This document shows positions 1 to 64,000 of a stretch of 64,000 bases of DNA, in pieces. The position numbers and the translations under genes are program-made. The notes beneath the pieces are model-generated. The model did not search any database. It was not told where the DNA came from and was given only the letters and a program-made list of their open reading frames with translations. How positions within the stretch are numbered: the stretch's first letter is position 1; each line of letters starts with the position of its first letter. Origin of the DNA: Branchiostoma floridae (taxonomy: Eukaryota > Chordata > Leptocardii > Amphioxiformes > Branchiostomatidae); the NCBI RefSeq assembly GCF_000003815.2, contig NC_049979.1, positions 23,830,724 to 23,894,723 on the forward strand. Direction: 5' to 3'.

Positions 1-3000
1 GATTGTGTCGGACTACTCCCAGATGGACCGTGTGCTGAGGGAAGAGAGAGCCTACATCCTGAACCTGGTCAAGCAGATTAAGAAGGCTGGCTGCAATGTT
101 CTCCTCATTCAGAAGTCCATTCTCAGGTTTGTACAGAATAATGTATGCAGGTTGTAACGAAATTTGGTATGATATGTACTTGAAAGTAGTGTATTACATA
201 AACAAACTCTCAAGAACATATCACAGTGTAATATACAGCACTATCCCAGAAAGTATTAATTTTTTTCCAATAATCAGTGGCAAAATCAACTGTCAACAAA
301 AACTAGGCACCTTTCAAAATCAAATCTTAACCAGTCTGCTCATACAGCAGTTGCAGTGTGTCATCAGACATATACAGGAGTTGTTGTCCTGTGATTACAA
401 TTAAATTCATCACTGTTTCTGTTGGCTGTTTGGCCATTGTAGCATCTTTGCATACAATATCTTTTCCGGTACGACATTCAAAGACTCTATGGCCCTATAT
501 CATCTTTCCATATGTGAACAAGACCTTATATGATACAATCTGCCAAAGTGCCATATGTGCCATTGTTGGTAATTGTGTGTATGTGTGAACTTCATACAGC
601 AAATTTGACATTGTGGCTCGTTTATGTACAGAGATGCTGTGAATGACCTTGCTCTACACTTCCTGGCCAAGATGAAGATTATGGTTGTCAAGGACATCGA
701 GAGGGAGGACATCGAGTTTGTTTGCAAGGTATGAAGATTGTGTAATGTTTTTGTCTTGTAGTGTGGTGTAGTCAGCTTTTAAAGTGAAACTAAAATGTAA
801 GGTTCAAACCCATACCATATCATATATTTCCCAAAGTTATGTTCTCAGCTGTATTACAAAGTAAGTAGAAGTAACAAGTGCCTTTTGTCCCTGTAGAGCC
901 TTGGCTGTCGGCCCATCGCCAGCGTCGACCACTTCCAGCCAGACATGCTCGGACAGGCCGAGCTCGTGGAAGAACTCCAGGTCGGCTCAGGCAAAGTGGT
1001 CAAGGTAAGGATGACATACAGGGTTTAACTTAGGAATGGTACCTTGGAATGGACCTATCATATGCATATGTAACTTGTTCTACACTTTTGTAGCATTAGC
1101 CATTGGTAGTGGAAGATACCAATTTGTCTCAACTATTGTTCCATTTAGTCTGAAGAATGATGAATTAAACAAATTGCCAATGATAATTACCTTTGCAAAG
1201 AAGGTTGTTTTTGGTGTCTTTTGTGGTTTTGTGTGGGCAGCATAACTCTAAGAACCTGTGGATGGATATGGTCAAGTTCGATATTGGGCCTCAGCGGTAC
1301 TGCATGAGATTTTCTGGCTTTGATATCTTGTATTCTGGACGTGTTTGTGTTAGTGGTCAGACCTATAGCTGATCCTTGTTTTTACCAACAGATCACAGGA
1401 GTACAGAACCCGGGCAGGACCGTGTCTGTGGTGCTCAGGGGCTCCAACAAACTTGTCCTGGAGGAGGCTGACCGCTCCCTCCATGATGCACTCTGTGTCA
1501 TCAGATGCCTGGTTAAGAAGAGGTGAGGCTATCTTTTGTTTTCAGCTACATAAGCATTGCTCACAACTGTTACGTAAGAGACATTTAGTTCCTGCAAGTT
1601 TTGCTGGTTAATATTGCCTTTAAGTCTTCCCCGTTGCGTACTATCAGCCCATTGGCAAACTATTGCAAAGGATATATGTCCTTATTCACGTGAGCACTTT
1701 ATTTCCTCTAGGCAAAGCACGTGTTCATCATGATGAGTTTGTGTTAGTCCTTACCATGAAAACTGAAAAGATAGCAATATTATAGACCTTGGTACTAAAT
1801 GTTTGGCCATTTAGAAAGAATTTAAACTGGCATCATGGGTTACTACTTCATGGCTATCAGCTAACCATTGTTGTTTTTCTGCAGATTTTTGATAGCAGGT
1901 GGAGGAGCGCCTGAGATTGAGTTGTCTGTACGCCTCAGTGCGTACTCCCGCACCCTGTCCGGCATGGAGGCGTACTGCATCAGGGCCTTCGCTGAAGCTC
2001 TGGAGGTCATCCCGTACACACTAGCAGAGAACGCAGGCCTGAACCCCATCGGTACAGTTACAGAGCTGAGGAACCACCATGCAGAGGGCATGAAGACTGC
2101 TGGCATCAATGTTAGAAAGGTGAGCCATGGTCTTTACTTTCCCTAAATTTCACTTCTGAGAAAAGGCCTCCAGCACTGCAATATCCACTCATCATTTTTC
2201 TTTTGCTTGGCTTTTATGCATAACACACCAGTTTAGTACAGTAAGCACAAGCTGCATGCACATAAGACCTGTCATGTTTGATCCACTCACATTGTCTTTT
2301 TGATAAGTATGGTTGGTTCTTTACCATGCTTAAGGTATGGCTTTCCTTAATCTTAAAGCCTCTGGCTTTACCTTACCATCCAATTGGACAGTTCTGATGT
2401 AGTATTCCAATGGATTAGTTCTGAAGGTAAATGAATGTATTGTACCCACAGGGCTGCATCACCAACATCCTGGAGGAGAATGTTATCCAACCCCTGCTGG
2501 TGTCCGTCAGTGCAGTCAAGCTGGCAGCAGAAACTGTCACACAGATTCTCAAAATTGATGACATCGTGAGTATGGCCTCCTATTCTTCATGTTCTTTATT
2601 TCAACTTTAACTTAAGGCTCTCTAAACTTCGTCGCATACCTTAGGAAGACCTTGAAATTCTATGGACATGACTAGATCCTGTGAACCGGTAAAGTACCAT
2701 AAAAGTCAAACAGGTCCGAAGTGCCAGATCTTGATGTACTGTACCCAAATAGCTTAATTCTACACACTGTGTATACTTTTTTGTGACTTAAAGACGCATA
2801 AATCCTGTCACAAAGCCTAACACTGGAAAAGACTCAGAGCACAGGCTAGTTCTGTTCTGATTGAACTTTGAGTAAACATTGTTGTCAACAGTTCATTACT
2901 GCCTAAATTTTTGTAACCAATTCCTGTTCCTGATGTTTCATATAAGTAGGCATACTAGTCATGACCATAATTGTATGTCACTCAGCATATGTAGCAATAT

Positions 3001-3075
3001 GTCAATTGGTTGGTCCATATCCCTACTAAATCGTAACTAAAAACAGTTTTTATTTTTCAGGTTAACACTCGCTAG
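1..3075 (+). CDS. CCT4: T-complex protein 1 subunit delta (CCT4), C-terminal half; 5' part lies outside the window
   Basis: One of eight subunits of the cytosolic TRiC/CCT chaperonin, an ATP-driven ring that folds actin, tubulin and other proteins. Seven coding exons are visible: 1-126 (cut by the window edge), 632-728, 897-1004, 1392-1522, 1885-2119, 2452-2565 and 3061-3075. All introns are GT-AG and the frames join without error, giving 274 residues of a family of about 540. Seen motifs include [26 protein letters not shown]-like [22 protein letters not shown] in the ATP-binding fold and ENAGLNPI near the end. The protein ends KIDDIVNTR, like animal CCT4. The last coding exon is only 15 bases (VNTR and stop). 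The exons are close enough to vertebrate CCT4 that another CCT subunit is unlikely. Confidence 0.97.
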
Positions 3076-3731
3076 TACAAGAACTCTTGAAGGAGGACCT
3101 GGGAGATGATTCTGCATGTTGATGTCTACATTTAATAGCAATCTGAGTTGTTTTTCGTAGATTTATATCTACCATTGATAAGTACATGTCGCCCTTGTTA
3201 TTTAGTGGCCATGCACTTGTCATGAAGAAGGAGCTTATCATAAACTTAAAAAAATTGCAGTACCAGTAGTTATGTGCAAACGAGATCTACACGTATATAT
3301 ACATACAGCCAACTTTGTATTGTGTGTTTGAGTGGAAATTCAAATAAATTAATATCCTTTGTTGTGTCACGAAAAGTTTGTTGTTCCTGTTTTCTCAATA
3401 TCACAATTCAAATCGAATTATCAAATGATGTACACAAAGAAACATAGTTCATAGCTATGCCTGTAACTGATTTCAAGACTGGCTCCAGCTCTAAGATGGG
3501 ATGAGTAACCAGCTTGAAATGTTGTATCCACTTGGTATTCAGTGTCCTCAATCTTTGTTGATCAACTTTTTGGCATAGCTTTACATGCAGCAAACCAAAG
3601 CTGGTTACACATCATGAAACTGCAGTTAGGCCTTGGCACTCCAGCTTGTCTAGCTCAGAAGCACACACATCATGACCACACTGTGGTTTAGAAGCTGAGA
3701 GTAGCTGCTGTACAGTATAGTCTCTTCATGG
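3076..3731. other. Convergent 3' ends of CCT4 and COQ6
   Basis: The stretch holds the CCT4 3' UTR from the left and the COQ6 3' UTR from the right. No coding exon is seen. The two stops are only 656 bases apart. No clear AATAAA is present on the minus strand before the CCT4 poly(A) site. A weaker ATTAAA on the minus strand at 3131-3136 would make the two 3' UTRs overlap. Confidence 0.6.
3343..3348 (+). terminator. Poly(A) signal of CCT4
   Basis: AATAAA lies 268 bases after the CCT4 stop, in an A/T-rich 3' UTR, followed by a GT-rich stretch (TTTGTTGTGT). This is the expected layout of a cleavage site near 3360-3370. Confidence 0.7.
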
Positions 3732-6700
3732 TTACTTGCTGGCAAACCCCATTATTTCATTCTGTAAAAGAACAACATCAAGAAGCATCAGATACCAGTA
3801 TTGAGATAGGACATTACAAAATACAGCTGCAGTACTACAGGGTGACAAGGAAATATTATAATCAAAACAGTATGGCCTGTAATTCCAATAAACTAATCTT
3901 ACCCAAATACATGTATTTGACTGTCTAGTCTTTGTGAAGGAATGAGCAATCCACTGCTTTTATGATGTTACGTAATGTAGATAGCACACATGACTTTGTG
4001 AGCAGTGGATCATAAGTTGAAAAAAATGGCTACAGTTGGGTAGATCGAAATTGCAAATTACAGTTCAACTTCACTTCAGAATGATGTTTATCAGCACATT
4101 ACCCACCTTGAGTGGTTTGATGGCATTGGTGAACTGTAGCCCCACACTCCTGAGGAGCACCAAGGCTGGGTTATCTGAGGAGTACAGTCTGTGCAGACCT
4201 TCAATGGCAGCCATCATGGGAATAACCGCCTGCTGTCTCTTAGTCTCGAACTCCAACAGTCTATCTACGCTGCCTGGAGAAACATGGGGATCAATGTCAT
4301 TTTTGTCCTAAGAGACTACACTATTCCACACAAATTGCTGAGGCACATTTACGTCATTGATGTACCGGTGCACTGGTGGGTAGAGTGTTCGCATTCAGTA
4401 CAAGTTTGTACCTTGACCGAATCATAACAAAGACTTAAAACATGGCACGCTACCACTTTCTCTGCATAGCAGTCAGGGGACAGAGTGTGGTAGTTCAACA
4501 CACGTCACAACCAGTGGACAAGCCCCCTGTTGTAGTGACAACGACTTGTGCCCAAGGGCTATTGAAACAAGTTAGGTGCCACCCTTTGACTTCGGACAAT
4601 ATGGACAAAGGACTGACGACCTCTGTAGTGTTGCTGGACTACAGTGCAGCGTTTGACTTGGCGGATCACGTCCTTCCGAAGAAAAATGTGTGTATAGATT
4701 CTTTCTCAGAAAAAGCGCTGTCGTGGATCTGGTACGGTAAAGACTTCATTCTAAAGTATAAGGAAATGAGAAAAAAACACTGTCTGACCTATATCCTCTC
4801 CCGTAGCCTCTGCATCCGACACCACCTGCTTCAGACAGGAGACATCACCGAACCCCAGATTCACACCCTGGCCAGCCATAGGGTGCACTCTATGTGCTGC
4901 ATCCCTACGACATAATGATACAGACGATCTTCAGATATAACAACATGTACCTGTAATGAACACAATGTCCCTGTATTTCCAAAACAAGCTGCTAGGGGAT
5001 CCAAACCTACTTCACTCCTTTCTTTCTTGATATCAAAAGCTATTTGCAGCTAAAAAATCAGCACAAAGATACAAAAACTGTAAGTTCTACTGCTATATCA
5101 AGGAAAGCCACCACGATCGATCGACACTGTCCTTTGTCTTCCCAAGATATACATATAAAATATGACGATCAATCCAGAGGTTTATAAATTATTCTGAGCA
5201 AAAATATCTAGACACAGACATCCAAACAAACCATAAAGAACATCTCCATTTTTCATAGAGGTAATAACCTACATACCAACGTATCAGTGACCTACCCAAT
5301 AATGGCCATCCTGTGCTTGACATACTGTGTGGCATGGCCCAGCCCCAGAGGGAACATGGCCCTGCTGTCTGCATCCACATCAGACACACTAGGAGGCAGC
5401 TGTCTGGCTGATGTTCCTCCTGACCACAAACACAAACACTGTTTTCTCAAATATTTCAATAATCTGTACATATTGCTTTGCAGGAGGTAACAGCCTGACT
5501 GACGGTATTTTATTCATGTCATACCCACCCAAGAAAACACATTTCAATGCAAAATGAACAATCTGACAGTTGCCCAGAAGTTGACAAAATTTACTGTCTT
5601 AAAACAAACAAAAAAAAGAAAATGTTGAACTCTTGCATTAAATTTGGAGTCTGCAGTGGATGTCATCCATAAAACTAGACATGCTGTGACCTGCTACTCA
5701 CCAGGGGAAATTGTGGACAGGATAGACTGCACGGTCTGTACAGCAGAGTCAACAGCAGCCTCCCTTTTATAGTCCTGCCACTGAGAAAAGACAAGGATAC
5801 TTTGGAATCAGTTCCTATTCAATGTTTTTCACATTATCTTTCAATTGATATTAAATGTTAAGTTTGAAATCAAAGATGATTCAAAGCCAAATTGCAGATG
5901 GATTCAAAGCCAAATCAACAAACCGATGACAAAAAGTTGCTACTCACAAATGCACTGTTGACTGCCTCTACAAACTCCTCTGGTTGCATCTGCAGAAGTG
6001 TCTCTGCATCCTCAGAAGTTGTGGACCACACCAGGTTACTGTGGGTCTCACTTAACTGTAAACAACACACATACACTTGGATAAGATGCTCTGGTACTGA
6101 TACATGTTCTACAGTAGGTTGACTGTAAACAGATGAAAGGCCATGTGAAAAATATCACAATTTACTTTTAAATGAAAACTTACAAAACTCCAAGGAGACA
6201 TTGGATTCATTATAAATGTTAAAAAAAGTGTAGGACTGAAAATTAAGAATCAGTATAGATGTCTTAAGTCAAGTCGAGAGATACTAGTGATTTTAAGAAA
6301 GAAGTCCTACCGGTAACATGGCAATTGGACCAGTGGGTAGAAACCTCTGCCAGGCAACATTGTTCACTGTTGGCTGTATGGAATAGAACAGTCAGTGAAT
6401 GATTAGAAATCTGCATCTTTCAAATTCAGGGATCTAAGTAGTGGGTGTATGTCAGGGCTGCCTCTATCCTTATTTTTTTTCCTGTCCACTCATTGTTTGA
6501 GAGCCCATGTAATTAGATTCAATTTAATTTATCTGTGTAATCAATCTATCATTTTAAGCTTAAGAAAATGTATTTTCATCAGTTCAGTTTCATGTCATGT
6601 TTCAAGTTCAGATTTTTGTAATGTAATGTACATGTACCTCTGAGAGTTTGAGCGTAGCCACGACCCCAGCCTGGCTGTAGCTCCATGACAACTGTCGGAT

Positions 6701-8735
6701 GTTGGCCGTCTGTCTTAGCAGGGATTTAGGACCATCTGCTCCAATCTGTTGAGTATCAGTACAGAAATAAGAATAAAGAAAAAACTCCAAAAGGAACTCC
6801 ATATCTTTTTACACACACACACACCCAACCCACATGGAAAATACACACTGACAATGTAGATAACTGGAGGACATACTGACTACTAAGTGTCTATTGCCAG
6901 CTCAGAAAGGAAAAAGAAATAGTAGTCATGCCTTCAAGTACCAGACTTATAAACTAAGGACTGCTGCATTCAAAAATGTATTTTTCCCTATATCAAAGTT
7001 AGAGGTATTGTAGAGCAGAGCTCCTTGCCACCTTGCAAGCAGAAACATCCCAATTGGATATGCTTACAGTTAGGTTATGTGTGACAAGGATAGGTGTGAC
7101 AGGCCTTTCAGTGTAATATAACCGTTATATAAAGACAGATACATTGTACAAATATCAGCCAAAAGACATACCAGAAGCCTTGTATCGAGCACCCTGCCAT
7201 CCTCCAGGATCACCCTGGCCCACGGACTATCCTCACCATCAGCGACCTTGGATGGTAGCTTGTAACCTTTGACCTTTGTGTCAAACATGACGTCCACGAG
7301 ACCCTGCATGCCATCCAGCTGTTGCATCAGGCCTGACAGGATGACATCATTCTCCACGATGTGTGCAATGTCCTCATTCAGCTCATCTCTGTCAAAGGTG
7401 ATCATGGCATCGGAGCATGCATCCCACACCTGAGAGGGTGACATATAATATACATGAAGCAAGAACTTGATTCAGCCAAGTTATATTATACTACATCTAG
7501 TATATGTTTGATTCAGTTCTTTTTATCAAAGGGATTGATAATGTTCAAGATTATCTATGGAATTGAAGAGTTACCTGCATCCGTTTATATGGCCGCACTC
7601 TCATATTTTTGATGTGATCCCATGCTCCAATGTCTGAAAAATAAGCATGGGAAACTGATCATTACTGATGTTGCTGTGATGTCTGGTTTCCATAGTGACA
7701 GGTAATCCTGAGGTCTTTAATATTCAATGGATTTTCATAATCATAGTGACAGATAATCGTGAGCTCGTATTGATGACTTTAGGATTAGGGAGCGACTTTC
7801 TCTCAATTTAGAGCCACAAGGTTCCAGAGAGGAGGCCCAGTAAGCCTCTAAGTCTAACAGAGAATGTGTAACATATACATGTAGTTGACCTTGCAGCAGC
7901 TGCACAGTTCCAGGTGTGAGTGAGCAGACCCTGCTGCTGAACCTGTCAGGCACCTGTGTCAGCACCCTCCTGGGTCCTCCATCCAGCATCAGGATCCTCC
8001 TGCCCAACAGGACTGGGTCACTGCCTACAGGGGAGACAAAAAATGTTTTTAACAAGATCTTTAGACTCACTAACGTTAATTATGTAAATAGGTTTTGATT
8101 AACATTAGATCTGTCCACTAAATGTGACTAATCACTTCCTGTCACTTTACATTGAACCTCAAAGACACAAGCAGAGGGACTGAGCCTCTTCCAATGACCC
8201 CATGACCTGGACTGTCATGTCTGTCATCATGACTAGTTCTGCCACCTCTGAACTGTACATTACTTCCTCCTGGCACTTCAGCTTTAAGGTCATCCTCCCA
8301 CTCAGTTGACTTCCTGTCACAGTATCGACAGTGCAATAACAAAACTTCAGACCAAAGCTCCTTGTTCAGACATACACACCAACCAAAACAAACCAACACG
8401 GAATGACGAAGTCAAAAATCATGTTACATCACACCAAACATCATATGGCAACATGTTGCAACAGTTGATGGTTGACACCAATATAAACCTTTCCACTCAC
8501 CAAGTGCTAACGCCATCGCAGCCCCCACCATCCCCCCTCCTGACACGATGATATCGTAGAAGTCTTGAGGCACATCTTCCCATGTGTCTTCTGGAGGGGG
8601 AGGGGCAGACTCTGTAGACTGTTGTGGTTCTCCTACAGAGGACAGTGGGCGTACAGCCAGTCTCCTCGTGCCTGGAACTACATCTGTACTTCTGATGAAA
8701 GCTCGTACTGTAGTTCTACAAAATAAAGCTGACAT
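3732..8735 (-). CDS. COQ6: Ubiquinone biosynthesis monooxygenase COQ6
   Basis: Mitochondrial flavin-dependent monooxygenase that hydroxylates the ring of coenzyme Q precursors within the COQ complex. Twelve exons: 8501-8735, 7890-8024, 7575-7633, 7172-7429, 6638-6745, 6311-6373, 5948-6055, 5702-5780, 5296-5419, 4789-4904, 4107-4273 and 3732-3761. All phases join, giving 493 residues (human is about 468). The N-terminus is rich in Arg/Ser/Thr without acidic residues for about 35 residues, as in a mitochondrial presequence. Motifs: FAD-binding [12 protein letters not shown] near residue 65, the GADG loop in exon 5, and the second flavin motif [20 protein letters not shown] in exons 9-10. Human-like landmarks include VWDACS, IVENDVI and VAWQRFLP-like [10 protein letters not shown]. 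The terminal exon codes only NEIMGFASK, matching the usual C-terminus. It is head to head with FAM161. Confidence 0.95.
4595..4735 (+). mobile_element. LINE reverse-transcriptase relic in COQ6 intron 10
   Basis: The plus strand, antisense to COQ6, encodes DNMDKGL, then [17 protein letters not shown], then FSEKALSWI in one open frame. This is the order of the RT motif A region of CR1/Jockey-type non-LTR retrotransposons (LLDxSxAFDxVDH, then FSExALSW). Only about 47 codons are recognisable. The frame then runs into the antisense of COQ6 exon 10, so this is an inactive fragment. Confidence 0.75.
5651..5691. mobile_element. Solo end of the Harbinger-like MITE found at 17864-18666
   Basis: Within COQ6 intron 8 the sequence matches the right end of the larger element almost base for base over GGATGTCATCCATAAAA, ending TGTGACC versus TGTGGCC. 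No matching left end is visible nearby, so this looks like a truncated copy. Confidence 0.5.
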
Positions 8736-9104
8736 TGTTATTGTTATGAAGCGCCTAATGTTATGTCCCGATCCAACTCCGCAACACCTGAGCTTTCTCT
8801 CTTAATGTAGGTCAAAGGTCAAATTGGCTTAGCTGGCTGATGTGATTAGTACCTGTACAGATCGATGTATGATAACAGCGTTACTAATAGTCTGTTAATA
8901 TACATAAATACATAAAAATAAAATAGTATGTTATAATATCTTAATTTCTAAAGCTTATATTTTAGATATATCTTTAGATTTTAATCATTTTGACAGGCAA
9001 ATTCTAGATCTGCAATAGACAGATGCAGCGCAAAGCATGGCGGGATAGTAATCAACCGTGGTTTATTCATTCCAAGGAGACGCGTAAATAGTCAAACGGC
9101 GATC
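8736..9104. promoter_or_regulatory. Shared head-to-head promoter of COQ6 and FAM161
   Basis: Only 369 bases separate the two start codons, which point away from each other. The part next to FAM161 is more G/C-rich and contains AAAGCATGGCGGGA at 9032-9045, similar to the YY1 core ATGGCGG often seen at transcription starts. The middle (8890-8990) is very A/T-rich. A bidirectional promoter is inferred from the spacing; no transcript start can be read directly. Confidence 0.6.
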
Positions 9105-12100
9105 ATGGCAACCGGCCATGGAATGGCAATGTTGACCAATTCCTGCGTGAAAAACCCCAGGATTCCGGGATCTCGACTAGCGGCAAGCTTCAGCGAGAGA
9201 CTGGACACTACTAAGATCAAGAACAAGGGTCGTCAGGGGCAGAAAAGATCGCCGGGGAGAAGGACGGAAAGTGTCGACGAGTTCCTCCGATCAGACGACG
9301 ACGAACCGAAAACCACTACTTCTACAGTCCAAGATGTTTGGCTGAAGCCTGAGGACGGAGAGCCAGGAGCGGGCGGAGATTACACAGGTGAACCACGGGT
9401 ATACGAGGAGGATGTGCACCACACTGTCGACCCGATTGGTGCTCTTGCCAACGAAATGTCCAACATGTCCACCGATGATTTCTATGAAAAGATGCAGGAA
9501 CTGAAGAGAGAACACCAGAAGACCTTGACCATGGTGCACGGGCTGTATGAAGAAATCCGCGAAGCAGAGGAGAGGCGAAGCCACAGAGAAGCAGACGCCA
9601 TGGAGAGTGCAGGCACGGAGGAGCTGTTCAGAGATCTGGATGACTTGAGAAGTAGCTTCAGGGCATCCCGGAGTGCGGACAAGATAAGGGACATGACAGC
9701 AGCCAAGCCGCCTCTGCCCACCACCAGCAGCAGACCTCCCTCAATGTCCAGCAGCAAGTTTGCCTGGTCAGCAAAAAGAGACCAAGACATCGATCTCAAC
9801 TACCTGAAAAGGGCCAGAAGTCTGAGTGAACAGGACTTACGGAGGGCGGGGTCGGACAGCTATGCTTCTAGTGATGATGATGGCGGTGGCTATGAGTACG
9901 AACTTGAAGATCGCCCCTCACCCTGGCGGCAAACAACCCCAGGACCCACGCCGATGAATCGTATAGATAACATGTGGGATGACTTCTCTGTGGATGACTA
10001 TGCTCCCAGGGGGAGGTCAGTGTCAAGAGCTTCTCGAACCAGCACCTCAACAAAGAAAAGCAAGGAGTGGTCTCCTAAGATCACAATTCCAGAACCCTTT
10101 GAAATGACTTTGCGCGAGGCCAGCAAGCCAAAGAAAAAGACGTCTGCTATGTTAGCCCTTCAAGAACACTTGATCACCAAGCAACAACGAGAGGAAGCAG
10201 AGCTACAGAAGAAGTTCAAAGCCTCCCCAGCACCAGCACATGTTTATGTCCCAATGTTTGATGATATCATGAGGGAACAGGAAGAGAAAAGGCAACAGAT
10301 CAGACAATACAGCAAAGAAATACTCAAGTCCATGGAAAAACCTTTCAGCTTCTACAAGAGGGAAGAGGAGAAAAAGAAGGAAAGACTAGAACGGGCTCAG
10401 TTCATGATGAAGACCACCCCAAAAAAGAAGAAGGTAAAACAGTTCAAAGCCAAGCCCGTGCCTCGATCCTTGCATGACCCCGCAGCGGCAGACAGAATCC
10501 TGGAGGATGAGGAGTACAGGGCAATTAAGAAGAAGATGAGGGCAGAGGAACTCATGAGATCAGCTTCCCTCCCTCCAAGTATGCAGGCGAGAGAGAATGC
10601 CAAAATGGCAACTTCACAAGGTAGAATGTACAGCAATAGGCCCAAGAGTGCCGGATACTCATTCAAACCAAAGATAAGGCACTCAGTACCCGACTTTGAC
10701 CACATACACAAAAAACTGCAGTGGGAGCTCGGACAGAAGAGGAGAGCAAAGGAGGCCACTGTACAACAACCGTTCAACCTCCGCACGTCTCGTATTCCCT
10801 CGAAGGCTCACAAGATCTATGAGGACATAGAGAGGGACCAGCAGAGTCTGAAGGAGAACAGGTGGCCTTTCAGAGCGCCCCGGTCACGCCCCCTCTCCTC
10901 CCCGGGGCGGTTATCCACGTCCATGGACTCCATCCCGGCTGCTACAACAGAGTCCACACGTAAGAGGACCCAGGCGGTGCGAGCATCCCTGATGGAGAGA
11001 GAGATGTATGAGCAGGAGGAGAGGATGAGGGAGAGGCAGAAGAGACTGAAGGAGAAGGAGATTAGAAAGTCTTTGGCCGCCAAGGCAAGGGCTAATGATC
11101 AGTCTCTGGCCCTCAGTGAAGTGAATGATGACAAGCTGAAGGAATTCAGGTTTGTACAACTACTAAAGTACTATATACAGTATGTTGTCATTTACCTCTG
11201 GTTCACCTCTGATGGGGGTATCGTTTTTGGTTGTGTGCATATATGCCTGATCTCACCTCTAACTCAATAGCCTTTTGATGGATTTGTATGAATTTTTGGC
11301 ATGTGGGTAGTTAATGAGGTCCCCTAAAAACATGGTAAATTGGGCCCACAAGCAGTTTTTCAGTACAGTAGTCCAATACCCTCTTCAAGAAATTTAGTAG
11401 TACTGTATATGGTATAATCCATGACAGACAGCTGGTCTGCCCTGTATTTACTATAGGTCAATGACCTAAATTTGGGGCATCTGGTGAAGCTTAGGACTTG
11501 TTGAGCAACTCGTTGTCAAGCCCATTTCATAATTTGTATTCAGGTACCAGCTGTGATAAAAACAATCCACCAACATCTAATATTTTGATGTCTTTTCAAC
11601 AGAGATCAGGAGAGAGCCCGCCAGCTGGACTACAAGAGGTCGCTGAATGAAATGATGGCAAGGGTGGAAAATAGGCCATATATGTTTGAGAGGCAATCAC
11701 AGGTAAGTAGATGTTCCTAAATGTAAAAGTACAGCTTCTATGTTTATGAATATCGTATATCACTTTTTATCAGTATAAGAAGAGCCCTACTGTATTAAAA
11801 GCAGTGTGATACACTGAGCTGGGCTACCCCGGCTAAAGAAAACAGAATTTAAAAAAAAGAGCCTGCATCTGAAGGAAAATGGAGAAAAAAGTGGTTAATT
11901 ATAACTTAGTATGTCAGGTGAACTGTGGTTTATGTTGACAGGTGGTCACTTTAGTATAGACAAGATTTTTTATTCTTGTGTCAATGGGAAAAAATACAGC
12001 ATCAAAGTGACCACCAGTGATCACATTGGCCAGGTGTTCCTTATGTAGAAGTGCTGACATGTTTGACTGTTTATGTAACAATAGGTCATCTTGTTTTTGG

Positions 12101-12404
12101 ATAGTTTCTTTTTGAGCTTCCTCTTCTGCCTGATTTCTACTCTCTATCTCACACCTACAAAACTTGCCAATTCCAGATCAATGCAAGGAAGGCGGCTGAG
12201 AAGAAGTACCAAGAGGCCCTGCGCAGTGCTGGAGTGGACGAGGTCTTTGTTGCTGAAAGAAACAGCAGGTCTCAGTCCACCAGCTACAACCTGAGTGACA
12301 GTGACAGTGACAGTGACGAGGGGTCATTCCAAAATACTAGTACAAAGGACACTCGTCAGGACAGGAGTCCCTCAGTTAGTGAGGAGTCAGACTTGGAGAT
12401 GTAG
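9105..12404 (+). CDS. FAM161: FAM161 family protein (single-copy relative of FAM161A/B)
   Basis: Microtubule-associated ciliary and centrosomal protein; human FAM161A is mutated in retinitis pigmentosa 28. Three exons: 9105-11149, 11603-11702 and 12177-12404, 790 residues. The family signature starts near residue 325 with KITIPEPFEMTLREA. It continues with APAHVYVPMFDDIM, KPFSFYKREE and FKAKPVPRSL, which match the conserved FAM161 core in order. The C-terminal half is strongly charged coiled coil, including SLNEMMARVENRPYMFE and AEKKYQEALRSAGVDEVFV, as in FAM161A. The protein ends with an acidic SDSDSDSDE run. The N-terminal 320 residues are low in complexity and poorly conserved. The first exon is unusually long (2045 bases) compared with the other genes here. 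The start ATG at 9105 has GATC before it and is the first in frame. Confidence 0.93.
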
Positions 12405-13452
12405 AGTACCTGAGTATGGTCAGCAACCATTTCAGCAACAACGTAGCCTTTTTGTTCAAGTGCCTTAGAAAAAAGTACCCATACTGCACTTTGTATAGTA
12501 TGTTTTCATAGTTAATGGTAGTTGAACAAGGTGAAGTAAAATCACACATTTACAAATTGTGTTATGTTAGGTGTGGAAAAGCAGTTGCAATGAGCTTGTA
12601 TGATTGCTGCTATTCATTTATGAATGTAAATATCAGTTGATGGACAGTATTGTCTGTTTCACCCAGGCCATGGCTGGGTCTTTTGTATCCAAGTGTTTCT
12701 AGTAGTCTCTTTCACACTTGGATGATTGCCAGTGTTAGTAAAAAGACCAAGTAGGAGCTGTCACAAGGACCTGTTTCTCTGTCCCAAGATGGAAATTTGC
12801 CTGTAGGATAAAGAAGACAAAAATGTCACTTTCAAAAAATCTGAACTTCATGACATGAAACTAATGAATATGTATTTTTGTAAGCTTAGAATGACAATTG
12901 AACAACAAAAATCAACAATACGAGCTCGCAAACAAGGAGTAAGATAGAAAAATATTCAAAGGCAGAGACAGCACTGAACCAAACCAACTTTGTTATTTAC
13001 TTTGCTGGTCATGGCAACAGCTTTCAACTGTAGCTGTACCCATGAAAATTGAAAAGCTTTCACTGAGCTTGTTTTACATTTTTAACTTATAGAGGTAATC
13101 TATTTACTATGTTTTAAGTTGCCATGAAATTTAAAGACTACAGCATTTTGGTAATGTCTCAGGTTTGGACTTCGTCTGTGATCTTAAATTTTCTTTATGG
13201 CCTTGTATTGTGAACCAGCAGTGAAGAGACAAGGTGTTTTTCTGAGATGATAAGAAACTAAGAGGTGTTTTGATCTTGGATATGTTTGTGTAAGTTTAAA
13301 AAATGTTTTTTTTCTTCATATATATATAAAATGCATTACTCACATAATGTCAATGCACAAACAGAAAGCCATCCAGTATGTTATTTGCTGTAATTGACTC
13401 CTACTTCTTGAGGTAGATGTATATATACTATACAGTAATAAGCAAACAGTCC

Positions 13453-13458
13453 AATAAA
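13453..13458 (+). terminator. Poly(A) signal of FAM161
   Basis: AATAAA about 1.05 kb after the stop, in an A/T-rich 3' UTR without coding potential. No better signal lies between the stop and this site. Confidence 0.55.
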
Positions 13459-14151
13459 ACAGTGAAGTCTTTCAACTTTCAGCACAAGTCACGAGCCATT
13501 ATTGCCTACAAGAAAACTGGAGATATTGTTTTTGGTTTGTCTGTCTGTATGTCTGTTTGTTTTTCTGGATATTTATGGTCAGCATAACTTTAGAACCTCT
13601 AACGTTAGATCTTGATAGATTGTAATGACATTTAGTATATACATAGCTTTCAATGACTTACATATTCATAACTTATTTGTACTTGTAAAAAGCGTTAACA
13701 AGCATATCCTCAAGCAACGTGCAAGAAAATTCACAGCAGACGCCTATGATCTACCACCTAGAAGAAATAGACGGTCTCACAGCGCCCCCTATTAAGAATG
13801 GGTGGTATTGCAACAGTTCCTTAGGTATACAAACACTGAAACGGGGATTTTCGGTGTCTTTCTTCGCGATCCTTCACCGAATAAACAGCTTGTGAAGACA
13901 ACCCAAACAACTGTATTGTTGCTCCACACAGAAGAACTGCTGCTGAGAATCTTTATTCATCAGGATATTCGTTCCCGGCCACTTTCCTAAATTCTCCTCA
14001 TACCATTGAAGGAGGTAAAACCTCCTTGCTCATACACACACACACGAAAACGTATTCCTGGATTTGGACATTATCCTTATTTGAACAAGTATTTTCGTCA
14101 TTACAATGTGTACCAAACAGCATCAAAATTGCTTTGCCAAGTGCATCCTTA

Positions 14152-14207
14152 GCGTTTCGTGGCACCTTCGTGCAATAGGTCCTATTGCATGAGGTGCCAC
14201 GAAACGC
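14152..14207. repeat. 56-base hairpin (near-perfect inverted repeat)
   Basis: GCGTTTCGTGGCACCT (14152-14167) pairs with AGGTGCCACGAAACGC (14192-14207), and the inner TGCAATAGG pairs with CCTATTGCA (14181-14189). Only a few unpaired bases remain. It may be a short MITE remnant or a structured RNA. Nothing else identifies it. Confidence 0.8.
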
Positions 14208-15929
14208 GGCTGAAATCGCGGCAGTTCAACCCACATCCGCAAAACTAACTGTGGTCGCTAGGGGTCCCCACTGACACGTAAAGATCTGTATTAATAGATA
14301 CATGTATCTTACGTACTGCGAAATCGTAGTCCAAAGACGAGAAAAGTTGGAGAATAAGGGTCAAAGATTGCAAACTTGTTACTGAAAGTAGCAAGGAATT
14401 TCTAAGCTCCTTGAGATTTGCAATGACTTTGTTCTTTGAATCTGTCAGCCACGTTCAGGCAGTGCAGGACAGGTGCTCTCAACTGGACTCTTTACCCAGA
14501 GATTATGCTAAGTAGCTTATACTGTACTGTGTTATTAAATTGCAACTGAGCAACAATGAAGGCGTAATGAGATGTTTACTTTGTATGAGACTTTTCAAGC
14601 ACCATTCAACATAATGTTAAATCTGTTTATTCTTGTTTTGTGAAGCTTCCAACAAGTGCCTTATGTACACATCACCTAATGGGTTACAATGACATTTATT
14701 CGATAAGCAAGTGTTTCTGTTCTGTTATTCCTTCCAAGGATGTTTCTACCCATGGGTAGTAGCGACTATCCCACCAACAACTGATCACCAATATCAAGTA
14801 CTGATATGGCCATGGCATTTTGATTATGACAAGTACTTGTACACTGAAAGCTTTACAATAGCATCTATCTTTCAAAATAACAGAAGTGAAATTTTAGTAG
14901 TATTCAAAAGAATAGAAAACCAGCTTGCTTCAATTATATTCATGTACACTGTGCATGTATATATAACGTTATATATATCACAATAAAACACATGATTTAT
15001 ATACATTGGAACCACAGCATAAATTGCCTATCCCTTACAGGAGGCCATTGCAACTTGTCCCTAATCTCCATGCTGATGTAGAATGGCAAAATCATAACGT
15101 TTCCCAAACACCCAGGCCAGATGCTATGAGGAACTGAGATCTTGAAAAACGTTCAAATTTTGCCTTGCTACATCTGCTTGGAGATTAACATGTCTTGTAT
15201 CAATTCCTAACAATACCAATACATTTTCCCAGGCTTAAAACATTAGCAATACTATGTTTACTGAGACAACAATTACGTGTACCTTACTGTAAGGTACCAC
15301 AAGCAGTTTTTAAGCCTGACAAAAACGGATTCATCAAATTAATTTTCTTACCAATCTTTCCTTATCATCAAACATGGAAGATAAACAGGTTTTTATGACA
15401 ATGTTCAGGATCATCTAGAGTACAGTACAGAAAAGAACAGACTGCCAAGAAGCAGTGTATTGTCACATTCTGTTACAAAGAGAATCATGCAACAAACTTA
15501 AGACTGACCCATTGCACAATATCTGACACAGCTCCAACAAGTCACTCACTGGGCAATCAAGATACTGGTATATAAAAACAAAGGTGACAAGTTATATTTC
15601 TTACAGGGTCTACATGAGCAATACTACAATTGGTCCTATGTTTGACATTTGGTGAATATTTCAATGTTGGTTGGCATAATTATGTAAATTTTGTGCAGAT
15701 TATAAACAGCAATTACGCACACTGGATTTTGGCACAACTCTGTATGAGGTCCAAAGGTACAAAATACCGTGTAACTGACATTTTTGTCTAAAACTACCAT
15801 GAATGGTACAGTCCATATACTGAAATGTTCTGAAAACATCTTGCTTCTAAATATAGGCTGTAACGTCATAAACGAAATGGGGAAACACATCTGATGAAAT
15901 GGAGTTAATTGCCCTTTCCTTAAGCCTTT

Positions 15930-16211
15930 GGCCACACTGTCTTGATTATATGGATAACATCAGCACGCACAGTAATTTTTGTTCGGAAAAACAAAAACAT
16001 TTGAGGTCAAGTCTAAGAAGAAGATGTGAAAGGAGAATTTATTGTTTGGTTCTTTGTCACCAGTCATTTGTTCAACCTTCCTGACCGATTAGATTTCATA
16101 ATGAACTATTATGAAAGCAACTTTTTTTGCCAAACTTTTTTTCCTACACACACTTGCATCCCTTTTGGGGTGTCCAGAGGATGCCATCCACATAATCAAA
16201 TCAGTTTGACC
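15930..16211. mobile_element. Short Harbinger-like MITE, second copy
   Basis: The left end GGCCACACTGTCTTGATTAT and the right end (reverse complement GGTCAAACTGATTTGATTAT) form diverged terminal inverted repeats of about 38 bases. They match the ends of the element at 17864-18666. The right flank is TTA; the left flank is TTT, so the target duplication is no longer exact. The element is about 282 bases. Confidence 0.7.
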
Positions 16212-16421
16212 TTACTTACAACTAAGCAACAGGAGTAATTCACAGATAGTAAAAATTTGCATTGCCTAATGCCCTGCTAGATACTGTACAATGCAGGCCA
16301 CAATTAAAGATTTGACAAGACATCAAATAAATAATAATACAAGCCATGTTACTCACCTAAGGTACCTTTTACACATATATGTATGGAGACATTGCCATAT
16401 GAAATTTAGTAACGATATCAC

Positions 16422-16427
16422 TTTATT
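16422..16427 (-). terminator. Candidate poly(A) signal of ATG2
   Basis: AATAAA on the minus strand, 214 bases past the ATG2 stop. A second minus-strand AATAAA occurs at 16038-16043. Either could be used. Confidence 0.45.
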
Positions 16428-16640
16428 CAATATGTTAGAATTAAGTGCAGATAAAACTATGCATATAAAAAAGTTATAAAGTAAGGTATGATAATAAAAA
16501 AGCAGCTTACAAAGTACACCAGTTTGGTGTGCTCAAGTCTTTTGTCTGGTAGTACACGTAGATAGCCTTGGACAATGATTCTTTTGACCTGAAGCAGCAC
16601 AATGGTTCGTTGACATCAGCAACATTTGAACAACAAAAAG

Positions 16641-19192
16641 CTATTTTTGCTCCTCAGACCGCCACTTTTCAGAGGCCTCGCGCCGTGCGTCTGGCAGGAA
16701 CTGGTTGCGAACTCCACCGATGACATTAGAGGTGGCCTCTGTGGCCAGGATGACAGGTTTGACCATGGTGGGGGGGATCTGTCGCAGCACACCTCCCACC
16801 GCCCCCGTCACACCCTTCTGCTCATGCTGCTCCGCCGCCACACGGTAGATGGTGTGAGCTGTGTCCGTAACACCCTGGGAGGAAAAATACAACCAGTCTT
16901 CAGCACAAATATGCACTTTGTTATCATTTGTTTATCTGTTCATTTGTTCGAGCCATTGTTGGTGTGCTGTGTCAGTAGCAAGGCAGAAGCAGAAGTTGCT
17001 AGTCCTTCCTCTTTTGCATGCTTGAAACACCTCAAATATGGAAGCCCTATTTTACATTTCTCCCAAAAGACAGGTGCAGTCCTAATGAAGATTCCTAAGT
17101 CAGGCAAGTGAGTCCTTATAATCTTTTAGGCAACTATTTAAATTCGAATACTGAGAATCCCCTACTGCCTTACCTCCCTGACCACATTGTAAGCCTTAGT
17201 GACGCCCTCTCGCACGTCGGCAGGCTGTTGTGCCATGCGGTGCTGGATGAAGGCCCCCTGTCCCAGCTTCCTGACGCTGGGTCCTGACGACAACATGTCG
17301 TACGTGAACTCTGCTGCCGTCTGGATGGACTGCACAACGCGATTGGTCAGCTCCAGGGTCGCCATGGCGGTGGACGTGGCGAAGGAGCTCGCTCCTCTCT
17401 GCAGACCTCGGACGATGCGACCATCTTTACGGTACTGTTCAATAGGCAGCCACACTAGGTCCACTATACCTTGGACTGGATGGAATAATGAAAGGTTTTC
17501 ATGAAACCAGGAATTTGCTGCATGGTTCAAGTGCAAAAAAATTTGGAAAGAAGCAAAAAAAATTAAGGCAAATGAATGAAGAAAGTGCCTATAGTTACCA
17601 ATTTGTACTAGAGAATGCATAGGTCCTACACCACCCAGGATCCCAGGAAGCTGGTTTTTCCTGATGTCCTCCCCCCACTCTGTCACAGCATAGGCCACCA
17701 TCTTGTCATACCCCAGCAGCCTGGACACACACAGAACAGGATCAAAATTTGCTACACAGGGAATGTATCTACTTACTAAGCTATGTACAGTTCACTTTGG
17801 AATTGAGTGAAATAGGATGTGGAGAAGTGTTCTCACTGCATCGTTCACAAAATTAATACATTAGGCCACACTGACTTAATTTTATGGATGACATCCGCGC
17901 GCGCATTGATTTTCGCCTGTTCTAAAAAAAAAACTAAAAACTGTGGCCACATATCGCCCCATTTTCAACGTTGACTAGGTTCTCTTATGCCGAGAAAGGG
18001 AGTTTACCGACGAAAGGAGATTGCTGTGGAAAGGAATTTGCCCACGTCCATGCCGATTGCGTCTAAGTGTTTTTAATTGGGCTTTCAACTTGCCGAAATA
18101 TCGATATCACAGGCTTCGAGACGGGGCAAACTCTTCTCCACGGCAAACTCCCTTCCTCGGCAAACTCCCTTTCCCTACTCTCGTAGCAGAGGTTGGTGGG
18201 GAAAATCGTTACCTTTTCCGTATGTGCAGAATTTTTCAACCACCAACCTCCTTGGTGGGGAGGGTGGTCGAAAAATACTGCACATAGGGAAAAGGTCACG
18301 ATTTCCCCCACCAACCTCTGCTTGGAGAGTACTCTTTCCTGGCATAAGAGACATAGCCAACGTTTAAAATCACGAACCAGTGCCCCCCAAAAAGCCAGTC
18401 CCGCTCGAAGTCTGCGACGGAGGCTACCTTGTTCCTTCTTTAAACAAGAATGTCAATAAAAACATGATTGAAATGGCGACGATTGTCTATTACAGTATTA
18501 CTGTAGGTGTACAAGACATACCAAGCATGGGAAACAATGGTCTGGATGTTTAGTCCGTGGTTTAGCAGCACTTTTTATTTTTGCTGGATTTTTCTTTTTT
18601 GCGCCCGCGCGCATTAGTTGTGGGGTCTCCAGAGGATGTCATCCATAAAATTAAGTCGGTGTGGCCTTAAGGCAAACAATAAGCTGATGAGGGGCTGCTA
18701 GAAAATCTCCAACTCCAGGCAGTACTAAGGCGATGGCCCCCTGATTCAAGGACTAAGACATGCAGCTGTTTGCATTAAAAATCGACTTACCCATGTCTGT
18801 AGTTGAGTCTTCTCAGCTTCAACTCAGAGTTGTTGAGTTGACTGAGTCCTAGCAGCAAACCTGCAAATGCACCCTACAAAAGGAGATTGAACAAATATCA
18901 CAAAAAGTTCATTTATTGTACCATTGCAATTCCCCTGTTTTTGACAAGCACAATGAACTGCAGACCAATACCCAACGGCTGCAACCCTTTCCAGTAGCAT
19001 GCATGCTGGGTAAGGTGGGATTCAATCTCAGGGCTTCTTGGCCCAGAGGTAGGGTCACTAATGACAGAACTATGCACCCTACTTCAAATTGATGTGATGT
19101 GAAAAAAAAGAGGAAGACAAACCTGTTCCATGTCTACCCTCTTCCCATGGTAGTCTAGTCTGATGGGCACCTCAGGAGAAAAGGTGAACTCT
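16641..19192 (-). other. ATG2: ATG2 exons 39-43: conserved C-terminal domain
   Basis: Residues 1893-2161 carry the most conserved part of the family: EVPIRLDYHGKRVDMEQ, KNQLPGILGGVGPMHS, VWLPIEQYRKDGRIVRGLQ, QQPADVREGVTKAY and the final GAVGGVLRQIPPTMVKP. The stop at 16641-16643 follows EKWRSEEQK. This part contains the amphipathic segment that binds membranes and lipid droplets in human ATG2A. A Harbinger-like MITE sits in the intron between exons 40 and 41. Confidence 0.92.
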
Positions 19193-22100
19193 CTGGAGGC
19201 GGATACAAACAGACACATTTATGCAAATCATATTCTGTTTCTCACACTACATGGTCAGCATTTTGGAAAATAACAGCTCGAGGGAAAACATAGTGAAGCC
19301 TGATTATTCACTGTGTCTTATACAAATGGAGCAAAGACATATGTGCACAATAAGGTGTCCTTCATGAGTTACTTCTTGACATAGTAGTTAAAATATATAC
19401 ATGGGTATGTTCCTATTGTTCCTACAGGTAAACTAAACGGATGTTCTGTTATTCAATGTTGGGCATATTTACCCTACATCATGTACTTAACAAATTATCA
19501 TATACTACACACTCAATCCCTTTTTATGGCAAATGTGTACCTCTGACCTAGCACACAGCTATAAAACACTGCCTGCTAATTTCATCACACCTGTTAGTGC
19601 AGCCTTTTACTTTTTGGGTTGGAACTCTTTTAGGGTACGAACTCTGAAGTAATACATGAATGAGACCCTAACCTGAAGAAGATTGGTCCAGCAGGACTGG
19701 AGTCCGACTGCCCACTGCCCCTGGAGGACGTCATGCTGGAGTCTGTACCCTCTGCCCCCCTGACTGTGTCCTCACCCCCCACATCACTGTACAGGGGAGA
19801 CCCCACCAGCATGACTGGGCTGGGTGGGGAGGCCTGCAGGGGGCTGGCACTGGTGTCTACTGCATCTGGGACAACAGGGGGACAACTACTGTTGGCAATG
19901 GATCTAAGTGCCTCAGACATACTGTTGGTACCTCAAATATATAGTCTGTGTAACACAAACTCAGCTGTCTACAGTTGTCACTGGCCCCTAGCTCGGAGGC
20001 CAGTCATCAACCATTTTACCTCAGTACCTTGAGTGTTTTTCTCAGGTTTGATTGTCTTGCCTTCATCTGTAGATTGTTCTTTAATTAATGTACAGTTCAT
20101 TTATCAACTTAAAGGCATATCATACAAAACAGCTAAATGAAAAAAGAAAACTGATTTTTTTCATTCTCATTATAATGCCACCAGTAAATAAACAAATTTA
20201 CATGTCAAAACAACATTGATCACATACCAGGGCAGGCACCGCTTTCATCAGCAAGCTCGGCAAAAAAGTCTCTCAGGAAGTTGATGGCATCCTGCATGAA
20301 ACAGCAAGAAAAAAACTGTTAAACATGAGGTCTATGTTCTTACTCATCATGTTGTATAGCCTACAGCTTAAGTCAGCAAGAGGATATTTTTAAAGAAAGG
20401 ATTAAGCAGTGCAAAATGTCACCATGACACACCAATTAACATGCTGCAGAGGTTATTAGAGTACCTGATACAACTATGCAACACTCAAATAACAGTATCA
20501 GTATCAAGAGCTGTTCTATTCACAAGAACACACACCATGACAAACAAACTTGCAAGCCAAAAACAATACTTCCGTTCCCGTGGAGGTAATGAGGTACCTG
20601 ATCTATGTTGAGTCTAAGCGGCAGGAGGGACACCCTGAGGCAGCACTCCTGGGCCTTCAGATGGGGGTCCGGTCGGATGTGTAGGGCCTTGATCATCACC
20701 TGTAATGGTCAACCATAAGAATACATGACAACTTGCATCTTCTAGTTTTACTTCATAGGTGATATCATAATAATACCTAATATGATAAGATGAACAAGTG
20801 TAATTTCTCAAACACCACTTGGATGCAAAAAAGGCACCCCTCCAACATTCACATACACACAGTCACATACTTCTATGATATGCTCTTGCCTCTTCCACTA
20901 TACTAAGGCGGCAATTGCTAAGCATATGTCTGGGTGACCAATATGGCATTTGCATGACCCTTGATCTTATAATTGGAAAATGACACATGATGCAAAAGAA
21001 TGATTTGAAAGGCAAAAAAAGCAGACAAAATGGCTTCTTTGTTGATGACATTTGCACAGGGCTCTAGCCAGCCTCCGTTTTTCCGTCAATTGACGGAAAT
21101 TTGCTGCGTGTGACGGAAAAATTTTAAAACCAATCCGTCAACCTTGACGGACAAAAATCCTTGGTGGAAGCTACAGGCGGCTTGGGGACATCGTCCAAGG
21201 CCGTAAAAGCCACACACTGTTTTTTTTGCTATTGTTATTATTGTTGACGATGTGTGTCAGCGCCCTCTCGCATACGATAATCTCATTAAAAAACAGTTTT
21301 TCAACGTCTCAGTTCAGTCTTTCTAACTCCTGGAACAGTGTTTTTGCGGATTTCGCGACAATGGGAATTGGCTGACGGAAAAAAAATTTGAGCTGGCTAG
21401 AGCCCTGCATTTGCAATCTATCAAATGTTTTGGAAGAACCAATTAACAGGAGAGATAGACTGACCATGTTGGCGTGAGCCTGTTTGGGCCTGGCCTCGGA
21501 GGTGTACTGATACAGGAACTTGTTGATCTGTGAGGAGGCCAGCCTGTCCCTGATCTCCAGCTCCGTGATGATCAGCACCTGGCGCGACGCCTGCTCTGTA
21601 TCCTCGGGGAACACCTCGTGTTGTAATCGCACCTGGAACACAAACCACTGGATGGTTAGGGGTAATATCAAAGCAGTCATATAGTAGAGTAAAGATCTTA
21701 CTGAGGGCTGGGACTGAAATTATACACCTGTACTAGCCCAAGAAAACACATATTTCTACGCGAAATGGACTAGAAGTTGAAAAAATAAGGTGTCCTCTAA
21801 CAAAGATTGTAAGGACGTCAATCCACTCAGAACATGCAAGGTGCACTCCAACTATTTCATGGAGGCCTGTGTAGTACAAGTAGAAGCATATGAGATACTG
21901 TGAAATACAGAACAGTTCAGAACACCCATATTAAACATTATCGAGGCTTAGGTATGAAATAAAGACTGACACATCAAGTATTGTTCAGTGTAAGCACAAG
22001 TCATATCACGTATTGACTGGACATAACTACAGTAATTAAGCATTTACTAACCTTGTTCATCTGCAGCTCCACATGCACGTCCGTGTCCCTGCCCGGACCC

Positions 22101-25100
22101 CCCCTGGCCTGCCAGCCCAGCCGCCCGTGTCTGCTGTAGCTGTCCCGCTGGGAACCTGCCTTAGCTGGGGAGTGCTGAGGACTTCTCACATACCTACACA
22201 TACAGCAAACATGGCAGTAGTCACTCCCTAATCTTAGCAAGGGACTGGTGATTGACAAGATCCAAACTTGTGATAAATAATGGAAACAAAGTTGTAAAGA
22301 CAAGCAACAAAAAGGAATGATACGTACTGCATGTTGCCATGTGTTGGGCTGGGGTTGGCACTGCTGGAACGACTCCCTTTGGAAAGGAATGAGAAACCAT
22401 GATGGATTAGTATGCAGATTTCCTCACTTTCTTATCATTTGATGGATTGATACACACACTTCCACACCTTATCATTTGACATTTATTGAGCCTATAATAG
22501 TGGTGAGTTTTAATTTAAGTTTGTTTTTTGTAATTCAGGAGGTAAGCATATAAAATCTTTATAATAACATTTGTGTACCTTTAGCAGCTGTTCTATCGTG
22601 TGGCTTGCCGAAGTCACAGCCCCCGTACATGTGCCACACGACAGACATCTCCCTGAGCGTGTACCTCAGCACGGCCGGGGGGAAGTGGTCGGGCGCCTTC
22701 AGCAGGTCTGACTTCCCCAGGGGCTGGCTGAAGTGGTTATCCTCCACCCTGATGGCATCTTCTGTCAGCACACGGACCTCCGGCTCACCATGTCTGGGCT
22801 ACAGGGGACAATAGTGTCTACATTTAATCATCTTAACTTGACTTAGACACATGTGTACCAATCATCACGCAGCCTGTTTCATTCTTCTAACCACCCGTTA
22901 CAAAGTATAATCAAGCCTGTACTAGACGTAGCTCACCATGTCTGGGCTAGAGGTGGAACATGACACCAGGATAGTGTTAAAACCTTAATCAGCTTTGCTT
23001 AACCCTGCTGGAAAGACAAACTAAAGCAAGAGAAAGGCAAGCTCTCTATCTTCATGTCTATCTTGTCCCCCCAATGATCATATGGTACATCATAGTCAAG
23101 GGACTATGTAGGTAGGTAGGTAAGTCAAATGTAAACTTATCATCACACCACCTGTTTCAATCTACTAGTACCGCCTGTAACAAAGTACAGTCGAAATTTG
23201 TCCTAGTGGCCATCTCTACATAAGGACCACTTGGCCACTGATATACAGTCAAAGGTATTATAGTTTATGGGTAAAATCTTTTTCAGCAGAATTTTTAACT
23301 CTCTGACAAAGACTTGATAAAAACCTAAGCTACTAGGTGCTCACCATGATGCCAAGTCCAGGGTCATCAATGATACAGAAATCCTCATCCCTGTCATCGC
23401 TCCAGTCCTCAACACTGTCAGCAGCACTGCCAGAGTCGTCCTCAGTCGCCACAGATGAAGGTGGGAGGGGGGCGCGGGACTGGCCATTCTCATCTGGGAA
23501 CAAGAACATGGTGGAGGGTGGGGACTGGGTCAGGCTAGAGGGCTCACTGCCGGGACCTGTAGACTGGGCTAGGTGGAGACAGTAAGAGGCACAACATCAC
23601 CCCACTGCCACTGACTGGACCAACCGGACCTGGACTCGCATCACTCTAACACTCTGGAGACTTTCTGTAAATTCATTTACTTTTGCTGTGGTAGTACTCT
23701 AATACAGTAGAAATACCTTGTAAACACATACATTCACATCTTTACAGTAAGAAATTTTGAGAAATGCAACACGGATATCAGAAAGGTTGATAGACCGTTC
23801 ATTTAAAAAAAACAACTACATTGTATGTGTGGAGCAAAGAGTGCCATGCAGTTGTATGAAAGGATGCGAGGAGACCATGCATGAAAGCTTATGATAGCCA
23901 CTACATGTGTACTGGCACACACCCGGAGTGGTCTGATATGGCACAGCGGCAGAGGATGCGTGAAGAGAGGAGGAAAGAGTTCTCTTGTCTGACAGAGGAC
24001 TGGACTGCAGGGTCATGCTGGGGTCCAGACCAGCTTCTGTAGGGGGAATGTGTATGGCATCATATGGTATCCTAGTACCAGTACATATCGTTAACAATAA
24101 TCCACATCAAGGAAGACGTAGGTCTAGTAGCAAAAAACAAAGCCTATTCTGTCTGACCTTTAACATGTTTCATCTCCAGACAGAAATATCATCAAAGATA
24201 TAGAACACATTCATACTCACCTGGAACCAGTATGTTCTCAATGTAGTTTGTCTGGATGAGCTTTTAATGTCTGAAGACACATTCCTTATCAATGTGACTT
24301 ACAATGCTCAAGAATACATATCGAAGATTCAAAATGTTTTTTTTTTTACTAGGATAGCCTATAACAGTGAGAGTTGACTTTGATAAGAACACGTACCACC
24401 ATTGACATCCCACACGTCCATCATGGCCTCCTCCATCTGGTCCTGTACATGGTCCAGCACCTGTGGGATGGGGCTGTCTGAGCGGGGTCTGGACTGGGAC
24501 GGCTGTCTCTGCAGGGGTAGGCAACATGATGGTTTAGGTGAAACTGCTACATCATGTTTGGACAAGTGATTCTAGAAGTAGAAGGTTTATATTGTACATG
24601 CATTAAACCTGTTGCACATACAATTGACTTTTTTGCTTGCCAAGGCCAGGTGATTATGTGCCCTGCAAAAGGTAGATAAAGGTAAACTTTAAGGTAGTCC
24701 AATAGCCTTTTTGAGACTGTAGAGGCAGGGGGATGCTATCCACTGTGTTCAGAGCCCATCCTTCTCCTTTACGTTTTACCTCCCTTACCAAAGCCAGGAG
24801 GCCATTCTACATCTGGGTGGAAGGAGGATTTTCATGTTTAAGTGTCTTTCCTAAGGATTCAATGTCTGGTCAGGGAAGCCAACAACCAAAACTGTGACCT
24901 CTCAGTTTTGTGTCTGCTAAACTAGCTACTAGGCCATTTAATGCCACACGATATTTACAGTGTATTAGATAGCTTCAGGACCATTCAACTACATTAGACC
25001 AGACCTATCTAGTGTACCTTTCTCCTGATCTCCTCACTAGACTCCATCTCCTCCACCCTGAGGTCCCCATCCTCAGCTAAGTACTGCAGCAGTGCAGTCA

Positions 25101-28100
25101 GGGCGGCCAGCGAGTCACTGCAGGTCCGGATGTGCAGCATGTTGTTGGAGGCCTTCAGGTCTACTCTGGGCTGTTTCTAGTGGAAGGTGTCCAATACAGA
25201 AGTTAAACGTTAACATCACTAGTCTTGATTGAAATCACATACTCAAAAACAACTTAAATTGCACTACTTTTTTTCAATGGTTGTGACAGTTGTACACAGG
25301 TAAATAAACAATTGGTACCATCATGGCCCAAATCTTCTAATGTAAGTGTTAATAGGAAGTCTCTAAAGCAAGGATTTGAGAAACTTACTGAGTCAGTGCC
25401 TTCATTTAAGGTCAGCTTGAGTTCAAACAGCCCCATGTCCATCACACAAACATAGTCTAGGGAAAAGAGAATCTTCATAAGTAATTGTAAAAAACAAACT
25501 CCAAATGTTCAGACTACTTAAGTCTACATACAATGTAAGATGCAGAACTACCATTACTAAACGCATCAGGAAGGTACATGTGTATACATGTACATGTGTA
25601 TAACTAGACTCCATTAAGAATTTGTCAATTTCATTTTTTTTGTACTTACTTCTCTTTAGGTCTACTGGTCCTTGGTCCCTCACATTAGCAGACAGGTACA
25701 ATGCTGAGTCATCTACAATAAATCTGAAACAAAAGTCACCAAGGTTTAGGTTCTTGAAAGCCACCAAGCTGAATTGCTGTTTAGTAACAGTTTAATATGT
25801 AATTTGTAGTAATTTCAACATTTAGACAGTTAAGATGCAACAACCTAGTTTCTGATTGAAAGATGCATGTGTGTTTCGATAATAGTGGTTCAATAGCCTA
25901 GTCAGTGGATTACAGCCTGCCTGCTGTAGCGATATGCACAAAGTTGTGTGGCCCAAAGGCTTTGAATCAGAGATGGATACTGCCATAGGCACCACCAATA
26001 GTGGTGCTTGAAGGACTTTTTTTAACTATACCTTTTAACTACTTTTCTTGTACATGTATGCATTAAACAATGCAGATAACTTGAAGGAACACAGAAACTG
26101 GAAAGTTACCTTAAAACAGAAATAGCAGAATCTACAACAATATTGCTGGATATGCTGAGTTTCTCCATGGTCAGCATAGCTCTCATTGGCAGGTGAACTG
26201 GCCTGCAGGGAAACACAAAAGATAATCCTGGCATTCCTTGCCACAAAATAGGGAAAGAAAGATCATGCACAATCATACATGATGTACAATAAAGTACACT
26301 GTCAGTCAAACCTGGTCTCAGCAACCACTCAAGGGAATGAGGCTTGGTGCTTGCACCAGACATGTTGGCCAGATGGTCCAATTTGGTACGTGTATATATG
26401 GCACCTGTTACTTCACTCTACAGGACCACAGTAATCATAAAGGCCAGCTTGAAATACTAATTGATAAGGAAAAGGCCATCAACCAATATGTCTGTGTGGC
26501 AGGGGTTTTACAGGGACAAGCGGCCCAGGTGTGTCCTACCTGTAGTCCACAGCACAGCCCAGCAGGTGGACATGCAGCTCTGTCAGGATGTGTGGTAAGG
26601 TGTAGCCCAGGATAGGGTAGTCTTCTACATCCAGGAAATCTATCATCTGCAAGGACACATGGAGGGGAACAAATCAGAGCACTTCTTCTTCTTCTTTGTG
26701 TCATCACTACACTTTTCTGATCCAGAGCACTCGTAGAACATCACTTTTGCATCTAAGATGCATGGTGACTCTTTATAGTAATTCTGAATCTATTGTAAGG
26801 CTGGGCAAATTAATGTTGTGTTTCTGATTACCATCCAGAAAATATTAGGGTCAGTATAGGGATTTTCATCAAAGTGGTCCAACAAATACAGTTTAACTAA
26901 TGTAAACAGAAAGACATCAAGACAATCATGGTATTCTTAATATCATATTTGGACTTTACAAATAATACATTGTACAAGCACAATTCTATGGATAAACTCA
27001 CCAACAATGTTTTCATCACTCAGATAAAAATTTCATGTCCCTTGCCAACAGTCAACCCATAGAAAGGCCAGGGTATGTAGGGTTTTGGCATTTTTTCCCT
27101 AGGACCAACCATGCTCACAGCAATTTGGTAAAAAAAATCTATGAAAAATATGAGATAAAAAGCAATTCTTTTGTGATAATGAAGTTGCCTTACCTGTGTA
27201 AACCAGTGCTGTCCTTGCAGAAACACCTTGTGTCTTAGTGTTCCTCCTCGTACAGCAACAGCAACCAAGAACTCCTGTCACACAATAAACAGAAGCAACT
27301 CAATATATGCTCAATATATCATTCAATATGTAAAGGTAACGATCACATAGCCTTTTTGAGAATGTAGGAGAAGTGGGTTGTTAAACCATTACATCTAGGG
27401 CACAGTATTGGAAGGCAGGGCCCAATCCTCTCCTTTTAATTTTACCATTCAAGTCCCTAACTGAAGTCAGGCAGTCATTCTGCACCAGGGTGGAGTGAGG
27501 AAAGTTGTTAGTGCCTTTCATGAGAATACAACTTCTAGCCAGAATGTTAGGAATTGAACCCGTCAACTTTAGATGTCCTGTCTGCTAGCTAAGTCCTTTG
27601 GACATATGATGCCCAATTCAACATCTACGGTAACAGTGATTGTTATGCGTAACAGTAATAAGTAAAACTTGTCTCAATCAACAATTATCCTTCAGGAAAA
27701 GGAAGTGATAAATGACACAGAGAGAACATATCAACTAACCTTGACAGTTTCAGCCTTCTCTGTATCTAATGTGATCCTGACTCCCACAGACAGCATGTTG
27801 AGGCTGTCCCCTCCTGTGCCTACCAGCCCGGCCAGACTGGTGTACACACTGTCAGAACGGTAGATCAGGGGGTCCAGCTGGTCAGGGCAGTCCGGTGTGG
27901 CTCGGCCCACTATGTCCTCCCACGTGTGGTCATCCACCTGACCTGTGTGGCCAATTGTAAATATATATAATAACATGTAAAATGAATTTTGTGCCCTGAG
28001 TATGTGAAAGAATGAGCAAATGGCATACACAGCTAGCATACTGTGTTACATAAAACGGAATGTGCTGACCTCTGTGGAAAACCCCAGCTTTGTTGGCTTG

Positions 28101-31100
28101 GACAAACAGGTAGCCCAGGTTAGGGTTCCCTTGGTAGTTCACCACCACAAAGATGGTCCCATCCTTGATTTCCAGTAGCAGCTCCCCCTGTCTGTTTTCA
28201 GATGACTTGCCCTCCTCATCCTGAATGGGTGCAGAGGAAGTTATACAAAATGTACATCATAGAATCTTTATTGTTTAGACATTGTGCAGAATGCTGAGAG
28301 CTAAGATGAGAAAGCAGAATGTACCATTTCAAAGTCTTTAGAATGGCTCGGCCAGGAATCAACCTCTCACAATCTACCAAAAGCAAGATGAACTCTCTAC
28401 TCACTTTGCTGTTGCACCGGTTTAAAGGTAGATAGTGTTTAAGTACCCTACATACCTTTATCCTTGTGCCCAGGGCCAGTTTGCCGTGCCCAATGTTGAC
28501 AGAGACGGCCACAAAGCTCTGCGCTCTCCTCTGTCTGTACTGCTCCTGCTTCTGTTTCCTCTGCTGTCTCTGTTTCATCTCAGATGTAGAGTAGAAAGGT
28601 CCGCTGTCGAATGGGCCGCTGTCAAACTCATCTTCATCGTCTGTATCAGAATCTGGAGGATGACAAAAACAAACAAATGATGCCTGTGACAGTGTGAGAC
28701 ACTGTCCTTGCAGTTTTTTCTATAGGCTGCCAAGTGATAAATGGTCTTGTTCCTTTAGAAATTTCCCCATACATGTAGCTTAACTGGTAGAAGCCTCAAA
28801 GTTGATTCCCTGGATCCAATTAGTTGGTAACTGAGAGATCTTGGTTGGGGCTATATCCCAGGAGGTGCCTCAAGCATTTTAAAGGGAAGGGCTAGCAACT
28901 CCTCCCTGTAAATATATTCATGTACCCTACTTATGAAACAGCAATACACTTGCTGCCCTTTGTGCTACTAGGTACACCAAAGTGAATTACATTACAACAA
29001 CTAAACCTAACCCTGTAACCAATAGACAATTGGTGGCCAAACAACCTTAAAAGGTAAAAGACAGAAGCATGGACCCACCATACTGCAGAGCAGACTTGCA
29101 CATGATGAACCTGTCCTTACTGGCCCCCTGCATGAACTGACTGGCCAGGTCCAGCCCCACCTGGCCCTGCAGGCTGTACTGGTCACTCGGGTTGACCGGG
29201 GACGGGGCAGCCGGCGCCCACAGACACAGGTCATTGTTTATTCTGTAACACACACAGGGGAAGGGCCACTTAGATACTGTGTCTACCAACAACAGAGACA
29301 TCTGGCAATAGTACAAATGAATGCTCTGTTTAAATTACAAAGAAAAGTCTTATACTAGTTATAGACAGGAATCACAGCAATGTATCAGTAAACATCAATC
29401 ATTCATGGAAGAATCAGGCTTTAAGTCATTAGTGTTTGCCCCGGGAGAGAGGGGTTGCAAGTTACATCCCGGCTACATTGTTTTTTGATTATCTTTATTA
29501 ACTAAAATTTAAGTTGATTTTTTGTATTCTAGTTATTCCACAATCATTCTTTCTCAGGAATGAATGAATTTTTGCACCATTTTACAGGCTTATCCTTAAG
29601 TTCCGCTGTCATAGGGTAGGCATAGGGTTGACAAGCGTTTTTTTACAATGTCAATTTTATTTCGAAAGGAAAATATGAATATTGCCAATTGAAAGGAATT
29701 CTTACTGACAGGAACCTCCATCCAATAGTGCCCAAAAAATTATAACAGGAACTTTGTATCAATAGAACCAAAAAGTCTTATATCCTGTCAATAGCCTTAA
29801 TTGGCCAGAAAAAAAAAAACACCAAGGAGAAGTGTTGCCTCACCTATTGTACAGGTTTTCGTAAAAGGCTTTGTCTGGCAACACCAGGTTGACGTTGGGG
29901 AAGGAGAACTCCAGACATATCCTAGCTGTGGCGACTGTTGTCTCCTGGAAGTCTGACAACTCTGCCTGGTCACCCGGCATGATCATCTATGGGAGGCACA
30001 TGGGACAGGTTAACATGATGCAATCATATGGTAAAAACTAGGGAATGTGTACAGTACAGTATTGCAATAGATTTTTCGGGGACAAGTAAAAACAGATTTC
30101 AAAGTACTGGGTATAACTATACTGTATCTGTATAAATCTCTGCTAAGAATATAAGCATTTATGACTTAACATGTGTGAATCCTACTAAAAAGTCAAATAT
30201 TAAAATTGAAAAAGAAAAAAATAATGTGGCATTGAAGTCGGCACTATTCTTGATCCTAACAGTGGAAATTGGCCACATGGCAAAGTTACTGTGGTGTAGT
30301 ATTATGTTAACTTGATATTACATATTTATGGGACTTGGGATTTAGGGCATAGGCCACAAGCTAGTTCTGTTCTGGTTAAAAATGACAGAAATACATATAA
30401 TACAAACCTCTTCATTCTCAAACATGACTTTCTTGTTGGAGAAGACGGATGGCTCCTGCTTGCCGGTGAGTGTTTCCTCCAGCGAGTGGTTAGGTGTGCT
30501 GGGTTCAGACTCCACTTCCTCCTCCTCCAGTACTGACCCAGCATTGTATGGCTTTACAGTCACAACTATCCTGGAGGGGTACAGGGACAGGTGTCATACC
30601 TGGGCTGTCATAACGTTTGATGCAAGGGTTCCTTCTACTTGACATGTTTGCCACGTGTTTCCATCAAACAATTGAAAATGTATTTTGTGTGCCACTGTCA
30701 AATATTCAAAGATGGACGTTTTCTATGCTTGAGGACACCAAATGTTGTCAACATTTGTTCGCGGTGGTTTTAAGTTTGCTGTAGCATCATAGACTGTAGT
30801 CAAATTCTATATTGGAATAATGTTCACAGTGGTTTTAAGTTTGTGATGAGGTGACCACCGCAAATACCGCAAACATTAAAAAAAACAAAAACACTGCAAA
30901 CGTTTTGCATTTACAGTATTCCGTAGCATCCTTGGTCTCAGGTGGAAACATGTCATCTTCGGGGTCATTAAAAAAACTTCCACCCACAGATATGTCAGTT
31001 TGGATTATCATACAAAATTCTGGACTCATTCTTCATTGCAACAAACAAACAAACAAACAAACAAACAAACAAAGGAACAAACAAACAAACACATGAACAA

Positions 31101-34100
31101 ACAAAGCCTTCTTACCTTGGCCAATCAAATCCACTGCTGACAGGAGCATCAATGTCGCCCTCCGACTGGCCGTGGGAGATCCGACAAAACGACACTGCTT
31201 CCTCTGACGGGTCTAGCTGATACAGGCCATGCGCTTCTCTGAACTTGAGCTCGTACTGTGAGATGTCCCCCATCCCCAGGGTTGTCTGGAAGTCAAAGTC
31301 CGTCACATCCAGGATCAGCACCTCCTTCCTGATGTGTTTCTTCCACCAGGGGAGGTGGTCCAGGTTGGGCGGTCTCAGGTCGGGGATGGGAAATCTGGGA
31401 AATAATATACATCCAGGGTTTGAATCTTTGTTAGTACACATAACCAGTAAACTGTCTCTAGGTGTAACACAGCAATTCAGTACAGTAAGTATAAGACTGG
31501 ACTGCAAGATTTTATCTACATAAAACTAGCAAGGAACCCTACTCTTTTATGACAGGTCTTGTGTTTGCAGTTTCAGAAAATTTTTGTTTTGTCTTCTACC
31601 CATCTATACCCTTGTTTCAAACTTAAAACTATCACAAACACTCCATTTTCTCCAGTATATATACAAAATTAAATCCCAGCAAACATTTTCCATTTCATAG
31701 TATAATGCTACACATTTACAATGCAAGTCGTTACCTGACGTGAAACTTGGCAGCTGGGGATAATATATGCAGGCTGATGGGGTTTTCACATGCGGCTGGT
31801 GTCTCGTCTAAGGCTTCACTAAACAAGGCTTGTCTTGTCTGAAACAAACAAATAGACAGGCTGGAAACGATACCTCCATTTTTACAGAGGTAAGAAAATG
31901 TGCTAGATGATCCAGACACCTAAGTTAATGTATGTTCCAGTTACATTTGTATATTGTTTGAGTTTTGTACAATGTATGTGTCCAGGGACACATAGCCTGA
32001 GTGTGATTTTTACCCTGGTAAAATAAAATACTGTAAATGCAGAAATATTCACGGTGTTAAAAAAACAACTCACCATACTGGCTGTTGGCTGGATGGAGCT
32101 GAACATGCCGGAGGAGCTGCTCATCTGTGCCAGGGGCTGGGGGTTCAGCAGGGCGTTCAGTCTGTCCACTATACTGATGTCCACTTCACACTCACAGGTA
32201 CTGACTTCTACTGTCACCTCGGGGATGGGGGGCTTTGTGTACGCACCCTATGGCAACAAGGACAGGTGTGCAACTCACTGCATCTATTGCCTCTTAAAGA
32301 GACTGCTGTAGACTGATCCTGACTGTCCATCAGGACTGGCAATTGGTCCAATAATTGCATGTCAGATATTGGTTTGATCAATATTTGGCAATCATTATTC
32401 AAGTGGTTGCATGTCTGGTCAAATACTTGTAAGTTTATGTTTTTATTTTGCACTTCTATGTTGTGGCAAAGTGGGCAGGGCTATGGGATCTATCATAGCA
32501 CTGGTAAAAAGGCATCAACAACAATAAAAACAATCATATCTATTAAAAATTACAAGAAAAAGATGAAATAAATCGTAATAAAATGTTTCAAACAGTAAAT
32601 CAATGAAACACTGCATACTGTCTTACCTTTGCTCCTTTGTCTACATTCTTGAACTTGACTTTAAGGCAGGGACTGGTGGTGGGGAGGGCAGCAAACATGG
32701 ACTTGGTGGTCTCCTGCTGCTGAAGGTCAGGGAAGGACAGCAGCTGCAACAGAAATTAACATTTGGATTAAAATGTACTGATTTTCAGAAGCAATTTTAG
32801 TTAGACTTAAATATCATCAGCACTGATAAACTGGACTTTTCCTCAACAAGAGATGGAAGCTAGTAAACAACTGTAAAAACTTATAATACTGTAAATCTTG
32901 AAATGATATCTGTCTTTTTTATTTTTGCAGTGTTTTTTATTTTTCCAGTTTTTCCAGTGACCTCCAATTCGTCGCACCAACTATTTCCAATTCATTACTC
33001 CTCTACTTAGAATCATTTCAACGGTGAAAGTAAAACACAGTGTTATCCTCCTTTCCCATTCTACTGGAAAAATAAGTCCAGCAAAATTAAAAAAACTTGT
33101 CAGTCATAAGAATATCAGACTAATGTTACTAAGTAACGGTACAAAAATCCATAGTATAAAATTCCATCTAGCTCAAGGCTGTGTGTACCTCTGTGTATGT
33201 AGGTTCTGTGGGGTCGGAGGTCAGGTCAGATCGGGTGTCCCTGTCATACAGACACTCCACCAGGTCCAGCAGACCCACGCTGATGTCTGCCACCGTCCGC
33301 TGGAAGTGGTGGTGAGCACTGCTGTTGGACTTCTGGTCACACTCCAGCATCACAGGGGCGGCTACACATCTGGGAACAGCAACAACACTGGTTTATACCT
33401 TTATCATTCCATGAAAAGGTATTTATGGCAGTAGTGTGCAAACTGAAAAGTCCAATGGTTAGGGACCATGCTTCTGGACCAAGAAGACGTGAGGTCCTAT
33501 TCTAGCTGTTGCTGCTCACCTGACATGAATGCTGTTGAAAAACATTGCAGTTCTTAGGGGACATTAAGCAGTGATCCACTGTTCATTGTACTTGCTGAAA
33601 AGAGTTAAGGAAATTTCCCCAATACAATGAACCAGCAAATACTGTACATATTGCCTGTCTTCTCTATTTTATCACATACCAACTTACCCATTTTACATTC
33701 TGTGCTTTATTTATAATGAAAACAATTCATTACACTGGGTCAGCCTAGCCAGCTTGTGCTGGTAATGGCTAATTTTTTGACATTTTAAAAAGAATTTTGC
33801 TGAACTCAATACAATTAACTCTAATCTACTCACTGTAGATGGTCATACTGGCAGGCCTTGGCTATTCTGTCCTTCATGGCAGCCAGGTCTTTCCACCCAA
33901 AGGCAGATGTACTGTAGCCCATCACGTCTGTGAAGTACTTCTCCGCCATGTCTAACAGCAGATTACTGGACTCAGGCCTGTCGCTCTTACTGGTGGGCGT
34001 GGCCACGGGGTCGTTGTGCAGCAGAGTGATTGACAGGCAGCTCAGCTTCAGTCTGTAGTGAGTCCGCTCCGCCTTGGCCTCCTCTTCTAACAACTCCTGA

Positions 34101-37100
34101 CCTGAAGGTGCTACAGAATGTGTGCAAGAGATAGAAATTAACTCCTTTACTTAGACATGTTTGCAATCTATATTTGCCTGAAAGTGGCTGTATAACAGAA
34201 CACAGACATTCCATCTAATGTAAAAGGGAAGGTGTTTCAAGGTGTTTGAAGTTAATGGTTACAGGAATTCTCTGGTACAGTTGTAAGATATTTGCAAACT
34301 TTAATGCATATTTGAATTTGTGATGAAGATATTGCCGCAAAAACCACATCCAATAAAACCTCCCTGTACATTTCGATATCTACGGTAACTATGGAAGTTT
34401 CTACCAAACAATTTTCTCTACATTTATCTAAAAGGAAGCATCTCTTTGACTCACTTCGTTTTCTGCTGGAAGGTTTCTGATTGGTGGTGACCCCTTTAGG
34501 AAGTGTGGCTGTGAAGGGGGAGGAGGCTCCTCCTGCGTAGCTGCTGTATCCAAACTTGTGGGCGCTGTTGTCTGGAAATGGAGAAATCAGAGCAGTCAAC
34601 TACAAATGTACAAGCATAATGTACATGGAAAGCGTTTATCAACTATTTGTATGTCAGGAGAATCTTTTGGCTATGAGTAAAAAACTGTTGGATATTTGGT
34701 CAATAAGTCAATGCTAACAAGCATAACTAAATTAGTAGTTTCATTGTGGGTCTATGAACATGGATTCCGAAACAATTCTCCAAGTACAAAAGAGTATCAT
34801 TCTGAATCTTCAAACCAGGAATACCGTAAATCCAGATATGTTTTCAGCGATTTTATTTTTGTCCTTTAAGGGTGACCTCTCTACCGCAGAATCATGATGT
34901 CACAAATGTGTGTTTCCATTGTACTGTAGTACAGAACTTTCATCCGCAAACCCAAAACACACTAAAACCCCTCTTTCCTTCCCCCACCTAGAAATCCAGA
35001 CTCGCTTGGAAATATACGAATTTCACATAAGGACTGTTATAGAGAGAGTGATATTTACTTCTGGGCAGTCTGTGTCTAGCTGAGTCACTGCTGCTGGCGC
35101 TGTAGTTACTACCGAAGGACGTCTCCAGGTCCACCTCAGGGGGCTGTCCGAGGGGGGGCAGCTGTACGTTCAGCCCTGCTGCCATGGAGTAGTACACATC
35201 ATCATCATCATCACCTGGAGGGGGGCAGAGGCAACTGTCACTTTTCAAACAGGGGCTCAACTCTAGTGTTCAGCATACAATTTTTCCTGAATCTAAAGAA
35301 ATAATTGCATTGCCACCTTAGATATTTGTGTAGGGTTACAAAGTATACGTCAATGTACTACATTGTATAACTAACTAGACTAAGTCTAGTAGTACACCGC
35401 ATTTTTCACATCTAAGCATAAAAGAATTATGATACCTTTGTTTTATATATCACATGTATCTAAAAAAATTTAATTTAGCTATAGAATTTCAGATTCAAGG
35501 TCTGAAATGAGGCTTGTAATTAGGCATTGCTGACATTGTATTCTCTATTTCATGTACATGTAGTACATCTCATTTATTTGGGTGCACCTAAACTTTTTAC
35601 TATGTTAGATGGACCAGTGCATCTATTTTGAACATGAATTTTGAGCAAGTTGCAAACTGAAAGGATTGCTATACAACATGTTGTTGTTCTTGTTTGATAG
35701 TCACTAATAATAAATAGGTTGAGTGCGGACTGTTTTCTACATGTATCTTCCTTACAAGCATAAGTGTTACTGTAACAGCACTTCTTCTTCAGCTGCACAT
35801 CATGACAAAAGTTACCTAGTCCTTTCTTCTGTGACCCCTCCATGGTGTGCCTGCCCATGCCCAGGTGGTAGTCCCCGATGTGATCCTCCCAACCCCCTGC
35901 TGCTGCCTGTTTGGGCTGGCGATCCTCGTACAACTGGCGCTGGAGCTCGCTCTCGATCTTCTGGTAGTCTTCAGGGCAGATGGGCTTGTTGAGGCGACCA
36001 TCAGGACTCATACCGGTCGAGGCTATGTAAGGTACACAGTAGTGTTATAGATACTGCTTAGTGGAGAGTACTTAGACAATACAAATTTGTATAAATCTAT
36101 CCATCTATTCAGTTTTACCACAGGGAAGGGCCCCTATTCTTTTCAATAAATGTGGTGGGTTCTTAAAAGTGGTCCTATTTAATGTCCTAGCCGAGGGACA
36201 TCCCTAGCTGAAGCTAGGTACTCATTTTCACCTGAGTGGAGTGAGGGAAAACATCAGGGTGGCCTGACTAAAATCATGCTCCTAGTGGCTGGCCTTACAG
36301 TTTCCACCAGCTAGTCATTAAGTCAATCCAGTGAGAGATTGCGTAAACACAGGCTACTGGGGTTTGGGACAGACACCTTACCGATTATGCTCGTGTGAGG
36401 AGTGGTACTGACCTGGTGTGAGGATCTCGTTTGCCATCTCCATCAGCAGGTGAACCTGCCTGGGGCTCAGGAAGAAGTTCAACGACCCCAGGTAGCACTC
36501 CAGGTCAAACTGGCAGGAAGAACAGAGAGGTTTCAAATCTGTGTCATATTGAACTTTGACCTCTTGAATTACCAGAAGTATGCCATATTGCTGATGTTAT
36601 TGTCTTCTTTAATTCATCAACCGTTTGTATGTTTTTCTGTCATTTCCAACCAGCATATCCTACCTCAGTGGTGTGGGTCACAAATAAATAACACAAAATA
36701 GTACATGTTAAATTGAATACAACAAACAAATCTAACACACAATAAACATTAATAACAATATATGATTACAAACATAAAGAATACTAAAAGACATGTAAAG
36801 TTCATTCCAGTAGGTCATCATTGTGAGGTCACTATGTAAGTATGTGGCGAGAATTCCTACCTGTAAGATCACACTGAGTACAGTGATTCCGATGACTCAC
36901 CTTGGGTCCTGATATACTTTCACTCTGTTTGACCTTGACCTTGATCTCCTGCATGCCCGAGCAGACGCCCAGCTTGATGGGGTTGGAGGGGACCTGTGGG
37001 TGGGGGTCTGACTCCGCCCCCCTCCCCTCCATCATGGACGGCATCTTGGGTGTCAGGGGTGGGGACAGGTTGGAGTCTGATGACTGAAGAAATAGAGACA

Positions 37101-40100
37101 ACAGTTGATGTTTCATTATGTTTTACTGATGGTATAAATACATGTATCCATGTAGTTTTCTTTTTAAAGCCAGGTGACATATGCATCAGATATACAAATA
37201 TTCTCTCTCAATATTAGCAATATTGTTACCCATTCTCCTTTGCAGAGCCCACAACCTAAACTGACAATATACCTTGAGGAAACTGCTAAATCGGGCTGAG
37301 GTTTCCAGTTTTGTGGTTATGGCCTCTAACTAGCTCTCAGCCAATCAGAGACTTGGCTTTACCTAAAGAAATCATTTAGCCAATTCTCTGATTAGCTGAC
37401 AGCTGGATAGAGGCTATGCCAACTGAATTGGAAACATCAGTCAGGTTAAGCAGAGTCTGACAAGGTATAATGTACAGGTTGTGTACAAGGCTCTGTGTAA
37501 GTGAATGATTGTTACCCTACCTGAGGAGACATGTTAGGTGAACATCTTGCACTGGTCCTGGCACTCTCAGGGAACTCGTCGGAGTGGAGGGTGACCCCCA
37601 TCATGTGGAACACCTTGGTAGCCACGGCTGCCGGCTGCATCAGCTTCGGCTCATCCTTGTCTACAGGACTGCCCTGGTCTGCTGCACACTCATCAAAGTA
37701 TTCAATTCTGAGGAGCACAACAACAAAACACAACAGTCAATTACTGTAACCTTCATTAAAAGGTAATCCTTATCAACCCCAACAAACACAACACAGATTT
37801 CATAATTTAAATTCATTTACTTCTACAGTGGATTTATTTTGCAGTATAAGGGAAAGGAGGTTTTTTGCAGCATTCAAATTCAAAGTTGAAACATTGCTGT
37901 AGTACAGTAGTGATACACTGGTGTCAATCAGCTGGTCTGTGTAGGCCCTGGAAACAGCCTCTGAGTAGGTCAGCATTTCTCCAGACTATGCCGTCTGGTT
38001 GGAGAGCATGTGTGCTGAGTTTCAAACCAGGTTCTTGAGGCTGTTTCGGGGGCCAGGGTGGGGTGGCCCAGGCATACAGGCTACCATAATCATGGTAATT
38101 CTAACACATGCTATAATAAGAAGAAATAACAAAATTGAGCCCTCATCCAGAAAAGAACTATCATTAGCTATAGTCTGTATGTGTACCTTTTGATGTGGAT
38201 TTCCAGAGCAGTTCCAGTCTTGGAGTCTTTAGGCACATGTTCAATCCTCACTATGGTGTCCACAAAAGTCACTTTTATTCTGGTCAGAACTGCGTGGGAA
38301 AAGGTTGGGTTTGAAGACAAAAAGAATTTTGTACAGCAAAACGAATACATAAATAGATAGATGATAGAGAATACAATATACATTTTCCCACCGCCTCCCA
38401 TAAGGCAACATGCATACAACAGTAAACTGAAGACAGGAAATGAGGTAACCTTTGATATCCTTGGGACCTTTTACCTAGTATGTGGAAACGTGTGTGGAAA
38501 CACACACAAGCAAACCAACAGCCCCAAAAACATTACCATCGTGCACAGAAGTAAAGCTACCCTATACTGTATGAGACATTAGCTTATAATGACTAGATAT
38601 TAAGGACAACAGTACCTGTCTCGATAGTCTGTGCGAAGAGCTCCAGCCCCTCGAACGGCTGGACCTCCTGCTCATCCCCTGCTGCTGCCTCCTGTTTGAG
38701 ACACTCCTGAGCCAGCTGCATGCTGGTGGTCATGCTGCCCTGCCAGATGGAGTTCATCATGCTCCCTGCACACAAGGACAGGTTGTACGTGCATCATACT
38801 TGTAGCTATACACCATTCATAACAGGCTTGCCAATCTAGATTATCTCAGGCACTAGTACTGGAATGATTTGCTGTATACTATCCATCCCCTGAAGTAGAT
38901 TTGGTGGATCCAGCTCAAGTAAAGCCCCCTCGGAGAGAGATTCTAACTTCATACCAGGCTTCACGAATCAGGGTCAATTCCAGGCCTGTTTGAATCTTGA
39001 TTCTTAAAGACTCGTAAGGACGGGGTCTTAGTTTTAGAAATGGCAAATCCAACTTGAATATGCAAATATAAAGTACCGATGACACTTTCATTCCGGTTGC
39101 CATGCTAATGAATAACGTATTTCACTCCAATGTTTTAAAGACAATGGCTTCCACTGTTTGTACTATTTCTTGATAACATACTCAGATACTGCAGTATACT
39201 GTCAGACATAGTCTGAAATCTAACGTTAAATGATTTTGATTTAATATATGATGGCATGTACCTGGCATACTATTTGAATTCTCAGGCCGATACTTTGGTT
39301 GCAGAGTCACTTCCAGGCCCTTGATCTCCATGGTACAGTTGTCATTGAGGAGGGCCGACCAGGGAACTGCAACAGAGATGCTGCCGATGTAGCCATCAAT
39401 CATCTCCACTGGGGCATTAGTGCCCTCTAGCACCTCATTCAGGGACTGCAAGAAAACATTTTGCAACCATGTCAATCTCAATATTGTTTCGAAATTTGAG
39501 AATCATTACAACGCAATGCAACACAGCACATCAAAGACTGTTAAAGCCAAAAAAATCCCATAAATGACTTAATGCAGATCTGTGCAAATAATTTGCTACA
39601 TGCCTAATCATTTAGTTTCAATTTCAATGCACACAATAACATTTGAACCAAAGGCAAAGTACATGTAGCACACATGTACACTTGTCATTAATATGTGATC
39701 CAGTTAATTTAAACACAAAGTCCTCTTGCATTGGGAAGATTGGTATCAAGTCCAAATTCTGAATATCAAAAAGCGAAAATCACAGCATGGATTTTCACCA
39801 GTATTCATATTGTGATATAAATATTGTGACAGATGGCTGATATTTGACATAGCCCTCTTCCTGCTGTCTAACCCTGTATCCAATACAAATCTGGTGCTAA
39901 TGACCACTTCAGCTGGGAAAAGGTTACTAGTAAGGGGCTACAGTAAACCAAGGTGTTATTAGGCTAGCTGGGGTGTTTGCAAAAAGATGTTTTCATTTTT
40001 GTACAGGTACAAGCAAAGCTGCATGGAAACACAAAATCCACCTTGCCATAAATATCCAGTTCTTCTTCTATTGTCATCCTCAACAGGTGAATCGAGATGA

Positions 40101-41109
40101 TTTTTCATGCAGTACAGCCTTGCTACAGCCCACATACATATATCATAACAAAGCACACTGGGTCAACCCTACTCTTCTCCACAAGTGTGATGGGCTCTTT
40201 AATCTGCAGAGGTTGGACGCCTCAAGTTAACAACCTAAGCTCCCCAATACACAGGACCCCCAGCTTTATGTCACCATCCAAAATAACAAATGCAGTCTGT
40301 TAAGGCGTTATGACATGTTCGAGCTAGCCTGAGTACCATCCTCCGTAGTAACTGCTGGCTCACGACTTTCGCTTGCTAACCACGAGCCAGCGGTTACTAC
40401 AGTACGGAGGATACTCAGGCTATGTTCGAGCTGGGGCCAATCCTAGAACCGTACCTCCGCCCACGGATCCTTGAAATTTGACCCATACAGTGAAGCAGCA
40501 TCTACCACTTACACCACGTGAACATACAAAAAAATTTACTACGAAAACAGTAGTTTGCCATACATTCTTAATATTTTTATAAAAATATAGGCTCTTTGTC
40601 TCTTCCATTTGTTAGCATGTCTTGCAGATCTGTCTTGCATGTTTGTTTATTTTGAAGCAGCATTCATAGATGTCTATATATAGCTGATCAAGTCCCTCTG
40701 TGAGTAACTGGTGAGGGGACAAATTGTGTATGAGACTAGGAAAGATTTAGATGTTGTTTAGAACTGAAAAATTATTCAACCCAGAGGCTCACGATCCTTT
40801 GTTTATGTGCTGCTATCGTCAATCAATCAAGCCTGGACCAGTGAAAAGCTGAACCAGCTGTTCGGGGCTTGTTTTTGTTTACCGACTGTAAACCTCTCCT
40901 GACCGATTAGTAAATAATGTGTGGAGACTTGTGGCACTCACCCAAACATCCAGGGGCACATTTTTGATGATGCCTTTGCCGTTATACAGATCAACACTGA
41001 GTTGATCCAAGGTCAGTTTCTCCTGCAGGAAGTGGCCCAAGTAGTGCTGCAGTAAATAGCGCACCGCCCGCTTCTTGATGGAGTCCGACCACGGGAAATA
41101 CCACGGCAT
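16641..41109 (-). CDS. ATG2: Autophagy-related protein 2 (ATG2)
   Basis: Rod-shaped lipid-transfer protein that bridges the ER and the growing phagophore and feeds it phospholipid. The 43 exons join in frame to about 2161 residues (human ATG2A 1938, ATG2B 2078): 40942-41109, 39262-39445, 38616-38765, 38187-38289, 37521-37707, 36901-37083, 36413-36509, 35816-36022, 35059-35214, 34455-34571, 33834-34110, 33189-33369, 32627-32743, 32074-32247, 31735-31838, 31116-31394, 30408-30570, 29844-29986, 29079-29242, 28456-28652, 28070-28220, 27740-27942, 27194-27274, 26540-26646, 26110-26202, 25650-25723, 25389-25456, 25018-25176, 24397-24508, 23923-24036, 23345-23568, 22579-22798, 22328-22376, 22052-22193, 21465-21632, 20598-20699, 20228-20291, 19673-19865, 19123-19192, 18791-18873, 17599-17720, 17174-17475, 16641-16874. 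All introns are GT-AG. The start fits ATG2: MPWYFPWSDSIKKRAVRYLL. It is the only ATG2 gene in the window. Confidence 0.95.
17864..18666. mobile_element. Harbinger-like MITE with an internal hairpin element
   Basis: The outer inverted repeats begin GGCCACACTGACTTAATTTT at 17864 and end with its near-complement at 18666, and each is flanked by TTA (17861-17863 and 18667-18669). A TTA duplication and GG start fit the PIF/Harbinger group. Inside, 17961-17992 pairs with 18339-18370, and 18185-18245 pairs with 18262-18322, forming a second nested stem. A short CGGCAAACTCCCTT repeat lies in the inner arm. No transposase frame is present, so it is non-autonomous. Confidence 0.82.
21057..21407. mobile_element. 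hAT-like non-autonomous transposon in ATG2 intron 35
   Basis: The element starts CAGGGCTCTAGCCAGC and ends with the exact complement GCTGGCTAGAGCCCTG. It is flanked by the perfect 8-base duplication CATTTGCA (21049-21056 and 21408-21415). TIRs starting CAGGG with 8-base duplications are typical of hAT transposons. The motif TTGACGGA or its complement recurs about six times near both ends, like subterminal transposase-binding repeats. There is no open frame of useful length. Confidence 0.9.
23345..23568 (-). other. ATG2: ATG2 exon 31: predicted LC3/GABARAP-interacting (LIR) exon
   Basis: The exon encodes a disordered, acidic stretch (residues 1505-1579) ending EDFCIIDDPGLGIM. The core FCII (residues 1568-1571) with acidic residues before and after fits the W/F/Y-x-x-I/L/V LIR pattern. 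It also matches the FCIL LIR described for human ATG2A/B. The next exon starts the conserved block with VVWHMYGGCDFG, the same order as in vertebrates. Confidence 0.8.
24698..24945 (-). mobile_element. tRNA-like SINE copy (diverged)
   Basis: Shares AATAGCCTTTTTGAGA, a CTCCTTT-TTTTAC block, a GGxGGCATTCT-TCTGGGTGGA block and a final TCTGCTAAACTAGCTACTAGG with the copy at 27347-27604. Read on the minus strand, the end resembles a tRNA head, but its B box is degraded. Confidence 0.55.
27347..27604 (-). mobile_element. tRNA-like SINE copy with readable A and B boxes
   Basis: On the minus strand TTAGCTAGCAG (27582-27592) resembles a polymerase III A box. GGGTTCAATTCC (27550-27561) matches the B box. 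The two are 20 bases apart, about 31 from start to end, as in a tRNA. The remainder aligns by eye with 24698-24945. It lies in the ATG2 intron between exons 22 and 23, in the same orientation as ATG2. Confidence 0.65.
28841..28976 (+). repeat. Dispersed repeat family 2, copy 1
   Basis: Shares TTGGTTGGGGCT, GGAGGTGC, AGCAAC(C)CCTCC, GAAACAGCAA and CTTGCTGCCCT-TGTGC-ACTAGG in the same order with 57408-57567. Lies in ATG2 intron 19. Probably a SINE-class element. Confidence 0.7.
30725..30900. repeat. GCGGTGGTTTTAAGTTT repeat with partial inverted arms
   Basis: TTCGCGGTGGTTTTAAGTTT at about 30759 recurs as TTCACAGTGGTTTTAAGTTT about 70 bases later. It is followed by the complement-like ACCACCGCAAATACCGCAAA. 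Related ACTGTAAAT starts with nearby TTCGCGG/TTCACGG-like words occur at 32030, 32889 and 34824, suggesting a dispersed short inverted-repeat family. Confidence 0.4.
31041..31105. repeat. (AAAC)n microsatellite
   Basis: About 15 ACAA/AAAC units with two interruptions (GG and CATG), ending 11 bases before the donor end of ATG2 exon 16. Confidence 0.95.
40160..40510. repeat. SINE-like repeat interrupted by a palindromic MITE
   Basis: The block starts CAACCCTACTCTTCTCCACA and AGTGTGATGGGCTCTTTAA and resumes after the MITE with GGGGCCAATCCTAGAACCG. A related, more diverged stretch (CCCCTATTCTTTTCAATAAA, TGTGGTGGGTTCTTAAA) lies at about 36131. The repeat class is inferred from these two copies. 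Confidence 0.45.
40326..40421. mobile_element. 96-base palindromic MITE with 11-base target duplication
   Basis: AGCCTGAGTA...GCTGGCTC on the left mirrors GAGCCAGC...TACTCAGGCT on the right with two small gaps. The flanks are identical: ATGTTCGAGCT at 40315-40325 and 40422-40432. A duplication of 9-11 bases suggests a Mutator-like transposase. Removing the element restores one continuous repeat, so it inserted into an older SINE-like sequence. Confidence 0.85.
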
Positions 41110-41310
41110 CTCGGCTAGAGAAGTCTATGATGTCGACAAAGAAACTAGCTAAGTGTTTCCGACTGGGAAACGGTGCTATACGGGACTAAATTGATCGGGT
41201 TGCGACAAAAACAAACCATCCACAGCCGCCATGTTGGATGATCAGAATACAAATGACGTAACACCTTGTACAAAGGATTGTGGGAGGGGCTAATTAAATT
41301 TGGCGCGAGA
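41110..41310 (-). promoter_or_regulatory. ATG2 promoter region
   Basis: Just upstream of the ATG2 start the minus strand reads CCAACATGGCGGCTG (41224-41238), a strong YY1-type element. There is also TGACGTAA (41254-41261, CRE-like, plus strand) and TTTGGCGCG (41299-41307, E2F-like). There is no TATA box at a suitable distance. This fits a housekeeping promoter with a start site near the YY1 element. Function is inferred from motifs only. Confidence 0.5.
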
Positions 41311-42349
41311 TTTGATTATGCTCAAAACGCCCAACAAAGCTTTGACTTTGCATATAAGCGTTTTTATGAGGTTTGACCTGAAAAGTCATGAAAAAAATAA
41401 ACATAATTTTGTTACTCCAGGAAGGAGGGTCACAGGCTCACAGCAATATCTCAAATGGTTCAAATATTAAATTTCCCTGAGCACGCCGCGAGAGTCTGTG
41501 TGTGAGGGTGGTCCAGACATTCCGGTGAGATGTCGGGTGGAAAAGACCATTTTACATTTCTCTTTCCTTGGTGTTTGATAATGCATGGTGCATGTGGCAA
41601 GGCATCCGACTTTATGCACCTGCAACTGGAACAAAAGCCAACAGCTGCAAATCCTGGTCTACGATTTTACGAAACCCTGCAGTCTCATTGGTCAGAAAAA
41701 TGCATGGCTATAGGCCATCTCTGATGTGAGATGAAACGATTGGTCAATACACAATGTATATTAATTGAATGGAATCCTAACGTGTCATTGGTCATAAAAT
41801 GGACTACCATTGGTTATCTCTGCTGATTAGATTAATTGTCTTCTATATACGCACGTGCTGGTGCATGGTACAGCGCGACCCATAAACAAATATGCGATGT
41901 CATTGGAGGTCATACCACTAGTCAAAGATTATGTGGAGAAAGACAACATCAAGCCAACCGTTCACACTTACATTGTAAGAATGTAAGAGGTAAAAATGAT
42001 TACTCAATTAGTTTATCCAGCGTCTGGGTAAGAAAAGTCAGGCGCGATGGAATACATGTACATTGTACATTTATAAAAAGAGTCCATCATATTCTACTCT
42101 TGCCATAACAAGGAAAAAATCTGGTCCTCGTGGTGTCGTTGACACCCTTTTTGACGAAATAGTCCCAGAACTTACACCAAAGCGTGTTTACGCTCAAAAA
42201 GCTGGACCAAGTACGACTTGGTGAATACAAGGGAAACAGTGAAAAACATCATGCCTCTCTTGTCTAATTCTCCTTCTTTTATTTTTTTTGTTAAACCCCA
42301 ATCAAAAACTGGCAATGGAATAAAGTTTGTTGAACTTCTATAATGCAGT

Positions 42350-42496
42350 CAATCAACCAATCACATTTATTTAGCGTTAAAAGCTTCCCCATTGAAGAAA
42401 TGTTCCTGTCGGCAACCGCACGGTTCAAAAGAGACCCCTTACGGCTGATTGGAGTACTGCAATTGCAGCTCTCAGCAAACTGCCCAACGTGATACC
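42350..42496 (+). repeat. Local repeat unit, copy 1
   Basis: CAACCAATCA, GCGTTAAAAGCTTCCCC, GAAGAAATGTT, CACGGTTCAAAAGAGAC, CCTTACGGCT, GAGTACTGCAATTGCA, CGGCAAACT-like CAGCAAACT and GTGATACC occur in the same order as in 43418-43596. Confidence 0.85.
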
Positions 42497-43417
42497 AAAA
42501 AGAAGACTTTCTTTCCCGGAATTAATTCAAACGACACAACACATGCTTTTTGTCACTCAGTTAGTTGTAATTTGTCTGTCTTCCATTTTACCGACGACAG
42601 TAAAAGATGTCAACAAATGCTTACAGAGAGAGCAAAAAGAAGTGTCAACAAGACTGCCAGGCCGCTGAAGTTTAAAAAGTAATGAAAATCACCATGTACA
42701 TGTACATGTACTAGAAATAAAACATGGATATTATTCAAACATACTGTGTCTTAATACTACAAGATACATATTGGTATCCGGTTGCAATAGTAAATAACAA
42801 ACAATAGGAACAATAAAAATATTTTTCTTAAATTTACTTGAAATACATTTTCATAAACAACTTTCATAAATGTAATTTAAGGACACTTTTTGTTTGTTCA
42901 CCTGAGGTAACGTAATGGCTGTAACGGATTTTATTTTTACAATTTTCAGAAAACAAAGACGTCACAGAAATAAGAAATATGTGACTTTGTTAACGTTACT
43001 TCTAAACTATCCGAATATTTTAATGAACACATCAACTTCGTAGCTCCCCAACTCTGAACGTTAAACACATTCTGTTTTTGCTCTTCTTTGCTACTTTTAA
43101 CATGATTCTTACCCAAGTATTAATAAAGATACTAGCTTTAGGTAATTTTAAAACTGATAACGTCAAAAAGGTATCATAACAGAAATATGTCTCCAGACTT
43201 TTATATATTATTATTATCATAAGAGAGATCCTGCCGAAAAAGTAAGCACCCCAAGAATCACAGTGATAGTACGTTTGAGAATTTTTTTAGATGTAACGTT
43301 AAACGTCAAAAACAGAGCGTTTCACATGATAAACACTTAACATAGAGATCAAGAAGCGTAAAACATGCAATCAGTCTAGTTCTAGTTCTAGTTCTTAATC
43401 CGCAAACCTCCCATAGG

Positions 43418-43596
43418 TCAACCAATCATATTTTCTGGCGTTAAAAGCTTCCCCGCTGGCAAAGATTCAGGTGAAGAAATGTTATTGGTGAAGTTGCATT
43501 GCAAACGAACAGTTCACGGTTCAAAAGAGACACCTTACGGCTAACTTGAGTATTGCAATTGCAACTCTCGGCAAACTATGACCCAATGTGATACCG
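43418..43596 (+). repeat. Local repeat unit, copy 2
   Basis: Same ordered blocks as copy 1, with two short insertions. Its inner part, TTCACGGTTCAAAAGAGACA to TATTGCAATTGC, is inverted again at 44212-44257. Confidence 0.85.
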
Positions 43597-44211
43597 GTGA
43601 TAATACTAACACAACTGCCGCCTTTAGGAGGAACAAATGGAGTTGTCGATCACAGGAAAGTAAGTTAAGCTGTAGATCAACGATCGAATATCCTGGGCTG
43701 AACTATTTTCGATCATTTTCATCTGGATAAGTGGGGTCTAGTAAGTTCAAACGTCGGCCCTTTTCACCTTTGCGAGGTTGGAAAATGTCAATTCAATGCC
43801 ACAATCTAAAAATTAGTAAACCTTTATGTAACTCATTTCTTAGCTATAGCCCCTGAGATGTTTTTGCTTGCAATGTCTTCAGATTGTGTAATCATTAGCG
43901 TCACCTTGAGGCGTTACAGCCGAGTAATGAACAATTTTGCTAAGACCGCTGACTGCAGTACCTCAGTCAACCGATATGTGTCTCTTTTGAACCGTGCCGA
44001 GAAAAGCCTGGCCGGTGCGCTAGGGCTGGAAACAAGTTCAGTATTGAAACAGAGTAAAGAAGGAAGTTCAAGCTAAGGAACTATTAGCTTTGTGGCTGCT
44101 TTGAAATATTTTTCTATGCGGTAGCGACCATTGAAAAGCGGATATAAGCTGGATGGAAAGCTGACATACGGGTCCGGCTATTTCCATTCAGTGCACAATC
44201 TAGGAGCAGCA

Positions 44212-44257
44212 CATTGCAATATTCAGCTTGCCGTAAGACGTCTCTTTTGAACCGTGC
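44212..44257 (-). repeat. Local repeat unit, inverted partial copy
   Basis: ATTGCAATATTCAGCTTGCC followed by GTAAGACGTCTCTTTTGAAC is the reverse complement of the core of copy 2. A shorter inverted piece, GTCTCTTTTGAACCGTGCCG, is at about 43979-43998. Confidence 0.8.
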
Positions 44258-44393
44258 AAACTGGATCCTTTTTACATGTTTGAGTAAAATCTTGGAAATT
44301 CAAGCTGCTGTTTGTTATTAGCAAAGATTGAAAATGGAATATGTTTTGATGTGTTTAAGATATGAGTTTTCCGGCTTCAAGCAGTTGAAAAGT

Positions 44394-47300
44394 TTATGTA
44401 CACCACGCGGGGTCCCTGTGGCACTTGCCCCGAAACCAGAGGTCCATCAACCAGTTGGCCTCACTCAGACTTGATTCACTGGGAGGTTTTAAGTTGTTTG
44501 CCTCTCCCTGAGTCTGAAATAAAAGTAGAATCTCTTTGAATAACCACGTTAGGCAGAGAGATCACATATTCATACAAGTCATACAGATAAAATCACCAAG
44601 CACTTGACTGGCAAAGCGTTTGATTCTACCAACTACAGCAAGAGTTAAAATACACTTTAAAACTGACAGAGTTTATTAACTGACCATTGGTACAGGACAG
44701 ACTCTCCTGAAGTTCCTCCTACCGACATGCTCCATAAATGCAGCCTTCAGGTGATCTCTCCATTCAGGTGTCAGGCAGTGTTCACACAGCTTGCAATACT
44801 GACAAAAGGAACACATTATTTTATCATCGACATTGCGCACAAGCGACTCGCTATACAGGTGTCCACTGTGACCAATGTTTGCCTGATCAAGGGAGGATCT
44901 TACCGATTTATGATATCATAGCCTTGCGCTGTGTGAGGTGTGTTGTGTGTGATGGTCATTTTCATCAAGTATCTAAAGAACGGCCGGCGGCTTGTCTATT
45001 CACAAAGATTTTAACATGCCCAACCGGGTATGAAATAGTCACCAAAATTGATCAAACTCAAAGTACGAAGTTTTTGTTTGCTGGTAAAGACTGGTACTAA
45101 TTTCAACCATATTTGCCTTGCGGACAGAACAAAGCATGGCGCGTCTAAGAACGTGAGCACTCTCACCATGTTGACACAGCTTGTCGTGGCCCTGCATGTA
45201 TCGGAGGTGCAGAGGTCAGGGTACACCTGAATGTCACGGTCACTCACCACCATCTTGTTCTGGTCGTCAGGGCTACAAGGGAATGTTGTGTCATGATTTT
45301 TATTTCTGAGTTGAAATCCTTTTCAGTGAATGTCAAGTAAAGTTCAACAAACAACTCATTGACCATACCCAGAACAAAAGAAAGCTCACGTTTCAACAAA
45401 TCGTTGTTCGTCGATATTCAGTAGGCAATTTTTCGCAATATTCCAGACAAAATAATTAACGTGCGTAGTTTAGGTCTCGTACGTACTCTACACATGTGAC
45501 ATATTACATACGAACATGAAAGAAAGATCAAAATCCATTCAGAATCTTACCTTCCCTCCAAGGTTGTTGGAATTGATCTGGCTACACCGACCAAGTTGAG
45601 CAGATTGAACAATACCTATAGAACGTGTATCAAGGGGCAGTTACACAAGAAACGCTTGATGTCGCCATATCTTAGTTAACGTTCTCTTTCGAGAATCTTG
45701 TCCTTACAGATTACGCTAAGACGCAAAATCAGTAATAAACCAAACACGACATCACAATGATTTTGACCCCTCTACATATGCATTGTCGAAGATATGGAAA
45801 ATTGTGAATGGATGATAGCATCCAATATTCCACAGAAGATGTGCAATGTAGTACTTTGACCTTTAGTCTTTTCTGTTTTGCTAATTTCTTTGCCTATATC
45901 TCAGTAAACTCACCTGCTCGTACATGAACTTATTAGGTGGGGTGTGACCGGACGCCATGTTTGGGGACATGTTCACCTGTAAGTAGTAATACAATATATA
46001 ACGTTATTCAACATGATACAGCAGCTTGCATCACTCTCAAAGCAGAAGAAATCATTGTATCCCTCTAGCCTATTCGTAAGAGAATGCTATTCCTTTGAAT
46101 ATATGAATACATACTAAACAGAGAACTTTGATAAATAATGATACCTCCATGAGGAAAATGTTCAGGTCCTCATCCACAACAAAGTCGAAACGAACCATCT
46201 CAAAAAAGTTTCTGAAACACAGTGTCAGCGTAAGAAAATCAGACAGCATGTCACATGACATAACAGAATATCAGGCTATAATCCCAGTCTATGGGATTGT
46301 ATCTTAATAAAATACAGAAACGCACTAAGTACAAAATTACAAAAATGCATAAAATACAAAATTAACAACATTATACAAGATTCTCTCATAGCGCTTGTCA
46401 ATATTTTTCAATGTTTTTTTTTCATTTTGGACCGTCCTTTGACATCGCGCATTTAGTCAGTACCAAGGACAGCACAAAGTATCTAAATTTAGTTGCTCAC
46501 CTGGAAGACTTAAAATTGTAATTCCGCAGTTGCTCTATGAAGAGGTGTTCCTTCGACAGGTACACCTCCCTCAGGGACGTCTTAATGTCTCTCCACACAC
46601 CTGACGGGTCTTTACCTGTCAGAAGACAAAACATTAGAGGTGCTTCACAAATAAACGGATGCATGCAACGACGTTAACAACAAACACCGTATATTACATG
46701 TATCTGGGAAACTGTTATTTGAAATGAGAAGATTTCAGATACTGGCGTTTTCAGGGCCAAATCCAGTAGTATTTCTACTGCACTGACCTATAGACCTGAC
46801 ATAGTGGTTCCACGTGTCCTTGTGACTGTACTGTAGTCTGTTGTAGGTATCCATCAGAGACGGCATCTGTAGGCAGCAGAAATGTACGTTAACATTACGT
46901 TAAACACAAAACAGAATGTTGAGATGAATTTAGTCTTCATGACTCTCCAAAGGCACGTAATGCGGTATCAAAATACGTTTCTTACATTCAACATGAGCAT
47001 TAGTTATTATCGTTTGATACGCGCTGATACGTTGAGATATAGTTATGGTAACACTATCAATTCAAATGTTGGAGAAACCGACCTCCCAAGTTGGAGTGTA
47101 GTCTTCATCGACGACGTACTTGTCAACATCATATGGGTCGAAAGGATGGTATTCCTTTGAACAATACCTGGAACATGCAACAGAAGTACATCCCTTTACG
47201 GCTTGTAGATTGATATCTAAGGTAAATCACTGTGCTAGTACTAGTTTTGCTTGTGTTCTGGGAAATATGTTCCGATATTTGATCACGTTTTGCTATTGCA

Positions 47301-50300
47301 CTCATCTGCGATATTCACGTCAATAACAATGTGACAATTCAACTTGAACATAATGCATGGCTGCATATGTTTAGTATGTACATGTATAGCTACATTTATA
47401 TGTGGACATTTGTATGTTACATTATGTATACCTGAAGAGAGCCTCCTCTTCATACATGTACATCCTCAATGGGTTGATAGAGGTCACCACTGTATAGATG
47501 CCAATGTCAAACTTTCTGGAAACAAAATACAAACACAAGCATCATCTTAGAGACATTCTAGCTAACACATTTGTTATGTTTACTTTCACATACTTGGTTT
47601 TGCTCCGTTTTTCATCTTTTTTTTTTCCTAACAAACAAATAAGGCCAATGACTAAGACCGAAAGCTCTTAAGTGGCAGGATAGAGCTAGAGGGGTTGGTC
47701 ACCATATGTATGAAGGTGTCTCAGTAAGAATACAATGTAGTACTGTAGTAGTTTGCTACGCTAAATCATATGAAGGTAAATATATGTATTTGCCTACATT
47801 ATACTTACCTTTTCGGCTAGATAGATTACGTGTAAATTCAAACTTACAGTTTTTATCTATTTTTCTTACATTTGGGGAACATGCTACATTTGCAGGTAAG
47901 TTGAAGATGATACCATTATGACGCCTAGACCTCCTTACCTGCCATCAATAAGGAATGGGTTCTCCACATACTCCTGTACAAAACTTTCTCCTGTCAGGGT
48001 CAGTTCTGTGGAGGGTGGAAGCATTTTAAACATTTTACCAACAAACATCATAAGTATTGAGAGATTTTCCTCAACATGGCAAAGTTAACTGTGTGTACAT
48101 GCCAGTACAGTAGAGTGCCAACCATGAAAACTAAGACGTAGTCAAGTCGTATAGCACTTACGATTTAGAGGCCTAATCTTGATGCCTCGGTGGTTGTTGT
48201 TCTTTTGTACCCACATCTTCTTGGGATTTGATTTAGCCTAAGGAAGAAATGGTTAAATATCAGAACCTCACAATTTTTGCAACATTTGATTCCACAATGA
48301 TACAAAAAATCAGCAACGGTAATTTTTGTCCGAAACCGTCGAATCGACAATATGTAGGTGTAAACATTTTTTTAAAATAATGTCTAAATAAGCTATAGAG
48401 TTACTTCTTGCTTCATCACCGTAGTGATAAGAAGTAAGTTTATAACTGTAATATGACAACTTGGTTGCATTACATGGCGCAGGAGGTCTTCTCTTTCTTG
48501 TGGTAGACGGAAGGCTTGAGGAACAAAGTGGATTTCTGACGTTGCAAGGCTCATCTTGTTGGTAACATAACCGCCACCGGGCCAATGGTTGATCTGGAGT
48601 GGAATGAAGACAATGGAAAGGGAAAAAAGTCATTGGTAAGGTTGAGAGTATCGTTAAACATTACCATTATCATCAAAGCAAAGTAAAGTTAAACATTGCA
48701 AATCAGAACCCTGTCCACATTTGGTACGGTAAAAAAAAAACTGTAATTGTATTGAACCTGCATGAGTCTGCAGCCAAGCTAGCTTTAAAAAGGACAAGAA
48801 GTAGCCTAACAAACTACAGCTCAAACGCATTCATATATATGGTGACCAGCTCCTCCTGTCCTGCTTCTTGCTACATAAAGTAATCGAATACCACAGGGTG
48901 TTTGTTACATCCCCAGTGTGCATGGTGGCGGATGTCTGGTCCAGGTCATTGACCTTATATGTTTGGAACGGAAGAAGAAACTTAGCAAAACATCTCCCAC
49001 CCCTGGAGATAAACATTAAAACAAAGTCATACTAAAGAATCTCATAGTCGTTACCCTCTGATGAGGTTTCATGTTGATAAGATGAGGAGTCAGTTTGGGG
49101 TCCATGAAAGGGTACTCATGACACCAAATGACGTCCCAGTCTTCATCAGGACCACCCCGCCGGTACCCGATCCTCTTAAACACGGCCAAGACGTGATCTA
49201 AATATCCTGACTCGATCTGTCAGGGGGTTAGAGGAAAGGCAGGGATCATAGAACAATGCCAAACTTTCTTCCAACACAAAGGTATACACGGATCAAATTT
49301 TCAACGACCACTGTCACCTTCTTCAGGATCAATACCGATGGATTCGGATGAGCTTCCATGAAAGATAGGAATGTTAGATATGTAAAGATATGTAATGTCA
49401 TCCACCATTGTAATATGGCCAAGTGTACTAAAATTTAGAAACTACATCATTCGATTCTATCTAGGTTCTATTGTTTTAGAGATAAATCGTTAACACTTAC
49501 ATTACTTGCATGCACCCATAGAACTGGAGATCGGTTGGGATTGGCAGAGATCTGCAGTTGTCCCTGCGCCTGCGGCATCTGCAGCTCTCGCCCCATCATC
49601 TGCACCTGCTGCTGCATCTGCACCGGCTGCTGCATCTGCACCGGCTGTATCTGCATCCGTGGCCTCTGCACCTCGTGCATCTGCAGAGTCCTACGGGCAA
49701 ACTGAGGGAGAAACCTTTGGATCTTCGAACCGCCTTCCAAGCCGGCAACACCTACTGAAGCCTTGTCGGAGTCCATCTGCATCTGCTGGGCTGGTTGGTT
49801 GAGAATGCCGACATGTTCCGATGGAGGGTGACGGAGATCAGACTGTACGGTCGGACTTTGGACCAGCAGACGCTCACTACCATGATGCTTGGCGCCTTTC
49901 TCCGACAGCCGCTTGTTGGTTAGTAACTTAGCTTGTTTCCGATTGAGTGGGGCAGATTTCCGTGATTGTTTGTCGTTCATCCCAAGCACGTCTTTCACTG
50001 ACGATTGGCGAGGGTCGTCTGGATTTTCGCTCTTCTTTAGTGCTGGCGCTGCCTGTTGAGATTCATCTTGTTGTTTCTCAATCGGCTCGCCATCTTTCCT
50101 CTCAGAATGGTGTGAGTCCGACTGTTTCTGCCCAATGTTCTCATAGTTATCTGCCAGTTTGGCAAACTTGTTCTGTAGTATCAAATAAATTAATCGGTAC
50201 AATGTAAGTAAGATCTAGAGGCTTGATACAATTGGTTGAACATCGCCGTGACAAGCATTAAGTGGGAGCCCCATACAAGCTAATTCCCAGCATAACTGCG

Positions 50301-52146
50301 TGGATTTAGCGATAAGTTATGCCAACTGCAATATTTGACCCGGGCCAAACCAGACTTCCAATTCTGCAAGTATTCTATTCCAGTTTACACCCTGCAGCAT
50401 GCCATTAGGACTACGGACACACACCGAGACAAACAAACAGCAGACCGACAACAATGCTACCGGTTTCAGTGTACATTTTTATAGAAAATTTGATAGACGC
50501 GGCTCTTTGCTTCATGTCTTTGCCTTTGTTGCGGGCAGATGTTTTGTAATTCCTGAGTATGAATTGTTACCAAAATCTAGGTTACTTTGCAAAATTGCAG
50601 CTCAACCACTTTTTCTTACCATACATATATTTTTCTGAACAACAATCTATGGCTACAACACATTCGATGGTAATCCACTCCATCTAGACGTCTCATACCT
50701 CATTTGTTTCTTGTAAGGAATCCTCAGCAGCTACGGCAACGGCTCCCTTGTCAGCCATTCCGATGTTATTGCGAGGAGCGCTGTTGTCTGTGGGTTTCCT
50801 GTCGACATTTTCCATTTGATCCTCGCCCTGATAGTGAAGGTCCTGTGTTTGGTTATACGGCATCTCATACATTTCCATTGTGTCTTATTAATACTTGTGT
50901 TGATATACTACTAGTACCATATCAATGAATGCTTCTCAATGATAGCATATTGCACAATAACGAGACACACTTAACTACGGAACTCATAGACGAAATCTGA
51001 TCTTAATGGACACGTAAAACATTCATAACGAGCACACAAAGAATACTTTATGTGCAAAAGCAACATTTAAGGTTTATGTATGTTTACGGGATGCTAAACA
51101 AATGGATTTAGCGCAGTGAAATAAAACACGACAAAGTACACAGAGAAGTTCATGTACGCCTGGAGTAAACCACAATCTGATGATCCTACCCGTTTTTCAC
51201 GGACAAGTTGAATTGGATCGTCCTCAATCCCCTTTTCTTGTTTGACTCCCACTGACGACTCCCGGTGCAGGTCCCTGCGGCTGTCCTGCATGCCGCGCAG
51301 CTCGTACACATTCAGGACCGTGACAAAGATTCCCACGAACAGCACAACGGCAACGACACGGATCATCCTGCGGCCGATGATCCGGGTCAGGGCAATGCCT
51401 GGCGACTGGTAGGCCGCTCTTGTCTACGAGAATGCAATGTTGAAAACTGGATTGCTCTTTCTTGTTCGAATGGGCAAAACCTAGCATTAAGTATTAATTT
51501 ATGACTCAATCAGAACAAACTGAATCGGCTTACAGATTTTTGTCGTGACACAGACTGTACTAGTATAAGGACTGTTTAGCTATAGCAATGCTGTAGGGTT
51601 AATGCGAATTGGAACTTAGCCATGGTCAATATTGGTGGAAGGGGGCCATCTTTGTATCTAACTGTGACTACTAGAAGTAAAAGTTTGAATTCCTTGAAGG
51701 TGCAAGCCTTGTGTCACTGTGATAGCCTTGTAAGACCTCATACACTACAGAATGGCTACTCTCGCACTTACAAACAATTGTCGAAACTAATCTTACAAAA
51801 ATGAAGATCACTTGACTGTTGACCAAGATATCGGAAAGAAACTTCTTGTGGCCTTACTTTCCGTCTCTTTTAACTTATTTCAATAGGAACTCCGGCCTCT
51901 CAGAGCTCGTTTTCCGTAGTTACATTTGTTTGCAATAGCAGAGAAACTACGTCATTGCGCCGAACTTCTAACAGGCTCACCATAGCGACCTATGTGGCAC
52001 TGACATCACTATGTACTACTTAGAGGAAACTTCAAAAACCAAGTCATTTCTTCACACACACACGTCAAGATGATAACGCATTGGAGACTTACAACTGACG
52101 GTATGTCGTTCTTCTTCTCCCATCCGTAAGAAGAAATCATCTTCAT
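44394..52146 (-). CDS. TTLL family protein A: membrane-anchored tubulin-tyrosine-ligase-like
   Basis: ATP-grasp ligase of the tubulin tyrosine ligase-like superfamily; most members add amino acids to tubulin tails, but the substrate here is unknown. Exons: 52093-52146, 51190-51423, 49501-50172 (optional), 49055-49216, 48474-48593, 48162-48237, 47939-48005, 47432-47515, 47083-47167, 46788-46866, 46501-46615, 46145-46211, 45914-45976, 45551-45615, 45167-45272, 44685-44798 and 44394-44513. Result: 760 residues with the optional exon, 536 without. A hydrophobic anchor (VVAVVLFVGIFVTVLNVY) lies near residue 50. TTLL motifs: MWVQKNNNHRGIKI, FLIDGRKFDIGIYTVVTS, VRFDFVVDEDL and MEVNMSPN. The C-terminus has nine cysteines. 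It resembles the invertebrate ttll-15 type more than vertebrate TTLL1-13, but this is a recollection, not a search. It is a tandem paralogue of gene B. Confidence 0.9.
48851..49020 (+). repeat. Dispersed repeat family 3, copy 1
   Basis: Shares CCTGC-TTGC-ACAT, TAAT-GAA-ACCACAG, TGTTAC, CTCTGGTC-like TCTGGTCCAGGTCATTGACC, TTATATGT-TGGA, GAAGAAG and GGAGATAAACAT in order with 58871-59030. The two copies lie in non-equivalent introns of genes A and B, so they are separate insertions. Confidence 0.6.
49501..50172 (-). other. TTLL-A extra exon: disordered Met/Gln-rich linker
   Basis: A 672-base exon (224 codons, phase 0 at both ends) found only in gene A. It starts NKFAKLADNYENIG and is rich in Ser, Lys, Gln and Asp. 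It then carries an imperfect repeat VQMQQPVQMQQQVQM, coded by an 18-base DNA repeat at about 49600-49665. It ends RSPVLWVHASN just before the conserved IESGYLDH. It would lengthen the stem between the membrane anchor and the ligase domain. Because both ends are phase 0, it can be skipped without a frameshift, giving a protein like gene B. Confidence 0.75.
50699..50878 (-). CDS. Candidate alternative first exon of TTLL-A
   Basis: An open frame of exactly 60 codons starts MEMYEMPYNQTQDLHYQGED, ends at a good donor (GAG|gtatga) and is in phase with the 672-base exon. Its ATG has A at -3 and G at +4. Two in-frame stops lie just upstream. The only nearby acceptor (AATAAG|) would not keep the frame from the anchor exon, so this looks like a start exon of a shorter transcript without the membrane anchor, not a cassette. 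No transcript evidence is available here. Confidence 0.45.
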
Positions 52147-53986
52147 CTTGAAGACGGGGGCAGGTTCAGCCTCCCAGACGTGTAACAGCCACGAAAGTAA
52201 AAGTCAATTCCAAGACTGTATATAGGCACTATCGAGTCAAGTCTGGCTCAGTGAAGGAGAAATCGTTACTGTGTACGTTTCGCGATGTTGATGGTTTAAA
52301 GAATGGCTGGAAGGAAACTCAACCATATAACCACCAAAATGTAAGCGGCTCTGCGGCGGTCCTGTTTTTACAGTGCAAAATGGCGAGTGAAGGAGGTGAG
52401 TTGGCAGTTCTGCTTAAGAACTAAAGACAGGATCTGCTCCGGGGTAAAACCTGTGGATTTGGAGAGTTAAGTGAGGTCTGAATAAACAGTGAGCTCTTCT
52501 AGTGGTTTAACCCAGGACCCACGGGGTGTGACCAACACTGCTGAGGCCTCTACAACTGACCAGGGATCGATAAACTCACCAAGACTCTTTGTCAGTTGTA
52601 ACATGTCAAAAATTCTTCTGCATTCAATGTAAGATATCATATTTTGTTAATTTGCGTGTATTGATGATTTTCCCCGTGAGTCATGTCGTATGAAACACTC
52701 AAGTGCATTTAATTATCCGTATCCAATGCCAAATACTTTCCTGACCTTGTCAACATTGTAAAAGCTACATGATTTTAGATTTTTATAAATTTGGAAGTAT
52801 TGTCATTATTTGAACTGTTTGAATGTATATCTGTGTTTGAAGGTCATTGGATAGAAACTAAATCCTTAACAGTCAACAACTGATCTTGGAAAAGATATCG
52901 AACTCACAGAGTTTGCCAAAAAAATGGACCGAAGCAACCAAACTGGTTTGAACAGGTACAAACCACATCACTATATACCAATCAATATTCCTGATGAAAC
53001 CAATTCCTTCAAAAAAGAAACTCTATACATTGCAAAAAAATAATTTTTCGAACACTTAAAATGATATCCATAGTCCTTTGGATCTGGGATTTGATGCTGT
53101 GAGAATAAAAACTTGTGTATCATCGTATACAAGCATTAGAAATAGGGAAAAATTTTCTATCCTTGCAGCTATCAAGTTGTTGACCTTTTCTAACACTCAC
53201 CAACACCTTTGACCAGCAGCTGAAGAAACCTTTGGAGTGTTTGGGAAGAGTGGTTTGGGTCTTTTTATCGTTCAGTTCAAGAGTCAACAGCTCCAAAGGC
53301 CAAGCTAATACACGTTTCACATGTCTTCATATTACAATACATGAATGCTACACTACACTACACTACACACAGATGTAAAGCGAAAAATAATACTTTTTTA
53401 ATATAGTCTCAACAATTGCATATTAAGTACAACATTGTGCTTATAATTTCTTTAGATTCAAGGAGTTATCAATAACTTTGTTCCCTCACCCAGACATAAG
53501 GTGCACAACTCAAACTTCAGGACATAGGTTAGAGCCTTTTGTAAATGTCTACCGTAATTCAAATCATTGTAATATTTTTGTGCAGGTGGCAACCCTTTGA
53601 CAATCAGTAAGATTAGGTGAGAGATAAGTAAAACTGGCTTGCAACCAACTTAAACTCTGCTGAAAATCAGATACCCACTTCTTTGTAGTAGTTGAAATAC
53701 GAAGAGAGTCCTCATTGAACATTTTGAACGTAGATTTGACCCACACAGCAGCTTTGATCACAGTTCATCCAACATATTGTCACTTACCTGCTGATTTTCC
53801 AAGGGAATTTGACTGAAAAGTAGTGACCACAATGACTACAATTCTTTCAGGCCATGTGTTTATTGAACATTCCTTAATATCTTACCCTATGCAAATATAC
53901 AGAAATGGGAATCAGATTCAAAACATTGTGATCTAGTTGACCAGATGGAATATATATATATATCCTGTTGGGTAGTTCAGTAGTAT

Positions 53987-54016
53987 CACTCACTCACTCA
54001 CTCACTCACTCACACT
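53987..54016. repeat. (ACTC)n microsatellite
   Basis: About seven tandem CACT units, with a short TATATA run 30 bases upstream. Confidence 0.9.
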
Positions 54017-54485
54017 CAATCAATATATAAAACCATAAAAATCTAACAATTTTATACCATGATTTTTTACTTAAAAGTATGTACATCACAGAATGTCTTC
54101 GTTTTCAGAAACTACCATACACATGTTCATTAATTTGCCAAGATGTGACATTTTCTTTTTCTCATTTCTACTCATGCACCTTTGTTCGTTTCATTATTGA
54201 ATATCTAAGAACACAGCAGCTTTGAGAGTACAGAAATGTCAACAATATGTTGAATCACTTGGATGTATGTTTCATTGTACATGTATTTGTTTTTGCTTCT
54301 CTCTTCTTTTGTTTTTTACTGGCAGCAGCTAGGCAAGATAATGCATAGTTCTGGAATGTTTCCACCGAATGAACAAATGACAGACAATAGAGAAAAAAAT
54401 TAACAAACATACTCTTACATACATACCAGGTACAGCAATTGCAGACGATGTTTTACGATTGTATTACTACTAGAAGAAGGCCTTA

Positions 54486-54815
54486 AGCTACGGGCACAAC
54501 CCGACGTACGTGCAAATACGTGCTGTCTCATGCCTAAACGTGGGCAATCTTTAGGGATCAGTGTTAAAGTGGTAACTGCCTTCGTACAAACTCGTAGGGA
54601 ATCCGACGGATTTTGGAGCACGCAGTAACGCCACAGAATGTGCAGGCAAAACTTTGTGCACCATTGGGCTGCGGATTTGACCCCCCCTGCTTACCAGTAC
54701 GGCCGACGAGCCTGCCCTGTACAGCCTGAACGTTTTCAGAAATACGTGGCGGGCGTGGCCTAAAAAAAACCCACGTACGGACAAATTGCACATACTGCGG
54801 GTTGTGCCCTTAGCT
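54486..54815. mobile_element. MITE with TTA target duplication
   Basis: The left end AGCTACGGGCACAACCCG and the right end, reverse complement AGCTAAGGGCACAACCCG, form inverted repeats. Both are flanked by TTA (54483-54485 and 54816-54818). The subterminal parts (CGTACGTGC versus CCCACGTACGG) are also complementary. About 330 bases, no transposase. TTA suggests the Harbinger group. Confidence 0.8.
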
Positions 54816-55234
54816 TTACACTCAACAGGCATACTAGTGTAATATACAATCTAGTTTGTCACAACATTTCCACACAACAACACTGATAAAATTCCACAGA
54901 CATTTATATTGAGTCAGCTCCGATGGACATTGCTATATCATTAATGGACAAGTTCCAGGCAGTAGCACTTTACCCTGTTTACTCCACTTCATCAATCAGT
55001 GATCAGAACACTGTTACTGTTATACTGTTACTGTTACTTAATGTATGGCAAGATATTCCTTGTTACGCACAGATTCCAAAAATGTCATGTGAATTTCTAC
55101 AGACTGCACTTTTGCTAAAATCTTATCTTATCCTGAGATCATATATTTATACCGATAAAGAATAAGTTTTGAAGAATAAATTTACGTTCATATATTCAGC
55201 TAACCTTTCATTTTTTGTGGAATGATTTGTCAGC

Positions 55235-55336
55235 CTGGTATCCAGCCGTAATATAGCTCCCGAGTCTCTTCTCTCCTCTTCGCAATTGCAAAGAGGAGAG
55301 AAGACACTCGGGAGTTATATTACGGCTGGATACCAG
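55235..55336. mobile_element. 102-base near-perfect palindromic MITE
   Basis: CTGGTATCCAGCCGTAATAT through CTCTTCTCTCCTCTT is mirrored almost base for base, with about three mismatches over roughly 50 bases per arm and an AATTG centre. The outer bases CTGGTATCCAGCC resemble the ends of the element at 61720-61828. Confidence 0.85.
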
Positions 55337-55517
55337 TCTGTGAAATACACTAATATATTAAAGTATGACAATATTTTCCCATTCACAAGCATGGGGTGAG
55401 GTACACAATTCCCATTAAACTGCCTTTCTGAGATAATAATGGTTCATAAGTGGTCATGATTGTTATACTTCTTACAGATTTGTATGCCCCTCAGTAAAAT
55501 AGCACTGAGAAAATTAC

Positions 55518-58500
55518 TCAGGTACACCATGCTGGGTCCTGCAGGCACTTGCCCCTGTACCAGTAGTCCATGAGCCAGTTGGCCTCACTCAGGTCGGACT
55601 CACTCAGAGCCGTGGTGTGGGCAGCCTCCTCCTGAGTCTAAAAATAAAAAAAACCTACTGTCAGTAGAAACCTAAGTGCTGTTACCTTGTTGTCTCTGGG
55701 TACGGAGTCTATTGTTTTTGGTGTAGTTTGTGAGTTTGTTTCAGCAAAAACCGGTGATTGGAAAGATGACTACAAAGGTACTAGTAATACATGCAAGAGT
55801 GGCAGGAAGCACAGTTCAAAAGTGGTAGAACTAGACATTAACCAGAGATGACATTTCAGTTCCTGGAAGAGGCTACTAATTTATAGGGATGTATTGCTTT
55901 TGGTCTGTCTGTGTTTTTGCAGCAATACTATATTTTCTTCCTTTGTCAATGTACCAAATCTAATTAATTAACCAAATCTGTAAGGTCTAAAAAGTAATGT
56001 TTTTTAAAGCATGTATTGACAACAAGTGTACCAAAATACCACAATGACAATGTTGACTTACTATCTGTACAGGGCAGACTCTCCTGAAGTTCCTCCTACT
56101 GACATGCTCCATAAATGCAGACTTCAGGTGATCTCTCCAGTCAGGTGTCAGACAGTGTCCACACAACTTGCAGATCTTTAAAGTTTTAAGAAAAATAGTA
56201 AATACATTCAACTGAAAAGGATGCTTTCCCCCCATGCTTTAAGAACTTATTGACGCTTGTTCATGTGTAAAGTTTCTTAGTGAATGACAGAAGAAGAAAG
56301 CTTGAAAGATGCTGTAGACTGAATGTTGTCATTTGAGATATCTGAGAATAAAAACAGGAACCTGAAATGGACATTTGGGACATCTACATGTACATTGACC
56401 ATTACATAGCATGAAAATTGGTTGGCTGATGAGTGTGACAGCTTTTGGCAGCATTATACCCGGTTATCTCTCAAGCATTGAACCACTTTTAGAGATCGGC
56501 CAATGTTCGCAGGTCTCTGAGCCCCATCCTATGCATTTGTTACATTTTGAGGTGGAAAATACATTAGTTTTTAGTGATTATTCATTGATCATCTAGAGAT
56601 CAACAAATCCGGCTAAAGCTCATCGACTGTGTGATAGGGGCACAAGGAAAGCCTTCTTATGATATTAGTACAGTATGGATCACTGCTATTCTTTTTTGAT
56701 AACACTGCAGAGAGTACTGAATGCAGTGACTTTTCTCATGTCCACAGTCAGGTTTACCTTGACCTTGTACGTACCAGCAAGCTTTTTCTTCAGGGAAAAT
56801 GTCAAGTGCTTTAAAAAAACCTGAGTGACTGTGTGACTGACCGTGTTTGTACAGCTTGTTGTGGACCGACATGTTTCAGAGTTACAGACGTCAGAGTAAA
56901 CCTGGATGTCTCGATCAAGCACTACCATGTCGTTCTGGTCTTCTGGGCTACAGGGGCAACAACAAAAATTAAGAAGTTGACACATTCAAATAATTCCCTC
57001 TTTCAATACAAGAAAAATAGCTATACACACAATTGTACATGTATCTCTACAAATGGATAATATACAGAATCCAGTTGTAGAGATTGATTTGTCTTTTTAA
57101 AAATATTGTTCACCTAACTTTCATAAACATAAATTAATGTACATGTTGTATTCCCCTGATCTCTTTGCAACAAAAAACAATCAGCAAGGCAACACTAAGC
57201 AATTATACAACACAAAGAAATGTAAAAGCATCATTGGAGTCAGCTGTTTCTATGATTTTTGTGACATTGTCATTCTTACATTATATCTTCTGTGAACCAG
57301 TGTCCATTTATATACAAGTGTGCAGGGATGTCCCTGTACCTCAGACTCACATTTGAGCTCCTGCATGGTTCCAATTTGTTCTAGTTCAATTCTGGGTAGA
57401 GCATGTCTTGGTTGGGGCTGCATCTATCTTTCGGACTGGGGTTCCCGTGTTCAAGGAGGTGCATTGAACATGTCAAAGGGGAAGGCCTAGCAACCCCTCC
57501 TCGTAAAAATCTACCTGGCTACTGAAACAGCAAGAAAACTTGCTGCCCTATGTGCCACTAGGCACTATAACAGTCTGAATGCAGAAATGTGTCCTTTACC
57601 TTCCCTCCAGGCTTGTAGGAATGGCTCTGGCAACTCCAACTAGACTGAGCAGATTGAATATTATCTGTGCAAACAGGAAGGGAGCTAGTCAGCTGAATAA
57701 GTCTTATTTATAAAAAATATAGATAAATCAAGCATAGAGACCATACATTTAAAATGTCATGTATTGGTCATTGTAAAATCTTGCTTACCTGTTCATACAT
57801 GCCCTTATTAGGTGGGGTGTGAGCTGACGACAAATTAGGGGACATGTTCACCTGTGGGTGACAACACATTGAAGAGTGTTTACAAAGTTACATGATCTTC
57901 ACATTCCTACCCAAGCATCTACAAAGTCACCACCAGCCCATGACAACTTCAGAAATTGTGTCGTGAAAATTAATTCACGAAGAATATTATATCAAACATA
58001 CATTTGACACAATACATACCTCCATTAGGAAGATGTTCAAATCCTCATCTATAACAAAGTCAAAACGAACCATCTCAAAAAAGTTCCTGAAACACAAGAA
58101 AGAGTGCATGTTGGCAGGGATCAAAACATTTTCTTTCAGTCAGAGCCTATCAAAGTGATTGAAAATCTGCTTGTATCATGCAGATTAAATTATGTACATA
58201 AACATGTGAACAATTCTTACCTGACAGACTTGTACTTGCTGTGCAGGGCATCCACAAGTTGGGGTTCCTTGGCCAGAACAACCTCCCTTAGTGAAGCCTT
58301 CACATCTCTCCACACAGTGGAAGGGTCTTTACCTATGAAAATATTAACATATAACACAATAGAACAATGTCTCAAATGAACGTTTTGATCTATTTGACCT
58401 GTTGTTTGGCTGTATGAAGACATATACAGATAGGGTTATTATCATATGTTAATGGCTATTTCTAATCTGCATAATATGTATTCATGCATCCAAGATGATA

Positions 58501-61500
58501 AATGTCACAAGTAATTCAGAGTACTGGATGCTTAGTGAACAAAATATTTTTTGGAGAAAGTGTACTCACCTATAGACCTGACGTAGTAGTTCCATGTCTC
58601 CTTGTGACTGTACTGTAACCTGTTATAGGTCTCCTTCAGGGATGGCATCTTTAGATACAAAAAATAAAGCATAGTACATATTTTATAACTTGATCCTATA
58701 AATCTGTCTGTACTAAAATGAAAACTAATTTTTAACAAGCTACATTTGTAAGAAAATAGATATAGTTAGTGTTTACCTTCACATGATCTAGCTCAATATA
58801 CATATACTACTGCTCTGTTTATTCTTATTCTAACACATTCATTATACATGTAAATGTTGCCAGCCCTTTCTACTCTATCCTGCCACTTGCCACATGATGT
58901 AATTGAACACCACAGTACTAGGTTGTAACCTGCATGAACCTCTGGTCATTTACCTTATTTGTATGGAGAAGAAGTACATAAAATATCCCAAACAATATGT
59001 ATCCCTTCCTTGAAGGTAAACATGAATACCATAGTTCAGTTTATTGATTAATATTCTTTTTTATCCTGATAATTTTCTACAAAAATGCCTCAAACAGTTC
59101 TTGGAGAAAGTTTACTCACCTTCCAGGTTGGAGTGTAGTCATCTCCAACAACATACTTGTCCACATCATTTGGATCAAATGGGTGGTAGTCTTTTGGACA
59201 GTACCTGCAGTATGTAATACCAGTAGTTACATGTAATACAGGTATATTGAAAGGAGCCACCCAGAAATAAAACTGGCCCCAGGCCTGTAGTTAATAAAAA
59301 GCCACTTCTACTCTAGTACCCACATACCAAATATCACGACAATCCATACAGTCCTTCTTGACTTATGCTATTCATCAATATACTACGATTCGAACATACA
59401 TACACAACAGTTCCAAAAATATAACCTTCTTGAAGAAGGCAAAAGGTATTCCAATTAGAATATGATGGGTCCTTTAAGAAACAAATTGACAGTGACAACC
59501 ATGATTTGTAATATGCCAGCAAAACTGAGCATTGCATGAACACTTAACAGACTGACTACATTCATCATATACATGTATCATAATTTGCTTGTTACCTGAA
59601 GAGAACCTCTTCCTCGTACATGTACACCCTCAGGGGGTCAATGGAGGTCACAACTGTATAGATGCCAATATCAAACTTCCTGAAATGGAAAACAGAAGTT
59701 ACATGACATGGCTGTTTTATTAAACTGTTCAGTCAAGAGAATTTGTGTACTATACACATTACCCATGTTTGTAATGCTGCACTTAACAGCATTAAACAGC
59801 ACTTAAGCTAACTTTCCTTAGTTGTAAATTAGTATGTACATGTAGCTTCCACTACAATGGGACACCCTTAAGATAGGATATTATAAAAAAAATGGAGGCA
59901 AAGCCATTAAACCCAATACACTCATCAACAAGGCTATGGATCCATTGTGGTGTGAGTGGATCAAATGAATCTGTCCTAATGTTCAGTTTGCACTCTTCAG
60001 TATAAACCTGGTGTGTTACACCATGATCATGAGGCAGTTTACTGGGTATGCAGTACAAAAAAGACATTGGCAATTGATGCTACATGTAGTTGTTGAGTAA
60101 GTCTTAATTATGACCACAGCTCACCTGCCATCAATAAGTAATGGTTTGTCCACATACTCCTGCACAAAACTTTCTCCTGTCAGGTCCAGTTCTGTGGAAG
60201 GAGAAAATACACACTCAGCTTTTGTGAGAAGCTAACATTCTGCATCTTATCCGAGATAGCACATGAATAATTGCTGTGTGAAGAGAGTACTGGTTTCAGT
60301 TTGGTAAATGTTTCCAACAGTACACAAAGTCATGTACTTCCAAAGACATCATTTCCCCGTATAGCTTGTCACATATATAGTGCACCACACACGTGACAGT
60401 GAAACACAGAAATGACAGCTGTCACTTACGGTCTAGAGGTCTGATCCTGATGCCTCGGTGGTTGTTGTTCTTTTGTACCCACATCTTCTCAGGGTTTGAT
60501 TCAGCCTAAGGAAAATGTTTAAACAAGACCTTTGCAATTTAGCCCGCCTATTGGAAGCTCCTCACAATTCAGCCCCTGACTGCAAAGACAGAGTAGTTGA
60601 CCAACCCAATAATAATAAGTTAAACATTTATAACATCTTTATGATCTTCTTGTTTATCATCATGATTACTATTCTATATACAGATCAGGTTTCAACAGTA
60701 AAATACACTCTGCTACATTTACGAACAGTGAAAAGTTGTTTTACATGTTTCAGGAGTTCGTCCTTCTTGCGGGGCAGACTGAAGGCCTTGGGGATGAAGT
60801 GGATGTCAGAGGTCGCCAGACTCATCTTGTTGGTGATGAAACCACTCCCTGGCCAATGATTAACCTGAAAATGAATAACAATAACATCATACATAAGCCA
60901 CATTACTCTTCATGTAGAAGTTTCAGTCAGGGGTTATGTTGTTGTTTGCTACCTTTTCTATGATTCTATTTTTCCCTAGTACTGGTTGTGATTACTATAG
61001 TTTTCCTCAATAGAGGGATTTCTTTCATTTTCATCTGCAATTTCTTTCCTTTCTCTCTAAAGGGAGAAAAATGAAAGAAATTCCAGTCTTTATAAAAGAA
61101 TCATACCAGGATCACATTAAGGCAGACAAAAAGAAACAAAACAACCCCCAACCAGAAACGTCTGCTTGGAGCATAAAGCCACATGTGGCTTCAAAATTGA
61201 AAATAGGTACAGATATTTGTCCTAAAATATTGGAATCATAAAACCATGTCCTGATCCCAGCTAATACAAGTAAACATGAAATGAAATTATTAAAACAAGT
61301 AATTTTCACTGTATTCTATATACATTCTACATTGTACATCTAATATGTTGATTAATCCCATATCATTGTATTCTGCTCTCTATGTCACCAGAAAAACATA
61401 ATCAAAAGATAGGAGGGAAAGAAAGAAGATTGAAATACAGAAAGAGACAAAACACAAGACACAACATCGTTACCTTCTGATGAGGTTTCATGTTCCTAAG

Positions 61501-62770
61501 ATAAGGGGTGAGTTTGGGGTCTGCAAAGGGGTAGTCGTGTGACCACATGACGTCCCAGCTGGACTCAGGTAACCCTCGCTCATACCCAATCCTCTTGAAC
61601 ACAGCAAACACATGGTTCAGGTACCCAGACTCAAGCTGAGGAGAAAGAAATAATTACGTGGTGATGATGTACAAATGTACATCTAGCTCATGTTTTTGTA
61701 ACCTAGAAGTTTGTTGAGTAGCCTGGAATCCAGCCTTGTTTGCTTTGTTCCGCTCCCGAAGGTCGCTACTACATACTAGCCAACACTTTCAGAAGCGAAA
61801 CAAAGCAAACAAGGCTGGACTCCAGCCTAAGTATTTATTATTTATTGAGAATGTTCTTGGTAACAAATTTTCCAAACAAAAAGACATCTGTTACCATATT
61901 CTTTCTAATCTTTCTTTGAAATGTTGATCAAAATACATTCAGAATAATATAGCTATTAAAGGTACATGTATTATCTGAACACGGCCATGATTTATAAACG
62001 TTGAGTTGGCTGAAAAGACATCACAGTACCCTTTTCCCTCGGATGACAGCTATTGGTCTGTCCTTGACTCCTTTGTCAGTTCTGCCCTCTGCGGCTGGCC
62101 AGTCCCGATGTAGGCTCATGTGGTCGTTCTGCATGCGGCGCAGCTCGTACACGTTCAGCGCCGTCAGACAGATGCCGAAGAACAGCACCACCGCAACGAT
62201 GTTGATCACCGATATCTTACCTCCTGTCACACGGCTCAGGGGAGGTACTGGGACATTACTGGGCCTTGTCTGCAGCAAAAACAACAAAAGATGGAGATTA
62301 ACTTGATGGATGCTTCACTGTGCCTATAACATGCAACACTATGTTTAAATTCTAGGACCATACATTCTCCTATGCAGAGTGATAGTGGCCTATACAATAT
62401 ACACTTCCTTTCTAGCACAATTTATTCTTTTATTTATTTCTGTATTTCAATTGTGATGGGAGAATGTCAATGATACACACAAAAATCAGCCTTTTACTAA
62501 TCAATATTATTTGTTCAGTCAACCCAAGGAGCTCTCATTAATGAAATAATGAATTTCAAAGCTCTTGAGGTAAAATAGCAACATTTTCGAAAAGATAGAA
62601 GCAACCACATTGTCACATTTGTCCAAAATTAAGCTCATATTACAAATTATGAATACAATAGGTCTATTATCTGTGGCACTATAGAAAATAATAAACTTGT
62701 GATATCCCAAACTTACAAATAACGGCATGTCTGTCTTCTTCTCCAGTCCATACAAAGTTCTAGAGAGCAT
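55518..62770 (-). CDS. TTLL family protein B: membrane-anchored tubulin-tyrosine-ligase-like
   Basis: Tandem paralogue of gene A. Sixteen exons, 537 residues: 62717-62770, 62030-62269, 61474-61635, 60745-60864, 60430-60505, 60125-60191, 59596-59679, 59120-59204, 58570-58648, 58221-58332, 58020-58086, 57789-57851, 57600-57664, 56842-56947, 56062-56175 and 55518-55637. Anchor: residues 37-58 (ISVINIVAVVLFFGICLTAL), with a short cytosolic N-terminus predicted. Ligase motifs: WVQKNNNHRGIRI (201-213), KFDIGIYTVVTS (241-252), RFDFVIDEDL (367-376) and MEVNMSPN (381-388). Asp373, Glu382 and Asn384 fit the metal-binding triad of the fold. C-terminal cysteines are at 446, 451, 457, 462, 465, 468, 494, 529 and 536. 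Start: ATG at 62768-62770 begins MLSRTLYGLEKKTDMP, paired with MKMISSYGWEKKNDIP in gene A. Substrate unknown. Confidence 0.92.
57408..57567 (+). repeat. Dispersed repeat family 2, copy 2
   Basis: Same ordered blocks as 28841-28976, better preserved at the 3' end (ACTTGCTGCCCTATGTGCCA). Lies in an intron of TTLL gene B, just before exon 13. Confidence 0.7.
58871..59030 (+). repeat. Dispersed repeat family 3, copy 2
   Basis: Same ordered blocks as 48851-49020: TCCTGCCACTTGCCACAT, TAATTGAACACCACAG, CATTTACCTTATTTGTATGG, AGAAGAAGTAC and GGTAAACATG. Confidence 0.6.
61720..61828. mobile_element. 109-base palindromic MITE in TTLL-B intron 2
   Basis: AGCCTGGAATCCAGCC plus TTGTTTGCTTTGTT is mirrored by AACAAAGCAAACAA plus GGCTGGACTCCAGCCT. 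The loop is about 25 bases. The end sequence is close to that of 55235-55336, although the inner arms differ completely. Confidence 0.8.
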
Positions 62771-64000
62771 TGTGGATCATCTGCGTTCTCTGGATGGAAT
62801 AATCTGCTGATGTAAGCATAAGATCAACAATATCAATAAAGTGACTTTCCCAAGGGCACAACATCTACTAGTAGCGAGGAATGCCAGGAGCCATATCTGT
62901 GACCTCTCAATTATGTGTCCGCTAGCACCTCCTAGCTGCTCAAGGCCACAGATTTGGGGCTTTCTTAGTGAGGTCTGAACAAATGCGTCAGGCACTTGAC
63001 TTGGTCACATGTAACAAAGGTTTTTAGCAGTGTACTTGGACTAATTAGTTGTTGTAAAAAAGAGGCATTATCAATAAATGTTTCAATCTTTAACTTAAGT
63101 TTAAGCATAAATTCTAACCAATATAAGATTTTGTACTACTAGCAATATTAGACAAAGAATTGGCAACTACCGGTATATATAATGTATCTTCAATTAACCT
63201 AATTGTAATTCCTTAAACAATGGGACTCAGCAGTAGCAGTGGAATCATTTTCAAATTAAAAAGTCGATTTAGTTTTTCGTTAAAAAAAAATGCCTTTTGA
63301 AATTCGGCACCTACATGTATATTCCAGTTATTGACTCTGCTTAGTTCTTAAATACATATACCTTATATTCTTTTTGCTTCTACCATAATCCAAACATATG
63401 CACATGGCAAAGAACATTACAAGTCCTGAAGCTTCAGGAAGCTCGTAATGAACAGGACAAAGTGAAGAGACTTGAAGGAATCGTACTGAATGCAGCTGCA
63501 GGGTGTTCAGACCACTGCAGCAGCAGAAGAAGCTGCAGAACACAGTGGACTACTACTACTAACTCGAATACAAACCATTCCTTTGATTATTTCTCCCAGC
63601 AACTGAAAAGCCTTTAGAATTTATGTATCTGTATCAAGTCAAGATAGCCGGTACAACTGCCCTTCGGCACACCAGCATTTTTAACAAAAGCACTTTGCTA
63701 TGTCACGCAGGTTTGGCTGTGTTTAGGTTCCAGGTCAAGAGTTCTACATGCACTGAAGACAGTCATGCACTCCAGTTGGCAAGGTTTCAAATTACCTACT
63801 TCAAAATACCGCTAAAGCCAGTTGAGTACTTAGAGACCTACGCATAATTGGTTAGGCACAAATGGTTGCAGATGGTTACGTGAAAATTGTTGTCATACAA
63901 TGCAATACAAACAAACAAACTGCCAAACAAAAAAATATTTTCAAAAACACATATCATATTCATACATAGCATTAGGTAGTATATTACGACCTCTTTGGTT
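62771..64000. other. Region upstream of TTLL-B; no supported gene
   Basis: The first 180 bases include a SINE-like piece (GGGCACAACATC, GTGACCTCTCAATT, GTGTCCGCTAGCACC at 62849-62930) like the element at 24698-24945. The rest is A/T-rich. One plus-strand open frame, up to about 63617, contains a charged stretch KLQEARNEQDKVKRLEGIVL. I do not recognise it and cannot show it is an exon. Confidence 0.5.

Follow-up and report, generated by a model that had tools for sequence, protein, structure and literature searches.

The described systems closest to the locus reported here are the 2R ohnologue blocks with their quadruple conserved synteny (PMC7269912, PMC6292497), the ancestral bidirectional promoters of amphioxus, and the vertebrate genes FAM161A and FAM161B. 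The amphioxus genome is reported to have undergone no large-scale duplication, and its gene order within chromosomes to be extensively rearranged (PMC7269912). A quarter (25%) of neighbouring amphioxus genes are reported to be in bidirectional promoters, of which 372 were inferred to be ancestral; vertebrates lost the majority of the ancestral ones, 54.5% at the stem-vertebrate stage (PMC6292497). FAM161A, a retinitis pigmentosa gene (RP28), and FAM161B are described as vertebrate-only paralogues that are 31% identical (PMC7551519); invertebrates are reported to have one FAM161 orthologue.

Two mammalian neighbourhoods serve as the comparison. Papers on human 2p16.1-p15 give the gene sequence XPO1, FAM161A, CCT4, COMMD1, B3GNT2 (PMC3953211; PMC5426703), and one of them also places OTX1, MDH1 and UGP2 at 2p15 (PMC5426703). 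On chromosome 14, the hg19 spans printed for FAM161B (14:74,399,694-74,417,117) and COQ6 (14:74,416,636-74,429,813) overlap by 482 bp (PMC5845532), and a cattle gene list reads ZNF410, FAM161B, COQ6, ENTPD5, with DLST listed with COQ6 (PMC12075139). The first-pass annotation of the lancelet DNA had claimed both human adjacencies, and print agrees with it: FAM161A and CCT4 are listed side by side at 2p15, and the chromosome 14 spans of COQ6 and FAM161B overlap. As for gene directions, we take CCT4 and FAM161A to point the same way at 2p15, and COQ6 and FAM161B to lie head to head at 14q24.3.

The locus compared with these systems is from Branchiostoma floridae. The window, by which we mean the whole 64,000-nucleotide stretch that was analysed, is C1:23,830,724-23,894,723, and the genome searched comprises 513,431,437 bases in 431 contigs. 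The features, in window positions, are these:

2-3075, plus strand: CCT4, C-terminal half; seven exons (2-126, 632-728, 897-1004, 1392-1522, 1885-2119, 2452-2565, 3061-3075), 274 aa, splice-consistent model
3735-8735, minus strand: COQ6; twelve exon cores, TIGR01989 match above cut-off
8735-8502, 8025-7891, 7634-7575, 7429-7172, 6745-6638, 6373-6311, minus strand: COQ6 cores 1-6, borders within a few bases
6055-5948, 5780-5700, 5417-5295, 4903-4787, 4271-4107, 3761-3735, minus strand: COQ6 cores 7-12, borders within a few bases
8736-9104, no strand: stretch separating the start codon of COQ6 from that of FAM161, a putative shared promoter by spacing and composition
9105-12404, plus strand: FAM161; three exons (9105-11149, 11603-11702, 12177-12404), 790 aa
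16650-17464, minus strand: 3′ exons of ATG2, which follows FAM161; PF13329 (ATG2_CAD) matched above its cut-off in two exons

CCT4 (+), COQ6 (-) and FAM161 (+) are direct neighbours, and no further gene model intervenes in the window; the order and directions proposed in the first reading are borne out by the gene models together with the family profile matches. CCT4 and COQ6 lie tail to tail with about 0.66 kb from stop to stop, and COQ6 and FAM161 lie head to head with 369 bp from start codon to start codon.

Each of the three genes was assigned by its match to a family profile. FAM161 matches PF10595 with an E value of 8.6e-71 and 239.3 bits (gathering score 29.9) over profile positions 2-364 of 364; as with FAM161A and FAM161B (UPF0564), the lancelet protein fits the full length of the profile. 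The three Tpx2-like ridge motifs and two loop motifs reported for FAM161A (PMC7551519) also occur in it: a motif scan run without a shuffled control placed PF+/-O ridge motifs at residues 331, 413 and 556, and FKAxPxP loops at residues 371 and 447. The lancelet gene differs from the two vertebrate genes in being single-copy and in having one 2.0-kb exon that codes for most of the protein. Genome-wide, both of the candidates were scored and one PF10595 match emerged; a second FAM161 gene, whose presence the first-pass annotation had named as a ground for giving up its own reading, was not found in this search. No relatives of FAM161 were found in PDB, genome_contigs or viral_contigs.

The joined COQ6 cores score 521.7 bits against TIGR01989, for which the curated cut-off is 489.3; because they were joined for the profile search without exact borders, residues may be absent at the joins. 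All seven genome-wide profile matches, every one a single exon under the whole-protein cut-off, fall inside this gene, giving one COQ6 locus in the genome. A reading frame in a COQ6 intron, at about 4439-4700 on the plus strand, resembles by eye a broken fragment of a reverse transcriptase from a retrotransposon.

For CCT4, the best family by far is TIGR02342 (CCT delta; E 2.4e-149, profile positions 244-517 of 517), and its 498 bits fall below the cut-off of 695 bits because the window holds the C-terminal half only. Twelve PDB sequences were listed with E <= 1e-60, and the top 11 are CCT delta. The 5′ half lies outside the window and extends upstream to about -4.26 kb, as judged from exons recognised by eye. 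The neighbour on the 5′ side of CCT4, in head-to-head orientation at a distance of about 1 kb, is a minus-strand gene at about -13.0 to -5.2 kb that by eye resembles a sphingosine-1-phosphate phosphatase; its PAP2 match (E 9.5e-5) is under Pfam's cut-off. Human SGPP1 lies on 14q.

The order and directions of the trio are the simplest source of the neighbour pairs found in human on chromosomes 2 and 14, and so the locus looks like an undoubled block. With a probability of about 0.82, we read it as the lancelet form, never duplicated, of a chordate block, CCT4(+)-COQ6(-)-FAM161(+), that was doubled and then reciprocally thinned in vertebrates. Specifically, the vertebrate genome duplications would have copied the block; the 2p15 copy would have lost COQ6 and kept CCT4-FAM161A, and the 14q24.3 copy would have lost CCT4 and kept FAM161B and COQ6 head to head. 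COQ6 and CCT4 would thereby each have gone back to one copy, from opposite blocks, with FAM161 staying double. The proposed history resembles the published 2R ohnologue blocks and quadruple conserved synteny (PMC7269912, PMC6292497) in that one lancelet locus faces several vertebrate loci, and in that those vertebrate loci sit on chromosomes with other duplicated families. It differs from them in concerning the order and orientation of three neighbours and a reciprocal loss, at a single locus rather than as a chromosome statistic.

How readily such an arrangement would arise by chance was estimated with a simple model of random gene placement (28,192 genes (PMC7269912), with the C1 gene number taken by length), uncorrected for the choice of the pattern after the fact. 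Under this model, the pattern in which FAM161 has COQ6 as its head-to-head neighbour, with CCT4 next along and pointing the same way as FAM161, has a p value of about 1e-7 on a single chromosome and about 6e-10 genome-wide. Given the rearranged background of gene order on amphioxus chromosomes, preservation of the trio is, on this simple model, unlikely to be due to chance.

If FAM161A and FAM161B come from the genome duplications, then their surroundings should be paralogous and C1 should hold single counterparts. C1, which makes up 6.9% of the genome, does hold further genes that belong to human 2p and 14q: a SIX cluster, XPO1 and DLST. Three full-length SIX matches are clustered at 25.63-25.77 Mb (~0.13 Mb), some 1.7 Mb past the window, and C14 carries a fourth match, a partial one, at 10.54 Mb. 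The XPO1 model has a single genome match, at C1:12.67 Mb. For DLST, four of nine matches, the best three included, lie at C1:9.99-10.03 Mb, each exon alone being under the cut-off; the five others (C4, C15, C17) are probably related acyltransferases. XPO1 and DLST are the two linkage genes covered out of five chosen in advance; the Pfam OTX model gave no matches anywhere, controls included, and is thus silent as a linkage marker. We take C1 to be the published BFL1 and CLGA, and the left arm of chicken chromosome 3 and the right arm of chicken chromosome 5 to correspond to human 2p and 14q. BFL1 is reported to descend one-to-one from an ancestral chordate unit, and unmixed CLGA blocks to make up those two chicken arms (PMC7269912). 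In human, the SIX genes are at 14q23.1, 2p21 and 19q13.32, and OTX1, OTX2 and CRX are at 2p15, 14q22.3 and 19q13.32 (PMC2211742). The presence of SIX, XPO1 and DLST on C1, with mammalian homologues in the 2p, 14q and 19q regions, fits genome duplication followed by reciprocal loss.

The extent of the block is a separate matter. Six COMM-domain matches were found in the genome, three on C2 and one each on C4, C7 and C10; any of them may be COMMD1, and a COMMD1 exon could be missed. With none of the six on C1, COMMD1, the human neighbour of CCT4, is as far as seen not beside lancelet CCT4, so the human CCT4-COMMD1 neighbourhood does not appear to be common to lancelet, and we do not claim a block reaching to COMMD1. 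Thus the idea put forward in the first-pass annotation, one block duplicated and then reciprocally lost, is in good part upheld for the trio by the single FAM161 and COQ6 loci, the C1 linkage, the published paralogy of FAM161A and FAM161B and the human positions, and is limited on the side of COMMD1.

Other histories could produce parts of this picture. A tandem duplication of FAM161, either earlier than the genome duplications or independent of them, may have given CCT4-FAM161A-COQ6-FAM161B, from which lancelet lost the middle copy and vertebrates split the halves; one locus would likewise yield both human neighbour relations. This account is improbable, as it requires one more duplication plus a loss, the CCT4 and COQ6 stop codons leave little room between them, the genome-wide search returned no further PF10595 match, and 2p and 14q hold further duplicated families, SIX and OTX. 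We give somewhat less credence to hidden paralogy, in which the split between FAM161A and FAM161B predates vertebrates and just one of the two is the orthologue of lancelet FAM161. The low identity of the two proteins would suit such an early split, but lancelet FAM161 is accompanied by the partners of FAM161A and FAM161B together, and the two paralogues are reported from vertebrates only, with one orthologue in invertebrates.

Least probable, in our view, is a derived lancelet order, in which a rearrangement placed CCT4 beside COQ6-FAM161 and the likeness to human is coincidental. The extensive rearrangement of amphioxus gene order within chromosomes (PMC7269912) lends this some plausibility; against it, both partners match in position and in direction, for which the simple single-chromosome model gives the low p value above.

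The head-to-head arrangement of COQ6 and FAM161 raises the matter of a common promoter. The divergent starts, at 369 bp, fall within the spacing used to define bidirectional promoters (< about 1 kb). The interval has a GC content of 0.35, with an AT-rich middle (0.27 at 8801-9000), and a CpG observed/expected ratio of 1.05, compared with 0.42 for the window. A scan for promoter motifs placed one YY1-like core at 9037 and, on the minus strand, a single CCAAT and a single half X-box-like AGTAAC; the patterns for NRF1, ETS, SP1, ZNF143 and a full X-box matched nowhere in the 369 bp. An X-box-like 14-mer at 9099 was rejected as evidence: it has four mismatches, and the window contains 29 sites of this kind in all. 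From its sequence features, we infer that the interval may act as a promoter common to COQ6 and FAM161. It resembles the ancestral bidirectional promoters described in amphioxus (PMC6292497) in that head-to-head coding neighbours start a few hundred bases apart; relative to that published set, the 14q copy would be a kept pair and the 2p copy a pair minus its partner. Abstracts found for COQ6 with the term 'bidirectional promoter' concern yeast coenzyme Q.

Such an interval also offers a reason for retention. We propose that the head-to-head pair persists most likely through one common regulatory interval of a few hundred bases, because breakage of an interval from which both genes start would damage both. 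Duplication followed by reciprocal loss, in which the pair was retained on account of a shared promoter, is the history that we infer from the arrangement.

Beyond FAM161, the ATG2 coding region probably continues on the minus strand, to about 38.8 kb, judging from the sequence; coding segments at 27.7, 31.1, 33.9 and 38.6 kb had no Pfam match. Two similar short minus-strand frames, at 51217-51420 and 62030-62275, each have a hydrophobic stretch ending LNVYELR and no Pfam match, and are perhaps duplicated signal-anchored genes. About 14 kb upstream of the window is a GC-rich repeat with Arg/Ala/Gly/Pro-rich open frames on both strands. More distant neighbours, at -49, -31, -23, +68 and +104 kb, are VANGL (Strabismus), the PP2A scaffold PR65, a proprotein convertase, NOP53 and a sterol-sensing-domain protein. 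The human counterparts of VANGL and of the proprotein convertase are presumably not on 2p or 14q, and we take human PPP2R1A (PR65) and NOP53 to be at 19q13. The FOS, LTBP and SPTB families are also found on the set formed by 2p, 14q, 11q13 and 19q13. This neighbourhood thus has relatives on 2p, 14q, 11q13 and, through PR65 and NOP53, probably 19q13.

The position of ATG2 bears on a third human family member, FAM161C/TSGA10IP, which is reported in a few mammals only and is 29% identical to FAM161A (PMC7551519). TSGA10IP lies at chr11:65.71 Mb (PMC4646511), ATG2A at 11q13.1 (PMC5542184) and ATG2B at 14q32.2 (PMC9389459). Since TSGA10IP and ATG2A are both on chromosome 11 and ATG2 follows lancelet FAM161, we offer a guess, to which we give a little under even odds, that three FAM161 genes of mammals, not two, go back to the ancestor that this undoubled locus represents and that FAM161C is a third survivor of the genome duplications, the 11q13 copy. 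The identity between FAM161C and FAM161A is nearly as low as that between FAM161B and FAM161A, which would suit either an equally old split or fast evolution. In the accessible portions of the literature naming both TSGA10IP and FAM161A (PMC7551519, PMC7205035), this idea was not found. If it is true, then FAM161C is no mammalian novelty, the loss of COQ6 beside FAM161A could have freed the latter for its photoreceptor role, and FAM161B would have remained tied to the promoter of COQ6.

The class of event proposed here is expected and well known, as many ohnologues and the 372 putatively ancestral bidirectional promoters have been described. No title or abstract that we found describes the CCT4-COQ6-FAM161 trio, most subscription papers and all supplements being outside the scope of that search. 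If the lancelet order is ancestral, then FAM161A is the copy minus its head-to-head partner and FAM161B the copy with it, so that a change in expression after duplication could be traced to the loss of a single neighbour, with an undoubled locus to measure it against. The COQ6-FAM161 pair would then predate vertebrates, and the locus would provide a small, clean example of reciprocal loss.
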